From Halothiobacillus diazotrophicus (GTDB lineage: Bacteria; Pseudomonadota; Gammaproteobacteria; Halothiobacillales; Halothiobacillaceae), in assembly GCF_001663815.1 (NCBI RefSeq), contig NZ_CP016027.1:2119001-2183000 (forward strand): 64,000 bases of DNA. The letters run 5' to 3'. The position numbers were made by a program, and so were the translations under genes. This document shows positions 1 through 64,000 of this stretch, in pieces (position 1 is the first letter of the stretch; every line of letters begins with the position of its first letter). Below the pieces are notes generated by a model. It worked only from the letters and a program-made list of their open reading frames with translations, did not search any database and was not told where the DNA came from.

Positions 1-1665
1 GCTGACCGAGGCCTGTTCCGCCTGTTTCGTCGCTTCGGGCGACAGCTTGCGCTTGGCGAGGGATTCGTCGATCTGCTGTTTCATCGCGCCGAAGCCCTGG
101 GTCACGAACAGATGAACCAGTTGGGCGATGGAGGCGCTGGCCGATTGCGTCAGCGCGGTATGGGTGGCGTCGTCCTTGCCGGCGGCCTGACTGACCTCGC
201 CGATGAGCTGGGCGGCAATCCGCTGGACCTGCTCGGGGTCGGACAGGGTGCCGAGGAAGGCCATGAAGGTCTTGATCGAGCCCTTGCTGTCTGCGGGGAT
301 GTACAGGTACTGCTGCTGGGCGCCGATTTCCCGCTTGACGCCGCTGAGGAAGTACTCGTGGCCCTTGAAGTCGATGGGCAGGAAGTAGTTCTGGTATTCG
401 ATGGCTTCACCCGCCGCGTTGCGGAGCTTGAAGGTGATCGACGGGCCGAAGTTCTTCTGATGGACGACCCCGTTGGGGCCGATTTCCGGGTTGATGTTGT
501 ACATCCGGAAGTCGGTGAATTCGAGCTGATACTTCTTGCCGTCGAAGTCGAAAGGTTTCTTCTGGAACACCGCGGAGTCGATCGGCTGTGCCACCCCGGC
601 CTTGCCGGACAACTGCCAGGCATCCATCTTGAGCTTGGTGCCGCCATCGCCGAAGCTGGACTGGAAAATGTTGTAGCCCATGAAATGAACGGGGTGGTTG
701 ACCTCGATCGTTTCGGTGATTTCCTTGCCGGTCTTCTTGTCGGTCAGGGTGACGTTCGACTTGTAGGATTTCGGCATCCCGGTGTCGTAATGCTCGATCT
801 GGAACTTGTTCACGAAGATCTTGAACGGCAGTTGCTGGACGACATAGCCGTCCTTGAGGCCGATGAAGGCGACGTCGCCCCATTTGCCTTCCGGAATGTT
901 CACGTTGCCGCGGAAGGCCTGCAGTCCGCCGACGGGGATCTGACTGTCGGCGGGAACCTGGCTGACCGGGATGTCCGCCGTCTCGACCTTGACCATCCCC
1001 AGGGCATTCATCAGTTTCAGTTGCATCTTGCTGTCGAGCAGGCCGCCCAGCAGGATCACGACGATGCCCACGTGGGTCAGGATGTAGCCGATGCGATTCA
1101 TGCCGCCCTTGCGGCCGGAAATCAGGATTTCATCCGGCTGTTGGCGGACCCGGCTCTTGAAACCCCAGCGTTGGAGGAGGTTCTGGGCCGGTTCGATCAA
1201 CTGCTCGGGGGGCGTGGCGCTGTGCATTTCCGCGCGGTGGGCAAAGCCCCGCAGGGACTTTTCCTGAGCGTTCAGGCGGAAATTGCGGACGTCCCGAATG
1301 AAGGACGGGGCGTTGCGCGCCACGCAGGAAGAGGTGGACGCGACGAGAAACAGGAGGATCGACACGAACCAGGTGGCCGAGTAGACATCGTACAGGGACA
1401 GATTCTTGAATACGGCGAACCAGAAAGGCCCGAACTGATCCAGATAGTTGGTGAAGGATTCGTTCTGTTTCAGCACCGTGCCGATGACGGACGCGATGGC
1501 CAGGATGACCAGCAGCGTGATCGCCAGGTTCATCGAGGTCAGCCATGCGAGGACGCGCTTGGTGAGGCTCGGTTGCCGTGCGTGGGCCGATGCCGGGCGT
1601 TCGGCCCGATTGACGTCGTCGGTCATCGGCGTTTGTTGACCGGTGGAAATCATGGGATCGGACAT
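1..1665 (-). CDS. resB: Cytochrome c biogenesis protein ResB (partial, C-terminus beyond window)
   Basis: ResB/Ccs1 works with the haem channel ResC/CcsA in system II cytochrome c maturation at the inner membrane, keeping apocytochrome cysteines reduced for haem ligation. The frame starts at ATG 1665 (MSDPMISTG) and stays open for 555 codons to the window edge, so the C-terminus is missing. Visible features are a cytoplasmic N-terminus, TM1 at about residues 41-64, TM2 at about 96-114, a third hydrophobic segment near 187-210 (RIGYILTHVGIVVILLGG), then a long periplasmic domain. It lies downstream of the cytochrome c4 gene on the same strand, a likely client. A ccsA/resC partner would be expected just beyond position 1. 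Confidence 0.9.
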   Translation of the reverse strand, partial: MSDPMISTGQQTPMTDDVNRAERPASAHARQPSLTKRVLAWLTSMNLAITLLVILAIASVIGTVLKQNESFTNYLDQFGPFWFAVFKNLSLYDVYSATWFVSILLFLVASTSSCVARNAPSFIRDVRNFRLNAQEKSLRGFAHRAEMHSATPPEQLIEPAQNLLQRWGFKSRVRQQPDEILISGRKGGMNRIGYILTHVGIVVILLGGLLDSKMQLKLMNALGMVKVETADIPVSQVPADSQIPVGGLQAFRGNVNIPEGKWGDVAFIGLKDGYVVQQLPFKIFVNKFQIEHYDTGMPKSYKSNVTLTDKKTGKEITETIEVNHPVHFMGYNIFQSSFGDGGTKLKMDAWQLSGKAGVAQPIDSAVFQKKPFDFDGKKYQLEFTDFRMYNINPEIGPNGVVHQKNFGPSITFKLRNAAGEAIEYQNYFLPIDFKGHEYFLSGVKREIGAQQQYLYIPADSKGSIKTFMAFLGTLSDPEQVQRIAAQLIGEVSQAAGKDDATHTALTQSASASIAQLVHLFVTQGFGAMKQQIDESLAKRKLSPEATKQAEQASVS

Positions 1666-1821
1666 GCGTGCTGCCTATGGTCGTGATCGGAATGAATGGA
1701 GTCGGGAGGCTGTTGGAGCGGGTTGGGGGGCGCAAGTTCCCCGAGTCGTGATTGTGTCGTTCCGTTGACCCGGGTTGGCGGGTCGCCCTGGCGACGCGGG
1801 CGATCCAATCCGATTCGGCGG

Positions 1822-2460
1822 TCAGTGGAAGGTGGCGATATGCTGCGCGACATCCTTCATGTCGTCGTCGGTCAGTTTGCTCGCGATGCTGACCATGATG
1901 CTGGCATGTTCGGTCTTGCGCTGGTCGTTGCGGTACGCCATCAGCGATTCGATGACGTACTGCGGCGTCAGGCCGCGCAAGGCGGGGAAACCCGCGGGCT
2001 GGTTACCCTCGCCCTGTGGGCCGTGACAGGCGGCGCAGGCGGCGATCGCGTTGCCGTGCCCGCCAAATTTCCAGAGATGGGCACCGGGAATGGAGTCGGT
2101 GGTTGCCGGTGCCTTGACCGTGCGGGTCTGTGCCGCGTAATAGGCGGCCACATCGGCGATCTGCGCATCGGTCAGATTCTTGGCCTGGGGTCCCATGATC
2201 GCATTGACGCGCTTGCCATCCCGGAAAGCATGCAGCTGTTCGGCCAGATAGCTCGCCGACTGCCCGGCGATGGACGGGAACGTCGGCATCGCGCTGTTGC
2301 CGTCCGCGCCGTGACACGCGGCACAGGTCTGGCTGACGGTCTTGCCGGCTGCGACATCGCCATTCGCGCTGGCGGCCGAGCAGCCCAGAAGGGCCAGCCC
2401 TAGGACTACGGCGGCACTGCGGAGGTGGGTCAAGGCGAATTGCATGTGTGAGTTGTTCAT
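1822..2460 (-). CDS. Dihaem cytochrome c4
   Basis: Periplasmic electron carrier of the cytochrome c4 family (212 aa), usually passing electrons from bc1 or other donors to terminal oxidases. A signal peptide (hydrophobic core about residues 14-27, then CSAASA) precedes two homologous class I domains. Haem motifs are CAACH at residues 46-50 and 142-146; Met89 and a Met in the second half ([10 protein letters not shown]) are plausible axial ligands. An in-frame Met at residue 6 could be the real start, since no strong Shine-Dalgarno sequence precedes either. It is divergent from engB and upstream of resB, 156 bp away. The cysteine before the mature region could suggest a lipoprotein, but a normal signal-peptidase I site is as likely. 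Confidence 0.93.
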
Positions 2461-2766
2461 GGAGCACCCTTAAAAAAACCGGTTCAGGTCACGGCAACCA
2501 TTGTGTGTGGATCCAGCGGCTGAGGCATCAATGCGGCAACAGGACGCTGAGGAATCTTCGGCCGTCCTGCACGAGGCCGACTATCTGTGAAACAATGCCG
2601 CCCTTGAGTGAGGGGGGTAGGCTCCGTGCGGGACAGCATTTTAGCAGCGAAAGTATGCGGATGTGATTCGGATCGATCAATACCCCATAAGTAAAGAGTC
2701 CTGCGTCACGGACTGCGTGTCTCGGTGCGGTGCGGGCGTGTGCGGTTGGCGCCTGGAGGAATGGCG
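2461..2766. other. Divergent intergenic region, cytochrome c4 / engB
   Basis: A 306-bp region between two divergent genes that must hold promoters for both. I see no convincing sigma-70 hexamer pair, RNA gene or small open frame with a Shine-Dalgarno sequence. A short inverted repeat (AGTCC/GGACT, 2697-2714) and a CGGCC/GGCCG pair near 2560-2580 are the only secondary-structure candidates. Confidence 0.5.
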
Positions 2767-3414
2767 ATGGTTGATTTCAGGGCGGCATTTTTCATCAAGA
2801 GCGCGCCTTCCCCCATGGGGCTGGATGCGGATATCGGTCGGGAAATTGCGTTTGCGGGACGTTCGAATGCCGGAAAGTCGACGGTGCTCAATGCGTTGGT
2901 CGGACAAAAAAGCCTGGCGCGTACCTCGCGCACGCCCGGACGAACCCAGTTGATCAATCTATTCGGCTTGGGGGACGAATCCCGGCGGCTCGTGGATTTG
3001 CCCGGCTACGGCTATGCCAAGGTGCCGGCCGCGATGCGCCAGCGTTGGGGTGTCGCCCTGGCGAAGTATTTTGCCGAGCGTCGTTCCCTCGCCGGTGTTG
3101 TGGTGATCATGGATATCCGTCACCCCCTGAAGGATTCCGACCGGCAGATGATCGATTTCGCCCTGGACCGCGATTTGCCCGTGCTGTGCCTGCTCAACAA
3201 GGCCGATAAACTCAGCAACAATGAAATCAGCAAGACGGTGTTGTCTCTGCGACGCGATGCCGCGCTGTCGCAGGTCAGCTGGCTACCTTTTTCGGGGCTG
3301 CGTGGCCTCGGCGTACCCGAGGCGCGCTCCCTGTTGTCCGAATGGTTGAGTGAGTCGGAGCCGGAGGATGAGAGGGCGGACGCCGAACCGTCCGAAGGGA
3401 CACCGGCGGGTTGA
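2767..3414 (+). CDS. engB: Ribosome biogenesis GTPase YihA/EngB
   Basis: Essential TrmE-Era-EngA-EngB family GTPase that assists large-subunit assembly. G motifs are visible: P-loop [10 protein letters not shown]3 DLPGYGYA and G4 NKADK. Start choice: GGAGGA at 2755-2760 is 6 nt before ATG 2767, the best spacing; ATG 2761 is in frame but abuts the Shine-Dalgarno sequence. The product is 215 aa, normal for the family, with a C-terminal acidic tail ([11 protein letters not shown]). The engB / cytochrome c4 divergent pair is common in beta- and gammaproteobacteria. Confidence 0.95.
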
Positions 3415-3601
3415 TGATCGGACGCTGCACCGCGGCAGGGCAAAAGTTGCGCGTCGCCAAGGTGTTATGCGCTATGCTTCGAAAATCGGCATTTGCTTAT
3501 GAAGTGATTCTGGCCGATCTGCGGACAGAAGCGTCGCGTCGGATTCCGGCCCGGCCACGGGCCGCTTTGTCCGGTGGGGGGTAGGCCACGGCGCAGTCGT
3601 C

Positions 3602-6253
3602 GTGATTGATTGTGAGGGATGTCAGGCTTTGCTACGGCGCATTTTTCGTTCTATTCGACTGTTGATCGTGGTTTCTGCGCTGGTGGTCTCGGTGCTCGTG
3701 GCCGGGGCCATGTATTGGGCGACCGTTTCCGTATTCGACCGTTCCGTGCGTCAATCTGCCGTCGAGATGTCCGCCTCGCTTGCCGACGGTACGTTCAACG
3801 CCATGTACCAGATCATGCGTCAGGGCTGGACGCGGGGTCAGCTCAACGAGTTCCTGCAAAGTATCCGCAGTCAGAACCAGCGCAATGCGGACAGTGCGCG
3901 CATCGAGTTGTACCGCGGCGACGAGGTCATCGCCCAGTTCGGCAAGATCGAGCAGCCGGAGCCGGATACCCAGGTTGCAGCTGCATTTGCATCCGGCCAG
4001 ACGCAAGTCACGATGGCGCAGGGCGTGATTCGCTACGATCGTCCCCTGATCGCCGAGGCACAGTGCGTCCGTTGCCATACCCGGGCTCATGTCGGCGACG
4101 TGCTGGGCGTCATGTCGGTCACCCAGCCGGTCGCGGCCCTGACGAAGCGGGCGCATCAGGATCTGTTCGAGCGTCTGTTGCTCATTATGCCGCTGCCGTT
4201 TCTGGCGGCCTTCGTCATCGCGCTGTTTCTCGGCGGGCGCATGGCGCGTTCATTGCGGATTCTCAAGCGTTCCATCGGCCAGGTGGAGCGTGTCGAGGAT
4301 CTGACGCACGTTCGGTTCAGCGATGCCCATACCGGTTTTTCCGAGTTGGATGACGTGCTGGTCGAGGTCGATCATCTGACCGATAAGGTGCGCAATCTCG
4401 CGGTCGATCGGAATCTGCTGGAATTCGAGATCCGTCTGCTCGAGCGATTCGTGATCACCTCCGATGTGGTGCGTGACTGGCGTCGCTATGTGCGTGACCT
4501 GCTGACCGAGATCAACACGGTCCTGCCGGTGCACGGCGTGTTTACGGCATTTACGGTCGGCGATCGGCCGCCGGGTATCGAGCTGTTCTGGCACGACGCG
4601 GTGACCGAACCCGTTGCGGCCACGGTCAGTTTCCGGGTGCAGACACGGGTCGGTGAAGTGCTTGGCGCCACCGTTGCCAATCTCATTCCTCGCCAGCACG
4701 CCCCGGAATCCAGCGGCCGCGCGCCCCTGATCAACGCTCGCCTGATCGATCTGCGTACCAAGGAAATCGCCATGGATACCCCGGTCATGCAGGGGGTGGT
4801 CGGTCTGATCATTCCCAGTGACCAGGATTTGTCGCCGGTCACGCGGCTGCTGATCGAGTCGATTCTCTCGACCATGCTCAATGTGGTCGGATCGGTCCGG
4901 GCGATCGAGAAACACACCGAGGATCTGGAGTTCTATGCCACCCGCGATCCGCTGACGCAGCTGTACAACCAGCGCATGTTCTGGTCCCTGCTGGAATATG
5001 AGGTCGGTCGGGCGCGGCGCCACGATTACCAGTTTGCCGTGCTGGTGATCGACATGGATAACTTCAAGAACATCAACGACAGCTACGGACACTCGTTCGG
5101 CGACGTGTTCCTCACCCAGGTTGCCAGCGCACTGCAGGATGGCCTGCGTGCCGGGGATATCCTGGCCCGTTACGGTGGCGACGAATTCGTGGCCATCCTG
5201 CCCGAAGCCGGCATTGCGGCGGCGGAAATGGTCGCGACACGCCTGCTGGAACGTCTGCGGGATCTTCAGGTCCGGACGCCCAACGGCGAAAGCGTGGGGG
5301 CGTCGCTCTCCATCGGCATGGCGATCGGCCTGACGCATGCCGATACGGCGCGCGGCCTGTTCGCGGTGGCCGACAGCCAGATGTACCGCGCCAAGCTGGG
5401 GGGCAAGAACCAGCTGGCCGTTCCCGATCCCATGTCGCCGGATCGGGATCTCATCGCCCCGATCGTCGATGATGACGCCTTGTTCCAGTCGCCGACCGAT
5501 CAGACCCTGCAGCCCATCTTCCAACCGATTTTCTCCGTGCAGGATGCGCTTGTGGAGCGGGCGGACGAGTTGTTGCTGCAGCAGGTGGGCATGGAGGTCT
5601 TCGCCCGGATCTATGCGGGCAAGCGCTGGCGCGAGGCGCAGGACTTCATTGGCGTCATCGAGCACAACGGCAAGAACGAGGCCTTCGACCGGGCCCTGCT
5701 GGCGCGCGTATTGCGGCCGGAAATCGCCGAACAGTGCGAGGGCCTGATTTTCGTGAATATCTCTGCACGCACGGTGCGCTCGAACACCTTCCTGAACGAT
5801 GTGGTCGCATGGGTTGACGCCTGTGGCCTCGCCCCCGAGCAGCTGGTGTTCGAGTTGAACGAGCGCGAGTCCCTGGCCGACATTGCGGTGTTCGACCGCT
5901 TCGTCGAGGCGCTGCACGGCCACGGATTCAAGTTCGCGATCGGCAACGCCAGTTCGGGGCACTGGGTCTTCCAGCACCTCCGGCGTTACGAGGTTGACTA
6001 CGTCAAGGTTTCCGCCGATTGGCTGGTGACGCTGGAGCGCGTGTCTCGGGATCGGGCGTTCATCGATGGCCTGTTGGGTCTGGCGCGCGCCCTGTCGGTG
6101 ACGGTGATCGCCCAGCGCGTCGAGACGGCCGAGCAGCTCGCATCGGTTCGAGCCGCCGGTATCACCTGGGTTCAGGGTCGTCTGCTGGCGCCGGAGGCCT
6201 CGTTGGCCGAAGGGTTCGTCTTCAACCGTCCGGATCAGCGCTTCACCCCCTGA
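3602..6253 (+). CDS. Membrane diguanylate cyclase with periplasmic haem-c PAS-like domain and degenerate EAL domain
   Basis: Predicted c-di-GMP signalling enzyme, 883 aa, GTG start at 3602. Order: TM1 (about residues 18-40); a periplasmic sensor domain of DUF3365/Tll0287 type with one covalent haem motif CVRCH (C155, C158, H159); TM2 (about 190-215); a HAMP-like linker; a GGDEF domain with intact active site GGDEF (525-529) and RxxD inhibitory site (R516-AGD); and an EAL-like domain. The EAL domain lacks key residues: the EAL motif is MEVFAR, the DDFGTG loop is IGNASSG and AEGVE is AQRVE. It is therefore probably a non-catalytic c-di-GMP or partner-binding module. Likely function: synthesis of c-di-GMP in response to redox state, NO or a haem ligand. 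It is a single gene; a GC-rich hairpin at 3548-3563 precedes it. Confidence 0.88.
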   Translation: MIDCEGCQALLRRIFRSIRLLIVVSALVVSVLVAGAMYWATVSVFDRSVRQSAVEMSASLADGTFNAMYQIMRQGWTRGQLNEFLQSIRSQNQRNADSARIELYRGDEVIAQFGKIEQPEPDTQVAAAFASGQTQVTMAQGVIRYDRPLIAEAQCVRCHTRAHVGDVLGVMSVTQPVAALTKRAHQDLFERLLLIMPLPFLAAFVIALFLGGRMARSLRILKRSIGQVERVEDLTHVRFSDAHTGFSELDDVLVEVDHLTDKVRNLAVDRNLLEFEIRLLERFVITSDVVRDWRRYVRDLLTEINTVLPVHGVFTAFTVGDRPPGIELFWHDAVTEPVAATVSFRVQTRVGEVLGATVANLIPRQHAPESSGRAPLINARLIDLRTKEIAMDTPVMQGVVGLIIPSDQDLSPVTRLLIESILSTMLNVVGSVRAIEKHTEDLEFYATRDPLTQLYNQRMFWSLLEYEVGRARRHDYQFAVLVIDMDNFKNINDSYGHSFGDVFLTQVASALQDGLRAGDILARYGGDEFVAILPEAGIAAAEMVATRLLERLRDLQVRTPNGESVGASLSIGMAIGLTHADTARGLFAVADSQMYRAKLGGKNQLAVPDPMSPDRDLIAPIVDDDALFQSPTDQTLQPIFQPIFSVQDALVERADELLLQQVGMEVFARIYAGKRWREAQDFIGVIEHNGKNEAFDRALLARVLRPEIAEQCEGLIFVNISARTVRSNTFLNDVVAWVDACGLAPEQLVFELNERESLADIAVFDRFVEALHGHGFKFAIGNASSGHWVFQHLRRYEVDYVKVSADWLVTLERVSRDRAFIDGLLGLARALSVTVIAQRVETAEQLASVRAAGITWVQGRLLAPEASLAEGFVFNRPDQRFTP

Positions 6254-6265
6254 TCGCGGCGGTCC

Positions 6266-6283
6266 CGGGCGTATCGACGCCCG
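6266..6283. terminator. Hairpin between convergent genes
   Basis: Perfect 7-bp stem CGGGCGT/ACGCCCG with loop ATCG, in the 45-bp gap between the converging GGDEF gene and metR. There is no U-tract on either strand, so it is at best a weak bidirectional terminator or transcript-end stabiliser. Confidence 0.4.
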
Positions 6284-6298
6284 TATGCTGCCTGATGA

Positions 6299-7219
6299 TC
6301 AGCCGAGGATCCGGATGTCGGTCAGTACCTTGCGGGCCGAGATCCGCGCGGCTTCGACGAAGGCCCGGGTATAGGCCAGATCCCGTTCGCCCGACCGGAA
6401 TGCCAGGTACAGCGTGGACTTGAGACCGGCTTCGCCCAACGGGCGCGCCACGATGCTGCCTCGAGCCAGTTCGTCGGCGACGGCCCAGGCGGGCAGGGCC
6501 GCGACACCGCGACTGCTGGCCACCCACTGCGCAATCATCACCGTGAGTTCGGAGCTGCGGCTGGCCGCCGGCTCGATACCCGCCGGCGCCAGAAATCGCG
6601 CAAAGATGTCCAGCCGGTTGCGGTGTACGGGGTAGGTGATCACCGTCTCGTCGGCAAGCATGGCCGGCAGGATGAACGGCTCGGCCGTTAGCGGATGCTG
6701 CGGCGGAAGCGTCAGTACGATGTCGTACTCGAACAGCGGGACAAACGCGATGTCCGGATTTTCCACGGGGTCCGAGCTCACGACCACATCGATCAGGCCG
6801 CGCGCGAGGGCGTCCAGGGCATCGAAGCTGTGCGACAGCGACAGATCCGTATCGATGTTCGGCCATTGTTCGCGATAGGCGTCAAGTGTCGGCAGCAGCC
6901 AGGAAAAACAGGAATGGCATTCCAGCGCAATGAACAAGCGGCCGGTATCGCCACCCGCCAGCTGCCGCAGATCGCGATCCAGCGCGTCGATTTGCGGCAT
7001 GATCAGGTTGGCCGCCTCCAGCAGGCGTCGCCCGGCCGGTGTGGGCTGCATGGGGCGTGAGCGGCGCGAGAACAGCTCGAGACCGTAATACTCCTCGATG
7101 GACCGGATCTGGTGCGACAGGGCGGATTGGGTCAGATGCAGCTGTTCGGCGGCGATCGCCATCGACTGGCTTTCGACCACGGCGCGGATGGTCCGCAGAT
7201 GACGCAATTCGAGAAACAT
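6299..7219 (-). CDS. metR: LysR-family transcriptional regulator, MetR type
   Basis: LysR regulator (306 aa). An N-terminal winged helix-turn-helix (about residues 1-60, including QSALSHQIRSIE) is followed by a periplasmic-binding-protein-like effector domain. The effector domain carries the MetR signature ECHSC near its start and YPVHRNRLD in the middle, both as in Escherichia coli MetR, which uses homocysteine to control metE, metH and glyA. It is downstream of gor on the same strand with an 86-bp gap, so it may be read from the gor transcript. No metE or metH is visible in the window. The subfamily assignment rests on these motifs. Confidence 0.82.
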   Translation of the reverse strand: MFLELRHLRTIRAVVESQSMAIAAEQLHLTQSALSHQIRSIEEYYGLELFSRRSRPMQPTPAGRRLLEAANLIMPQIDALDRDLRQLAGGDTGRLFIALECHSCFSWLLPTLDAYREQWPNIDTDLSLSHSFDALDALARGLIDVVVSSDPVENPDIAFVPLFEYDIVLTLPPQHPLTAEPFILPAMLADETVITYPVHRNRLDIFARFLAPAGIEPAASRSSELTVMIAQWVASSRGVAALPAWAVADELARGSIVARPLGEAGLKSTLYLAFRSGERDLAYTRAFVEAARISARKVLTDIRILG

Positions 7220-7305
7220 GCGTTATCGCCTCCTGCCAGGGGCGCGGTCAGTGGGCGCCGGATACCGGGGCAAAAACAGGCCGCCGGTATGGGGTTTCGG
7301 GCCGG

Positions 7306-8670
7306 TCAATCGCGCGGAACCTTGAGGGTCACGAGCTCTTCGGAGGCAGTGGGGTGAATGGCCACCGTATCGTCGAACTGAGCCTTGGTCAGGCCGGCTT
7401 TCACGGCGACCGAGAAACCCTGCAGCATTTCGTCGACGCCGTCGCCGATGATGTGCAGTCCTGCCACCCGCTGCTCGGTGCCGACGCAGACCAGTTTCAT
7501 GGCCGTCTTGTAGCCCTGGGGCGAGAGCGCATAGCGCATCGGGGTGAAGCGGGTTTCGTAGATCGTCACGGCGTCGTCGCCGAACTGTTCGCGCGCGGCG
7601 GCCTCGGTCAGGCCGACCGTGCCGATGGGCGGATGGGCGAACACCACGGTCGGAATCGTGTCGTAGTTGAGCTTGGCTTCCGGTTTGTCGTTGAACAGGC
7701 GTTCGGCCAGCAGGCGCCCCGCGGCCACGGCGACCGGTGTGAGCGGGACGCGCCCCGTGATGTCGCCCAGGGCGTAGACGCCGGGTACGTTGGTGTTCTG
7801 GTAGGCGTCGGTCGGTACGATGCCGTTGCGCTCGACCGTGACCCCGACCGTCTCCAGGCCGATGTCCCGGGTATTCGGTGCCCGGCCAACCGCCCAGATG
7901 ATCGTGTCGAACGGCCCCAGGCGCTGACCGTCGGCACCCTCGATGAATTTGCCCTCGGGGGTGTCGACAAGTTGCTGCACCTTGAACGGCAGGTGCAGAG
8001 ACACCCCCAGTGCCTGCAGGTTTTCAGTGGCGGTTTCCCGCAGAATCGCGTCGAACGGGGCGATGATCGAGTCCAGCATGTCGAGCAGGGTTACCGCGCT
8101 GCCGAGCGACTGGAGGACCCCGGCCAGTTCGACGCCGATATAGCCGCCGCCGATGACGGCAACCCGTTCCGGCAGCGATTCGATATCGAAGAACCCGTCT
8201 GAGGTGATGCCGAGTTCGGCGCCGGGGACCGGCGGCACGAACGGACGCCCGCCGGTGGAGACGACGATGTGCGGCGCCGTATAGGTCTGGTCGCCGACGG
8301 CCACGGTGTCCGCCGCCGTCAACTTGCCGTATCCGGGGATCACGGTGATGCCCATGTCCTTCGCGTAGCCGTCCCAGTAGTCCGTGATGTGGCGAATATA
8401 CGTGCGACGGCCGTCGACCAGCTTCTTGAAGTCGATCCGGTCGTGAATCGGGGTGAACCCCCAGCCTTCCGCTTCGTGGCGGGCATGGGCCAGGTTGGCG
8501 GCGTACCACATGACTTTCTTGGGCACGCAACCCAGGTTGACGCAGGTGCCGCCGAGCTTGGCGGGTTCGATGATGGCAACCCGGCGACCGTGTTGCGCCG
8601 CCCGCTCGGCCACGGCCAGGCCGCCCGAGCCCCCACCGAGCACGATCAGGTCAAAGGTGTGTTCCGTCAT
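7306..8670 (-). CDS. gor: Glutathione reductase, probably NADH-preferring
   Basis: Flavoprotein disulfide reductase (454 aa) regenerating GSH from GSSG in the cytoplasm. It shows the FAD-binding GGGSGG near residue 12, redox-active C43-VNLG-C48, a second dinucleotide fold [11 protein letters not shown] (174-184) and the catalytic C-terminal [10 protein letters not shown]. Numbering matches E. coli Gor in the coenzyme domain. The residues that bind the NADPH 2'-phosphate in E. coli (R198, K199, H200, R204) are here M198, L199, D200 and A204, with D197 and G179. This resembles NADH-using lipoamide dehydrogenases. It lies downstream of the peroxiredoxin-glutaredoxin gene, which consumes GSH. Confidence 0.93.
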
Positions 8671-8715
8671 GATGCGTCTCCAGAAAATATGTCGTCGAAA
8701 TCAACCGGGTATGAA

Positions 8716-8764
8716 CCGAAATCCAAGCGCATCGCGGGTGTCGTGAGATGCGCTTGGGTTTCGG
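8716..8764. repeat. Long inverted repeat (18-bp arms) between prx-grx and gor
   Basis: Arms 8716-8733 and 8747-8764 pair over 18 positions with one G-T pair, leaving a 13-nt loop. On the minus strand it follows the prx-grx stop and precedes gor by about 45 bp. No clear U-run follows, so it may stabilise the upstream mRNA or partially terminate transcription, uncoupling expression of the two genes. Confidence 0.6.
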
Positions 8765-8858
8765 TCGAAAGGGTCTGGACACCCGACCGCGGCGTTCCGC
8801 TCCGGTCGGGGTCGGGATCATCGAGGGGCGGTGATTCCCTTCGTGATCCGCGTGCAGG

Positions 8859-9596
8859 TTACGAACGGCTTGCCAGCCAGTCCGCCAGCTTGTCGCTGCC
8901 GCCGATCAGCTTGCCGTCAATGAAGACCTGCGGTACGGCGTCGGAACCGGAGACCGCGCGCAGGCCGCGCAGGGTGACCTGATGGCCCACGTCGATCTCG
9001 TCGAAGGCGATGCCGGCATCGTGCAGCATGCCCTTGGCACGTGCGCAGAACGGGCACAGGCGGCGGGTGAAGATCAGGACTTCGTTCGGCTTGACGGCAT
9101 TCGGCGCCAACCAGTCGAGCATGGTGTCGGCATCGGAAACTTCATACGGGTCGCCTTCGACTTCCGGCTCGATGAACATCTTCTCGATCACGCCGTCCTT
9201 GACCAGCATGGAATAGCGCCAGGAGCGCTTGCCGAAGCCCAGGTTCTCCTTGTCGACCAGCAGGCCCATGCCTTCGGTGAATTCGCCGTTGCCGTCCGGG
9301 ATGAACTGGATGTTCTCGGCTTTCTGATCGGCCGCCCATTCGTTCATCACGAAGGTGTCGTTCACGGAGAGGCACAGGATACTGTCGACGCCGTGCTTGA
9401 AGAACACCGGGGCGAGTTCGTTGAACCGCGGTACGTGGCTGGATGAGCAGGTGGGGGTGAATGCACCGGGCAGGGAGAACACCGCCACGGTCTTGCCCTT
9501 GAACAGGTCGTCGGTGGTGACGTCGACCCACTGGTTGTTCTGGCGGGTGTGGAAAGTCACTTGCGGTACGCGCTGGCCTTCACGATTCTCGAACAT
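8859..9596 (-). CDS. Peroxiredoxin-5/glutaredoxin fusion (hybrid Prx-Grx)
   Basis: Glutathione-dependent peroxidase of the hybrid Prx5-Grx type known from Haemophilus influenzae and other gammaproteobacteria (245 aa). The N-terminal Prx domain carries the peroxidatic motif PGAFTPTC (C50). The C-terminal glutaredoxin domain starts near residue 170 and has active-site C181-PFC-184 plus AVPQVFIDG for GSH binding. It reduces H2O2 and alkyl hydroperoxides with GSH. AAGGAG lies just upstream of the ATG. The neighbouring gor would recycle the GSSG produced, so the pair forms a compact peroxide-defence module. Confidence 0.95.
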
Positions 9597-9763
9597 CTTG
9601 AACTCCTTAGGAAAGCGATGATGAAAGGATGCGTCAACGATCTAAAACCCAAATCATTGAACCTTGATGACAATACCCAAGGCCCGGGAGAAACCGAAAT
9701 TGAATTTCTCCATGGGTTTGATAGCCGTTCTCTATGAATGTTCGACCGGACCCGTTTTTCCGC

Positions 9764-11056
9764 TTATCGCAGCGTGTCGGGGATCATCTCGTTGGCCCAG
9801 AGGGATTCGACAGTCTCCCGGGCGCGGACGAGACGCGCTTCACCGGCATCGATCAGGACCTCGGCCGGTCGCCCCCGGGTGTTGTAGTTCGATGCCATGG
9901 AAAAACCATAGGCGCCGGCACCGAGAACCGCAAGGAGATCGCCCGGGGCGAGGGCCAGATTGCGGGCATGGCCCAGAAAATCCCCGGTCTCGCAGACCGG
10001 GCCCACGATTTCCCAGGTGGCGGGCGGCAGGGTTGCATGTGGCGTCACCGGCTCGATGGCCATCACGCTGCTGTAGAGGGCGGGGCGCATCAGGTCGTTC
10101 ATGGCCGCGTCGACGATCGCGAAGGATTTGCCGTCGTCGGGATGGGGCTTGAGGTATTCGACCCGGGTCAGCAGGACGCCCGCGGGGCCGACGAGAAAGC
10201 GCCCGGGCTCCAGGTAGATCGGCAGGTGCCGTGCGATCGGGTGCGCATCGACGATGTCCACGACGGCACGTACCCAGTCCGCGGCGTCCGGCGGCGTTTC
10301 GTCGGTATAGCGGATACCCAGCCCGCCGCCGAGGTCGAGGTGCTTGATCTCGATGCCTTCCAGCACGAGCTGATCCAGCAACGCCAGCACGCGCGCTGCC
10401 GCATCGGAAAACGGCGTCACGTCGGTCAGCTGGGAGCCGATGTGGCAGTCGATCCCCACCACGCTGAGATGCGGGTCTCGGGCGGCCTGGCGATAAAGCG
10501 CCGGTGCATGCGCGATCGGAATGCCGAACTTGTTGTCCTTGAGACCCGTGGAGATGTAAGGGTGGGTCTTGGCGTCCACATCGGGGTTGACGCGCAGCGA
10601 GATGGGCGCGATCCGGTCCATCTCGCGGGCAATCTCGCTGACCCGGCTCAGTTCGGCCGCGGATTCCACGTTCAGGCAGCCGATCCCGGCCTCGAGGGCC
10701 GCCGCGATTTCATCACGCCGCTTGCCGACGCCGGAAAACACGATCTTGTGGGGCGCGCCGCCCGCAGCCAGCACCCGCTGGAGTTCACCGCCGGATACGA
10801 TGTCGAACCCGGCGCCCAGACGTGCGAGCAGGGCGAGGATGGCCAGATTGCTGTTGGCCTTGACGGCGTAGCAGATCTGATGCGGTCGATCGCCGAAGGC
10901 TCGGGTCAGGTCGGAATAGGCCTGCGCGATAGCGCTTCGTGCATAGACGTAGGTCGGCGTGCCGAAGTCCCGGGCGATCCGGCTCAGGGGCGTGCCATCC
11001 AGGCTCAGTTCGTGTTCCGCGCCGCGCGCGAGATGGGCATAGGGTAATGGATTCAT
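9764..11056 (-). CDS. lysA: Diaminopimelate decarboxylase
   Basis: PLP-dependent decarboxylase making L-lysine from meso-diaminopimelate, last step of the DAP pathway (430 aa, typical length). Visible motifs are the PLP-lysine segment YAVKANSN, the HIGSQLT motif, the phosphate-binding glycine loop region and the dimer-interface active-site CETGDFLG. It sits 24 bp downstream of lptM. This lptM-lysA order is common in gammaproteobacteria, although dapF, often next, is absent here and replaced by the oxidative-stress genes. Confidence 0.96.
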   Translation of the reverse strand: MNPLPYAHLARGAEHELSLDGTPLSRIARDFGTPTYVYARSAIAQAYSDLTRAFGDRPHQICYAVKANSNLAILALLARLGAGFDIVSGGELQRVLAAGGAPHKIVFSGVGKRRDEIAAALEAGIGCLNVESAAELSRVSEIAREMDRIAPISLRVNPDVDAKTHPYISTGLKDNKFGIPIAHAPALYRQAARDPHLSVVGIDCHIGSQLTDVTPFSDAAARVLALLDQLVLEGIEIKHLDLGGGLGIRYTDETPPDAADWVRAVVDIVDAHPIARHLPIYLEPGRFLVGPAGVLLTRVEYLKPHPDDGKSFAIVDAAMNDLMRPALYSSVMAIEPVTPHATLPPATWEIVGPVCETGDFLGHARNLALAPGDLLAVLGAGAYGFSMASNYNTRGRPAEVLIDAGEARLVRARETVESLWANEMIPDTLR

Positions 11057-11080
11057 GATGGTGGTGGTGGGGGGTGATGT

Positions 11081-11239
11081 TCAGGGTTGGGCTTTCGTGC
11101 CGGACGTCGCCGGTGCGGCAGATTGCTGAGGCGCATCCTGCTGTTGGGGCAGGATGAGGGGACCTTTCTGGCCGCAGCCGCTCAAGAGCACGGCGCATAG
11201 GGCCAGGCCGAGGTATCCGACGAGGTGGCGACAGGTCAT
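11081..11239 (-). CDS. lptM: LptM (YifL)-type small lipoprotein
   Basis: A 52-aa lipoprotein. ATG at 11239 gives MTCRHLVGYLGLALCAVLLSG-C, with lipobox LLSGC followed by the family hallmark GQKGPL. LptM assists maturation of the LptDE lipopolysaccharide translocon in E. coli. Longer in-frame starts would put a charged segment before the signal peptide and are not favoured. The mature part is short and Gln/Ala/Pro-rich. It is probably co-transcribed with lysA. Confidence 0.88.
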   Translation of the reverse strand: MTCRHLVGYLGLALCAVLLSGCGQKGPLILPQQQDAPQQSAAPATSGTKAQP

Positions 11240-11325
11240 GATGGGTTCCGGATTTCGAGGTGATTGAGCTCGTAGTGTGCCAGTTCGGTCACCGGTTTTC
11301 GAGCGCGCCTGCATGCATTACCGGG

Positions 11326-12636
11326 TTAGTCCCGGGGGGCGGCAAGCACGGCAAAGAAGAAGCCGTCACTGCCCTGTCGGTCCGGTCGCAGACGGGCCAT
11401 GCCGTTCGGGTCCGTCTCCACATGGCGGCTGATCTCTTCCGGCAGGGCGGTCAGGCGCCAGTTCGGGTGCCGCGCCAGAAACGCCATGACCTGCACTTCG
11501 TTCTCTTCCCGCCAGAGACTGCAGGTCGCATAAACGAGCAGACCGCCTGGTCGGGTCAACATGGCCCCTTCGTCCAGCAGGCGGCTTTGCGTGGTGCAGA
11601 GGGCGGCCAGATCGATGTCCGCCTGTTTCAGTTCCGGGTGTCGCCGGAACGTGCCCGACCCCGAGCAGGGCGCGTCGACGAGCACGCGATCGAAGGGCGC
11701 GCGTTGGGTCAGTGCCGGGTCCTTGCCCGAGACGATCGGCAGGCATTCGATGTTGTTCAGGCCGGCGCGACGACTCCGTTCGGGCAGTCGCGCCAGTCGG
11801 TCTGCGTCCACGTCGCAGGCCAGAATTCGTCCCCGCGTCCCCACGGCCTGGGCCAGACCCAGCGACTTGCCGCCCGCACCGGCACACAGGTCGAGAACGT
11901 GCTGGCCCTCGGCCGCCTGGCAGGCGGCAGTGATCCATTGGCTGCCGGCATCCTGAATCTCGAATGCGCCGGCGCGGTAGCTGGGCAGCCCAGTCAGGGC
12001 GGCGCTGTCGTGGATGCGAATGCCCAGCGGTAGGCCGGGTATGGGCGTGCCGCGAATCCCGGTGCTTGCCAGATCGGCTAGAACTTCGTCACGCGTCCCC
12101 CCGCCCACATTGACGCGGAGGTCCGTCGGTGCACGTTCAAGGAGGGCTGTGGCGACGGCAGCGGCTGCGTCGCCGAAGGCCTCGATCAACCGCCGGCTAT
12201 CCGCGTCGGACAGGCTGAACTGCATGCCAAGTGCGGGCACGGGGTCCGCAGCCATCACCAGGGGACTGGCGATGACTGCGGTATCGACGCCGGTCAGTTC
12301 GCTCAGGCGCTCATCGAGTCGCCCGGCGCACTTCAGCGCCATGCCCAGTCGACCAAGCGTCGACGTCGGGTTCGGGGCGAGCAGTGTGTCGAGCAGTCGC
12401 CAATGCCGCAGGACGAAAAAGACGAGTGTCTGAAGGATCAGTCGATCGCGCTTGCCGAGCTTGCGTTCCGCGCGGAAGGCCTGATGCAGCACCCGATCGC
12501 TGGCCTGGCCCTGTTCCCTGATCTGGTCGATGAGCGCCGCGGCGCGCGTCAGTTGTTGCGGAAAGATGCGGCAGTCGGGCAGATCGATGGTCGGCAGTGC
12601 GCTACACGGGGCGTTTTGGGGGGCGATGGCATTCAT
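11326..12636 (-). CDS. rsmB: 16S rRNA (cytosine-C5)-methyltransferase RsmB/Sun
   Basis: SAM-dependent m5C methyltransferase of the NOL1/NOP2/Sun family (436 aa). The helical NusB-like N-terminal domain covers about residues 1-140. The Rossmann domain carries SAM motif DLCAGAGGKSLG, the PCS motif DAPCSGSGTFRRHPE and the catalytic-cysteine motif YATCSL. RsmB methylates C967 of 16S rRNA in E. coli. The usual neighbours fmt and def are not next to it. It is divergent from the hydrolase gene at 12735. Confidence 0.9.
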   Translation of the reverse strand: MNAIAPQNAPCSALPTIDLPDCRIFPQQLTRAAALIDQIREQGQASDRVLHQAFRAERKLGKRDRLILQTLVFFVLRHWRLLDTLLAPNPTSTLGRLGMALKCAGRLDERLSELTGVDTAVIASPLVMAADPVPALGMQFSLSDADSRRLIEAFGDAAAAVATALLERAPTDLRVNVGGGTRDEVLADLASTGIRGTPIPGLPLGIRIHDSAALTGLPSYRAGAFEIQDAGSQWITAACQAAEGQHVLDLCAGAGGKSLGLAQAVGTRGRILACDVDADRLARLPERSRRAGLNNIECLPIVSGKDPALTQRAPFDRVLVDAPCSGSGTFRRHPELKQADIDLAALCTTQSRLLDEGAMLTRPGGLLVYATCSLWREENEVQVMAFLARHPNWRLTALPEEISRHVETDPNGMARLRPDRQGSDGFFFAVLAAPRD

Positions 12637-12734
12637 GCGTGCATGATTGCACGAAGCGCGTGCATTTTCCCGTGGAGGCGGTCTGTTAGTATGTGCGGAT
12701 TGTTCAATTTTCGGCGCAATGGAAAATCAGGTCT

Positions 12735-13547
12735 ATGTCTCAGCCCGTCTCACTCAACTTCGAAGAATCCGGTGGCGGCCTGCCGGTGCTCATCATGCAC
12801 GGCTTGTTCGGCTCGCTGGCGAATTGGCGTGGAGTTGCCCGGTCGCTGTCGGACACGTACCGGGTCATCAATCTGGATTTGCGCAATCATGGTCGATCCC
12901 CCTGGGCACCCGGCCTGAGTTATTCCGACATGGCCGATGACGTGTTGCGGCTCATGGATCGACTGGGTCTGGAGCGTGCCAAGCTGATCGGTCATTCGTT
13001 GGGCGGGAAGTTGGCGATGGTCCTGGCCGATCGCGCGCCGGAGCGATTTACCCGAATGGTCGTGGTCGACATCGCACCCAAGGCCTATCCTGCCTGGCAC
13101 CAGGACGTTTTTGCGGCATTGCGCGCGGTTGATCTGACGGCGATCGAGTCGCGGGACGAAGCGCGCATGCAAATGGCACAGCATGTGTTCGATCCCGAAG
13201 TGCGGGCGTTCCTGACCGCAAACCTCATGCATGGACCGGATGCGGGATGGCATTGGCGCTTCAATCTGGAGGAGCTTGCCCGGGCCTATCCCGAAACCTC
13301 TCTCATGCCGGTGCTTCACGGTTTTTTCTGCGGCCCCGCGTTGTTCATCCGGGGTGCCGGTTCGGCCTACATCGAGCCGGTTGACGAGCCGTTGATGTCA
13401 CGTCAGTTTCCCGGCAGTTGCCTGTGTACCCTGCCCCGGGCCAAGCACTGGCCGCATGTGGAAGATCCGCAGGGATTTCTGCAGGCGGTTCGCCGTTTTT
13501 TTGTCAGTGGCTGCGATTCGTTTCAGAGCCTCGATCACGCTCTGTGA
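12735..13547 (+). CDS. Alpha/beta-fold hydrolase (YbfF-like esterase)
   Basis: Cytoplasmic alpha/beta hydrolase, 270 aa. It has the oxyanion-loop motif HGLFGS, the nucleophile elbow GHSLGG (S88), a DLRNHGRS segment typical of YbfF-type esterases and a C-terminal catalytic-His region (AKHWPHVEDP). I chose ATG 12735 (MSQPVSLNF) over an upstream in-frame ATG at 12693, because homology to the fold begins at LNFEESG. The substrate cannot be inferred. The gene ends 18 bp before the GacA-like box of the RNA gene that follows. Confidence 0.85.
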   Translation: MSQPVSLNFEESGGGLPVLIMHGLFGSLANWRGVARSLSDTYRVINLDLRNHGRSPWAPGLSYSDMADDVLRLMDRLGLERAKLIGHSLGGKLAMVLADRAPERFTRMVVVDIAPKAYPAWHQDVFAALRAVDLTAIESRDEARMQMAQHVFDPEVRAFLTANLMHGPDAGWHWRFNLEELARAYPETSLMPVLHGFFCGPALFIRGAGSAYIEPVDEPLMSRQFPGSCLCTLPRAKHWPHVEDPQGFLQAVRRFFVSGCDSFQSLDHAL

Positions 13548-13564
13548 GCATGTGATGCTCGATC

Positions 13565-13582
13565 TGTAGGATTATTCCTACA
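13565..13582 (+). promoter_or_regulatory. GacA/UvrY-type activator box
   Basis: TGTAGG-N6-CCTACA, a perfect 18-bp inverted repeat. The known upstream activating sequence for GacA-controlled small RNAs of the Csr/Rsm family is TGTAAG-N6-CTTACA: same spacing, one changed base per arm. It lies about 64 bp before the inferred RNA start (a possible -10 is TACAAC, 13625-13630). No good -35 is seen, as expected for an activator-dependent promoter. Confidence 0.68.
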
Positions 13583-13797
13583 CGATTAACCGCTTATTCT
13601 GACGGAACTTGCCCCCGTTCACGCTACAACTTGTCACAGATGTTCGTCATGATGGCCTCGTGTTCGGAAACACAGCGGCAGGACGCCGATTTTGTCTGTT
13701 CATGGATGATCAGACAGCACTCAATGGATCGATGCCCAAGGATGGGCTGGCCACGGCAGGGATGCCGTGGCCGAACTGCTTTCGGATGAGCAGCGTG

Positions 13798-13876
13798 ACC
13801 AGGGATGACTTGTTACCAGGGATGACTTGTTACCAGGGATGACCTGTGACCAGGGATGACCTGTGACCAGGGATGA
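13798..13876 (+). repeat. 17-bp direct tandem repeat inside the CsrB-like RNA
   Basis: Four full copies and a partial fifth of a 17-bp unit (accagggatgacttgtt or accagggatgacctgtg), starting at 13798, 13815, 13832, 13849 and 13866. Each copy provides one CAGGGATG CsrA-type motif. Copies 1-2 and 3-4 are identical pairs, suggesting recent duplication by slippage. Confidence 0.92.
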
Positions 13877-14126
13877 TCAAGGGATCAACGAAGGATTCAC
13901 ACGGAAGTCTTCAGGATGATGCGCAAGGATGCGGCGGCAGGATGCCGACAGGGAAGCGTGTTGTACTGGACAGGATGTCTTGCAGAGGTTCGGGACGAAT
14001 CTCCTTCGCGCGTGGCCGTAGGATTGCTCGGCTGCGGGCCGCCCAGGGATGGGCAAAACTGATCAGTTCAACCTTTGACTGTGTCCATGACGGGCATGTC
14101 AGGATCGAACCATGGAACGGGTTCTT

Positions 14127-14143
14127 GGCCAGGATGGCCTTTT
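14127..14143 (+). terminator. Candidate terminator of the CsrB-like RNA
   Basis: GGCC-AGGAT-GGCC followed by TTTT. The loop again holds a GGA motif. The 4-bp stem is short, so the true end might lie slightly downstream, but nothing stronger is visible before queA. Confidence 0.45.
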
Positions 14144-14251
14144 CTGCTTGATTTCCCCGCCCTATTCACAAAGCAACCGCCGTATTGGGCACTGAAGGGC
14201 CGATGTCACCGCTACAGCCCGAATTGTCAGCCGTGATAGACTGCGCGCGCC

Positions 14252-16466
<2,215 letters not shown>

Positions 16467-16644
16467 CCGACCTGCGGGGTGCGGGACAACCCGCCCGGCA
16501 CGTCGAACCACGGGTTGCCCGTCTTGCCAAAACACCGGGAACTTGCCGGGTCTGTGGCATACTAACGAACGCATTATTCGCGGGTCGACTGGTTTGACTT
16601 GATGATCAATTCACAAAACAACGTGTTACGAGGAGTACAGCATA

Positions 16645-16986
16645 ATGTTCCTGATTTCGGATGCCCTGGCTGAAGCAGCGCCCGCCGCGGCCCAGCAGCC
16701 CAGTATGATTGCAACGTTCTTGCCGCTGGTGCTGATTTTCGGTGTCATGTACTTCCTGCTGATTCGTCCTCAGGTCAAGCGTCAGAAAGAACACAAGAAG
16801 CTGGTCGAAGCGATCGAGAAAGGCGATGAGGTCATCACCAACGGCGGCATGCTGGGACGCGTGATCAAGCTGTCGGACGGCTTCATCACCATCGAAGTCT
16901 CCGATGGCGTGACCGTGGTCGTGCAGCGGCAGGCCGTGGCAACCGTCATGCCCAAGGGTACGCTCAAGGACATGCGCGACGCGTAA
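16645..16986 (+). CDS. yajC: Sec translocon accessory subunit YajC
   Basis: Small inner-membrane protein (113 aa) of the SecDF-YajC complex. It has one transmembrane segment (about residues 22-42, TFLPLVLIFGVMYFLLI) followed by the family motif RPQVKRQKEHKKL and a basic/acidic cytoplasmic tail. GAGGAG lies upstream of the ATG. The 178-bp gap after tgt suggests its own promoter; TTGACT occurs in it but no convincing -10. Confidence 0.96.
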   Translation: MFLISDALAEAAPAAAQQPSMIATFLPLVLIFGVMYFLLIRPQVKRQKEHKKLVEAIEKGDEVITNGGMLGRVIKLSDGFITIEVSDGVTVVVQRQAVATVMPKGTLKDMRDA

Positions 16987-16994
16987 TCCTTCCC

Positions 16995-17026
16995 ATCCGG
17001 CCCGTACCATCATGGACGGGCCGGAT
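16995..17026 (+). terminator. Hairpin between yajC and secD
   Basis: Perfect 11-bp stem (ATCCGGCCCGT and its complement) with a 10-nt loop, 8 bp after the yajC stop, followed by CCTTATT. It could act as a partial terminator or mRNA stabiliser lowering or separating secDF expression relative to yajC. Confidence 0.5.
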
Positions 17027-17094
17027 CCTTATTGATTCCCGGTTCGTCCATGAAGGCGCGGACCGTTGTCTGACTCGAGTTACAGGCGTTTACG

Positions 17095-18957
17095 ATGAAT
17101 CGTTATCCCTGGTGGAAAAACCTGATCATTATCCTGGTGCTGGCACTGGGAGTCTTTCTGGCGTTGCCCAACATCTACGGGGAAAATCCCGCCCTGCAGA
17201 TTTCCAAGCGCAATGCGTCGGTTGATGCCGCGGCATTGGCCCAGGCGGAGACGGCGCTCAAGGCGGCGCATATTCCCGTCAAGAGTGCCCGGATCGAAGG
17301 GCAGGATGGTCTGATCCAGTTTGATTCCACCGACGCGCAGCTCAAGGCCGTCAATGTCGTGCGCACGGCGCTGGGCGAGGATTATCCGGTCGCCCTGAAT
17401 CTGGCGCCGGCCGCGCCGCGCTGGATGACGGATCTGGGCGTCAAGCCGATGTTCCTGGGCCTGGATTTGCGCGGCGGGGTGCATTTCCTGATGCAAATCG
17501 ACATGAAGGCAGCGATCAAGACGGCGCTGGAGCGTCGAGTGGATGGCATGCGCGGTGACCTGCGGCAGGCAAATATCCGGTACATCAGTGCCGATGTCGA
17601 CAAGGACGATCAAATTGCCCTGCGGTTTCCCGATGCCGCGGTTCGGGATGCGGCCGCCAAGGCCCTGGAGGGTAATTATCCGGAGTTGCGATTCCAGTCG
17701 GTCGATCGGGATGGACAGCCGTTTCTAACCGCCCAGCTTACCGAGCAGGGCGCCACGGCGGAGCGGAAAGCCGCTCTGGAGCAGAACATCACCACATTGC
17801 GCAATCGCGTCAACGAGCTCGGCGTGGCCGAGCCGCTGATCCAGCAGCAGGGCGACGATCGAATCGTGGTCGAACTGCCGGGTATCCAGGATACGGTGCG
17901 GGCCAAGGAGATCATCGGCGCCACGGCGACGCTGGAATTCCGCCTGGTGGCGGGAACCCCCTCGGATTGGCTCGATGCGCAGCAGTCCGGCCATGTGCCG
18001 CCCGATGCGCGGCTGTATCATGAAAAGAACGGCCAGCCGGTGCTGCTGAAGCGGCAGGTGATCGTGACCGGCGATCGGATCACGGGGGCGTCCTCCGGCT
18101 TCGATCAGCGTTCCGGCTCGCCGGCGGTGTTCGTCAATCTGGATGGTCAGGGCGCGCGACGCATGGCGGATATCACGGGGCAGAACATCGGCAAGCAGAT
18201 GGGCGTCGTGTTTATCGAGCATCGCACGGAAACGAAGATGGTCGACGGCAAGCCGGTCAAGGACAAGAAACTGATCCAGCAGGTCATCAACGTGGCCACG
18301 ATTCAGGATCAGTTGGCCAATCGTTTCCAGATCACCGGACTGGATTCGCCCAACGAGGCGCGTGATCTCGCGCTGCTGCTGCGGGCGGGTGCTTTGCGTG
18401 CGCCCATGGACATCGTCGAGGAGCGCACAGTCGGCCCGAGCCTGGGGGCGGCCAATATCCAATCGGGCATCGATGCCTCCATTCTCGGCTTCGCGCTGGT
18501 CGCCGTGTTCATGATGATTTACTACCGGGTGTTCGGGACGGTTTCCGTCGTGGCGTTGGGGGTAAATCTCGTCCTGATCGTCGCGGCGCTCTCACTGCTC
18601 CAGGCCACGCTGACGTTGCCGGGTATTGCCGGTATGGTGCTGACCCTCGGGATCGCGGTCGATGCCAACGTGTTGATCAACGAGCGCATCCGCGAGGAAC
18701 TGCGCAACGGCATGACGCCCCAGGCCGCCATCAAGGCGGGCTACGAACGGGCGTTCGCGACCATTCTGGATTCGCACGTCACGACGCTGCTGGCGGCACT
18801 GGCGCTGTTCGCCCTGGGCTCCGGGCCGATCAAGGGGTTTGCCGTCACGCTCAGCATCGGGATCATGGCCTCCATGTTTACCGCCATCATGGTGACGCGT
18901 GCCCTGATCAACCTGATCTACGGTCGTCGTACCCGACTGACCCAGTTGTCCATCTGA
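17095..18957 (+). CDS. secD: Protein translocase subunit SecD
   Basis: SecD (620 aa) with SecF uses the proton motive force to pull secreted proteins through SecYEG. It has an N-terminal TM (about residues 8-26), a large periplasmic P1 domain with the D1 motif LDLRGGVHFLMQID, and five further TM segments in the last 180 residues (from about 455), including TLPGIAGMVLTLGIAVDANVLI. Length matches E. coli SecD. Confidence 0.97.
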   Translation: MNRYPWWKNLIIILVLALGVFLALPNIYGENPALQISKRNASVDAAALAQAETALKAAHIPVKSARIEGQDGLIQFDSTDAQLKAVNVVRTALGEDYPVALNLAPAAPRWMTDLGVKPMFLGLDLRGGVHFLMQIDMKAAIKTALERRVDGMRGDLRQANIRYISADVDKDDQIALRFPDAAVRDAAAKALEGNYPELRFQSVDRDGQPFLTAQLTEQGATAERKAALEQNITTLRNRVNELGVAEPLIQQQGDDRIVVELPGIQDTVRAKEIIGATATLEFRLVAGTPSDWLDAQQSGHVPPDARLYHEKNGQPVLLKRQVIVTGDRITGASSGFDQRSGSPAVFVNLDGQGARRMADITGQNIGKQMGVVFIEHRTETKMVDGKPVKDKKLIQQVINVATIQDQLANRFQITGLDSPNEARDLALLLRAGALRAPMDIVEERTVGPSLGAANIQSGIDASILGFALVAVFMMIYYRVFGTVSVVALGVNLVLIVAALSLLQATLTLPGIAGMVLTLGIAVDANVLINERIREELRNGMTPQAAIKAGYERAFATILDSHVTTLLAALALFALGSGPIKGFAVTLSIGIMASMFTAIMVTRALINLIYGRRTRLTQLSI

Positions 18958-19047
18958 TTTGTACCTGATGCGCCACGGTACCTTGCTGATCGAGACGCCG
19001 ATCGCGGACCTTGGCCGCACACCATTTTTCATTGAGAGCGCACGGTT

Positions 19048-19983
19048 ATGAACCTGTTTCCGCTGGATTCAAAATTCGATTTCTTCGGCAAGCGATATAT
19101 CGCATACGGCGTGTCCATCCTGATGCTGGTGCTGTCCATCGTTGCGTTGAGCACGAAGGGCATCAACATGGGGCTCGATTTCACCGGGGGCGTGGTGATC
19201 GAGGTCGGTTATCCGAAGGCCGCTGACCTGGATGCCGTACGTGCGCTGCTGAAGAAGAGCGATTTCCCCGATGCGGTCGTGCAGTACTTCGGTTCGAGCG
19301 AGGCGGTGATGATTCGCATGCCCCCCGTGAAAGGGCAGAACCAGAACCAGTTGGCCGACCATGTGCTGAGCGTGTTGAAAACCGAAGATGCGGGCGTCAC
19401 CATGCGACGCGTCGAGTATGTCGGTCCGGCGGTGGGGCAGGAGTTGTTCAACTCGGGCGGGATGGCGCTGCTGGTCGTCCTGGGCGGCATTCTGGTGTAC
19501 GTGGGGCTTCGGTTCCAGTTGAAGCTGGCGGCTGGCGCCGTGCTCGCCCTGGCCCACGATCTGTTCATGGTGCTGGGTTTCGTCAGTGCTCTGGGGATCG
19601 AGTTCAACCTCACCGTGCTGGCCGCGTTCCTGGCGTTGGCCGGTTATTCCATCAACGATACCATCGTGGTCTTCGACCGGATTCGGGAAAACTTCCGCAA
19701 GATCCGCAAGGGCTCCGAAATCGAGGTGATGAATATCTCCACGAACCAGACGATGTCCCGAACGGTGATGACTTCCCTCACGACGTTCCTCACGGTGCTG
19801 TCGCTCTACCTGTTCGGCGGGGAGACCCTGTCGGGCTTTTCGCTCACGCTGCTGGTGGGTATCGTGCTCGGGACCTTCTCGTCGATCTATGTCGCCGCAA
19901 GCCTCGCCCTCGACCTGGGGCTCAAGCGCAAGGATCTGCTCAAGATGACCGACAAGGAAGCGGTGGCCGATACCCAGCCGTAA
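19048..19983 (+). CDS. secF: Protein translocase subunit SecF
   Basis: Partner of SecD (311 aa). TM1 spans about residues 16-35, followed by the conserved GLDFTGGVVIEV and a periplasmic domain. A five-TM bundle carries FLALAGYSINDTIVVFDRIREN and the SMSRTVMTSLTT-type motif (here TMSRTVMTSLTT). A 90-bp gap follows secD, with no promoter evident. A short acidic C-terminus ends the protein. Confidence 0.97.
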   Translation: MNLFPLDSKFDFFGKRYIAYGVSILMLVLSIVALSTKGINMGLDFTGGVVIEVGYPKAADLDAVRALLKKSDFPDAVVQYFGSSEAVMIRMPPVKGQNQNQLADHVLSVLKTEDAGVTMRRVEYVGPAVGQELFNSGGMALLVVLGGILVYVGLRFQLKLAAGAVLALAHDLFMVLGFVSALGIEFNLTVLAAFLALAGYSINDTIVVFDRIRENFRKIRKGSEIEVMNISTNQTMSRTVMTSLTTFLTVLSLYLFGGETLSGFSLTLLVGIVLGTFSSIYVAASLALDLGLKRKDLLKMTDKEAVADTQP

Positions 19984-19990
19984 ACAGAGC

Positions 19991-20036
19991 GCAGGTTACT
20001 GAGGCCCGATCTGGTTGTACGTCGGGTCTCTGCCTG
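19991..20036. terminator. Nested inverted repeat between convergent secF and suhB
   Basis: Outer arms GCAGG/CCTGC enclose inner arms AGGCCCGA/TCGGGTCT (one G-T pair) around an 11-12 nt loop. It is placed between converging genes; no U-tract is seen, so termination is only inferred. Confidence 0.35.
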
Positions 20037-20115
20037 CGCGGGGTGCGTTTTGTCGGGTGATGGCGGGCGTGTGGTCGGCGTGGCTGCCTGACGAGCTGCC
20101 CGATCGACAGAGGGG

Positions 20116-20910
20116 TCAGCCTTTCAGGGCATTGCCGATGCCTTTCAGCATCGCATGGGTCACCTTGGGGTTGGCGGCGATCAGGTTGCCCGTCGTCATG
20201 AAGTTTTCCGTGCCGTCGAAGTCGATCACGACCCCGCCCGCCTCGCGTACCAGCAGTACGCCTGCCGCAATGTCCCAAGGCCGAAGGCCGAACTCCCAGT
20301 ATCCATCCAGACGTCCGCTGGCCACATAAGCCAGATCCAGCGCGGCGGAACCTGCGCGTCGGATACCGGCCAGCGGGCCGTGCAGCGCCAGGAAGGTTTT
20401 CAGATACAGGTTCACATCCTGTTCCGGGCGGAAGGGGAAGCCCGTTCCCAGCAAAGCGCCTTCCAAGTTGCGCAGACCAGCGACGCGGATGCGCCGGTTG
20501 TTCAGATAGGCGCCGCCACCGCGTTCCGCCGTGAACAGTTCCTGATTGGTCGGGTTGAACACCACGCCCAGTTCGATGCGTCCCTGGTATTCAAGCGCAA
20601 TGGACACCGCGTAGTGCGGCAGGCCATGCAGGAAGTTCGTCGTGCCGTCGAGCGGGTCGATGATCCACCGGTAGTCGCTCGTGGCGTTGCCGGTATCGCC
20701 GGACTCTTCGCCCAGAAAGTGATGATCCGGGTAGGCGCGTTTCAGAATGTCTATAATCGCGTGCTCGGCCTGGTGATCCACCTCACTCACGAAATCGTTC
20801 CGGCGCTTGGCCTCGATGGTCAGATCCGGAATATGGTCCGTGGCGCGTGAAATGACATTACCGGCGGCGCGGGCGGCTCGAACCGCCATGGTGAGCATGG
20901 GATGGGGCAT
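20116..20910 (-). CDS. suhB: Inositol-1-monophosphatase family protein SuhB
   Basis: Mg2+-dependent phosphatase fold (264 aa) that in E. coli also acts in rRNA transcription antitermination. Metal-binding motifs are visible: EESGD (the EExxG region), DPLDGTTNFLHG and the C-terminal WDIAAGVLLVREAGG. It is divergent from trmJ with a 96-bp gap, the same pairing seen in many gammaproteobacteria. Confidence 0.95.
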   Translation of the reverse strand: MPHPMLTMAVRAARAAGNVISRATDHIPDLTIEAKRRNDFVSEVDHQAEHAIIDILKRAYPDHHFLGEESGDTGNATSDYRWIIDPLDGTTNFLHGLPHYAVSIALEYQGRIELGVVFNPTNQELFTAERGGGAYLNNRRIRVAGLRNLEGALLGTGFPFRPEQDVNLYLKTFLALHGPLAGIRRAGSAALDLAYVASGRLDGYWEFGLRPWDIAAGVLLVREAGGVVIDFDGTENFMTTGNLIAANPKVTHAMLKGIGNALKG

Positions 20911-20962
20911 AATGGCGTATCAACACATTTACTAAAGTAGGTCGGAAAAGTTCGAACCTATC

Positions 20963-20979
20963 ATTATACCTGTGACAGG
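20963..20979 (-). promoter_or_regulatory. Candidate suhB promoter with a palindrome in the spacer
   Basis: On the minus strand TATAAT (20963-20968) lies about 53 bp before the suhB start codon. Directly upstream of it is the palindrome CCTGTGACAGG (20969-20979), within the -10/-35 spacer. The -35 is poor. The palindrome could be an operator; no regulator is identified. Confidence 0.4.
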
Positions 20980-21006
20980 GTTGATTATCCGGAAAAATAT
21001 CGCGAC

Positions 21007-21846
21007 ATGAAGCGCAGCGCTCAGGAAACAGCATCGGATTACGTCGGGCGGCAATTGGACCGGATACAGGTCGTGCTGTGCGGCACCAGCCACTCGGGTA
21101 ATCTCGGCGTGGTGGCCCGAGCGATGAAGAACATGGGCCTGAGTCGTCTCGTTCTCGTGGCGCCTAAGGCCGAGTTGGACGCGCAGGCATTATCGACGGC
21201 CAAGCACGCTGCGGATATTCTTCATGCGGCCCGCATCGAACCGGACCTGAGCGCCGCGCTGGGTGATTCCGTCGCCGTTTGGGCAACCAGTGCACGAAAG
21301 CGCGAGTTACAGTTGCCGGTGTTTGATGCGCGCACGGCCGCGCAAAGTATCTGTTCCGATTTGGCGCGGGATGGCGGCGTGATCAGTATCCTGTTTGGCG
21401 CGGAGCGTACCGGACTGACGAATCAGGAGCTGGCATCGGCACAGCGCCTGATCGAAATTCCTGCTAATCCGACGTATCCCGTGCTGAACCTGGGGCAGGC
21501 GGTTCAGATCGTGTCCTACGAGCTGTTCATGGCTGGCTTGCTGGGTGACGGGCACGCGGCGACTGTGGCGGGGGATGTCGACGAGGATCCGGATTGGGCG
21601 TCCATGGCCGAACTGTCGGCGTTCGAGACCCGTCTGGCCGACGCACTGGATCGCACGGCCTTTTTCGTGCGGGGCGCCGAGTCGGCCGAGGAGATCGCGC
21701 AGAACCGTCAGCGATTGCTGTCTCGCGTGCAGATCCTGTTTCGGCGGGCAAGGCCGACCCGAAATGAATTGGCCATTCTTCATGGCATGATCCGGGCATT
21801 GGCCATCGAGCCGCCGTCCCTTAAGAATTCGAGGCAAGCATCATGA
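21007..21846 (+). CDS. trmJ: tRNA (cytidine/uridine-2'-O-)-methyltransferase TrmJ
   Basis: SPOUT-family 2'-O-methyltransferase acting on nucleotide 32 of tRNA (279 aa). The knotted SAM site is formed by [32 protein letters not shown] and the C-terminal [22 protein letters not shown]-terminal helical extension of about 100 residues fits TrmJ rather than TrmH. The stop overlaps the cysE start (ATGA). trmJ-cysE-iscR is a known gammaproteobacterial order. Confidence 0.94.
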
Positions 21847-22676
21847 ATCTGTGGCAACGTGTCCGGGAGGACATCGATGGCGTATTTGCCCGGGATCCGG
21901 CTGCGCGCAGTCGTTTCGAGATTGCCCTGACCTATCCCGGTATCCACGCGATCTGGTGGCACCGCCTCGCCCATGCCCTGTGGGGCTGGCGACTGCGACT
22001 GCTGGCAAGACTGGTCGCGGGGTTGGGGCGCTGGTTGACAGGCATCGAAATCCATCCGGCGGCCAAGATCGGTCGGCGCTTCTTCATCGATCATGGCATG
22101 GGGGTCGTAATTGGCGAAACCGCAGAAATCGGCGATGACTGCACCCTGTATCACGGGGTGACGCTGGGCGGCACGCACTGGTCCGCGGGGAAGCGGCATC
22201 CGACCCTGGGTGATGGCGTGGTGATCGGAGCGGGGGCGAAGGTGCTCGGCCCCATCGTGCTTGGAGACGGCGTCCGGGTGGGGAGTAATGCCGTCGTACT
22301 CAAGGATGCGCCGGCGGGTGCCACGTTGGTGGGTATTCCGGCGCGCATCGTGGGGCGGCGGCCGGAGATCAGTGCGCAGCAGGCCCGGATCGCGGAACGG
22401 TTGGGTTTCGATGCCTATGGCATGGCTCAGGACATGCCGGACCCGGTGGCCGAGGTCGTCGACCGTCTGCTGGACCACGTTCAGGCGGCCGATGAGCGTC
22501 TGATGGCGTTGACTCAGCGTGTCCGAGCCTTGCAGGAGGCGACCGGGCTGGCGCAGGATGCGGATGTGGGGCAGGAGGATCGACCGTTGCCGAGTCTGGC
22601 CGGTTGCCACCTGGCAGATGACGAACAGGCGATTGGTTGCCCGACGCCGGATAGCGGGACCGAAAAGCAGGCGTAA
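21843..22676 (+). CDS. cysE: Serine O-acetyltransferase
   Basis: Makes O-acetylserine for cysteine synthesis (277 aa). An N-terminal helical domain is followed by a left-handed beta-helix of hexapeptide repeats from about residue 65 ([22 protein letters not shown]...) and catalytic His residues in DHGMG and YHGVTLGG. After about residue 175 it has an extra hydrophilic tail to residue 277, not needed for catalysis. It starts within the trmJ stop, so the two are probably translationally coupled. Cysteine supply links to iron-sulfur assembly, matching iscR downstream. Confidence 0.94.
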
Positions 22677-22836
22677 TCGTTCGGGGCTTGGTCGTACGGA
22701 GCCTGGGTTCGAAGCGCGGGAATGCCACGGTTCCCGATGCGTAGCGCATACGTGCGGCATTTAGGGTTGTGACTGCCCGGGATGGCGCGGCGCGGGTGCA
22801 TCGGGTCGAGCGAAACATGATACGGGAGTTAGAGTA

Positions 22837-23337
22837 ATGAGGCTGACGACGAAAGGGCGTTATGCGGTAACGGCCATGTTGGATCTGGCCATTCACGACC
22901 GGGGCGAACCGACGGCATTGGCGGATATCGCGGAGCGCCAGGGGCTTTCCCTGTCTTACCTTGAGCAGTTGTTTGCACAGTTGCGCCGAGCCCGTTTGAT
23001 CAAAAGCGTCCGGGGGCCGGGTGGCGGTTATCAGTTGGCGCGACCGGCTTCGGAAATCAATGTGGCGGAGGTTGTCGTGGCGGTCGACGAGGAAGTGGAC
23101 GTCACCCGCTGTGGCGGCAAGGGCGATTGCCAGGATGGTCACAAGTGCCTCGCCCATGACCTCTGGATGGGGCTTTCCCAGCAAATTCACAGTTTTCTCT
23201 CCGGCATACATCTCTCCGAGCTGATTACGAATCCGGATTTGCTCGATGTGTCCATGAAGCAGGATGCCGTGTTGAGCGCCAATCGGGAGCGCGATCAGGC
23301 CATCAATCTTCGTGGCGCCAGAGTGCGTCACAAATAG
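22837..23337 (+). CDS. iscR: Rrf2-family [2Fe-2S] regulator IscR
   Basis: Winged-helix regulator (166 aa) with N-terminal [18 protein letters not shown] as in IscR. The recognition-helix region is [13 protein letters not shown], and three clustered cysteines ([13 protein letters not shown]) plus a following His ligate the [2Fe-2S] cluster. In E. coli it represses isc and activates suf when the cluster is lost. Unusually, no iscS/iscU follows: the next gene encodes a PRC-barrel protein. The isc genes must lie elsewhere. A 160-bp upstream gap may hold its promoter; no clear IscR site was recognised. Confidence 0.92.
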
Positions 23338-23653
23338 CTATCTCCCTGGGGGAGATCTCCCTGTCGATGCTTGGTTTCGTGCCGGGCCTGTCGTTGCGCT
23401 CCTCAAGTCTCTCGACATGTCTCTCTGCGTGTCGAGCGTGGGCATGTGCCTAACTGTCCGCCCATTTTAGTTCGAATAAGATTCTTCTATTGCCCGATAG
23501 CGCCTTGCAATACCCGAGTTCTGTTCTACGCTTAGCTGCAGCTCGCAATAAAACCCATGGCTACGGAATTGGATTTGCGAGCGATCCTGGGTCAGGCAGC
23601 TAGCCAGGCTCTTGCCTAAGGCGATTCGTCGCCCGTAACGAGAGAGGTACCTG
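23338..23653. other. Intergenic region between iscR and the PRC-barrel gene
   Basis: 316 bp without a credible gene. It contains a hairpin just after the iscR stop (23340-23356, ATCTCC/GGAGAT), a second hairpin (23411-23436, CTCGACA/TGTCGAG) and a sigma-S-like -10 element further on. A 64-codon frame on the minus strand has no ribosome-binding site or recognisable sequence and is discounted. Confidence 0.55.
23526..23535 (+). promoter_or_regulatory. Sigma-S-like extended -10 element
   Basis: CTACGCTTAG resembles the RpoS consensus CTAYRCTTAA, about 120 bp before the PRC-barrel gene. Both downstream genes belong to families often induced in stationary phase or osmotic stress, which fits, but the match alone is weak evidence. 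Confidence 0.35.
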
Positions 23654-24199
23654 ATGAACACAATGATTCAAAAGACCACGATTGCTGTTGCCCTTTGCGG
23701 CGCCATTGCTTTCACCGTGTCCCCCTTGGCCGATGCGGCCGAGGGGCTTTACTCAACCAAGGCGCTGATGGGGGCCGAAGTCTATGTCGCGGATGGCAAG
23801 CACCGGGAAATTGGTGAGGTAAGCAACATCTTTCTGGATGAAAACATGAGGGTTGCGGGGGTGGTCGTCACCACCGGTGCCGTGCTGGGGCTGGGCGGCA
23901 AGGACGTCTATGTCCCTGCTGGTCAGTTTTCCGTGAAGACGGAACACGCCACGCAACTGAACGGTGTTGCCTACAAGGTGTATGTCGATGCAACCGAACA
24001 GGGCGTTGGCAAGTTTCCGGTTGTGGATCAGGACTGGTGGTCGACGACCAAGCGGTCCGCGGCCCATGCCTGGGAAAAGACCAAATCCGGCCTGAAGAGC
24101 GGATGGGAAGGCGCCAAGCATGTCACGACCAAGGCCTATGACGCGACGAAGGATGCGGCGGAAGATGCCGTGGATGCCGTCAAAGACAAGACGAAGTAA
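23654..24199 (+). CDS. Exported PRC-barrel protein with LEA-like amphipathic tail
   Basis: 181 aa. A signal peptide (residues 1-28, ending ADA-A) is followed by a PRC-barrel-like domain (about 33-115, with GAEVYVADGKHREIGEVSNIFLDE). A C-terminal region of about 45 residues is built of Ala/Lys/Asp/Glu/Thr 11-mer-like repeats (AWEKTKSGLKSGWEGAKHVT..., AYDATKDAAEDAVDAVKDKTK), as in LEA or YtxH-type stress proteins. It is probably periplasmic; a role in envelope or desiccation/osmotic stress is inferred from the tail and neighbour. The ATG at 23654 lies 8-15 nt after GAGAGG. It is followed by a small DUF1328 gene, likely co-transcribed. Confidence 0.8.
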   Translation: MNTMIQKTTIAVALCGAIAFTVSPLADAAEGLYSTKALMGAEVYVADGKHREIGEVSNIFLDENMRVAGVVVTTGAVLGLGGKDVYVPAGQFSVKTEHATQLNGVAYKVYVDATEQGVGKFPVVDQDWWSTTKRSAAHAWEKTKSGLKSGWEGAKHVTTKAYDATKDAAEDAVDAVKDKTK

Positions 24200-24238
24200 T
24201 CACATCATCACTATCTGTACGGATGTAAGGAGATCGCT

Positions 24239-24403
24239 ATGTTAAGTTGGGCTCTGATCTTTTTTATCATTGCAATTATCGCAGGTGCGCTGGGGTTCTT
24301 CGGGATCGCCGGGACGGCTGCCTGGGTTGCGAAGGTACTGTTTGTCGTCTTCCTGATTATGTTCGTCATTTCTCTGGTGGCGGGGCGTCGCCCCAGGGTG
24401 TGA
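24239..24403 (+). CDS. DUF1328 (YtjA-like) small membrane protein
   Basis: A 54-aa hydrophobic protein, [19 protein letters not shown] at the N-terminus and ending VAGRRPRV. Two transmembrane helices (about residues 3-22 and 28-48) and the segment [10 protein letters not shown] match the DUF1328/YtjA family, whose function is unknown and which often accompanies stress genes. TAAGGAG lies upstream of the ATG at 24239. A strong terminator follows at 24459, closing a two-gene unit with the PRC-barrel gene. Confidence 0.87.
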
Positions 24404-24458
24404 TCCCGGGTGGCCCTGGCGCGGGGTCCGTTTTCCTGCGCCCGGGTCGTTGCGTCGG

Positions 24459-24483
24459 AAGGCCGGATCGCTCCGGCCTTTTT
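24459..24483 (+). terminator. Rho-independent terminator after the PRC-barrel/DUF1328 unit
   Basis: Stem AAGGCCGGA/TCCGGCCTT with loop TCGC, followed by TTT: a canonical intrinsic terminator separating the stress unit from ndk. Confidence 0.88.
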
Positions 24484-24618
24484 CGTTGGTGATCGGTATG
24501 GATGGGCGCATGGTGCAGTCGTGGATTGTTGCGCGCCAAACCGGTAAACTCTCGCCTCTTCAGAATTTTCATAAAATCCCAGTTTTACTGATCTTTTGTT
24601 CGCCTTAGGAGAATAGCC

Positions 24619-25044
24619 GTGGCCGTTGAACGTACCCTGTCGATTATCAAACCCGATGCCGTTGCCAAGAATGTGATCGGCAAAATCATTACCCGTTTCG
24701 AAGACGCCGGTCTGGCGATCGTTGCCGGCCGAATGATGCAACTGAGCCGTGAGCAGGCCGAGGGCTTTTACGCCGTGCATCGCGAGCGTCCTTTCTTTGG
24801 CGAGCTGGTCAGCTTCATGATCTCCGGTCCGGTATTCGTCCAGGTGCTCGAGGGCGAGAACGCCATCCTGAAGAACCGGGACCTGATGGGCGCGACCGAT
24901 CCGAAGAAGGCTGCGCCGGGCACCATTCGTGCGGATTTCGCGGACTCCATCGACGCGAATGCGGTACATGGTTCCGACAGCGCCGAAAACGCCGCGATCG
25001 AGATCGCCTACTTCTTCAAGCCTGAAGAAGTCACCTCGCGCTGA
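24619..25044 (+). CDS. ndk: Nucleoside diphosphate kinase
   Basis: Transfers gamma-phosphate between nucleoside tri- and diphosphates via a phosphohistidine (141 aa). N-terminal [12 protein letters not shown] and the active-site His in [16 protein letters not shown] are diagnostic. The start is GTG at 24619, preceded by AGGAG at about 9 nt. It heads the conserved ndk-rlmN-pilF-rodZ-ispG-hisS-yfgM-bamB cluster; rlmN starts 2 bp after it. Confidence 0.97.
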
Positions 25045-25046
25045 TC

Positions 25047-26222
25047 ATGACGCGCACCATCGAGGTCGATGCACTGCCCGCCGCGGTTGATTCGGGTGCC
25101 GATGCCCGAGTCAACCTGCTGGGCCTGACCCCGCAGCAATTGCGGGCGTGGTTTACCGAGCTCGGCGAAAAGCCGTTCCGGGCCACTCAGGTGCTGAAGT
25201 GGGTTCACCAGCGTCGGGTCAGCGATTTCGATGAGATGACGGACCTGGCCAAGAGTCTGCGCGACAAGCTCAAGGACTTGGCCTGCGTCCGTGCACCGGG
25301 TGTCCGACTGGATCAGGTATCCAGCGACGGCACCCGCAAATTCCTGCTCGAGTTGGACGGCGGCGGTTCCGTGGAGATGGTGTACATCCCCGAGGACGAT
25401 CGCGCCACCTTGTGCATTTCCTCCCAGGTGGGCTGCTCGCTCGCCTGCACCTTCTGCTCCACGGGGCGGCAGGGGTTCAACCGCAACCTGACCACGGCGG
25501 AAATCGTCGGCCAGTTATGGCTTGCGGAACGTTTGATCGACCGCTCGGTCAATCATAATCGGGCGATCAGCAACATCGTCTTCATGGGTATGGGCGAGCC
25601 GCTGCTGAACTTCGAGGCGGTGATCAACGCCGCGACGCTGATGCTCGATGACAATGCCTACGGTCTGTCCCGGCGGCGCGTCACCATTTCCACCTCGGGC
25701 ATCGTGCCGGCCATCGACCGGTTGCGCGAACGCCTGCCGGTGTCGCTGGCGATTTCGTTGCATGCGCCGGATGATCCGCTGCGGGACGTACTCGTGCCGA
25801 TCAACCAGAAGTACCCGATCGCCGAACTGATGGCGGCCTGCGATCGCTATGCCGAGGTCGTGCCCCATGGCGCGATCATCTACGAGTATGTGATGCTCGA
25901 GGGCGTGAACGATGAGCCCGAGCATGCCCAGACGCTGATCCGCCTGCTCGGTCCGCGCAAGAATGCGGTGAAGGTGAACCTCATTCCCTTCAATCCGTTC
26001 CCGGATTCGGGGTATCGGCGTTCGTCCCGGAATCGGATCGAGCGCTTCCGCGCGCTGCTTAAGGGCGCGGGCATCAACACCGTGCCCCGGAAAACCCGGG
26101 GCGACGACATCGATGCGGCCTGCGGCCAGTTGGTCGGGGAGTTCGAGGACAAGGCCCGGCGCCCGCAAAAGCTGGCGCAAATGGGTTTGGCGAAAATCAA
26201 GGTGACAACGGAGGATCGTTGA
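25047..26222 (+). CDS. rlmN: Dual-specificity 23S rRNA/tRNA adenine-C2 methyltransferase RlmN
   Basis: Radical-SAM enzyme methylating A2503 of 23S rRNA and A37 of some tRNAs (391 aa). The cluster motif is [11 protein letters not shown] (CxxxCxxC). The second catalytic cysteine lies in [12 protein letters not shown] near the C-terminus, and [12 protein letters not shown] binds SAM. It is about 25 residues longer at the N-terminus than E. coli RlmN. The stop overlaps the pilF start by one base. Confidence 0.97.
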
Positions 26223-27031
26223 TGATGGTTCGTGGAGCTGTGCGTGACGTGTTGCCGATCAAAATCCTCGGGGCCTTCGCCCTGGCTGCGCTGCTGGCCG
26301 GCTGCGCCGGCATGGCCCACCGTGGGAGCGACGATGGGGTCAACCCACGGGACAACCAGACCGAGAACCAACGGGCGGCGCAAATCAATACCGAGCTCGG
26401 CGTCGGGTACATGCACGAGGGGCACATGGATGTGGCCGTCGAGAAAATCCGTCGCGCAATCTACTTCGACGACAATTTTGCGCCCGCGCATCATGCGTAC
26501 GCGCTCATGCTCAATCAGCTGGGCGAAACCGAAAAGGCCGGCGTCGAGTTTGCCAAGGCCTATTCGCTGGATCCGAACAACTCCGATCTCGACAACAACT
26601 ACGCCACCTATCTGTGCGGCCAGAAGGATTACGCACGGGCGCAGAAGCTGTTTGCGCGAGCCTACGGCGATCCGCTCTACAAGACACCGGAGTTTGCCCT
26701 GACCAATTCGGGGGTCTGTTACGAGGCCGAGGGGAACCTCTCGAAGGCCATCGATCAGTACCAGGCGGCACTGAACAAGACCGATGGCTATGGTCCAGCC
26801 ATGCTGGGGCTGGCCCGTGCCTACTATGCCGACGGTCAGTTCCAGAAGGCCGCGACCGCCATGAAAAACTTCGAGCAGACGAACCGCGGGTCGCCCGAGT
26901 CCTTGCAGCTGGCGATCCGAATCGACCGTGCTACGCATGATCAGCAGGCATTGGCCAATCATGTGCTGATCCTGAAGGGGCGTTTCCCGGATTCAGCAGT
27001 GACCAAATGGTATGAAAGCGGAGCGAAATAA
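26222..27031 (+). CDS. pilF: Type IV pilus biogenesis/stability lipoprotein PilF (PilW) with TPRs
   Basis: Outer-membrane pilotin (269 aa from ATG 26222) needed for secretin PilQ multimer assembly. It has a signal peptide with lipobox LLAGC (near residue 24), then about six TPR motifs (for example MHEGHMDVAVEKIRRAIYFDDNFAPAHHAYALM). GGAGG lies 7 nt before ATG 26222; an ATG 3 nt further on is also usable. It sits inside the ndk-der cluster as in many piliated gammaproteobacteria and pairs functionally with the minor-pilin operon at 44-52 kb. Confidence 0.93.
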   Translation: MMVRGAVRDVLPIKILGAFALAALLAGCAGMAHRGSDDGVNPRDNQTENQRAAQINTELGVGYMHEGHMDVAVEKIRRAIYFDDNFAPAHHAYALMLNQLGETEKAGVEFAKAYSLDPNNSDLDNNYATYLCGQKDYARAQKLFARAYGDPLYKTPEFALTNSGVCYEAEGNLSKAIDQYQAALNKTDGYGPAMLGLARAYYADGQFQKAATAMKNFEQTNRGSPESLQLAIRIDRATHDQQALANHVLILKGRFPDSAVTKWYESGAK

Positions 27032-28182
27032 TGAGTCAGGGCCATTCACAGGGTGACCATCAGGAGCCGATTCTTCCACCCCTGACCAGTGATCGACCGG
27101 CGGAAGACGTGCGCAACGAGGAATTTCGACCGGTGCAGAATCTTGGCAAGGCGATCCAGGCTGCACGTATCGCCAAGGACATGACGACGGCTGATCTGGC
27201 GCAGTCGCTGAACCTCGACCTGCGTATTGTCGAGGCCATCGAGGCCAACCGCTTCGAAGATGCGCCCGAGCCGATCTATGTGCGGGCTTACCTCAAGCAT
27301 TGGGCGAGTCTGCTGGATGTGGATGCGCAGTCGTGGATCGATGTCTACAACACGCAGATTGCCCAGGAATCGGGGCAGGACACACGCAAGGTCGGTGCAC
27401 GACCGACGCTGGATGTCATGGCGCATCGCAAATCCAGTCGTACCGTGCATGGCCATAAATCGGGCGGCCGCTTCTGGCGGGTACTGGTCTCGCTGGTTCT
27501 CCTGGGCGGAGCGGCGGCTGTCGTGATTTTTGCCATGCCGACGAGCTGGCAGCAATGGGTCATGGCGCGTCTGGGCGGACATGAGTCCACGACCGTCGTG
27601 AGTGATCGCGCGGTGACGCTCGTGCCGTTGGCGCCACCCGGTACGGAAGTGGCAACGCCATCGACCGCCGCAGGGCCGGGCACAACCGTACCGTTGGCGT
27701 CCCCGTCGACATCCTCCGATGCGGGAAATACGTCACCGGCGCCCGAAACGGGCGACGCTGCGACCGACACGAAGACCATGCTGCCCGCCCTGCCCGCCAC
27801 CCCCCCTGCGGGTGTTTCGGATGAGGCAGCCTCTTCTGACGCGCCCGCTCCGGCCCCTGTGCCGGCGTCGACGGAGCCGACCGAAAGCCCCGCGACGACA
27901 ACGGCCGCGTCGGCGTCCTCCGCCGAGACTGCGCCTGCGGCGGATCTCGAAATCAAGGCGACGTCTGCAGACTGCTGGGTCGAAGTCCGCAATGCGGCCG
28001 GCAAGCGGTTGGTCTACGACGTGCTGAAGAGCGGGGAGACCCGTCGGGTACCCGGTAGCGGCCCGTTCACCGTGGTGCTGGGGAACGCCGCTGCCGTCGA
28101 GGTGCTCTGGAAAGGCGCCCCGGTGAAGCTGGGCGCTCCGAATGCCACGACGGGTGTCGTGCGCACAACGATCGGAGGCTAG
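27031..28182 (+). CDS. rodZ: Cytoskeleton protein RodZ
   Basis: MreB-linked cell-shape protein (383 aa). The N-terminal cytoplasmic HTH_25 domain (about residues 30-95, [23 protein letters not shown]) contacts MreB. One TM helix covers about residues 150-170, followed by a periplasmic Ala/Pro/Thr/Ser-rich linker of about 130 residues and a C-terminal DUF4115 beta-domain ([14 protein letters not shown]). The start overlaps the pilF stop by one base. In some genomes this gene is called pilB-like or yfgA. Confidence 0.93.
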
Positions 28183-28183
28183 G

Positions 28184-29284
28184 ATGAGTCACATCGCGTC
28201 GCCCACGATTCGTCGCCTGTCGCGCAAGATTCATGTCGGTGCCGTGCCCATCGGCGGCGATGCGCCCATCGCCGTCCAGAGCATGACCAATACCGATACC
28301 TGCGACGTGGCGGCCACGGTGGCGCAGATCCGTGCGCTGACCAAGGCGGGGGCGGATCTGGTGCGCGTTTCCGTGCCCAGCATGGCGGCGGCCGAGGCGT
28401 TCGGCCAGATTCGTCAGCAGGTCGAGATTCCGCTGATCACCGATATCCACTTCGACTACCGGATCGCGTTACGCGTTGCCGAGCTGGGTGCAGACTGCCT
28501 GCGCATCAACCCGGGCAACATCGGCCGTGAGGATCGCGTTCGCGCCGTGGTGGACTGCGCACGCGACAAGGGCATCCCGATCCGGATCGGTGTCAATGCC
28601 GGTTCTCTGGAAAAGGAGCTGCAGCAGAAGTACGGCGAACCGACCCCGGCCGCCATGGTCGAGTCCGCGCTGCGGCATATCGATATCCTGGAACGCCTGG
28701 ATTTCCCCGAATTCAAGGTCTCGCTCAAGGCCTCCGATGTCTGGATGACCGTGATGGCCTACCGGCAACTGGCCGGGCAGATCGAGCAGCCCCTGCACCT
28801 CGGGATCACCGAAGCGGGCGGGCTGCGTTCCGGGGCGGTCAAGTCGGCCGTCGGTCTGGGCATGCTGCTGGCCGAGGGCATCGGCGATACCCTGCGCGTG
28901 TCCTTGGCGGCCGACCCGGTCGAGGAGGTCAAGGTCGGCTGGGATATCCTCAAGTCGCTGCGCCTGCGCAACCGGGGCATCAATCTGATCGCCTGCCCGT
29001 CCTGCTCCCGGCAGGAGTTCGATGTCATCAAGACCGTCAACGCCCTCGAAGGGCGTATCGAGGATATCGATACGTCCATGGACGTGGCGGTCATCGGATG
29101 TGTCGTCAACGGCCCCGGGGAAGCGCGGGAGGCCAGTGTCGGCCTGACCGGCGGCCAGCCGAGCCTGCTCTACATCGACGGCAAGCCGGTGCGCAAGCTC
29201 ACCGAAAATGATCTGGTGGATGGCGTCGAACAGGCCATCCGCGAACACATAGCCCAGCAAAAAATCCCTGTTTCCCATGAGTAA
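28184..29284 (+). CDS. ispG: 4-hydroxy-3-methylbut-2-en-1-yl diphosphate synthase (IspG/GcpE)
   Basis: [4Fe-4S] enzyme of the MEP isoprenoid pathway (366 aa). TIM-barrel part from [29 protein letters not shown]; cluster cysteines in [10 protein letters not shown] and CVVNGPGEA near the C-terminus. ATG 28184 follows GGAGGCTAGG; a longer in-frame start inside rodZ is rejected. The next enzyme of the pathway, ispH, also lies in this window at 39.3-40.3 kb. hisS overlaps its last 8 bp. Confidence 0.97.
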
Positions 29285-30533
29285 AACCCTGCAAACCCTG
29301 CGCGGCATGCACGATGTGCTGCCCGCGCAAACGCCCGCCTGGGCGCATCTGGAATCGACGCTTTCCGCCACGGCCCGTGCCTACGGCTATCAGGAAATCC
29401 GAATGCCGCTCGTCGAGCACACGGCCCTTTTCTCCCGCAGCATCGGTGAGGTCACCGATATCGTCGAAAAGGAGATGTATACCTTTGCCGACCGCAACGG
29501 GGACTCGCTGACGCTACGTCCCGAAGGGACGGCGAGTTGTGTGCGCGCTTGTCTGGAGCATGGTCTGATCCACAACCAGCAGCGCAAGCTCTGGTACATC
29601 GGGCCCATGTTCCGGCATGAGCGCCCCCAGAAAGGGCGTTATCGGCAGTTCCACCAGTTCGGGGTGGAAGCCTTTGGCGTATCGGGTGCGGAACTCGATG
29701 TGGAACTGATCCTGATGGCGGCAGGCATCTGGCGTCAGCTCGGCATCACGGACGTGGCACTCCAGATCAACACCCTGGGGAGTCCGGAGGCGCGCACTGA
29801 GCATCGCACCGTGCTGATCGACTATCTGCAGGCGCATGCCGAACAGCTGGATGACGAGGCGCGTAGCCGATTGCTGACCAACCCGTTGCGGATTCTGGAC
29901 AGCAAGAATCCGGCGGTGCAGGCGGTACTCGCGGATGCACCGGTCCTGTCCGACTATCTGACCGAGGCCGATCTCGAGAACTTCCGTGAGGTCCAGGCAT
30001 TGCTCACCGCCGCCAACGTCCCGTTCGTGGTGAACCCGCGCCTCGTCCGCGGTCTGGATTACTACAACCGGACCGTTTTCGAATGGGTGACGACGGCCCT
30101 CGGGGCTCAGGGCACCATCTGCGCGGGCGGTCGTTACGACGGTCTGGTCACCCAGTTGGGCGGTCGGGCGACGCCGGCCGCCGGCTTTGCCATCGGTCTG
30201 GAGCGGTTGATCGAGTTGATGGCGCTGGCGGAAGATGAGTCCACGGCGGACATCTACATCCTCTGGCCGGAAAATGCGGCCAAGGCCGCCGCCCTCCAGC
30301 TGGCGGAAAGGGTACGCGCATCGCTGCCCGGGCAACGCGTCCAATGTGCGCTGGATGGCGGCAGTCTCAAGAGTCAGCTGCGTCGTGCAGACCGCAGTGG
30401 CGCGCGTTTCGCGCTGCTGGTGTCTGCAGATGGCGATGCAGGGATTACGGTCAAGGATCTGCGCGATGCCGCCATGGCCGATCAGGTGCTGGACGGCCCG
30501 GCCTTGTCTGCCTGGCTAACCGCGCTGCAATAA
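29277..30533 (+). CDS. hisS: Histidyl-tRNA synthetase
   Basis: Class II aminoacyl-tRNA synthetase (418 aa). Motif 1 region is [16 protein letters not shown]; motif 2 is [20 protein letters not shown]; the histidine-A motifs are [15 protein letters not shown] and GGRYDGL; motif 3 is [11 protein letters not shown]-terminal anticodon-binding domain covers about residues 325-418. It is translationally coupled to ispG by an 8-bp overlap. Confidence 0.98.
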
Positions 30534-30695
30534 CCGCCCCTTAATCATATCCAGCCTTATCCCGCGGCCGTGTGGCCCGGGTTGGGCGTTTCAGACAGTC
30601 TTGATAGACTAGGTCGGCTGGATCGGGGCAGAATCAGGACTGTTCCGGGGCGCCCCCCGGCCAGCGAATCATTCACGTAATCATTAAGGTGTGCT

Positions 30696-31352
30696 GTGGC
30701 TGCGACGGACGACGAAGAACTCGACAAGCTCAGGGATTTCTGGGCGCAATATGGCAAGCCGCTGATGCTGGGACTGACGGTCGGCGCCGTGGTCCTCGCC
30801 GGTTGGTTCGGCTGGCAGACCTGGCAGGCCCGTCAGCAGAATGCCGCGGCATTGGCTTTTCACCAGGTCGAACAGCTGAGTGCGGCCAACCAGCCGCAAC
30901 AGGCCATGGAAGCGGCACGCAAGCTGGCCGCGGACCATTCCGGAACGGCCTATGCGGCATTGGCCCTGCTGGTCGGTGCGCATGAAGCCATGGCACAGAA
31001 CGATCCCTCGAAGGCGGCCATCTATCTGCAGAAGCTGATTTCCGAGACGAAGGAGCCAGCGCTTGTGGCACTCGCTCGGTTGCGTCTGGCGCGCGTTCAA
31101 TGGGCGCAGAACCAACCCGATGCGGCGCTGGCTACGTTGAAGACGGCCCCGCCCGCGCCTTATGCCCCCTTGTATGCCGAACTGACTGGCGACATCGAGG
31201 CCAGCCAGAAACACTGGTCGGCCGCCCGTGCCGCCTATCAGCAGGCCATGACCGGATCCCATGTTGATGCGACCCTGCTCAAGATCAAGCTGGACAATCT
31301 CCCTAACGACGATCATGCCGCTCCCTCACCGACCGAGAAGTCTCATTCATGA
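30696..31352 (+). CDS. yfgM: YfgM: ancillary SecYEG translocon subunit / TPR-like membrane protein
   Basis: 218 aa, GTG start at 30696. A cytoplasmic acidic N-terminus (ATDDEELDKLRDFWAQYG) leads to one TM helix (about residues 23-42) and a periplasmic TPR-like domain of DUF2133/YfgM type. In E. coli it associates with SecYEG and PpiD in outer-membrane protein biogenesis. It overlaps bamB by 4 bp, fitting a shared role. A 162-bp gap separates it from hisS. Confidence 0.9.
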   Translation: MAATDDEELDKLRDFWAQYGKPLMLGLTVGAVVLAGWFGWQTWQARQQNAAALAFHQVEQLSAANQPQQAMEAARKLAADHSGTAYAALALLVGAHEAMAQNDPSKAAIYLQKLISETKEPALVALARLRLARVQWAQNQPDAALATLKTAPPAPYAPLYAELTGDIEASQKHWSAARAAYQQAMTGSHVDATLLKIKLDNLPNDDHAAPSPTEKSHS

Positions 31353-32551
31353 ATGCAGCCCCCGTCCAAGATACTGTGTCCTGTCCAGCTGACCGATCCC
31401 ATCGCGCGCGTATCGCGCGGGCCGCCCTGTGCCTCGTCCTGCCGGCCGTGTTGGTTGGCCTCTCCGGTTGCTCGGAGACGCGGGAGTTCGTCAAGCCGAC
31501 GCCGCTCGGCCAGATCGACAACCGGTTCCCGCCGAAAATCGAGTGGCAGGCCAGTGCGGGCGACGCCCAGCGCAGCGAACTGGCACAGATCGCCCCGGTC
31601 GAGGCCGAGGGCCGCGTCATCGTCGCCGATCCGCGCGGCCGGGTGTTCGCCTATGACCTCAGTTCGGGCAAATCTCTCTGGACGGCTGATCTGCATGACG
31701 ACCTGAATGTCGGTGGCGGTGCCAGTGGCGATATGGTGGTATTCGGCACCGCTGATGGCAAGGTGTTTGCCCTGGCGGCGGATACCGGCAAGCCCTTGTG
31801 GCAGTCACAGGTGCCGACCGCAGTCGAGGCGGCGCCTTCCGTCGGGCATCGGGATGTCGTCGTGCGTGCGAAGGACGGATCCGTCAGCCTGCTCAACGCT
31901 GAAGACGGCAAGGTGGTCTGGACCATCAATCACAACGAGCCGGCCTTGTCGCTGCAGGGTCAGAGTCGTGCATTGCTCTTCCCGGATGCGGTGGCCATTG
32001 GCTACGACGACGGGGAGTTTGCCGTCGTGTCCCGGGCGGATGGTCGCGTTCTGTGGAAGAATCAGGTTGCCTTGCCGACCGGCCGGACGGATATCGATCG
32101 CATGGTGGATATCGATTCGACGCCGCAATTCGGTGATGCGGTGTTCTATGTCATGACTTATCAGGGCCGCTTGGCCGCCATCCAGGCCCAGGGTGGTCAG
32201 ACATTGTGGAGTCGCAAGTTTTCGGGCTATACCGACATGACGTTGGGCCAGCATGCCTTGTACGTGACGGATGCCAGTGGTGTGGTCTGGGCGATCGATC
32301 GTCGGACCGGGGAGCCGCTGTGGCGTCAGGCTGCACTCTCCTACCGCGGCGTCACCGGGCCGGTATTGGATCACGGCAAACTGGTCGTCGGGGACAAGGA
32401 AGGCTACTTGCACGTGCTCGACCCAGAAACGGGGGCGCTGGTCGGTCGGGGCAAGCTGGATGGGGCGATCATCGATCCGATGCGGGCCGAGCAGAACAGC
32501 GTGGCGGCCGTGACGCGCGATGGGGACCTGGTGGTGTTCCGCATCCCCTGA
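31349..32551 (+). CDS. bamB: Outer membrane protein assembly factor BamB
   Basis: Lipoprotein of the BAM complex (400 aa). It has a long signal peptide with lipobox LSGC (cysteine near residue 38), then an eight-bladed PQQ-type beta-propeller with repeats such as GRVFAYDLSSGKSLW, GKVFALAADTGKPLW and GSVSLLNAEDGKVVW. BamB presents beta-barrel substrates to BamA. It normally precedes der directly; here two extra genes intervene. Confidence 0.95.
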   Translation: MNAAPVQDTVSCPADRSHRARIARAALCLVLPAVLVGLSGCSETREFVKPTPLGQIDNRFPPKIEWQASAGDAQRSELAQIAPVEAEGRVIVADPRGRVFAYDLSSGKSLWTADLHDDLNVGGGASGDMVVFGTADGKVFALAADTGKPLWQSQVPTAVEAAPSVGHRDVVVRAKDGSVSLLNAEDGKVVWTINHNEPALSLQGQSRALLFPDAVAIGYDDGEFAVVSRADGRVLWKNQVALPTGRTDIDRMVDIDSTPQFGDAVFYVMTYQGRLAAIQAQGGQTLWSRKFSGYTDMTLGQHALYVTDASGVVWAIDRRTGEPLWRQAALSYRGVTGPVLDHGKLVVGDKEGYLHVLDPETGALVGRGKLDGAIIDPMRAEQNSVAAVTRDGDLVVFRIP

Positions 32552-32597
32552 TCCGTCGCGCGTCCACCCCGCCGCATGGGCGGTTCGACCATGCCAG

Positions 32598-32627
32598 AAG
32601 CAGCGCTCGCAAGGGGGCTGCTTTTTT
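32598..32627 (+). terminator. Rho-independent terminator after bamB
   Basis: Stem AAGCAGC/GCTGCTT with a 12-nt loop and a following TTTT run, 47 bp after the bamB stop. It closes the ndk-bamB transcription unit. Confidence 0.8.
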
Positions 32628-32632
32628 GTTTG

Positions 32633-32660
32633 CCGATTTCCGTGCTTGACCGGAAATCGG
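32633..32660. repeat. Perfect 10-bp inverted repeat
   Basis: CCGATTTCCG and CGGAAATCGG around an 8-nt loop, immediately after the bamB terminator and 64 bp before the P-type ATPase start. It could be an operator for the ATPase gene or a leader hairpin. Confidence 0.55.
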
Positions 32661-32723
32661 GAAGGGAAAACGCTAGGATGAAGGGCAGGAAGATCCCGTG
32701 ACGGGATCCATGCCGGAGAAATC

Positions 32724-35441
32724 ATGACCGTTGCCCGATCCGAAGACGAAACCCCCACGCCAGACTGGCATGCGCAAACTGCAGAAGCGGTTTTGCACAC
32801 CTGGTCCGTTCAGGCGAATCAGGGGCTGACGGCTGAAGTGGTCGCCGAGCGACTGGAAGCGTATGGGCCGAACCGACTTGCCGCGGCGCCCCCGCGCAAG
32901 GCCTGGATACGACTGATCCTGCAATTCCACAACCCCCTGATCTACGTGCTGCTGGCGGCCGGTGGGGTGACCCTGCTGCTGCGGGACTTCGTCGATGCCG
33001 GTGTGATTTTCAGTGTCGTCGTGATCAATGCAATCATCGGTTATGTTCAGGAAGGCCGTGCGGAGCGGGCGCTGGATGCCGTGCGCGCCCTGTTGACCAA
33101 CCGGGCAGTCGTGCTGCGGGACGGCACCCGGCAGGAAGTCGATGCCGATCGCCTGGTGCCCGGCGATATCGTCTGGCTGGAACCCGGCGGCCGCGTCCCG
33201 GCCGACCTGCGATTGCTGCAGACCCACAGCCTGCGCATCAATGAAGCCGTGTTGACGGGCGAATCGATGCCCGTGGAAAAAGCGACGGCCCCCGTGCCCG
33301 CAGCGCATGCCGTCGCCGATCGTCGGTGCATGGCGTATGCCGGGACGGTGGTGGCCGTCGGGCAGGGCGTGGGCGTCGTCGTGGCGACGGCCGGCCGGTC
33401 GGAAATGGGCCGGATTGGTGCGTTGATGGGCACCGTCCCGACGCTCGTGACGCCGCTGACCCGTCGCCTCGATCAGATGGCACGGCAAATGACCATCCTG
33501 ATCCTGCTGGTTGGATTCGTGACCTTCCTGTATGGCTATGCAGTTCGGGGCCTGCCGACGCTGGAGTTGTTCCTGGCGGTGGTCGGACTCGCGGTGGCGG
33601 CCATTCCTGAGGGTTTACCTGCCGTGGTGACGATCGTCCTGGCCATCGGGACACGAGTCATGGCGAGAAACCACGCCATCATCCGCCGTTTGCCCGCCGT
33701 GGAGACGCTGGGCTCGGTGACCGTGATCTGCTCGGACAAGACCGGGACGCTGACCCGAAATCAGATGACGGTCGTGCAGGCGATCCTGCCCGAGCAGACA
33801 TTGGGGGTGACCGGCAGCGGCTACCGACCCGAAGGCACGTTTCTCCTCGGGGATCTGCCCATCGATCCGCTCCGCAACGAGGGACTGGGCGCACTGGCGC
33901 AGTGCGCGGTCCTCTGCAACGACGCGCAGCTGCGCCCCGGATCGGCGGCGGACGACGACTGGCAGGTGGTCGGGGATCCCACCGAGGGCGCCCTGCTGAC
34001 GTTTGCCCAGAAGGCCGGGGCGATCGCGTCCGTACTGACAGCAGAGTTTCCGCGGGTGGACACGGTGCCTTTCGACGCGGCCCACCGCTTCATGGCGACC
34101 CTGCACCATGATCAAGACGGACACGCGGTCGTCTTTCTCAAGGGTGCCCCGGAGGCGGTGCTGGGCCGCTGTACGCAGGATATTTCCGGTATGACGCTGG
34201 ATGCGCGGGACTGGCAGAGACTGATCCATCAGGCCGCGCTGTCCGGCGAACGGGTACTGGCGCTGGCGCGTGCCGACATGCCGACGGGCACCACCCAGAT
34301 CAGTCTGGCGGATATGACGCCGCGATTTACCTTGCTGGGACTGGTGGGGCTGATCGATCCTCCACGGGAAGAGGCGATCGAGGCCGTGGATACCTGTCGT
34401 CTGGCCGGCTTGCAGGTGAAAATGATCACGGGCGACCATGCCGTCACTGCAGCGGCGATCGGGCGACAGCTTGGGCTGGGGGGACAGACCGTGCTGACCG
34501 GTGAGCAATTGGACCTGATGGACGATGCCCGTCTTCGGTCTCAGGTGTCCGAGACGGACATCTTCGCGCGCGCCAGCCCGGAGCATAAGCTGCGTCTGGT
34601 CGCGGCCTTGCAGGCCCAAGGCGAACTGGTCGCAATGACGGGCGATGGCGTGAACGATGCGCCGGCGCTCAAGGCGGCGGATATCGGCGTGGCCATGGGA
34701 CAGAAAGGCACGGATGCGGCACGTGAGGCAGCGGATCTGGTACTGACGGACGACAATTTCGCGACGATTGCCCGTGCGATCAAGGAAGGGCGGGCGGTGT
34801 TCGACAACATTCAGCGATCCCTGCTATTCATGTTGCCCACGAATGGCGGCGAGGCGGGCGTGATCATGCTATCGGTCTTCGCGGGGCTGGCCTTGCCCGT
34901 GACACCGGCCCAGATTCTCTGGGTCAATACGGTCACGGCCATCACGCTGGCACTTGCGCTGGCGTTCGAACCCGCGGAAAGGCGGATCATGCTGCGCCCG
35001 CCCAGAAAACCGTCGGCACCCTTGATCACCCGGCTGTTTGCTCTTCGGTTGATCTTCGTCAGCGTGCTGATGGTGACGGCGACCTTTATGGTCTTCGAAT
35101 GGACGCTGGCCCGCGGCGGATCATTGGACGCGGCACGGACCGCGGCCGTGAACATGCTGGTCTGCGGTGAGCTTGTGTATCTGTTCAACGTGCGTCATTT
35201 CGTCGCCTCGGCATTCCGTCGCGACCTGTTCACGGAAAATCCTGTCGCGTTGCTCATGGCGGTACTGTTGATCGGGATTCAGAGCGCATTCACCTATGCA
35301 CCACCATTGCAGACGGTCTTCCATACGGTGGGGCTGGACGCGGTGTCCTGGGCCATGATTCTGGGGCTGAGTTTTCTGTTGTTCGTGCTGGTGGAGGGGG
35401 AGAAGGCCCTGCTTCGTCGGCGACGGGTCATGGGTTTCTGA
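32724..35441 (+). CDS. Cation-transporting P-type ATPase, P2 (Ca2+/Na+-type) subfamily
   Basis: Inner-membrane ion pump (905 aa). N-terminal cation-ATPase domain (AQTAEAVLHTWSVQ...), actuator motif LTGES, phosphorylation site DKTGT (D338), KGAPE in the nucleotide domain, TGDGVNDAPAL hinge, and about ten TM helices. TM4 has PEGLPAV, the P2A signature, and TM6 has NTVTAITLALALAFEP, found in bacterial CtpF/PacL-like pumps. There is no CPC motif, so it is not a heavy-metal pump. The ion cannot be fixed; Ca2+, Na+ or Mn2+ are candidates. It sits between bamB and der, an uncommon position. Confidence 0.93.
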   Translation: MTVARSEDETPTPDWHAQTAEAVLHTWSVQANQGLTAEVVAERLEAYGPNRLAAAPPRKAWIRLILQFHNPLIYVLLAAGGVTLLLRDFVDAGVIFSVVVINAIIGYVQEGRAERALDAVRALLTNRAVVLRDGTRQEVDADRLVPGDIVWLEPGGRVPADLRLLQTHSLRINEAVLTGESMPVEKATAPVPAAHAVADRRCMAYAGTVVAVGQGVGVVVATAGRSEMGRIGALMGTVPTLVTPLTRRLDQMARQMTILILLVGFVTFLYGYAVRGLPTLELFLAVVGLAVAAIPEGLPAVVTIVLAIGTRVMARNHAIIRRLPAVETLGSVTVICSDKTGTLTRNQMTVVQAILPEQTLGVTGSGYRPEGTFLLGDLPIDPLRNEGLGALAQCAVLCNDAQLRPGSAADDDWQVVGDPTEGALLTFAQKAGAIASVLTAEFPRVDTVPFDAAHRFMATLHHDQDGHAVVFLKGAPEAVLGRCTQDISGMTLDARDWQRLIHQAALSGERVLALARADMPTGTTQISLADMTPRFTLLGLVGLIDPPREEAIEAVDTCRLAGLQVKMITGDHAVTAAAIGRQLGLGGQTVLTGEQLDLMDDARLRSQVSETDIFARASPEHKLRLVAALQAQGELVAMTGDGVNDAPALKAADIGVAMGQKGTDAAREAADLVLTDDNFATIARAIKEGRAVFDNIQRSLLFMLPTNGGEAGVIMLSVFAGLALPVTPAQILWVNTVTAITLALALAFEPAERRIMLRPPRKPSAPLITRLFALRLIFVSVLMVTATFMVFEWTLARGGSLDAARTAAVNMLVCGELVYLFNVRHFVASAFRRDLFTENPVALLMAVLLIGIQSAFTYAPPLQTVFHTVGLDAVSWAMILGLSFLLFVLVEGEKALLRRRRVMGF

Positions 35442-35445
35442 CGGC

Positions 35446-36795
35446 ATGGGTGGGGGCATTCGGTGGCGTTCGGCCAGTGATCCTGATCCGTCGAAGCGTT
35501 TTTTCTGGCGACTTCTGGGGCGGATGGCGCCCCTCGCCATTCTGATTTTTCTGCTTTGGGCGTACGTCCTGCCCTATCAGGCGGCGGTACAGATCGACAA
35601 ATCGCTGGCCGTGTGGGCTCGGGCACACGCCGGATGGCGGTTGGAGCGCCTCGGGGGCGGTGCCTACGAGCGCAGCTATCGCATCACCTGGACGGCGCAA
35701 GCGGATAGCGCGCCGTCGATCCGGGCCGGGCTCACGGTGCGAATTCGGCCGGTGGGCTGGTCGTCCGATCAGGGGCAGCGGCAGTGGGGCTGGGCGACGT
35801 TCTCCCTGTCGATGGCACCCGATAGTCCGATCCAGATGTTCCGTTGGCCCGATGACCCCTGGCATTTGAGTGGATTGGTCGGCTGGCTGGGTACCTGGGA
35901 GATGGCACTGCCCCGGTCCGGGCCGGAAAGCGGCTCGGCACACCTGACGTACGATCCCCGGTCCGGTCGCTGGCAGGGGGCCCTGAACCTGCCCGCCTGG
36001 ACCGTGAAGACCCCGTCGTCTACTTGGCGATTCGGTCGGAGCAGTATCGATCTCGATCTGCACATCAGTCCGGCGACGGGCGACAGCACGCCATTTGCCG
36101 GTATCTTGGGCGAAGTCGGCGTGGATGTCCGGCGCCTGGGCTGGGTGGGACCGACGGAACGCGGTCTGGTGGATGATGTGCAGGCCCGATTGCGGCAGAG
36201 TGCCCATCATGCCGGTAAGCTACGTGACCTGATCGGATCGGTGTCCATTGGTGCGGCGCGATCGGTAGCCACAACACTCGGCGCGTCGCAGGTGACGTTC
36301 GGCATTTTCGATGCCGAGCCCGACGTGCTTCAGCGACTGGTCGATCTTGGGCTACGCATCCCGACGCTCGCTGTAACGCCGCCCGCAGTGGCGACCCCGG
36401 ATGCGTTATGGTCCGCGCTGGAACACGATCGCGCCCAGCCGGCGCTGATGGACCTCCTGAACGCCTTGCGGCGGGCCGAGGTGCATCTGGACGCGCTGCG
36501 CTATCAGGGCCCCCAAGGCAGCGTGGCCGTTCGAGGCGTGGCCTATGGTCCGCGGTTTTCCATGTCAGCTTCTTCCCCGAAGCGTGCCGGCGAGGTGCCC
36601 TGCTGGCAGGCACAATTCGCCATCGAGATGGATGATGCCTGGTTGGCGCAGTGGCCGAGCGACGAGGTTCTGCGCTGGTCCGCCCGGCTGCAGCATCGGC
36701 AGAACCGATGGGTGGGCGACTTTGCGTACGGGGTGAAGGGGTGGCAGGTTTCGTCGCGTCCGGTGGATATTTCGACAATCCCACCGCAAGACTGA
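35446..36795 (+). CDS. YdgA-like (DUF945) membrane-anchored protein, tentative
   Basis: 449 aa, beginning 4 bp after the ATPase stop, so probably co-expressed. It has one N-terminal TM helix (about residues 27-45, APLAILIFLLWAYVLPYQ), then a long beta-rich extracytoplasmic region with alternating polar/Trp-rich strands. Length and layout resemble the DUF945/YdgA family of inner-membrane-anchored periplasmic proteins of unclear function, but no decisive motif was seen. It could equally be an AsmA-like or unassigned protein. The ATG 35446 lacks an obvious Shine-Dalgarno sequence apart from GTTTCTGACGGC; translational coupling is likely. Confidence 0.6.
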   Translation: MGGGIRWRSASDPDPSKRFFWRLLGRMAPLAILIFLLWAYVLPYQAAVQIDKSLAVWARAHAGWRLERLGGGAYERSYRITWTAQADSAPSIRAGLTVRIRPVGWSSDQGQRQWGWATFSLSMAPDSPIQMFRWPDDPWHLSGLVGWLGTWEMALPRSGPESGSAHLTYDPRSGRWQGALNLPAWTVKTPSSTWRFGRSSIDLDLHISPATGDSTPFAGILGEVGVDVRRLGWVGPTERGLVDDVQARLRQSAHHAGKLRDLIGSVSIGAARSVATTLGASQVTFGIFDAEPDVLQRLVDLGLRIPTLAVTPPAVATPDALWSALEHDRAQPALMDLLNALRRAEVHLDALRYQGPQGSVAVRGVAYGPRFSMSASSPKRAGEVPCWQAQFAIEMDDAWLAQWPSDEVLRWSARLQHRQNRWVGDFAYGVKGWQVSSRPVDISTIPPQD

Positions 36796-36865
36796 GATAA
36801 TCCCGCCATGATTCAGGCCGCCGTCCGTTTGATCGGCGTGCCTCGACAACTTCCTGGAAAAACTC

Positions 36866-38506
36866 ATGAAACCTGTAATTGCCCTTGTGGGCCGCCCCAA
36901 TGTGGGCAAGTCGACCATGTTCAATCAGATGACCCGTTCGCGCGCCGCGCTCGTGGCGGATTACGCGGGACTGACCCGCGACCGCCAGTACGGCACGGCA
37001 CGGCACGAGGATCAGGATTTCATCGTGATCGACACGGGGGGCTTGACCGGCGAACGGGGCGGTATCGAGGCGCTGATGCAGGATCAGGCCTGGGCGGCAG
37101 TCGAGGAGGCGGATTGCGTGGTGTTCATGGTGGATGCGCGGGCTGGCCTGACGGTGGCGGATCAGGAGATCGCCGAGCGCCTGCGTCGTTCCAGCAAGCC
37201 CATCCTGCTCGTGGTGAACAAGGTCGACGGCGTCGACGAATCCCTGGTTCAGGCCGAGTTCGCGCGCCTGGGTCTTGGGGAGCCCGTGTTCACTACGGCC
37301 TCCCACGGTCGGGGCATTGCCGCGGTCTGGGAAGGCGTGCTCGCGCTCATGGCCACGCGCAAGATCATCATCGCGGACGAGCCCGAACTGGAGGAGGGCG
37401 CGATTCGCGTCGCGCTGATCGGCCGTCCGAACGTCGGCAAGTCCACCCTGACCAACCGTCTGCTCGGCGAGGATCGGGTGCTGGCCTTCGATCAGCCGGG
37501 CACCACGCGCGACAGTATCTACATTCCCTTCGAGCAGAACGGCAAGCACTACACCCTGATCGACACCGCCGGGGTGCGTCGGCGCGCGCGCGTCTCGGAG
37601 ATGATCGAGAAGTTCAGCATCGTGAAAACCCTGCAGGCCATCGAGGCGGCCAACGTCGTGATCCTGGTCTGCGATGCGCACGAAGGGATCAGCGAGCAGG
37701 ATCAGCACCTGCTGGGCTTCATTCACGATCGGGGCCGCGCGCTGGTCATCGCCATCAACAAATGGGACAACATGACCGATTACGCGCGGGACGAGGTCAA
37801 GCGACAGATCGATCTGAAGCTCAACTTCATCAACTACGCCAAGATGCATTTCATCTCCGCCCTGCACGGCACGGGGGTGGGCCATCTGTTCGAAAGCGTG
37901 GACGCCGCGTACGCAGCGGCCATGCGCGACATCAACACCAATGTGCTGACCCGTTCCCTCGAGGCCGCGGTGTTCGCGCACCAGCCGCCGCTGATTCACG
38001 GTCGGCGGATCAAGTTGCGCTATGCCCACCAGGGTGGGGTGAACCCGCCGATCATCGTGATCCATGGCAAGCAGACCGATCGCTTGCCGGGCAACTATTC
38101 CCGTTATCTCGAAGGGTGGTTCCGCCGCGAGTTCGATCTGATGGGGACGCCGGTGCGTCTGGAGTTCCGCACGGACAGCAATCCCTACGAGGGCAAGTAC
38201 GACAATCGGACCCCGTTGCAACGGTTCAAGGAAAAGAAGGCAGAACGCCAGATTGCCGGCATGAAGCGCAAATCGGCGGCCAATGCCGAGCGTCGGGCCC
38301 GTGCCGAGGCGGCGGCAGGCGGCGGTGCCGGCACGGCCTCAAGCAAGACAGCGAAATCTCCGGCGCGTCCGGCCGCCAAGGCGGCGGCAAAACCGACCGG
38401 GCGCAAGAGCGGGCCAAGTGCGAATACCGGTGCCCGGCCCGGTGCGAAGGCGTCCCGGAAGCCCGCCGGAGCGCCGTCCGGGCGCGGGGGCAAATCCGGC
38501 CGCTGA
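36866..38506 (+). CDS. der: Double-GTPase ribosome assembly factor Der (EngA)
   Basis: Essential 50S assembly GTPase with two tandem G domains (GRPNVGKST near residue 10 and again near 190; DTGGL and DTAGV G3 motifs; NKVD and NKWD G4 motifs) and a KH-like C-terminal domain. At 546 aa it is about 50-60 residues longer than E. coli Der. The extra is a low-complexity tail from about residue 474, rich in Ala, Lys, Arg, Gly and Pro, which could bind RNA. The start MKPVIALVG at 36866 follows a weak GGAA. Confidence 0.97.
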
Positions 38507-38541
38507 TAAACGACAAACGACAAACCCTGAGCTGGCACGCG

Positions 38542-39276
38542 TTACTGTTCGGTCTTGATTGCTCGCGTGGTCAGGGCCGCGTTGCCTTGCTCGACCCACA
38601 TCAGCGTTGCCGCGCACACCCCGACGGGCAGTGCCAGAAAGTTCAGCACGGGCACCAGGGTCATCCCGGTCATGGCAGCGCCGAAACCAAAACTCGTCAC
38701 CGGCATGGCCCGCAACAGGCGCCGCTGTTCGCCGAATTCCACCTGATGATTGCCGGCGGGCGCATCGAGGTACTGCAGGCTCATCATCCAGGCCGAAAAG
38801 GCGAACCAGAGGAAGGGCGCGGCCAGATTCAGCACGGGAATCAGGAACAGGATGAGCAGCGGTATCGCGCGCAGGGCGAAGTAGAGGAGCTTGCGGGTTT
38901 CCGCGGCCAGCGTCTTGACCACCATCACCCAGAGCGGTGTCGTGTCCTCCGGCGGCGCCCGACCGGTCAATTGCGTTTCCAGCTTCTGAGCCAGAAGGGC
39001 ATTGAACGGTGCGGCGATGAAGTTGGCGACCAGCGTGAAGGTGAAGAACGCCACGATCATCAGACCGATGAACAGAATCGGCAGGATCAGCCAGTTGAGG
39101 AATGTCAGCCAGCCGGGTAGCAAGTGATCAAGCCACTGGTGGGCATAGTGCAACGCTGCCCAGGTGCCAGCGGCAAACAGCAGGCTGTTGATGGCCAGCG
39201 GAATGAGGGTGAACCGGCGGATGCCCGGTCGCCACATCAGGCCGAAACCTTTCAAGACATAGGCGAAACCATTCAT
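38542..39276 (-). CDS. cysZ: CysZ/EI24-family membrane protein
   Basis: Inner-membrane protein (244 aa) of the EI24/CysZ family; E. coli CysZ imports sulfate for cysteine synthesis. Four to five hydrophobic segments are visible (about residues 22-45, 60-90, 135-175, 195-225). Family-typical features are GFGLMWRPGIRRFTLIPLAIN at the N-terminus, APFNALLAQKLE, and a MPVTSFG...LVPVLNFLALPVGV C-terminal part. It is convergent with der, 35 bp apart, with no terminator seen. Sulfate specificity is inferred from family only. Confidence 0.85.
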   Translation of the reverse strand: MNGFAYVLKGFGLMWRPGIRRFTLIPLAINSLLFAAGTWAALHYAHQWLDHLLPGWLTFLNWLILPILFIGLMIVAFFTFTLVANFIAAPFNALLAQKLETQLTGRAPPEDTTPLWVMVVKTLAAETRKLLYFALRAIPLLILFLIPVLNLAAPFLWFAFSAWMMSLQYLDAPAGNHQVEFGEQRRLLRAMPVTSFGFGAAMTGMTLVPVLNFLALPVGVCAATLMWVEQGNAALTTRAIKTEQ

Positions 39277-39306
39277 ATCGATACCAGGGCCATGACGTTC
39301 ACGAGG

Positions 39307-40263
39307 TCAGGCCTTACTGCTGTGTTCGGGACGCAATGCCTTGGGTACGGCAAACACCATATTCTCCACCACCAGCGGCGGTTTTTCCTCCATGGTGGCC
39401 GCGAACCGGAGCTTGAGGTGCTCGATGACCTGCTGGACCAGAATTTCCGGTGCCGAGGCGCCGGCCGTCACACCCACACGCTCGCAGGCGCCGAACCAGT
39501 CGTCGGCAATGTCCTCCGCCCCATCGATCAGGTAGGCGGCGATCCCGGCCTGTTCGGCGATCTCCCGCAGACGATTGGAGTTGGAGCTGGTCTTGGAGCC
39601 GACGACGAGGATCACGTCGCATTCGTCGCTTAGGGCGCGCACCGCGTCCTGACGATTCTGCGTGGCGTAGCAGATGTCGTCCTTGCGCGGTCCTTCGATA
39701 TGGGGAAACCGCTCGCGCAGCGCGGCAATGATTGCCTGGGTCTCGTCCACGGAGAGCGTCGTCTGGGTCGAGTAGGCCAGACCCTTGCCGGGCGGGAGGT
39801 CCAGTCGGGCCACGTCGCCGATGCGTTCGATCAGATGGATCCGCCCACCGTATTTGGGGTCGAAGTGCCCCATGGTGCCCTCGACTTCCGGGTGGCCGGC
39901 GTGACCGATCAGGATGACGTCCCGCCCTGCGCGCGCATGGCGATCGACCTCCATGTGCACCTTGGTGACCAGCGGGCAGGTCGCATCGAAAATCCTCAGG
40001 CCACGGGCCGCCGCGGTTTCCTCGATCGCGCGGGAGACGCCGTGGGCCGAGAAGATCAGTGTGGCCTCGTCCGGCACCTCGCTCAATTCCTCGATGAAGA
40101 TGGCGCCCTTGCTGCGCAGGTTGTCGACGATATACCGGTTGTGCACGATCTCGTGGCGCACGTAGATGGGCGCGCCGAACAGGTCGAGCGCCCGGTCGAC
40201 GATCTCGACGGCGCGGTCGACGCCGGCACAGAAGCCGCGGGGGTTGGCAAGCTGGATCTTCAT
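39307..40263 (-). CDS. ispH: 4-hydroxy-3-methylbut-2-enyl diphosphate reductase (IspH/LytB)
   Basis: [4Fe-4S] enzyme for the last MEP-pathway step, giving IPP and DMAPP (318 aa). N-terminal [18 protein letters not shown] carries cluster Cys; the second is in [12 protein letters not shown] and the third in [22 protein letters not shown] and [10 protein letters not shown] motifs match. The start overlaps the fkpB stop (ATGA), placing it last in ileS-lspA-fkpB-ispH. Confidence 0.98.
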
Positions 40264-40733
40264 TCGGGGGTCTCGCAGGTTTGGCCGTCGATCGCCAGCA
40301 CGTGGACGAGAAACTGGATGTTCAGCCCGGCCAGGGGATGGTTGAAGTCGACGGTGAGCGTGTCTTCGTTGATAGCCCGGACGGTGCCTGCCACGGGTTC
40401 GCCGCTCGGCAGGCTGAATTCCACCACATCGTCGATGGCGATCGTCAGATGGTTCGGGATATCCGAACGGGGCAGTTCGTGCACCATGTCGGGGTCCGGG
40501 TTGCCGAAGGCGTATTCCGGGGTCAGCAGGATCCGGGTCCGTTCACACAGAGGCAGGCCGATCAACGCCTCCTCCAGCATGGGGGCAAAACTGCCGTCTC
40601 CCAGCGTGAACGCGAAGGGTTCGGCATCGAAGGTAGAGTCCACCACCCGGTCGTCGGGCAGACGGACTTCATAGTGCAGAACGACGGCGGTACCGCGTTG
40701 AATGGTCGGCAGGTCGGGTGTGCTCGCGGTCAT
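40260..40733 (-). CDS. fkpB: FKBP-type peptidyl-prolyl isomerase FkpB/SlpA
   Basis: Short FKBP with inserted-flap (IF) chaperone domain (157 aa). [20 protein letters not shown] at the start and [30 protein letters not shown] are typical of SlyD/SlpA; the His-rich metal tail of SlyD is absent. ATG 40733 overlaps the lspA stop; a longer in-frame reading into lspA is rejected because that region belongs to LspA in another frame. It is cytoplasmic and assists folding. Confidence 0.94.
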
Positions 40734-41320
40734 GAGGAGCGCGCTCCCTGAGCCCGACTGGGCGTTTTGGCCGGTAGGATTTCGACGACGAGCAGCAGAA
40801 TCACGCCGATGGTAATGGCCGAGTCGGCAACGTTGAAGGCGGGCCAGTGATAGCCGAAGGCGTGAAAGTCCAGAAAATCCACGACATAACCGATCAACAC
40901 CCGGTCGATCAGGTTGCCGATGGCGCCGCCGATGATCAGGGCGATGGCGAACTTGATCAGGATCAGTCCTCGACGCTTGGGAACGATGGCCTGTCTGCCG
41001 GGAATCCGCAGCAGCCACACCAGCAGCCCGCCGGCGATCAGTACGGCGAGAGTAGCGAATCCCCAGCGTTGCCAGCCACTGGCCTGTGCCAGCAGCGAGA
41101 ATGCCGCGCCATGGTTGTAGAGTAGGGTCAGATTGAAGAAAGGCGTGATCGCCTCCGGCGTGGCGAACGTCAGGAAGTGGGTGGCCGCCCACTTGGTAGC
41201 CCAGTCGGTACCGATCACGATCAGGGACAGCCACAACCAATTCAGGTTGCCCCAGTACAGGCGGCCGGGGCGATGATCCTGCGTGTCGATGTGCTTAGCT
41301 GTGTCCATGTCCGTACTCAT
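40730..41320 (-). CDS. lspA: Lipoprotein signal peptidase (signal peptidase II)
   Basis: Four-TM aspartyl protease cleaving prolipoprotein signal peptides (196 aa). Conserved segments are [21 protein letters not shown], the catalytic [19 protein letters not shown] and [11 protein letters not shown] with the second catalytic Asp. ATG 41320 overlaps the ileS stop (ATGA). It would process lipoproteins encoded here such as BamB, PilF and LptM. Confidence 0.97.
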
Positions 41321-44133
41321 GCCCAGACCCGCTTTTCGCCATCGCCGTCGATGTTCTCGATGCAGCGACCGCAGAGGGTCGGATGGGCGGCATGGCTGCC
41401 CACGTCGGCCTGATGGTGCCAGCAGCGGTCGCACTTCGGCGACTCGGCGGCGGCGATCGACACGGCGACCTCGGTGCCGTTCGGCAATTCCTCGGGCGCC
41501 AGATCCTTGGGTGCCGCATCCAGCGCGTCGATGACCAGTTCCGAGACGATCAGCACGAAACGCAGTTCGTCGGCGATCGGCGCCAGGAAGCCCTGCAGGG
41601 CCGGATCCACGTACAGGGTGACGCGGGCGGTCAGATTGCCCTTGATCCGTTTTTCGTTCCGGGCCGTTTCGGCATGGCGGTTCACCACGTCGCGCAGGGC
41701 GATGATGCTGGCCCAGAAGGCCCGGTCCTCGTCACGCAGGACGCTGTGCAGGTCGTCGGTGTGCGTTGCGAGGAACACGGAGGCCGGGCGCGGCGACGCC
41801 AGGGCGGGCAGGAAGCCCCACAACTCGTCGGCCGTGAAGGAGAGCACGGGCGCGATCCAGCGCGTCATGGCTTCGATCACCCGCCACATCACGGTCTGGG
41901 CCGAACGCCGCATGCGGGCGTTCTTCTGGCCGGTGTAGATACGGTCTTTCACGATGTCGAGGTAGAAGGCGCCCAGCTCGATCGAACAGAAGTGATGCAC
42001 CCGAGCGATCAGGGTATGGAAGTCGTAGTTGGCGTAATCGGCCAGCACGTCCCGATGCAACTGCGCCGCGTGATCGAGCAGCCAAGCGTCCAGCGGCAGC
42101 AGATCGGCATCGGCCACGCAGTCGGTGTTCGGGTCGAAGTCGTTGATGTTCGCCAGCAGATAGCGGGCGGTGTTGCGGATGCGACGGTAGGCATCGCCTG
42201 CACGCTGAAGAATTTCGTCGGAGACGGTCATTTCGCCCGAGAAATCGGTCGAAGCCACCCAGAGGCGCAGCACGTCCGCGCCCATCTTGTCGATGACCTT
42301 CTGCGGCGCGATCACGTTGCCGAGGGATTTGGACATCTTGCGGCCCTGACCGTCGACGGTGAAGCCATGGGTCAGCACGCCGCGATAGGGTGCGGTTTCC
42401 TTGAGTGCGACGGCCGTGAGCAGGGATGACTGGAACCAGCCGCGATGCTGATCGGAGCCTTCCAGATAGAGGTCGGCCGGCCAGGTCAACTCGGGACGGC
42501 GGGTCAGCACGGACCAATGGGTCACCCCGGAATCGAACCAGACGTCGAGCGTGTCGGTGACCTTTTCGTAGCGGTCGGCTTCGGCACCCAGCAATTCGGC
42601 GGTATCGAGATCGAACCAGGCATCGATCCCGGTCTGCTCGATACGTTCGGCGACCTGCTGCATCAGGGCCGGCGTGTTCGGGTGCGGCTGGCCGGTCTGC
42701 TTGTCGACGAACAGGCAGATCGGCACGCCCCAGGTACGCTGGCGCGAGATGCACCAGTCCGGCCGGTTCTCGATCATGCCCGCGATACGCTGCTCGCCCC
42801 AGGCCGGGACGAAGCGCACGTCTTCGATGGCGGTCATGGCCTGTTCGCGCAGGCCGTTCTGGGTCATTGAGATGAACCACTGGCCGGTTGCGCGGAAAAT
42901 CAGCGGGGTCTTGTGCCGCCAGCAGTGCGGGTAGCTGTGGGTGAAGCGGCTATGGGCCAGCAGGGCGCTGGATTCGCGGAGGATCTCGAGGATGCGGTTG
43001 CCGCCTTCCTTGAGGGAAAGGCCGCCGACCTGCGGGGTGTCCGGCAGGAAGTGCCCGCTGCCGTCGACGGGATTGTCCACCGGGAGGTTGTAGCGCAGGC
43101 CGACCTTGAAGTCGTCCTCGCCGTGCGCGGGCGCGGTGTGAACGGCACCGGTACCGGCGTCCAGGGTGACGTGATCGCCCAGGATGACCATCACTTGCCG
43201 ATCGAGGAACGGGTGCTTCAGATGGAGGCCTTCCAGCTGCGATCCCGGCGTCGTGGCGCGGACGGTGCCGCCAAGCTTCATCCGGCCGAGCGCGGATTCG
43301 CGCAGGCCTTCGGCCAGGATCAGACGCCGGCCGTCATCGAGTTCGACCAGGGCGTAATCGAGCTCGGGATTGAGCGCGACCGCCTGGTTGGCCGGCAGCG
43401 TCCAGGGCGTGGTGGTCCAGATGACGACCGAGACGGGCGTCGCGTCATCGAGGCCGAATGCACGATGGGCGGCCTGGGAATCCACGACAGAGAAGGCCAC
43501 GTCGATCTGGTCGGACTGCTTGTCCTGGTATTCCACTTCCGCTTCGGCCAGGGCGGAACCGCAGTCCACGCACCAGTGGACGGGCTTCTCGCCCCGATGC
43601 AGATGGCCGCGCTCCACGATGCCCGCCAGGGCTCGGACGATGTCGGCCTCGGTGGCGAAGTTCATCGTCTTGTAGGGGTTGTCCCAATCGCCCAGCACGC
43701 CCAGGCGGACGAAGTCGGCCATCTGTCGTGCCACCTGGCTGTCGGCATAGCTGCGGCAGGCCGCCCGAAACGCCTTGGCGTCGAGTTTGGTGCCCGGCTT
43801 GCCATGCTCGCGTTCGACCATCAGTTCGATCGGCAGACCATGGCAGTCCCAGCCGGGCACGTAAGGGGCATCGAAGCCGGCCAGCTGCTTCGATTTGACG
43901 ATGATGTCCTTGAGCACCTTGTTGACGGCGTGACCGATGTGAATGTCGCCATTGGCGTAGGGCGGGCCGTCGTGCAGTACGAATTTCGGGCGCCCGGCAC
44001 TGGCCGCGCGAATGGCCGCATAGAGTTCCTGTTCCTGCCAGCGGGCCAGGCGTTCCGGTTCGCGCTGGGGCAGGTTGCCGCGCATGGGGAACGGGGTATC
44101 GGGGAGATTGAGGGTGGATTTGTAGTCAGTCAC
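41317..44133 (-). CDS. ileS: Isoleucyl-tRNA synthetase
   Basis: Class I synthetase (938 aa, normal bacterial length). Motifs: HIGH-type [10 protein letters not shown] near residue 65, KMSKSLGN near 605, an editing domain in between and a C-terminal zinc-finger (CDRCWHHQ...[11 protein letters not shown]). It is upstream of lspA in the classic ileS-lspA-fkpB-ispH block. ribF, usually before ileS, is not here; the pilus operon lies upstream instead. Confidence 0.98.
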
Positions 44134-44287
44134 GGGATCGGGTCACTGCTTGGGCGATGAAAATGTCGCCTATTGTAGCAGTCAAAGCCGTGATCGGGCG
44201 CGTGTTGCTGGGGGCGGTTCGGTGTGGGGCATGGTGGATCGGAATCCCTGCACAGGATACAGGCGCCCGTGGCACCAGGCATGGGGT

Positions 44288-44899
44288 TCAGGGCGATGAG
44301 CAGTGGCCGTGGAGATCGACGCGCTCAACACGTACCCGACCGGAAATGGAAAGCACGAGGTCACGGGCATTGTTCTCGATCGCACTGGGTACACAGACCC
44401 GAAGTCGTCCGGCGGCGAAGGCGCCGGACACACGCTCGCCCTGCCCCATGGGCATGAACACGATGGGTTTTTTGAAGGGTGAATTTCCTGCAATGACCAC
44501 GTTATCGCTAAAGGGTGTGCCTGTGCTCAGGATCGACTCTCCGCCATCCAGGACACCGTCGTGGTCCCGGTCAATAAACGCGAGCCAGCCTTTGGCCCAG
44601 TTCCAATTCGCCGATGCGAAGCAACCTTGGGCGTTCCCGGCGCACAGGGTGACCGGTGCGTTGCGGCTTACGGCAGTTTGTCGGGCAAAGGTTAGCGCGC
44701 GGTTGAAGTGATTGGCCGACGTAGCGAGGGCGTTTTGCGCCGTCATGTGCCTGAAGTTTGGAATGGCGATTGCAATGAGCACCAAGCCGATGGTCAGCGT
44801 GATCATCAGCTCGATGGCGGTCAGGCCCGTGTGCGCCCACCCCGGATGCAGCACTGGTGATCGATCGATACCGATTTCCTTGAAATCGCGGTCCAGCAT
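44288..44899 (-). CDS. FimT/GspH-type minor pseudopilin with unusual prepilin site
   Basis: 203 aa from the ATG at 44899, which has AGGGAGG at 9-nt spacing; an in-frame ATG 9 nt upstream abuts the Shine-Dalgarno sequence. It is a type IV prepilin: leader then G-LTAIELMITLTIGLVLIAIAIPNF, keeping the +5 Glu but with Leu instead of Phe at +1 and TAIE instead of TLIE. The globular part is GspH/FimT-like (RALTFARQTAVSRNAPVTLC). It is the last gene of the minor-pilin cluster, 128 bp after pilE, and the second FimT-like protein here besides that at 51288. Confidence 0.8.
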   Translation of the reverse strand: MLDRDFKEIGIDRSPVLHPGWAHTGLTAIELMITLTIGLVLIAIAIPNFRHMTAQNALATSANHFNRALTFARQTAVSRNAPVTLCAGNAQGCFASANWNWAKGWLAFIDRDHDGVLDGGESILSTGTPFSDNVVIAGNSPFKKPIVFMPMGQGERVSGAFAAGRLRVCVPSAIENNARDLVLSISGRVRVERVDLHGHCSSP

Positions 44900-45027
44900 A
44901 TGGTGCATCCTCCCTGACGCTCTCCTCCGACGCCCTCGATGTCTGCTTCGTCGCCGGGTGGGTTGGTCGCTCCGCTACCTACCTGTCCTTGCGCATCGAT
45001 GGTGTGGCTGCTTCAAGCATGGCGTGT

Positions 45028-45501
45028 TTACCAGCAATCGGCCACGGTACCGGAGCCGCTGACGGTGCGGGTGCCCGCCTGATTGAGAGTCAGCGTGCCA
45101 CATTTCTTATCCCGGCTGGCTTGTGCCAGTTTCGGGATCGCTTGAATCGCATAGGTCGATTGTGTGGGGAAATTGGTGACGAACGAGAAACTATAGTTGT
45201 CCGCCATGCCACCGTCCGTGTCGCAGCCGAGGGCGGGAAGTGTGCCAATACTTTTTCCCGCACGATCTTTGTCGTAGGCCAAGTTGGTCGTGTAAAACCG
45301 CTCCATGTAATTCGCATGTTCCGAGAGGCAGGCTTCGGCCGCCGAACGCTTGGACTTGACCACGCTATTGATATAAGAAGGGTAGGCAATGGCCGCGATA
45401 ATCGCGATGATCGCCGCGACCACCATCAGCTCGATGAGGGTGAACCCGCGCCCACGTACTGAGGAGCGAGGCATCCCTGGGATCGATGAAAGCTCATGCA
45501 T
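45028..45501 (-). CDS. pilE: Type IV minor pilin PilE
   Basis: PilE-like prepilin. The leader ends RGRG and is followed by FTLIELMVVAAIIAIIAAIAYPSY, the classic N-methylated helix. The globular part has a disulfide-size pair of cysteines at the C-terminus (KKCGTL...VADCW). ATG 45501 has AAGGAA 6 nt upstream; an alternative ATG at 45519 overlaps the pilY1 stop but lacks a Shine-Dalgarno sequence. It is the expected last member of fimU-pilV-pilW-pilX-pilY1-pilE, priming pilus assembly and being incorporated at the tip. Confidence 0.9.
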   Translation of the reverse strand: MHELSSIPGMPRSSVRGRGFTLIELMVVAAIIAIIAAIAYPSYINSVVKSKRSAAEACLSEHANYMERFYTTNLAYDKDRAGKSIGTLPALGCDTDGGMADNYSFSFVTNFPTQSTYAIQAIPKLAQASRDKKCGTLTLNQAGTRTVSGSGTVADCW

Positions 45502-45518
45502 GCGTATTTCCTTGTTCA

Positions 45519-48500
45519 TTATTGGACAATCTCACGCCAGGAGACGCGGTTCAGCGTGCCCACGCTACCGGCTGTCGCAATACTACTCGTTGAGCCGTTG
45601 TCAAAACTGACCAGCATGGTGTTGCCGACGAAAATCGGGTTGTTTGGCAGGGCGTTGAAGCCAACCCCCCCGGCCGGATAGGTTTTGCCATTGATGGTAA
45701 TGGTGTCGCTGCTGTCGAATTTACCGTCGCCGGTGGTATCGAAGAATACCGAAGATGGGTTGGTGCCCGTAAAGGGATCGAGCGCCATGATCCAGCCGCG
45801 TCCGGAGGGGTTGCAGACGTCTGTGGCCTGGGGGATGCGGGAGGTGCCGATCAGTAGGCTGCCCTGGAACTGATTCGGCGTGACCATCCGTTCGCCTTCG
45901 GCGCCATTCAGTGGCGAAGTGAGGTCGATGTACCAGCCGGACTTCCCGGCCATATCCGATGTGGCGGGTTTTTGCGTAAAGGCGCGCGCGCCGAGGGTGG
46001 TCGAGGTCGGGGCAACCTCGCCGATAATGCTGCGCTGCACCAGCGAGGAGCGGCCTTGGCTCAACAGGTTGCTCACGATCGAGGCGGTGCCCGACTGAGC
46101 AATCAATCCATACCAGGTCTGGGTGCTCTTGTCGTTTAGATCCGTTGAATTCAGGTATTCGCCGGTGCCGAAGAACAACCAGATATCCCCTGTTGTCGGG
46201 TTCTTGCCCGCGAGCATCCCGGCGGTGATCGGTTGCGCATTGCCCGAGGAATCGGTGGCGGTGAACAGTTTCGTGCCGAGGTTGCCCGTATTTGCCGCGG
46301 TGAGATCAAAGGACCAGACACGCCCCAGCAGATCCCCGGCATAAGCGGTCGTACTGAGTCCATTGCCGAGGTTGTCCATCCATACCGCCGGTGCTGCCAG
46401 GCCGTTATTGGTGTTTGTGTCGGTGGCATAGGCGGTTAGCGCACCGGTCTGGAGATCGAACTTCAGGAGTGCGGCCATGCCTGTGGTGCTGTTATAACCA
46501 TTGCCTAACAGTACGGACCAAGTACCGTCCGCAGTCTGCGCAATAATCGGTTTTCCGGTGATTTGACCGATGTCGCCGCTGTTGGTCAAACCATCGCCGG
46601 CCGAACGTTCCCACAGGAACTGGATATTGGTTGGATCGGTCACGTCCAGCGCGTAGACGGCCTTGGCCGATCCGCGCCCCGTAGTGCCGACCAACACCGT
46701 ATGCCAACTAGACGAGAAGTAGGCGTCGGCAATCGTCAACTCCCCATCGTTGAAAAACTGGTGCGGCGTCGTCGTTCCGTAGTTGGGATTGGCGAGCGTG
46801 GAGAGTCCGTTGGTGATGACGGCACCGGGGATATAGGCATAGGTTTCCTGACCGGTGCTGGCATTGAACGCATGCAGCATGCCGTCGTTTGCCGCCACGA
46901 AAATGACCGGGGTGCGGCCCGCTTGGGCTGAGGCAAAGGCGGCATAACTGCTGGAGCCGGAAAAGGTTTGACCCACAAATCGGTTGGGATCTGGGGCGCC
47001 CTCATACACGGGTTGCGAGTTGACGATGTCTCCGAGCGCCGTGGTCCTGTTGCGATAGGTGCCATTGTTCCTTTGCTCGTAGGTGGGGTCGCCACGCAGG
47101 TAGTTGATCATCGCCTGTGCGTTGGTGCTGCCGCCCAAAGCGGTCACTTCGGCGGTCGAGAGTTTGGTGGGGTCGCTGAAAGGAACATATTTGGCGCTGG
47201 CCGTGCTGCCGGCCGGGTTGTAGGTGTAGATCGTTCGACTGGCGGCGGTCGACTGCGTCAAGCCGCTCAGGTTCGTACCCGCGCTCCAGTTGGGGGTGGC
47301 GGCGATTGTGCCGTTGTTGGGGTCGACGGTAAACGCTTTCAAGTCGCCCGTCCATTTGCCGGTATGGTAGATCGACTGGTACGTCGTGGTGCCCGTGGAC
47401 AGTTTGGTGGAGTTGGCGGCGAGGCTGGCGCCGGAGCCCACGCGCTCGGTTGCGCGGCGCAGTGCATCCTGAAGGCCGCTTGCGAAAGCCTGCGGACTGG
47501 TGGCCGAATAAAATCCGCCATGCCCATCGACCGCGGCATGGGCCAGATCGGCGATATTGTTGATGGAATTCGAAGCAGGTTGCGGCCAGCTGAATCCGCT
47601 GATCGCCGCGCCGCCGTTAGCCCAGCTGAAGATTTGATCGACGGTGGTTCCGGCGGGCGAGATGCCGACCGGGGTGAACCCCAAACCCAGGGTGAATGTC
47701 ACCATATGCTGCCAAAATGCCGGATCGGCGGTGCTGGTCGGCACCTCATTGGCCACCGTGCTACGCAGATCGGTGGACCAATACTTCATGGCCACGTCGG
47801 CAAGCGTGTTCGCGTAGGTGTCGGCGTACGGCGCGGCTGCCGTGTATGTGTAGGTCTGCTGGTTCGGCCCGGTGATGGTGGTGCCATTGGTGCCATCGAC
47901 GTTGTCGACGTTGGGGGACGAGCCGTTCCAGAAGCCGTCGGTCGTCAGGATGGTATAGGACTGGCGGCAGGCGAGTTCGGTCGTATCTGCCGTACTGGTT
48001 TGCCACGGTTGCGCCGTTTGGTAATAGCTGCCCACGGCATTCAGCGCACCGCGCAACGGGGTTGAATAATTCGGGCTCTCCCCCGCCAACCACGTCCAGA
48101 ACTGGGCTTTTTGGGTGCCGGAAGCGCCATTGCCGAAGGGTTGAACCGCCGCCAGTTTGTTGGAATTGTTGGTGCTTGTGGAGAAGCTGTATGTGGGCGA
48201 CGGAATATTGGCGGTGTTTTGGCCGTTGATCGAGCCGAAACCCACGCGGAATGTCGGATCTACCGTGCTGAATGAGTTCATCAGTCCGCTTTTCGCCATC
48301 AGGATGCGGGTGTGGTAATAGGCGAACCAGTTGGCGATGTTTTGGCCTGCCGGAACGCCCGAGGGCGCGCTTGTGCCCGAGGTGTCGGAAGCAAGCACGC
48401 AGTTGCTCAAAGACCCGCAACTCGTGTCGGCCACGTAATGCACGACATAGGGCCCGGCCGCCGGTCCGACGGAGTATTGAAATGCGCTAGTTTCGGTCGA

Positions 48501-49148
48501 TGTGATGGTGCAGGTTTTTTTGTTGTCGTTGTAGTTGCCCCCGGTCGCGTTAGGAGTTGATTTGTAATAGGCGACACATTGGTCGTAGGTGACGTTGCGA
48601 TAGGTGTCGGTTTTGGTTGAGGCGGCGGAGTAGTTCACGTAACCCGTGTCGCTGCTGCCATTGTAGTTGGTGAGATCGACGGAGCCCGCGGCCTGGTTGA
48701 AGCCATCAAGCCAAGCGCTGACGAGGGATACGGCATTGGGATAGGCAGTGCCGTCGGCCTTGACGGGCGGGGTATAGGTAATGGTCGGGTTGTAGTAGAC
48801 GCCGTTGTTGCTGGAATCGATCATGGCGTCGTTATTAATGGTGCCTTGACTGCAATCCACGCCGTTTAGATAGCAGATGTCCGGCATAAAGTCCCAGCTC
48901 ATCGAACCCGAATCGTCCAGCATCAGCACGATATTCGGGGGCAGGGGTTTTTTGATGATCAAGGGTTGCTGATCCACGGTGACGGCGGCCACTGCCGGCA
49001 AGACGGGCAGCAGGGTCGCGACGATCGTTGCGGCGATGGCGGCGACGAAGCGTCGGGCAAGGCCCGTGAATGGACGACGGAGCGGGTGACGATCTCGGTT
49101 CATAACGTGATCCCTCAATGGAGACGAAGTCGTTGCGGTGTGCATCAT
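45519..49148 (-). CDS. pilY1: Type IV pilus tip adhesin/assembly protein PilY1
   Basis: 1209 aa. Signal peptide to about residue 55; a von Willebrand A-like region with MIDAS residues DDSGS (78-82) and long Ser/Thr/Asn-rich inserts; C-terminal PilC beta-propeller (about 690-1200) with a calcium-loop-like segment DTTGDGKFD (about 1137). PilY1 controls pilus extension/retraction and surface sensing. In Pseudomonas it also feeds c-di-GMP signalling. Start ATG 49148 overlaps the pilX stop; an internal Met16 is also possible. The N-terminal Ser/Thr/Asn richness differs in composition from neighbours, typical for an adhesin. Confidence 0.93.
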   Translation of the reverse strand: MMHTATTSSPLRDHVMNRDRHPLRRPFTGLARRFVAAIAATIVATLLPVLPAVAAVTVDQQPLIIKKPLPPNIVLMLDDSGSMSWDFMPDICYLNGVDCSQGTINNDAMIDSSNNGVYYNPTITYTPPVKADGTAYPNAVSLVSAWLDGFNQAAGSVDLTNYNGSSDTGYVNYSAASTKTDTYRNVTYDQCVAYYKSTPNATGGNYNDNKKTCTITSTETSAFQYSVGPAAGPYVVHYVADTSCGSLSNCVLASDTSGTSAPSGVPAGQNIANWFAYYHTRILMAKSGLMNSFSTVDPTFRVGFGSINGQNTANIPSPTYSFSTSTNNSNKLAAVQPFGNGASGTQKAQFWTWLAGESPNYSTPLRGALNAVGSYYQTAQPWQTSTADTTELACRQSYTILTTDGFWNGSSPNVDNVDGTNGTTITGPNQQTYTYTAAAPYADTYANTLADVAMKYWSTDLRSTVANEVPTSTADPAFWQHMVTFTLGLGFTPVGISPAGTTVDQIFSWANGGAAISGFSWPQPASNSINNIADLAHAAVDGHGGFYSATSPQAFASGLQDALRRATERVGSGASLAANSTKLSTGTTTYQSIYHTGKWTGDLKAFTVDPNNGTIAATPNWSAGTNLSGLTQSTAASRTIYTYNPAGSTASAKYVPFSDPTKLSTAEVTALGGSTNAQAMINYLRGDPTYEQRNNGTYRNRTTALGDIVNSQPVYEGAPDPNRFVGQTFSGSSSYAAFASAQAGRTPVIFVAANDGMLHAFNASTGQETYAYIPGAVITNGLSTLANPNYGTTTPHQFFNDGELTIADAYFSSSWHTVLVGTTGRGSAKAVYALDVTDPTNIQFLWERSAGDGLTNSGDIGQITGKPIIAQTADGTWSVLLGNGYNSTTGMAALLKFDLQTGALTAYATDTNTNNGLAAPAVWMDNLGNGLSTTAYAGDLLGRVWSFDLTAANTGNLGTKLFTATDSSGNAQPITAGMLAGKNPTTGDIWLFFGTGEYLNSTDLNDKSTQTWYGLIAQSGTASIVSNLLSQGRSSLVQRSIIGEVAPTSTTLGARAFTQKPATSDMAGKSGWYIDLTSPLNGAEGERMVTPNQFQGSLLIGTSRIPQATDVCNPSGRGWIMALDPFTGTNPSSVFFDTTGDGKFDSSDTITINGKTYPAGGVGFNALPNNPIFVGNTMLVSFDNGSTSSIATAGSVGTLNRVSWREIVQ

Positions 49149-49759
49149 TGCTTGACCATGGCTTGCAGGGTCACGATGGCGCGATCACCCGTGTTGGTCG
49201 GATTGCTGCTGCGTGCCGTGATGCGGTAATAGATGGCCGAGGTGGCTGTGCCCTGGGCACCGTATTGGGCGGCATTGGCCGATTGGTTGTAGCCCACATT
49301 CAAGTTGGGGTCCGGCCAGTCGCCCATGTTCTCGATAACGTATTGCGGTTGCCCGGCGGCCACCGTGTCGGCCGAGTATTGCCCCGAACCGGTGCCCTGC
49401 GGAACCGTGATGATCGCGCTGGCGGCGACCGGGTTCGCGGTGTCGGTGAAGGGGTCGCCTTGGCATAAGACGCCGCCCGCGCCGCAGTTGCGGGCGATCA
49501 CGGCCGAATTGGTCAGGATGGCTGCCGCGGCGGCCCGCAGGGCGGCCTCGGTGCTCTGAAATGCGATTTCCCGATCATAGAGGTTGCTGGCCATTTTCTG
49601 TTGCATGGTCGTACCGCGGATGGCGGCGAGTCCGACCAGCGTGACGAGAACCAGCAAAACCAATGCGACGACGAGCGCTACCCCTTGCTGTCGATGGCCT
49701 TGTGGCTTGCCGGAAAGAGTCGGGCTTGTCTTCAGGGTGGTTTCAAGGAACGTGTTCAT
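49145..49759 (-). CDS. pilX: Type IV pilus minor pilin PilX
   Basis: 204 aa. The N-terminus has GVALVVALVLLVLVTLVGLAAIRG, the PilX-type membrane helix with Gly-Val-Ala-Leu-Val at the processing site (no +5 Glu-type FTLIE motif), followed by QQKMASNLYDREIAFQSTEAALRAAE-like sequence typical of PilX_N. The order pilW-pilX-pilY1 supports the call. It overlaps pilY1 by 4 bp and follows pilW by one base. Confidence 0.9.
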   Translation of the reverse strand: MNTFLETTLKTSPTLSGKPQGHRQQGVALVVALVLLVLVTLVGLAAIRGTTMQQKMASNLYDREIAFQSTEAALRAAAAAILTNSAVIARNCGAGGVLCQGDPFTDTANPVAASAIITVPQGTGSGQYSADTVAAGQPQYVIENMGDWPDPNLNVGYNQSANAAQYGAQGTATSAIYYRITARSSNPTNTGDRAIVTLQAMVKQ

Positions 49760-49760
49760 G

Positions 49761-50789
49761 TCAGTTCACCCGGTTTCTGAGTGTGGTTGTCGCTGTGAAG
49801 ATGCGTTGAATGGGCTGTCCGTCGGTGCCGGCACGTAGATTCGCACTTTGCAGGGTGAGGGTGACCTGCACGGCATCGACCTTGAGCCAGTCAGTGATGC
49901 TGCTGGCCCCCACGAACGCATTGGCGTTGGCACCGTTGCTTTGGTGATAGGTGATTTGCATGTCGGTCACGTCGCGCACCATTTCCTGGGGGGTCGGGGT
50001 GGGCGTGCCCGCATTGTTGACCAGAGCAATGCGGTAGAGGGAGCGGCCGCCCACCGGGTTGTTGCCGATATACCAGTCCGTGGCGGCCAGTTTGGCGATC
50101 TGGGAGTTGGGCGTGAACGTATAGGTGTTGCCGTTGGTCGTGCACTGGGTGGGGTATCCCAGACCCTTGGAGCAGTTGCCGGGCGTGCCCAGACCGGTGT
50201 TATGCACCAGGGAAACGTTGTTGGAGTTGTAGTTCGTGACCTGGGTAATGGCGGCGTGATCCGGATCGCAGACGATCACGACATCCCCTGCCTGAATGCT
50301 CGTGGTGGCCGCATTGATGAAGAAGGTTGCGGCGGTTGCGGTGTGTTTGACGATGCTCAGGCCGTTGCCGTCGGCCCCGATCAGTTGAATGGAGTCGGTG
50401 CCGGCCACGCGCTGGTTGAGACCGGTGCCGGTCGTGACGGCGGGATCGGCGACGCCATTGTCGTAGCCGATGACCGCATTGCCCCAGTTGGCCCACCAGT
50501 CGGTATTGGTGCCATTGGGGCCCGTTTTCAGAACGTTCGCGACGCGATCCGTATTGCCGCAGCCGGTCATGCCGGCATCCCGGATATCGCGCGCCATCAA
50601 TTCGAAAGCAATGCGTGAGCTATCCTGCACATCGGCCAGCGCCTGATTGGTGCGATACGACTGTTGGTTGGAGAGAAATACGCTGACCACCCCGCCAATC
50701 ACGACCAGCCCCAGGACGAGGGCGACCATGAGTTCGACGAGGGTGAAACCGCGTGATGTTGAACCCGTGTGCTTGAGGAGCTGGCTCAT
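49761..50789 (-). CDS. pilW: Type IV pilus minor pilin PilW
   Basis: 342 aa prepilin with RGFTLVELMVALVLGLVVIGGVVSVFLSNQQSYRTNQALADVQ, the PilW signature, and a large globular domain with four cysteines. Minor pilins PilV-PilW-PilX-FimU form the priming complex that carries PilY1. It overlaps pilV by 4 bp. Not to be confused with the TPR lipoprotein PilF at 26222, which is called PilW in Neisseria. Confidence 0.92.
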   Translation of the reverse strand: MSQLLKHTGSTSRGFTLVELMVALVLGLVVIGGVVSVFLSNQQSYRTNQALADVQDSSRIAFELMARDIRDAGMTGCGNTDRVANVLKTGPNGTNTDWWANWGNAVIGYDNGVADPAVTTGTGLNQRVAGTDSIQLIGADGNGLSIVKHTATAATFFINAATTSIQAGDVVIVCDPDHAAITQVTNYNSNNVSLVHNTGLGTPGNCSKGLGYPTQCTTNGNTYTFTPNSQIAKLAATDWYIGNNPVGGRSLYRIALVNNAGTPTPTPQEMVRDVTDMQITYHQSNGANANAFVGASSITDWLKVDAVQVTLTLQSANLRAGTDGQPIQRIFTATTTLRNRVN

Positions 50790-51316
50790 AACATGGCCTT
50801 GGTCGTGATGGTTTGATTGGTGGCGCCGACCGCGCCCGCGCCCGTCCCGGTCGTGCCCGCGCGGCTGTCGTCGAATTGGATCGTGACGGTGCAGTTGCCC
50901 GTTGCGGCGCAGTTGACGGTGCCTTTGGTGCTGGCAAGCGCCCCGAAGTTCTGAACCAATTCTTGCTTACACCAGGCTTTGAGTTGCGATTGCGCGAGGG
51001 TGCTCGTGGCGGTGGGGCAGGCATTGGCGGTGACGGTGCCGTTGTAGGCGCCCGCCAAGGCATTGGTACGATCCGCGCGCATCGCGTCCAGGATGGAATA
51101 GCTGGCAATGGTGGCCATGGATCGACTCATGGCGCTGTTGTTGGTCGAGAGCGACTTGGCTTGCAGCGCGGCCATGCCGAGAAAACCGATGGATAGAACC
51201 AGCACGGCAATGAGCACTTCGATCAGGCCGACCCCCGCTTGTCGGGATCGAACCGGTGGACGGCCCTGCGGTAACCGCGCGCCTCGTTTATTGGTTGCAG
51301 GGATTGGGTTGCGCAT
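50786..51316 (-). CDS. pilV: Type IV pilus minor pilin PilV
   Basis: 176 aa prepilin. The leader is basic and ends RQAG, then VGLIEVLIAVLVLSIGFLGMAALQAKSL, the PilV form with Val+1 and Glu+5. It overlaps fimU by 29 bp and pilW by 4 bp, so the operon is tightly coupled. The C-terminal half carries three to four Cys and a Gly/Thr-rich region (DSRAGTTGTGAGAVG). Confidence 0.9.
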   Translation of the reverse strand: MRNPIPATNKRGARLPQGRPPVRSRQAGVGLIEVLIAVLVLSIGFLGMAALQAKSLSTNNSAMSRSMATIASYSILDAMRADRTNALAGAYNGTVTANACPTATSTLAQSQLKAWCKQELVQNFGALASTKGTVNCAATGNCTVTIQFDDSRAGTTGTGAGAVGATNQTITTKAML

Positions 51317-51908
51317 TTGGGCATGCTCCTGTCGACGTCACGGTGCAGGTGCGCACCACGGATCCCGTGGCGATATACACGCAGCGCCGGTTGTTCGATG
51401 AAATTTTGGTGGTGAAGAAGTCGGCGACCAGTCCGGTGTAGGGCGAATTGGCACCGACTGCTGTCCCTAGACCCTGTCCGGAGAAATTCAATCGCGTGAA
51501 ATTTTGCACCGAGACGGGCGCCGCGAGCCCGACGATCCCCGCATTGATCAGTGTGGCACTTCCGTCGGGGAGGGTGGCATACACCGCGCCTGCTTGGGTG
51601 CCGCAGGCCGTGCCGAGCGTGTCTGATCCATTGCCCGTATTGCTACAGATGGTGACGAGGTTGTTCCGTTTGATCGCCTCCAGACGCGCCGTATTGAGGG
51701 CGGTGACCAGCCCGTTGGCCACGGTCGTGAGTTTGTTGGATACAGTGAGATAGTTGAAGCTGGGTATGGCGATGGCAATCAGAATCACGGCGACGGTCAG
51801 CGTGACCATCAGTTCGATCAGCGTAAACCCCCCGATGCGTGATCGAGGAGGAAGGTGTTCTTGCGATGCTCTGGTCGGCAAGCCGCTTGTTGTTTTGTTG
51901 TGGTTCAT
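51288..51908 (-). CDS. fimU: Type IV pilus minor pilin FimU (FimT/GspH family)
   Basis: 206 aa prepilin starting the minor-pilin operon. The leader ends RIGG and is followed by FTLIELMVTLTVAVILIAIAIPSF; the GspH domain contains NTARLEAIKRNNLVTIC and a Cys-rich C-terminus (CTVTSTGACPNAQPNPCNQ). Translation from ATG 51908. The promoter should lie in the 280-bp gap shared with divergent nadA. In P. aeruginosa this operon responds to AlgR/FimS; no site could be recognised here. Confidence 0.9.
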   Translation of the reverse strand: MNHNKTTSGLPTRASQEHLPPRSRIGGFTLIELMVTLTVAVILIAIAIPSFNYLTVSNKLTTVANGLVTALNTARLEAIKRNNLVTICSNTGNGSDTLGTACGTQAGAVYATLPDGSATLINAGIVGLAAPVSVQNFTRLNFSGQGLGTAVGANSPYTGLVADFFTTKISSNNRRCVYIATGSVVRTCTVTSTGACPNAQPNPCNQ

Positions 51909-52094
51909 GCCTGTCCATCCTTTTTGGTCTATCTATCGAATCATAGCGTCGTTTGCGAGGCCAGAGGTGCGGTGCTGAGCGGTGCAATTGAGCCGATGAA
52001 CGGCGCTCTCAGAGATATTGGGGTGGGGTGTCCATCCAGGAGGTCGGCCCCCCGAGTGCGTGGTCCCTGCTACACGGTCCCTTCTATCAGGGCG

Positions 52095-52100
52095 TATAAT
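52095..52100 (+). promoter_or_regulatory. Candidate -10 box for nadA
   Basis: Perfect TATAAT about 89 bp before the nadA start in the pilus/nadA divergent region. No good -35 at 16-18 bp, so the assignment is tentative. Confidence 0.4.
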
Positions 52101-52188
52101 CCGGGTTCCCATAGCGTTCGTCCCGGCCAGTCGCATTGGTCCGGGGCGATCCAGCGCAGCATCTGAAACATCGTCTGAGGAATTCGCC

Positions 52189-53298
52189 ATGAATACCGAA
52201 TCCCCCGTTCTTACGGATGCGGCCGTCGCCGTGCCCGCCGCCAAGGAATCGCTGATCAATCGCTTGGCAATCACGGCGGAGCAGCCTGTGACGGTTGCGC
52301 CACTCGACGAGGCAGCGTTGATCGCTCGTATCAAGGCGAAACTGGTCGAACAGAATGCCGTGATGGTCGTTCATTATTATGTGGATGCCGTGCTGCAGCG
52401 GCTGGCCGATGAGACGGGCGGGCGGGTGTCCGATTCCCTCGACATGGCCGCCTTCGGTGCGGAGAGCGCCGCGCAGACGCTGGTGGTCTGCGGCGTGCGG
52501 TTCATGGGTGAGACGGCCAAGATCCTGAGCCCCGAGAAGCGCGTCATCATGCCGACGCTACAAGCCGAGTGCTCCCTGGATCTCGGCTGTCCCGCGGATG
52601 AGTTCACGGCGTTCTGCGATGCGCACCCCGACCGTACCGTGGTCGTCTACGCAAACACGTCCGCGGCCGTGAAGGCGCGGGCAGACTGGGTCGTCACGAG
52701 TTCGAACGCGCTGGAGATCGTCGGGCATCTGCGTGACCGGGGAGAGAAGATTCTCTGGGCACCGGACCGTCATCTCGGGCGATATATCCAGGAAAAAACC
52801 GGCGCGGACATGCTGCTGTGGCAGGGGAGTTGCATCGTGCACGACGAGTTCCGGGCAGAGGCGTTGGCCGATCTGAAGCGGCAGCACCCCGAGGCGGCGG
52901 TGCTCGTCCATCCCGAATCGCCCAAAGCCGTGGTGGATATGGCCGATGTCGTGGGTTCGACCAGTCGTCTGATCCGTGCGGCCATCGAATTACCCAACGA
53001 AACCCTCATCGTGGCGACCGACAAGGGCATTTTCTACAAGATGCACGAAGCCGCACCGCACAAAACCTTGATCGAGGCCCCGACCCGGGGCCATTCGGCC
53101 ACCTGCGTCTCCTGTGCGCATTGTCCCTGGATGGCGATGAACGGGCTGGTCAATGTACTGGCGGCGCTGGAGAATCCTGCTGCGCATGAAATCCAGGTGT
53201 CGGAGCCGGTGCGCGTCGAGGCGGTTCGATCCATCGAGCGCATGCTCGATTTCTCCCGGGCGCGGGGCATTGTCACCCGGGGAAACAACGACGCCTGA
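52189..53298 (+). CDS. nadA: Quinolinate synthase A
   Basis: [4Fe-4S] enzyme condensing iminoaspartate with dihydroxyacetone phosphate to quinolinate in NAD synthesis (369 aa). Cluster/structural cysteines occur in [19 protein letters not shown] and [21 protein letters not shown] and the HPESP motif are typical. ATG 52189 follows TGAGGAATT; a longer upstream frame lacks a Shine-Dalgarno sequence. An N-terminal extension of about 40 residues precedes the catalytic core, as in many gammaproteobacterial NadA proteins. Confidence 0.96.
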
Positions 53299-53389
53299 GT
53301 TGATGCCGTTGATGCGGCTCGGTGCCGTGCCCACGAGTGACCGGATGGTTATCGGGCGTCGCGACGGGTAAGGTCGAGGTCGGTGGGTC

Positions 53390-53534
53390 TGAGAAAAGAA
53401 TTAGTATTTAATTATTTTCGTAGCTGTCGTTTTAATTTATTTGTTAGGGCGCTTCTGGGATATAAAAGTCTTATTTCTTTAAGTTGGTTTAGTGTTTTAC
53501 TCTGGTACCTCGAATTAATCGAGGGATAAGAGTA
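53390..53534 (+). promoter_or_regulatory. AT-rich leader of the DsrE-like gene, with a hairpin over the ribosome-binding site
   Basis: About 140 bp with very low GC compared with the surroundings (long A/T runs, TATAAAA at 53461). An inverted repeat CCTCGA-ATTAA-TCGAGG (53508-53524) includes the GAGG that is the best Shine-Dalgarno sequence for ATG 53535. Folding would mask the ribosome-binding site, suggesting translational or temperature control; this is inference from sequence only. Confidence 0.5.
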
Positions 53535-53984
53535 ATGAAACGTATAATTTCTGCTTCAATATTGGCTTTTTTAGGTTTGTTTCTTTTTCATGGCGCCAGT
53601 GCCGTGGCCGGGTCGGACACCATGAAGCGTGCGGTCGTATACCATCTTGACAGTGCGGATCTCGATCATGAAAAGGCCACCTTGCGGAATATCAACAACC
53701 ATATCAACTCTCCCTCGGGGCCGACAACCCAGATTGAACTCGTGATCCATGGCGGCGGCATCAACTTGCTGACAGCGGCCAAAAAGGACGAGCAACTGCA
53801 GGCCAGCATCGATGGTTTGAAGATGAATGGCGTTAAGATCAAGGTGTGCAATAACACCCTGAAGAGCAAGAAGCTGGACTACAAGACGGATCTTTACGAT
53901 GTCCATGGCGAGGATATCGTGCCCTCCGGCGTAGCCTACTTGGCGGACAAGCAATTTGAAGGGTGGGCTTATATTCACCCCTAA
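53535..53984 (+). CDS. Exported DsrE-like protein
   Basis: 149 aa. Signal peptide (residues 1-26, ending ASAVAG), then a DsrE/DsrF-fold domain: RAVVYHLDSADLDHEKATLRNINNHIN, ELVIHGGGINLL, and ASIDGLKMNGVKIKVCNNTL with a single Cys in the position of the sulfur-carrier Cys of DsrE proteins. DsrE-family proteins move sulfane sulfur in sulfur metabolism, but periplasmic versions like this are poorly characterised. It is a single gene with a strong terminator and AT-rich upstream DNA, so recent acquisition is possible. Confidence 0.75.
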   Translation: MKRIISASILAFLGLFLFHGASAVAGSDTMKRAVVYHLDSADLDHEKATLRNINNHINSPSGPTTQIELVIHGGGINLLTAAKKDEQLQASIDGLKMNGVKIKVCNNTLKSKKLDYKTDLYDVHGEDIVPSGVAYLADKQFEGWAYIHP

Positions 53985-54018
53985 CGTAGTCTGACGGAGT
54001 CCGTAGTGTTAGGCTTTT

Positions 54019-54043
54019 GCCCCGCCATTTGGCGGGGCTTTTT
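54019..54043 (+). terminator. Rho-independent terminator after the DsrE-like gene
   Basis: Stem GCCCCGCC/GGCGGGGC with loop ATTT followed by TTTTTA: a strong intrinsic terminator 35 bp after the stop codon. Confidence 0.92.
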
Positions 54044-54153
54044 ATTGGGGCCGCTACGCAAAATGGCCGGTGTTGTTTCTGGTGTCATCTCCCGCCGTTG
54101 ATTATGATGTTTTGGACTCATTTCTATCCGGAACATCTCTGGCTCGGGGGTAT

Positions 54154-56004
54154 ATGCAAGAAGGTATTCTGCTGGCGCTGACCAGCATCATCGTCGCGGG
54201 GATTGCGGCGCAGTGGCTGGCATGGCGGGTCAAGGTGCCCGCCATTCTGTTCCTGCTCATGATCGGCGTGCTACTGGGCCCCATGCTGGGTTGGCTGAGT
54301 CCGGACGATCTATTCGGCGATCTCCTGTTCCCCATCGTGTCGCTGGCCGTGGCCGTGATCCTGTTCGAGGGCAGTCTGACGCTGCATTTTCACGAGTTGC
54401 GCGGCGTGGGCGGGTTTATCTGGCGATTGGTCAGTATCGGCGCTGCCGTATCCTGGGGCGTGGCCAGTGCCGCAGCCCATTACTTCGTGGGATTGTCCTG
54501 GGAGATGGCCGCGTTGTTCGGTGCCTTGGTGGTGGTGACCGGACCCACGGTGATCGTGCCGCTGTTACGGATCGTGCGACCAGTGCCAAAGGTCGCAACC
54601 GTGCTCCGTTGGGAAGGTATCGTGATCGATCCCATCGGTGCGTTGTTGGCAGTTCTCGTCTTCGAGTTCATTATCACCCAGATCGAGCACGCAGGTAGCG
54701 GGCTTCTGTCCGTGCTTTGGCCGTTCATTCGATTGGTCGGTCTCGGGCTGATTTTCGGCATGGGGGGCGGCTATCTGCTTGGTCTGGTTCTACGGCGACA
54801 CTGGTTGCCGGAATTCCTGATCAATGTGGTCGTGCTTGCTTGTGTGCTTGCCGTATTTACCCTGTCCAACCTGCTGGCGGACGAATCAGGGCTGCTGGCG
54901 GTCACCGTGATGGGCATTCTATTGGCCAACATGCGCGGCGTGCCTCTGGCGGATGTGCTGCATTTCAAGGAATCGCTGACGATTCTGTTCATTTCGGGCT
55001 TGTTCATACTGCTCGCGGCACGTATCCACCCGGCGATGTTCTCGGCTATTGGGCTGAGTGCCATCCTGGTATTGCTGACCATCCAGTTCGTAGCGCAACC
55101 CCTGAAAGTCTGGCTCAGCGCGATCGGTTCCGGTTTGAATTGGCGGGAAAAACTCATGATCGCCTGGATCGGGCCGCGGGGGATCGTCGCTGCCGCCATC
55201 TCCGGCCTGTTTGCCCTGAAACTGTCCCAGCATGGCGTGGCGGGGGCTGATGTCCTGGTCCCGCTGACGTTCATCGTGATCGTGGGTACCGTGGTCAGCG
55301 CCTCGCTGACGGCGCGTCCGCTGGCCCAGCGGCTGGGCGTTGCCCTGCCCGAGGACAAGGGGCTGTTGATCGTTGGCATCAACCAACTGTCCCGCAAGAT
55401 TGCCCAGGCGCTGAAGAAGCAGGGATATCGGGTGATTCTGGCCGATACCTCGTATGGCGACATTCGCCAGGCACGCATGGAGGGCCTGGAGACATTCTAT
55501 GGCAATCCGGTTTCTGAGGCGGCCGATCGACGGCTGGATCTGGTGGGGATCGGGCGTTTGCTGGCCATGTCCGCGCAGCCGGAGATCAACAATCTCGCCG
55601 CCGTGCGCTACCGTCATGAGTTCGGTGCCGGCAACGTGTATGTGCTCAAGACGCCGCAGGAGCTGGTGGGGACGGCCAGTCAGCGCTTATCTGAGACCTT
55701 TACCGGTCGTCCGCTGTTCGGCGAGAAGGTCTCATCCGGTGAGTTGCTCGGTCTGGTCGAGCAGGGTGCGGAAATCACGACCACGCGCCTGACGCAAACC
55801 TTCGGTTGGTCGCAATACCAGAGTATCTACGCCAACCGGGGCCTGGTGTTGTTCATGATTTCCCCGCGTGGGCTGCTGTTCGTGCACGGAAGCGGGCATG
55901 AGCCGACGCCGGGTGATGGTTGGGTCATCCTGGGGCTGTATCGTCCGGAGTCTGAGAGCAGTAAGGAGGATTTACCGGAAGCGACCCAGCAATCTGCGTC
56001 CTGA
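54154..56004 (+). CDS. CPA1-type cation:proton antiporter with C-terminal TrkA-N-like domain
   Basis: 616 aa from ATG 54154 (MQEGILLALTSIIVAGIAAQWLAWRVKVP), preceded by CGGGGG; a GTG at 54070 is in frame but lies in poorly conserved sequence. About 12 TM helices of the Na_H_Exchanger fold include GPTVIVPLLR and GPRGIVAAAISGLFAL. A cytoplasmic Rossmann-like RCK/TrkA-N domain starts near residue 400 (KGLLIVGINQLSRKIAQALKKQGYRVILAD), followed by a further regulatory region. Probably Na+/H+ or K+/H+ exchange for pH and ion homeostasis; the ion is not determined. Confidence 0.88.
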   Translation: MQEGILLALTSIIVAGIAAQWLAWRVKVPAILFLLMIGVLLGPMLGWLSPDDLFGDLLFPIVSLAVAVILFEGSLTLHFHELRGVGGFIWRLVSIGAAVSWGVASAAAHYFVGLSWEMAALFGALVVVTGPTVIVPLLRIVRPVPKVATVLRWEGIVIDPIGALLAVLVFEFIITQIEHAGSGLLSVLWPFIRLVGLGLIFGMGGGYLLGLVLRRHWLPEFLINVVVLACVLAVFTLSNLLADESGLLAVTVMGILLANMRGVPLADVLHFKESLTILFISGLFILLAARIHPAMFSAIGLSAILVLLTIQFVAQPLKVWLSAIGSGLNWREKLMIAWIGPRGIVAAAISGLFALKLSQHGVAGADVLVPLTFIVIVGTVVSASLTARPLAQRLGVALPEDKGLLIVGINQLSRKIAQALKKQGYRVILADTSYGDIRQARMEGLETFYGNPVSEAADRRLDLVGIGRLLAMSAQPEINNLAAVRYRHEFGAGNVYVLKTPQELVGTASQRLSETFTGRPLFGEKVSSGELLGLVEQGAEITTTRLTQTFGWSQYQSIYANRGLVLFMISPRGLLFVHGSGHEPTPGDGWVILGLYRPESESSKEDLPEATQQSAS

Positions 56005-56032
56005 TCCCCTCCGGCGGATTATGAAAAAAGTG

Positions 56033-56060
56033 TTGCGCTGCGGATTTTGGTTTGTATAAT
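56033..56060 (+). promoter_or_regulatory. Promoter of the tRNA cluster
   Basis: TTGCGC (56033-56038), 16-bp spacer, TATAAT (56055-56060), then a GC-rich discriminator (GCGCGCT) typical of stringently controlled stable-RNA promoters. It lies 48 bp before tRNA-Gly. Confidence 0.85.
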
Positions 56061-56107
56061 GCGCGCTCTGTGACAAACAGCCGCGGTCAAACGGGGTTGT
56101 ATGATGT

Positions 56108-56183
56108 GCGGGAATAGCTCAGCTGGTAGAGCGCAACCTTGCCAAGGTTGAGGTCGCGAGTTCGAACCTCGTTTCCCGCTCCA
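56108..56183 (+). tRNA. tRNA-Gly(GCC)
   Basis: 76 nt including encoded CCA. Acceptor GCGGGAA/TTCCCGC, D-arm AGCTC...GAGC, anticodon arm CAACC-TTGCCAA-GGTTG with anticodon GCC (56141-56143), T-arm with TTCGAAC. Confidence 0.98.
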
Positions 56184-56184
56184 C

Positions 56185-56260
56185 GGGTGATTAGCTCAGT
56201 TGGTAGAGCGGCGCCCTTACAAGGCGTAGGTCGGGAGTTCGAGCCTCTCATCACCCACCA
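56185..56260 (+). tRNA. tRNA-Val(TAC)
   Basis: 76 nt with encoded CCA, one base after tRNA-Gly. Acceptor GGGTGAT/ATCACCC, anticodon arm GCGCC-CTTACAA-GGCGT with anticodon TAC, T-loop TTCGAGC. Closely like E. coli tRNA-Val(UAC). Confidence 0.98.
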
Positions 56261-56273
56261 AACATCAAAATTA

Positions 56274-56350
56274 GCAGCGGTAGTTCAGTTGGTTAGAATA
56301 CCGGCCTGTCACGCCGGGGGTCGCGGGTTCGAGTCCCGTCCGCTGCGCCA
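56274..56350 (+). tRNA. tRNA-Asp(GTC)
   Basis: 77 nt with encoded CCA. Acceptor GCAGCGG/CCGCTGC, anticodon arm CCGGC-CTGTCAC-GCCGG with anticodon GTC (substrate for the QueA/Tgt queuosine pathway in this window), T-loop TTCGAGT. Confidence 0.98.
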
Positions 56351-56360
56351 TATTCCAGTT

Positions 56361-56386
56361 AAAAGCCGCCTTAGTGCGGCTTTTTT
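56361..56386 (+). terminator. Rho-independent terminator of the tRNA operon
   Basis: AAAAGCCGC / GCGGCTTTT stem with a short loop and T6 run, 11 bp after tRNA-Asp. Confidence 0.93.
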
Positions 56387-56527
56387 CTTTATGGGCTGAC
56401 GGTGCGTTTCCTGCGCTGCTGTCCGTTCGTGGTCCCGGAGCTGCGGGACGTCCTGTTCCTGCCCGGCGGTTTCTATTCGATCGCGTTTCTCGCTATGATG
56501 CGGGCTGTTTTTCAGAACGAGCACACC

Positions 56528-57319
56528 ATGTCATCCCGCTGGACGGCCACACAAAACGATCTGTTCGAGGCGCTTCGAAAACTGCCCGCCGCGTTGTTTC
56601 TCTCCTGGAGCGATACCAAGGCCCGGTACAAGCGGAGCATGCTGGGTCCGTTCTGGTTGACGCTGGGAACGGCGATCGGCGTCGGTGGCCTGGGATTTGT
56701 GTGGAGCACCCTGTTCAATATGGACAAGGCGACTTTTATCCCGTTACTGACGGTCGGCCTGATCCTCTGGGGCATGATTGCCGGGATCATCACCGAGAGT
56801 AGCCAGCTGTTCATCAGTAACGCGCAACTCATTCGTAACGTGCGCATGCCCTTGTTTTTTCATCCCCTCAAGCTGATTCTCAGGCACATGATCAATTTCG
56901 CGCACAATGCCGTGGTCATCCTTGCCGTGTTCCTCATTTTCCCGCCGCAGGCGTCCTGGTCGATGTGGCTGGCCCTTCCGGGTTTCCTGCTGGTCGTGCT
57001 CAATCTGACGTGGATGAGTCTCTTCGTCGGCATGTTCGCCGCGCGCTTCCGGGATACGGAAACGGCCATCGCGAATTTCATGCCGCTGCTGTTCTTCATG
57101 TCGCCGGTACTGTTCAAGGCGGAACAGCTCGGCGTCGGCAGCTGGGTCGTGTGGATGAATCCGTTCAGCTATTTCATCAGCGTGGTGCGCGACCCCCTGC
57201 TCGGTCACCCGAGTCCGTCGTTCGTCTGGCCGGTCATGCTCACGATGACGATCCTGGGCTGGGCGATCACGCTGTGGCTGTTCAATTCGCGGCGCACCCG
57301 CATTCCCTACTGGATTTGA
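56528..57319 (+). CDS. wzm: ABC-2 polysaccharide exporter permease (Wzm-like)
   Basis: Inner-membrane permease (263 aa) of an ABC transporter exporting lipid-linked polysaccharide. The N-terminal cytoplasmic segment LSWSDTKARYKRSMLGPFWLTLG matches the amphipathic interface helix of Wzm/RfbA/KpsM. Six TM helices follow (from about residue 38). I chose ATG 56528 (MSSRWTATQ); an upstream in-frame region is Cys/Arg/Phe-rich and unlike the family. The ATPase gene starts 3 bp after the stop. Confidence 0.9.
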   Translation: MSSRWTATQNDLFEALRKLPAALFLSWSDTKARYKRSMLGPFWLTLGTAIGVGGLGFVWSTLFNMDKATFIPLLTVGLILWGMIAGIITESSQLFISNAQLIRNVRMPLFFHPLKLILRHMINFAHNAVVILAVFLIFPPQASWSMWLALPGFLLVVLNLTWMSLFVGMFAARFRDTETAIANFMPLLFFMSPVLFKAEQLGVGSWVVWMNPFSYFISVVRDPLLGHPSPSFVWPVMLTMTILGWAITLWLFNSRRTRIPYWI

Positions 57320-57322
57320 CCC

Positions 57323-58039
57323 ATGGCTCGTCTGGTTTTCGAGAACGTCAGCGTTCGCTACCCCATCTACAACGCCCGGGCGCAATCCCTGCGACACCAG
57401 TTCATGCGAATCGCGACCGGTGGGAAGATTGCTGCCGAGGCCGGGCAGACCGTGTCCGTCACCGCGCTGGATGACGTGAGTTTCTCGCTGGGTAGTGGCG
57501 ATTCGCTGGGCTTGATCGGCCACAACGGTGCTGGCAAGAGCACCCTGCTGCGCACGATGGCTGGCATCTATACCCCGGACAGCGGTCGGGTGATCCGCGA
57601 GGGTCGCGTGGCGACGGTGCTTGAAATCGGCTCCGGCATGGATCCGGAGCTTTCCGGCTACGAAAACATTCTGAGAATGGGCATGCTGATGGGCATGAGT
57701 CTGAAGGAGGCGCGCAGCAAGATTCCCGGTATCGAGGAATTCACGGAACTGGGGGATTTTCTCAGTTTGCCCGTGCGCACCTATTCTTCCGGGATGACCA
57801 TGCGCCTGATGTTCGCGGTCGCCACCAGCCACCAGCCCGATATCCTGCTGGTGGACGAGATGTTCGGCACCGGTGATGCCGGATTCCAGGAAAAGGCCAA
57901 GGCGCGCATGCATGAGTTGATTGCCAACGCCGAGATCTTCGTGTTTGCTTCTCATGATCACGCTGTCATGTCGGAGCTTTGCGACACCGTATATGAGCTA
58001 CGGCATGGGAAGATTTACCCCGCCACGCTGACTGGCTGA
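57323..58039 (+). CDS. wzt: ABC polysaccharide exporter ATP-binding protein (Wzt-like, no carbohydrate-binding domain)
   Basis: Cytoplasmic ATPase (238 aa). Walker A GHNGAGKST, Q-loop region, signature YSSGMTMRL, Walker B DILLVDEMFGTGDAGF and switch SHDH. It ends right after the nucleotide-binding domain, so the C-terminal carbohydrate-binding module of E. coli O9a-type Wzt is missing. Such short forms occur where export is tied to synthesis and does not read a chain-terminal cap. Partner of the Wzm-like permease. Confidence 0.92.
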   Translation: MARLVFENVSVRYPIYNARAQSLRHQFMRIATGGKIAAEAGQTVSVTALDDVSFSLGSGDSLGLIGHNGAGKSTLLRTMAGIYTPDSGRVIREGRVATVLEIGSGMDPELSGYENILRMGMLMGMSLKEARSKIPGIEEFTELGDFLSLPVRTYSSGMTMRLMFAVATSHQPDILLVDEMFGTGDAGFQEKAKARMHELIANAEIFVFASHDHAVMSELCDTVYELRHGKIYPATLTG

Positions 58040-58256
58040 TTTGATGATGTTCCCTGTCTGCAAGGTGCTTGAGGTTCGTCAACTTCTTGTGGCGGCACGT
58101 TATGAATAGGGAAGGATTAAGCCGTAACGGTCGTCTGAGGCGAGGACGCGACTCGCTGCAGCCCTGATTTCTGCTGAAAGCATTCCCAGGAATGGCTGTA
58201 AGGGATCACCCTGATGGCCTGGGCGGGCCCGATTAGCGTTCAATTGTCCGGGAGGG

Positions 58257-59147
58257 ATGATGATTTCATATGCCCAGAATTTCGAAGATGTCATGCTCTG
58301 GCGTGTTCTGAAACATGTTGAAAACGGATTTTATGTGGATGTCGGTGCACTGTCGCCGGAATTCGATTCCGTCACCCGATGGTTTTACGAGCAGGGTTGG
58401 CACGGCATCAATATCGAACCGAATCCCGAGTATGTCGGGAAATTGAACGAATGGCGCGGCCGGGATGTCAATCTACCGGTCGCCATCGGTGAAAGTAACG
58501 GGGTCATTGATATCAACATCGTGAGCAATCCCGGACTTTCAACGACAGATCCGCAGATTTTGGCGCAACACGTGGCATCCGGCTTTTCGGTCCGAAAAAC
58601 GACCGTTTTGCTGAAAACCCTGACTTGGGTCTTCGAGCATCACGTGCCGGCGCAGCAGGACGTGCATTTCCTCAAGATTGATGTCGAGGGCGGTGAGGCG
58701 GCCGTCATTCGTGGGCTTGACTGGTCGCGGTTCCGTCCCTGGGTCGTCGTGGCCGAGGCAACCGTGCCGATGTCCAAGCACGAAAGTCATGCCGAGTGGG
58801 AGCCGACGCTGCTGGAAAACAATTATGAGTTCGCCTACGCGGATGGACTCAACCGGTTCTATGTTGCGCGGGAGCACGCTGACCTGCGTGCCGGGTTCGA
58901 TTATCCCCCCAATGTCTTCGACACGTTCGTCCTGGCCAGCCAGATTCGGGCAGAAGAAAAGATCAAGGCATTGGAGGCCGTCCTGGCGGAAGGGGACAAC
59001 GAACTGAGGCAGGACCTCGCACGACTTCGCGCGGCAGAGGCGCAATTCAAGCAGACGGCGATGATCCTCGAGCAGATGGAGCGGAGCAGGTCGTGGCGGT
59101 TGACGCGCCCCTTGCGACTGCTGTCCAACTTGTTTTTAAAGAATTGA
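58257..59147 (+). CDS. FkbM-family methyltransferase with C-terminal coiled coil
   Basis: 296 aa. The SAM-dependent methyltransferase domain of FkbM type (SYAQNFEDVMLWRVLKHVENGFYVDVGAL..., WHGINIEPNPEY, LKIDVEGGE) covers about residues 1-225. A predicted coiled coil (about 233-278) is followed by the short motif SRSWRLTRPLR, also seen at the ends of many O-antigen glycosyltransferases. Probably O-methylates a sugar of the exported glycan. GGAGGG precedes two adjacent ATGs (58257, 58260). A 217-bp gap with no visible gene separates it from wzt. Confidence 0.87.
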   Translation: MMISYAQNFEDVMLWRVLKHVENGFYVDVGALSPEFDSVTRWFYEQGWHGINIEPNPEYVGKLNEWRGRDVNLPVAIGESNGVIDINIVSNPGLSTTDPQILAQHVASGFSVRKTTVLLKTLTWVFEHHVPAQQDVHFLKIDVEGGEAAVIRGLDWSRFRPWVVVAEATVPMSKHESHAEWEPTLLENNYEFAYADGLNRFYVAREHADLRAGFDYPPNVFDTFVLASQIRAEEKIKALEAVLAEGDNELRQDLARLRAAEAQFKQTAMILEQMERSRSWRLTRPLRLLSNLFLKN

Positions 59148-59164
59148 CCTGGAGTGTGTTTTTA

Positions 59165-61789
59165 ATGGGTTCCGCCGATACGGATTTGGTGTTTTTTACG
59201 ATTGTTGCCAAGAACTATGTGTCTTATGCGCGGGTGCTGTGCCGTTCCATTCAGGACCAGCACCCCGAAGCCGCAATCTACGTGTGTCTGAGCGACGAGC
59301 GGGATGCGTCGTTCGACATCGGTCTGGAGGGCGTTGGCGTCGTTTGGGCGGACATGTTGGATCTGCCGGACTTTGACGGATTCGTCTTCAGATATGACGT
59401 CATGGAGTTCAGTACGGCGATCAAGCCCTATTTCTTCAAATGGCTGTACCGCCATACGACGGCGCGTAAACTGATCTATTTGGATCCGGATATCTATGTC
59501 GTCTCGCCGTTGTCCCAAGTGATCGACCGATTGGTACAAGGGAGTTCCGCCGTGCTGACGCCGCACATGACGGCGGAGATTACCGACGCGTGCCGCCCCA
59601 GCGAAAACGACATCATGCGGGTGGGCGTCTACAACCTGGGCTTCCTTGCCGTTGGCCGAACGGAAGAGTCGGAAAAGCTGATCGACTGGTGGGCGCGCCG
59701 ACTCGAGAAAGGCGCCGTCGTGGATCTGGAAAAGGGGCTGTTCACCGATCAGAAGTGGGCGGACCTGATGCCGTGCCTGTTCGATCGTGTCGCGATCCTT
59801 CGCGATGACGGCTACAACGTGGCCTATTGGAATCTTCACTCGCGGATGATTTCCCATCGCGATGGCCTGTGGTATTCCAATGACGCCAGGTTGGCCTTTT
59901 TCCATTTCAGCGGGGTGGATCCCCGATCGCCGGGCATCTTTTCCAAGCACCAGGATCGCTTCATGATCGGCGATATCGGTGCGCTGCGTCCCTTGTATGA
60001 CGATTATCTGAAGGCGTTGACCGAAAACGGTTTTTTCGAGCTGCAAAAAGTACCCTACGGCTTCGGGCGTTTTCCGGATGGCGGTGTCATCCATAAGGCG
60101 GCACGCGTCTACTATCGTGTCTGTGTCGAGGGGCGTGGGACGGTTGTCCCGCGGAATGAACTGACGACCGCCTATTTCAACCAGCTCTGCGAATGTCTTC
60201 CGAGCCACCGGATCGTGACGCGCTTCATGTACGGGCTCTATCTGGCGCAGCCGGAACTGCAGAAGAAATTCGATCTTGAGTCGCGCGAAGGACAGGCCGC
60301 CTTCCTGTTGTGGTTCAGGGATGCCGCGCGGGAAATTTACAAGGTGCCTGCAGTTTTTGTTGATGCCATCGCTCATCTGGTCAGCGATGTATCCATCGCC
60401 GAGCCGGGACGTTTTTCCCTCTTCAATCTGCTGAAGCGTGGTTTCTATCGTCTCGGTTATCGCGTGTATGTGCGTTACCCCGAATTTTCGCGGGCGGTTC
60501 TAAACTGGGCCCCTGCCACCTTCCGCCATAAATTGCGTGCGTCCGCCAAGAGCACGCTGCATTCGCCGCCGACCCCGGTGCGGAATCTGCCGCTGCTGCG
60601 ATGGATCGGGGCTCTGAAGTCCACCTATCGTCACATGTTGGGGCGAGATCGCCGCCATCGTGTACCTGGGGTGAACGTCGTCGGCTATTTGGGGGGCAAC
60701 TTCGGGGTGGCTCAGAACCTCCTCTCTCTCTCTCATTCACTGACTTCGGCCCATTATCCGTTCGACCTGACACGCATCGACGCCGGTACCGCATATACCC
60801 GTGCGGCGACGATCTTCGATACGCGCGTCGTTTCGATCAACACGCGCCTGATTCAGCTTTTCTGCGTCAACTCCGATCAGATGCCCCTGGTCGTCGATGC
60901 CGTGAAAGCCCGCGAGGGACTGAGCGATTATCGGATCGGTTACTGGTTCTGGGAGTTGGCCAATTTTCCCGAGCCCTGGCTCGCGGCACTGGATCTGGTC
61001 GATGAGATCTGGGCGCCGTCCCGATTCATCGAGGCGTCCCTCCGTCGTGTCACGAACAAGAAAATCACCTATATGCCGGTGGCAGTCGAGTTCGAAACGG
61101 CTGCCGTCGCCGATGCCAGCATTCAGACGTTGCCGAAGGACAGGTTCCTGTTCCTGTTCAGTTATGATTTTCACTCGTTTGCCGAGCGGAAAAATCCGGC
61201 GGCCGTGGTGGATGCGTTCCAGCGCGCGTTTCCCGAAGATGATCGCGTCGGGTTGGTCGTCAAGACGGTGCATGGTGCCCAGCATCCCGAGGCCTATAAC
61301 GCCTTGCTGGCGTTGCAGGCACGGGACGCCCGCGTGACCGTGATCGACAAGGTGCTGCCCAGGGATCAGATGTATGCGTTGATCGAACGCTGTGATGCCT
61401 ATGTGAGTCTGCATCGCTCCGAGGGTTTTGGTCTCGGCATGGCTGAGGCGATGTATCTGGGTAAGCCGGTCATCGGGACAGCGTATTCCGGCAACGAGGA
61501 TTTCATGACTGCGGAGAACAGTTGTCTTGTCGATTATCAACTGGTCCCCGTGCCAGAAGGTGCCTATCCGTTTGCGCCGGGGCAGGTCTGGGCCGATCCG
61601 GATGTGGCGCAGGCGGCCGAGTACATGAAGCGACTTGTCGAGGATGCGGCTTTCCGGCAATCGATCGGCCGGCAAGCTCGGGAAACGATTCGTACACGGC
61701 ATGGGTATGAGGCGGTGGGTTCCTTGATGGCGCGTCGACTGGATGAAATCGCGGCCGGTCTGCGGTCGTCGGAACATGATAAGGCATAG
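59165..61789 (+). CDS. Bifunctional glycosyltransferase: GT8-like N-terminal and GT4 C-terminal domains
   Basis: 874 aa from ATG 59165 (MGSADTDLVFFTIVAKNY). The N-terminal half (about 1-310) is GT-A like, with YARVLCRSIQDQHP, the DxD-type metal site YLDPDIYV and FNLGFLAVG-like NLGFLAV. A middle region of about 150 residues is unassigned. The C-terminal half (about 500-870) is a GT-B GT4 domain with the nucleotide-sugar motif SEGFGLGMAEAMYLGKPVIGT. Two active centres would let one protein add two different sugars. A longer in-frame start at 59093 overlaps the fkbM end and is not favoured. Confidence 0.86.
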   Translation: MGSADTDLVFFTIVAKNYVSYARVLCRSIQDQHPEAAIYVCLSDERDASFDIGLEGVGVVWADMLDLPDFDGFVFRYDVMEFSTAIKPYFFKWLYRHTTARKLIYLDPDIYVVSPLSQVIDRLVQGSSAVLTPHMTAEITDACRPSENDIMRVGVYNLGFLAVGRTEESEKLIDWWARRLEKGAVVDLEKGLFTDQKWADLMPCLFDRVAILRDDGYNVAYWNLHSRMISHRDGLWYSNDARLAFFHFSGVDPRSPGIFSKHQDRFMIGDIGALRPLYDDYLKALTENGFFELQKVPYGFGRFPDGGVIHKAARVYYRVCVEGRGTVVPRNELTTAYFNQLCECLPSHRIVTRFMYGLYLAQPELQKKFDLESREGQAAFLLWFRDAAREIYKVPAVFVDAIAHLVSDVSIAEPGRFSLFNLLKRGFYRLGYRVYVRYPEFSRAVLNWAPATFRHKLRASAKSTLHSPPTPVRNLPLLRWIGALKSTYRHMLGRDRRHRVPGVNVVGYLGGNFGVAQNLLSLSHSLTSAHYPFDLTRIDAGTAYTRAATIFDTRVVSINTRLIQLFCVNSDQMPLVVDAVKAREGLSDYRIGYWFWELANFPEPWLAALDLVDEIWAPSRFIEASLRRVTNKKITYMPVAVEFETAAVADASIQTLPKDRFLFLFSYDFHSFAERKNPAAVVDAFQRAFPEDDRVGLVVKTVHGAQHPEAYNALLALQARDARVTVIDKVLPRDQMYALIERCDAYVSLHRSEGFGLGMAEAMYLGKPVIGTAYSGNEDFMTAENSCLVDYQLVPVPEGAYPFAPGQVWADPDVAQAAEYMKRLVEDAAFRQSIGRQARETIRTRHGYEAVGSLMARRLDEIAAGLRSSEHDKA

Positions 61790-61852
61790 TCCGCGCGCAC
61801 GGGACTGGCTACGTTGCCGCCGCGGGATACGGTCGAGCGGGGAACGCGCTGA

Positions 61853-63013
61853 ATGAAGCTGCTCTTTCACTTGGACCGGTCCAGCGCGCGGACAGGCATC
61901 GGGTTTTATACCCAGCACCTCGTCGAGTCGTTGCGAGCCCACCCGGATGTGACCTCGCTGGTCGGCTTTTCCGGGGGCGAGATCTTTCAGGGTGATGCGG
62001 TGTCGTGGGTATTCGATGAGCCGTCGTCACAGACCGCAGGGCTTGGGCAACGGCTCGCGCCATGGCTGCGGCGGATTCCTGGGGCCTATGACCTGCGGCA
62101 ACGCCGGCGGAACTGGGCTGCGGCCCGGATCCTGCCGGCCTACGCCAAGACGGGTTACATCTATCATGAGCCGAATTTCATTCCTGTCAGATACCCAGGA
62201 AAGCAGGTGATTACCGTGCACGATCTGTCCCATGTTCACCAACCGGCGTTTCATCCGCCGGCACGGGTCGCTTACCTGAACGCGCGTCTGGGGCCGGCGA
62301 TGTCTCGGGCCGACGTGATTCTGACCGATTCCCACTTCGTCGCCGAAGAGATTCAGTCGGTCTACGGGGTGCCGGAAGAGCGCGTTTACGTGGCGCATCT
62401 TGGCGTCAGCCCGGATTTCCGTCCGCGAACAGCCGACGAGACGGCATCGACGCGTGCGGGATTTCAGCTGCGCGATCGCGGATTCGTGTTGTCGGTTGCG
62501 ACATTGGAGCCCCGCAAGAACCTGATTCGCCTGATCGATGCTTACGCGCGGCTGCCTTCGACGCTACGGTCGGCCTATCCGTTGGTTCTGGTCGGTGGCG
62601 TGGGCTGGCAGAACGCGGATCTGTTGACCCGGGTTCAGGCGATGGAATCCGCTGGGGAGCTGATCCGCACGGGCTACCTGCCGCAGGCTCAGGTGCTGGA
62701 TTTGTATGCGTCCGCTGCGATCTTTGCCTACCCGTCGCTCTATGAAGGCTTCGGTCTGCCGGTACTGGAGGCTTTTGCCAGCGGTACGCCGGTATTGACG
62801 TCGAATGTCGCCTCCTTGCCCGAGGTGTCGGGCGGTGCGGCGATCGAAGTCGATCCGCATTCGATCCAGGATATCGCCGATGGATTGCACCGCTTGCTGG
62901 AAGATAGTGCGTTGCGGGTACGTATTGTTCAACAGGGGTTGGATCGCGCTCAGCTGTTCAGCTGGACACGCTGCGCTGAACAAACCCTCGACGCCTATCG
63001 GATTTTGTCATGA
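61853..63013 (+). CDS. GT4-family glycosyltransferase
   Basis: 386 aa GT-B enzyme: LLFHLDRSSARTGIGFYTQHLVESL acceptor-side N-terminus, HDLSHVHQPAFHPP, ATLEPRKNLIRLIDAYA and the donor-site YEGFGLPVLEAFASGTPVLTSNVASLPEV. Similar to mannosyltransferases of O-antigen clusters (WbdA/WbaZ group), but the sugar cannot be stated. Its stop overlaps the next gene's start (ATGA). Confidence 0.9.
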   Translation: MKLLFHLDRSSARTGIGFYTQHLVESLRAHPDVTSLVGFSGGEIFQGDAVSWVFDEPSSQTAGLGQRLAPWLRRIPGAYDLRQRRRNWAAARILPAYAKTGYIYHEPNFIPVRYPGKQVITVHDLSHVHQPAFHPPARVAYLNARLGPAMSRADVILTDSHFVAEEIQSVYGVPEERVYVAHLGVSPDFRPRTADETASTRAGFQLRDRGFVLSVATLEPRKNLIRLIDAYARLPSTLRSAYPLVLVGGVGWQNADLLTRVQAMESAGELIRTGYLPQAQVLDLYASAAIFAYPSLYEGFGLPVLEAFASGTPVLTSNVASLPEVSGGAAIEVDPHSIQDIADGLHRLLEDSALRVRIVQQGLDRAQLFSWTRCAEQTLDAYRILS

Positions 63014-64000
63014 AAGGGACAAAGGACGGGTCACCGAAACGGGTCGCCGTCGTGCATGACTGGTTGACCACTTATGCGGGCGCGGAGCGGGTTCTGGAGC
63101 AGATCCTGTCGTTATATCCCGAGGCGGACGTGTTTGCGGTCTGCGATTTTTTGCCCGAAAGCGAACGTACGTTTCTCGGTGGTCGCCAACCGCGCACGAC
63201 GTTCATCCAGAAATTGCCGGGTGCACGTAAACACTATCGGCACTACCTAGCGCTGATGCCTCTGGCCATCGAGCAGTTGGATCTTTCAAGCTACGACTTG
63301 GTGATTTCCAGTTCGCACGCCGTTGCCAAAGGGGTGCTGACCGGCCCGGATCAATTGCATGTGAGCTACGTTTACACACCGATCCGCTACGCCTGGGATT
63401 TGCAGCATCAATACTTGCGCGAATCCGGTCTGGATCGGGGCCTGAAAGGCTGGGTGGCGAAATGGATGCTGCACCGGATCCGGATGTGGGATGCGCGAAC
63501 GGCCAATGGGGTCGATCGATTCATTGCCGATTCCGGGTTCATCGCGCGTCGGATCTGGAAAGTATATCGGCGTGATTCCGAGGTGATCTACCCGCCTGTG
63601 GATGTCACCCGCTTTGCCCTGTGCGCACTCAAGGAGGACTTTTTTCTGACGGCGTCGCGCATGGTGCCGTACAAGAAGATGGATCTGATCGTAGAGGCAT
63701 TTACTGCCATGCCCGAGCGTCGATTGGTCGTGATCGGCGATGGTCCGGAGTGGGAGAAGATCCGCGCCAAGGCCGGGCCGAACGTGACTCTGATGGGTTA
63801 TCAATCGTTCGAGGTGCTTCGGGATCATATGCAACGTGCCAGGGCGTTCGTTTTTGCCGCCGAAGAGGATTTCGGTATTACGCCGCTGGAGGCGCAAGCT
63901 TGTGGTACGCCCGTCATTGCCTATGGTAAGGGCGGCGCTCTGGAGACGGTACGGGATTTGACGGTTTCGGCGCCGACTGGCGTGTTTTTCGATGCGCAAA
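63010..64000 (+). CDS. GT4-family glycosyltransferase, WbaZ-like (partial, C-terminus beyond window)
   Basis: At least 330 codons to the window edge. The N-terminus is KRVAVVHDWLTTYAGAERVLEQIL, followed by SSSHAVAKGVLTGPDQLHVSYVYTPIRYAWD, typical of WbaZ/RfbZ mannosyltransferases and WcaI-like enzymes. The donor motif is EEDFGITPLEAQACGTPVIAYG near the cut. Translationally coupled to the preceding glycosyltransferase. Most of the catalytic domain is present; only the C-terminal helix is missing. Confidence 0.88.
   Translation, partial: MKGTKDGSPKRVAVVHDWLTTYAGAERVLEQILSLYPEADVFAVCDFLPESERTFLGGRQPRTTFIQKLPGARKHYRHYLALMPLAIEQLDLSSYDLVISSSHAVAKGVLTGPDQLHVSYVYTPIRYAWDLQHQYLRESGLDRGLKGWVAKWMLHRIRMWDARTANGVDRFIADSGFIARRIWKVYRRDSEVIYPPVDVTRFALCALKEDFFLTASRMVPYKKMDLIVEAFTAMPERRLVVIGDGPEWEKIRAKAGPNVTLMGYQSFEVLRDHMQRARAFVFAAEEDFGITPLEAQACGTPVIAYGKGGALETVRDLTVSAPTGVFFDAQ

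Follow-up and report, generated by a model that had tools for sequence, protein, structure and literature searches.

The closest described counterparts of the RNA considered here are CsrB of Escherichia coli, the RsmX/RsmY/RsmZ RNAs of Pseudomonas and Pf1-Pf3 of Pseudoalteromonas fuliginea. Pseudomonas RNAs of the RsmX/Y/Z group other than rsmX-2 measure about 110-130 nt and hold far fewer GGA motifs. The published consensus of the GacA/UvrY palindrome is given in the accessible part of its source as TGTAAGN6CTTACA (PMC4682653). Pf1, Pf2 and Pf3, with 25, 21 and 9 GGA, respectively, are present in CsrA targetomes, and the accessible text of the same report states that sequence conservation is usually lacking among CsrA-antagonistic sRNAs (PMC11882849); escape from sequence-based searches is thus a known property of such RNAs. 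Among open-licence PMC papers, none was found on a GacA-CsrA-sRNA circuit in Halothiobacillus or the Halothiobacillaceae, nor any on CsrA in Guyparkeria, a tentative name for the second genus compared below.

In the 64,000-nucleotide stretch of the Halothiobacillus diazotrophicus genome analyzed here (the window), the gap between an esterase-like hydrolase gene and queA very probably harbors a stand-alone gene for a GacA-activated, CsrA-sequestering RNA of Csr/Rsm type, about 490 nt long, as judged from motif content, fold and conservation (Table 1). The plus strand of positions 13637-14145 (509 nt) contains 27 GGA, 15 GGATG, 6 AGGATG, 7 AGGGATG and 2 TCC; the recount bears out the first-pass annotation, which had reported 27 GGA, 15 GGATG and almost no TCC. 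Its expectation of about nine GGA agrees with the mean of 8.1 (sd 3.2) per 510-nt stretch over both strands of the window, but is too low for the composition of the region itself, which gives 12.5 upon base shuffling and a mean of 18.2 upon dinucleotide shuffling (27 or more in 4 of 2000 shuffles). The 25 GGA-richest 510-nt stretches of the window (step 10, either strand) all overlap the region. GGATG reaches a mean of 2.6 and a maximum of 9 in the same 2000 dinucleotide shuffles, so that the observed 15 are never attained; the strong signal of the region is the excess of GGATG/AGGGATG rather than the GGA count. Within the predicted RNA (about 486 nt), the density is 5.6 GGA per 100 nt.

Table 1. 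Features of the GGA-rich locus and its neighbors, in window coordinates.
Feature	Position	Strand	Basis or remark
alpha/beta hydrolase gene, esterase-like	12693..13547	+	upstream neighbor of GGA-rich RNA
GacA/UvrY-type box TGTAGGATTATTCCTACA, 18-nt inverted repeat	13565..13582	.	palindrome scan, genome pattern search, 19-locus alignment
conserved promoter-region element ATTCTGACGGAAC	13596..13608	+	19-locus alignment A3; putative role
two mechanical ORFs, 77 and 92 aa	13609-13842, 13873-14151	.	overlap GGA-rich RNA
candidate -10 element CATGAT	13648..13653	+	conserved CAT.AT block in A3
predicted CsrA-sequestering sRNA	13660..14145	+	about 486 nt, 27 GGA; content, fold, conservation
first hairpin GUGUU-CGGA-AACAC	13660..13673	+	span-limited fold; similar hairpin in most of 19 loci (by eye)
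GGA hairpin GUCUGUUCA-UGGA-UGAUCAGAC	13694..13715	+	span-limited fold
GGA hairpin GGCCACGGC-AGGGAU-GCCGUGGCC	13749..13772	+	span-limited fold, -21.1 kcal/mol
tandem array, 17-nt unit x 4.8 (GTGACCAGGGATGACCT)	13795..13876	+	five GGATG sites
GGA hairpin GAGGUUCG-GGA-CGAAUCUC	13985..14003	+	span-limited fold; L020 counterpart GAGGUUC-GGGAU-GAACCUC
intrinsic terminator GGCCAGGATGGCC TTTTCT	14127..14145	+	hairpin 14127-14139, then T-tract; loop AGGA
queA	14252..15337	+	downstream neighbor of GGA-rich RNA

Thirteen of the 27 GGA can be placed in loops whose closing stem has 4 bp or more (mean 4.4, maximum 11 in 1000 shuffles), and the best 486-nt stretch elsewhere in the window reaches 10. The measure is not a sharp one, because E. 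coli K-12 csrB treated identically places 9 of its 22 GGA in loops, within the range of its own 500 shuffles, which reach 10. Expressed as a fraction, the loop placement (0.48) is equalled by 21 of 1000 shuffles, and GGA ranks 10th of the 38 trinucleotides in the RNA; the GGA loop fraction is by itself only modestly special. The RNA as a whole folds with a z-score of -2.6, one shuffle in 100 folding equally well, and a span-limited fold leaves 15 of the 27 GGA wholly unpaired. Measured against the yardstick of E. coli csrB, the location of many GGA motifs in loops or single strands is that of the Csr/Rsm functional class. Folding, proposed as a check in the first-pass annotation, came out in favor of its CsrB-type reading; nine of the ten GGA-loop hairpins that it had named recur in the span-limited minimum-free-energy structure (read by eye), but the one at 13874 forms no simple hairpin.

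The arrangement is maintained in relatives. A search for queA in 40 genomes matched 39, from which 30 loci were fetched; in 19 genomes, 10 from the own genus and 9 from a second one of the family, queA is preceded by a box, a GGA-rich RNA and a terminal hairpin, the latter located by a pattern that presumes a hairpin. This 19-locus set counts the own genome and leaves out four loci of genus g3 (L038-L041), one of a third genus (L042), six of other families (L043-L048) and the genome G019, in which queA is split. Across the set, each RNA contains 17-33 GGA and 1-8 TCC, the distance from box end to hairpin end is 507-641 nt, and the hairpin stands 63-273 nt upstream of queA; for L028 the predicted RNA length is about 560 nt. 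In L042, a box is present and the next 480 nt hold 23 GGA, some 500 nt upstream of queA (by eye). The box itself occurs in 20 of 20 examined genomes of the three genera, exactly in 15 (L042 included) and with one mismatch, at the first base, in 5. The number of GGA in loops exceeds that of all 100 shuffles in 18 of the 19 genomes, with a tie in L026. Some parts are less constant: the loop of the first hairpin is without GGA in L025, L026 and L028 (read by eye), and L020-L024 have a poor T-tract behind the terminal hairpin.

Covariation was counted on the alignment of the second genus (A2), comprising 9 sequences, 18 helices and 77 pairs; as the helices were hand-listed from the RNAalifold result, the list leans towards its consensus, and one helix (columns 397-411) has no GGA loop. 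In these helices 97.1% of cells are paired, as against 31-38% upon sliding by 1-3 columns. Changes on both sides are found in 13 cells, where shuffling gives 3.6 (none of 500 attains 13), and fall in 7 pairs, a number that one shuffle in 500 reaches; further pair types show no excess in A2 (13 versus 12.9 in shuffles). RNAalifold gives 152 pairs on A2, 18 of them with double changes. On the own-genus set it yields a poor consensus of 40 pairs, 15 with double changes, on a loose alignment, and this result was set aside as covariation evidence together with the single-hairpin alignment, both being too loose. The hairpin at 13694-13715 provides an illustration: its counterpart is GCCUAGUCA-AGGAC-UGACUAGGC in L020, with several compensatory changes, and GCCUUGAUCA-AGGAU-UGAUUAAGGC in L028, so that the stem sides vary jointly and GGA is retained. 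The first-pass annotation had foreseen that relatives would keep GGA hairpins in the queA gap while the stems covary, and this is what the syntenic loci display; in 9 of the 19 loci reading frames were compared as well, and none is conserved.

The box upstream of the RNA is the one palindromic place returned by a palindrome scan (0 in 100 shuffles). It departs from the published consensus at position 5 (G) and at the pairing C, and is regarded as a putative binding site; at sequence level, a GacA/UvrY palindrome upstream is a further trait of the Csr/Rsm functional class. The pattern TGTARGN6CYTACA has this single match in the 2,908,964-base genome and the reversed control pattern also has one; a single match per genome is therefore no more than chance would give, and it is the position that carries the weight: about 85 nt upstream of the predicted RNA start, a placement whose chance is estimated at about 100 nt out of 2.9 Mb. 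Two blocks behind the box, TC..ACG.AAC and CA..AT, recur across the 19 aligned loci and suggest a transcription start at about 13655-13665; a sigma-70 consensus scan of the region returned no promoter. Together with the intergenic site and the non-coding character, the locus has its own terminator, as do RNAs of the class, the T-tract being weak in some relatives.

When one mismatch is allowed, the reversed control gives more matches than the box in 11 of 11 genomes; such boxes are dominated by chance, and only those adjoining a GGA-rich RNA were therefore counted. Two further exact boxes in G010 were rejected as RNA loci, having 7-14 GGA per 480 nt alongside, and so was a second match of the profile R1 in G014 (22.4 bits), a box without a GGA-rich RNA. 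Also in G010, an exact box with no GGA-rich RNA adjoining it lies about 320 nt downstream of a second GacA-like gene, C79:71084-71698 (L104, G010:C79:70800-73200). In G014, a box precedes a small ORF resembling comEA (helix-hairpin-helix), as judged by eye alone (L112, G014:C1:2389478-2389597), a possible direct target of GacA. Over the class, the strict box TGTAGGAN4TCCTACA was found in 16 of 143 genomes (one per genus, own included) and its reversed control in 2 of 143. One box locus was read per genome, which leaves out second places in G067, G110 and G114; outside the family, a GGA-rich, TCC-poor flank accompanies 5 of the 15 loci so read and is lacking at the other 10. In those five (L058, L061, L063, L068 and L069, from other gammaproteobacterial families), the GacA-type box is followed by a stretch with 9-13 GGA in 320 nt, in some cases ending in terminator-like hairpins (by eye); none has an Rfam match at cut-off, R1 scores 18.4 bits in L058, and all five are candidate Csr/Rsm RNAs.

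In terms of nomenclature, the RNA is placed in the Csr/Rsm functional class and outside the Rfam family RF00018 (CsrB), since it scores 16.1 bits (E 0.03) against a gathering cut-off of 71, where E. coli csrB obtains 380.4. RF00018 has no match in the own genome, and at gathering level the whole window contains three tRNAs only; with E up to 10 no assignment is obtained either, RsmW being the only one listed among CsrC, RsmW and RsmX/Y/Z (13.7 against 52 bits, E 10). Twenty further loci, L088 and 19 that carry the RNA, likewise stay below every Rfam cut-off; of ten other loci tried with E up to 1, L023 obtains the highest RF00018 score, 34.3 bits. The covariance-model search suggested in the first-pass annotation thus reached no cut-off, and its label of "CsrB/RsmZ family" fits the likely function and the architecture but not the Rfam family. 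A profile of the 5' part, R1, recovers the RNA in G000 (the own genome), G009 and G014 and misses the divergent form in G010, though G010 has both box and GGA-rich RNA. No match to the RNA was found in 72,556 plasmid records (E 1e-5). The best reading is that of a lineage-specific CsrB-type RNA, of a kind already known and in a version that Rfam does not recognize.

The proteins that such an RNA would work with are encoded. As in other gammaproteobacteria, where uvrY/gacA adjoins uvrC, one clear UvrY/GacA-type regulator of 212 aa lies directly before uvrC; it scores 198.9 bits against 57.5 for the next best in the genome, and remains under the NCBIfam equivalog cut-off (199.5 versus 280 bits). 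A single CsrA of 74 aa is encoded (109.5 bits, cut-off 73), its gene being the next one after an aspartate-kinase gene; it has residues L4 and R44 (by eye), to which a figure legend of PMC7652899 draws attention. The joint presence of CsrA and a GacA-like regulator is likewise that of the Csr/Rsm functional class. As for GacS, a search for the sCache_4 domain of BarA was positive in the E. coli control and negative in the own genome; the latter does have receiver matches within long frames, none of them assigned as GacS/BarA.

At E<=1e-40, GacA was detected in every one of the 13 genomes tested from the three RNA-bearing genera, 2 of the 9 second-genus genomes among them. CsrA was not found in 2 of the 10 own-genus genomes (G002, G003), for which assembly gaps, the sole explanation offered, may account. 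In the sister genus g3, of the same family, the three of five genomes that were tested (G011, G013 and G015, with queA loci L041, L040 and L039, respectively) all have CsrA, and GacA is absent from all three at the same threshold. Loci L038, L039 and L041, read directly, show no such RNA upstream of queA (L040 ends about 190 nt short). R1 matches in 0 of 5 g3 genomes with 150 candidates scored per genome, a silence that is weak evidence because R1 also misses G010 and only these 150 candidates were scored. In the g3 genomes tested, CsrA is thus kept and GacA lacking, with no trace of the RNA found, which makes this genus a natural test of what a CsrA antagonist is for.

The tandem array within the RNA has a core, CCAGGGATGAC, present in 4 copies here and in none of the other 18 aligned loci. 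The own genome contains three other intergenic arrays, of 14-nt unit, with the GGATGA core also seen in the 17-nt array: L106 1315-1385 (5.1 copies), L107 1495-1550 (4.0) and L108 1319-1466 (10.6), at about 132314, 465794 and 2860318 of G000:C1, respectively. The array in L108 takes its start at the stop codon of a minus-strand histidine-kinase ORF; judged by eye, the array units might pair in the form GGCC-UGAGGAUGAC-GGCC. That CsrA titration might be tuned by tandem amplification, the one CsrB-type RNA having acquired CsrA sites through the 17-nt array and the separate GGATGA minisatellites serving as further, decentralized sponges in 3' regions, is a doubtful conjecture.

These arrays raise the question as to whether the GGA-rich region could be the functionless product of minisatellite or low-complexity drift, with GGATGA-type repeats amplified by slippage. 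This is very improbable: the array makes up no more than 82 of the 486 nt and its core occurs, among the 19 aligned loci, in the own one alone, while the other 18 loci keep the GGA hairpins, the box and the terminal hairpin, and the second genus shows covariation. Still less credence, next to none, is given to a protein-coding gene in either of the two mechanical ORFs. Apart from the ORFs themselves, what speaks for it is that two plus frames are open across L032; neither ORF matches Pfam, open runs vary in frame and length in the nine loci examined, stems are preserved by substitutions, and the array period of 17, not being a multiple of 3, would shift any reading frame.

A role in a neighboring mRNA, whether as 5' leader of queA or as 3' tail of the hydrolase transcript, with CsrA sites through which that mRNA would be regulated instead of CsrA being titrated, deserves more attention, as the strand is common to both neighbors, the terminal hairpin stands just 113 nt before queA and CsrA generally binds mRNA leaders, as the accessible text of PMC7652899 has it. 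It is nonetheless improbable in view of the box and terminal hairpin that the RNA has for itself ahead of queA in every one of the 19 aligned loci, of the variable distance to queA (63-273 nt there, and some 500 nt in L042 by eye), of a GGA number per locus far above that of a leader site and of the retention of queA in g3, where the RNA was not found. All three readings were therefore rejected. The long CsrB-type RNA proposed in the first-pass annotation accords with the conserved GGA hairpins and their covarying stems, with a box and a terminator that frame the RNA and with genes for both CsrA and a regulator resembling GacA. The GacA box, the tandem array and the partner genes had not been mentioned in that annotation.

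If the region encodes such a CsrA-sequestering RNA, phosphorylated GacA would bind the palindrome at 13565-13582 and turn on the promoter; RNA synthesis would start near 13660 and stop at the hairpin 14127-14139. The resulting RNA of about 490 nt would show its 27 GGA, about half of them able to occupy short hairpin loops, and would take up many CsrA dimers, whereupon mRNAs held by CsrA would be released. The hub role in CsrA control and the actual transcript of about 500 nt put forward earlier are to be understood in the same conditional sense. Were the RNA transcribed and bound by CsrA, a GacA-CsrA-sRNA circuit would be placed in the sulphur-oxidizing Halothiobacillus and its sister genera, and the 19-locus set could serve as the basis for a covariance model.

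By comparison with Pf1-Pf3 of P. fuliginea, which are likewise intergenic, found by their GGA motifs and provided with putative promoters and terminators (PMC11882849, in its accessible text), there is one candidate here, in partial screens of the own genome, instead of three RNAs. RsmX, RsmY and RsmZ of Pseudomonas have the GGA motifs and a palindromic upstream activating sequence, a potential GacA site, in common with the present locus (PMC2375449 and PMC7911923, as far as their accessible text goes), and differ in size, rsmX-2 being short at 110 nt (PMC7911923). The likeness to E. coli CsrB extends, in the accessible descriptions, to GGATG repeats in hairpin loops and single strands, an intergenic position, an 18-nt GacA/UvrY inverted repeat upstream and CsrA as the partner, and the density of GGA is about the same (6.0 per 100 nt there, 5.6 here). 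The two differ in their neighbors, yqcC and syd for csrB versus the hydrolase and queA, and in the distance from the box to the start, 182 nt versus about 85 nt to the predicted start here. With 369 nt and 22 GGA, CsrB is also the smaller of the two, the RNA described here having a predicted length of about 486 nt and 27 GGA, in keeping with the larger size claimed for it from the outset.
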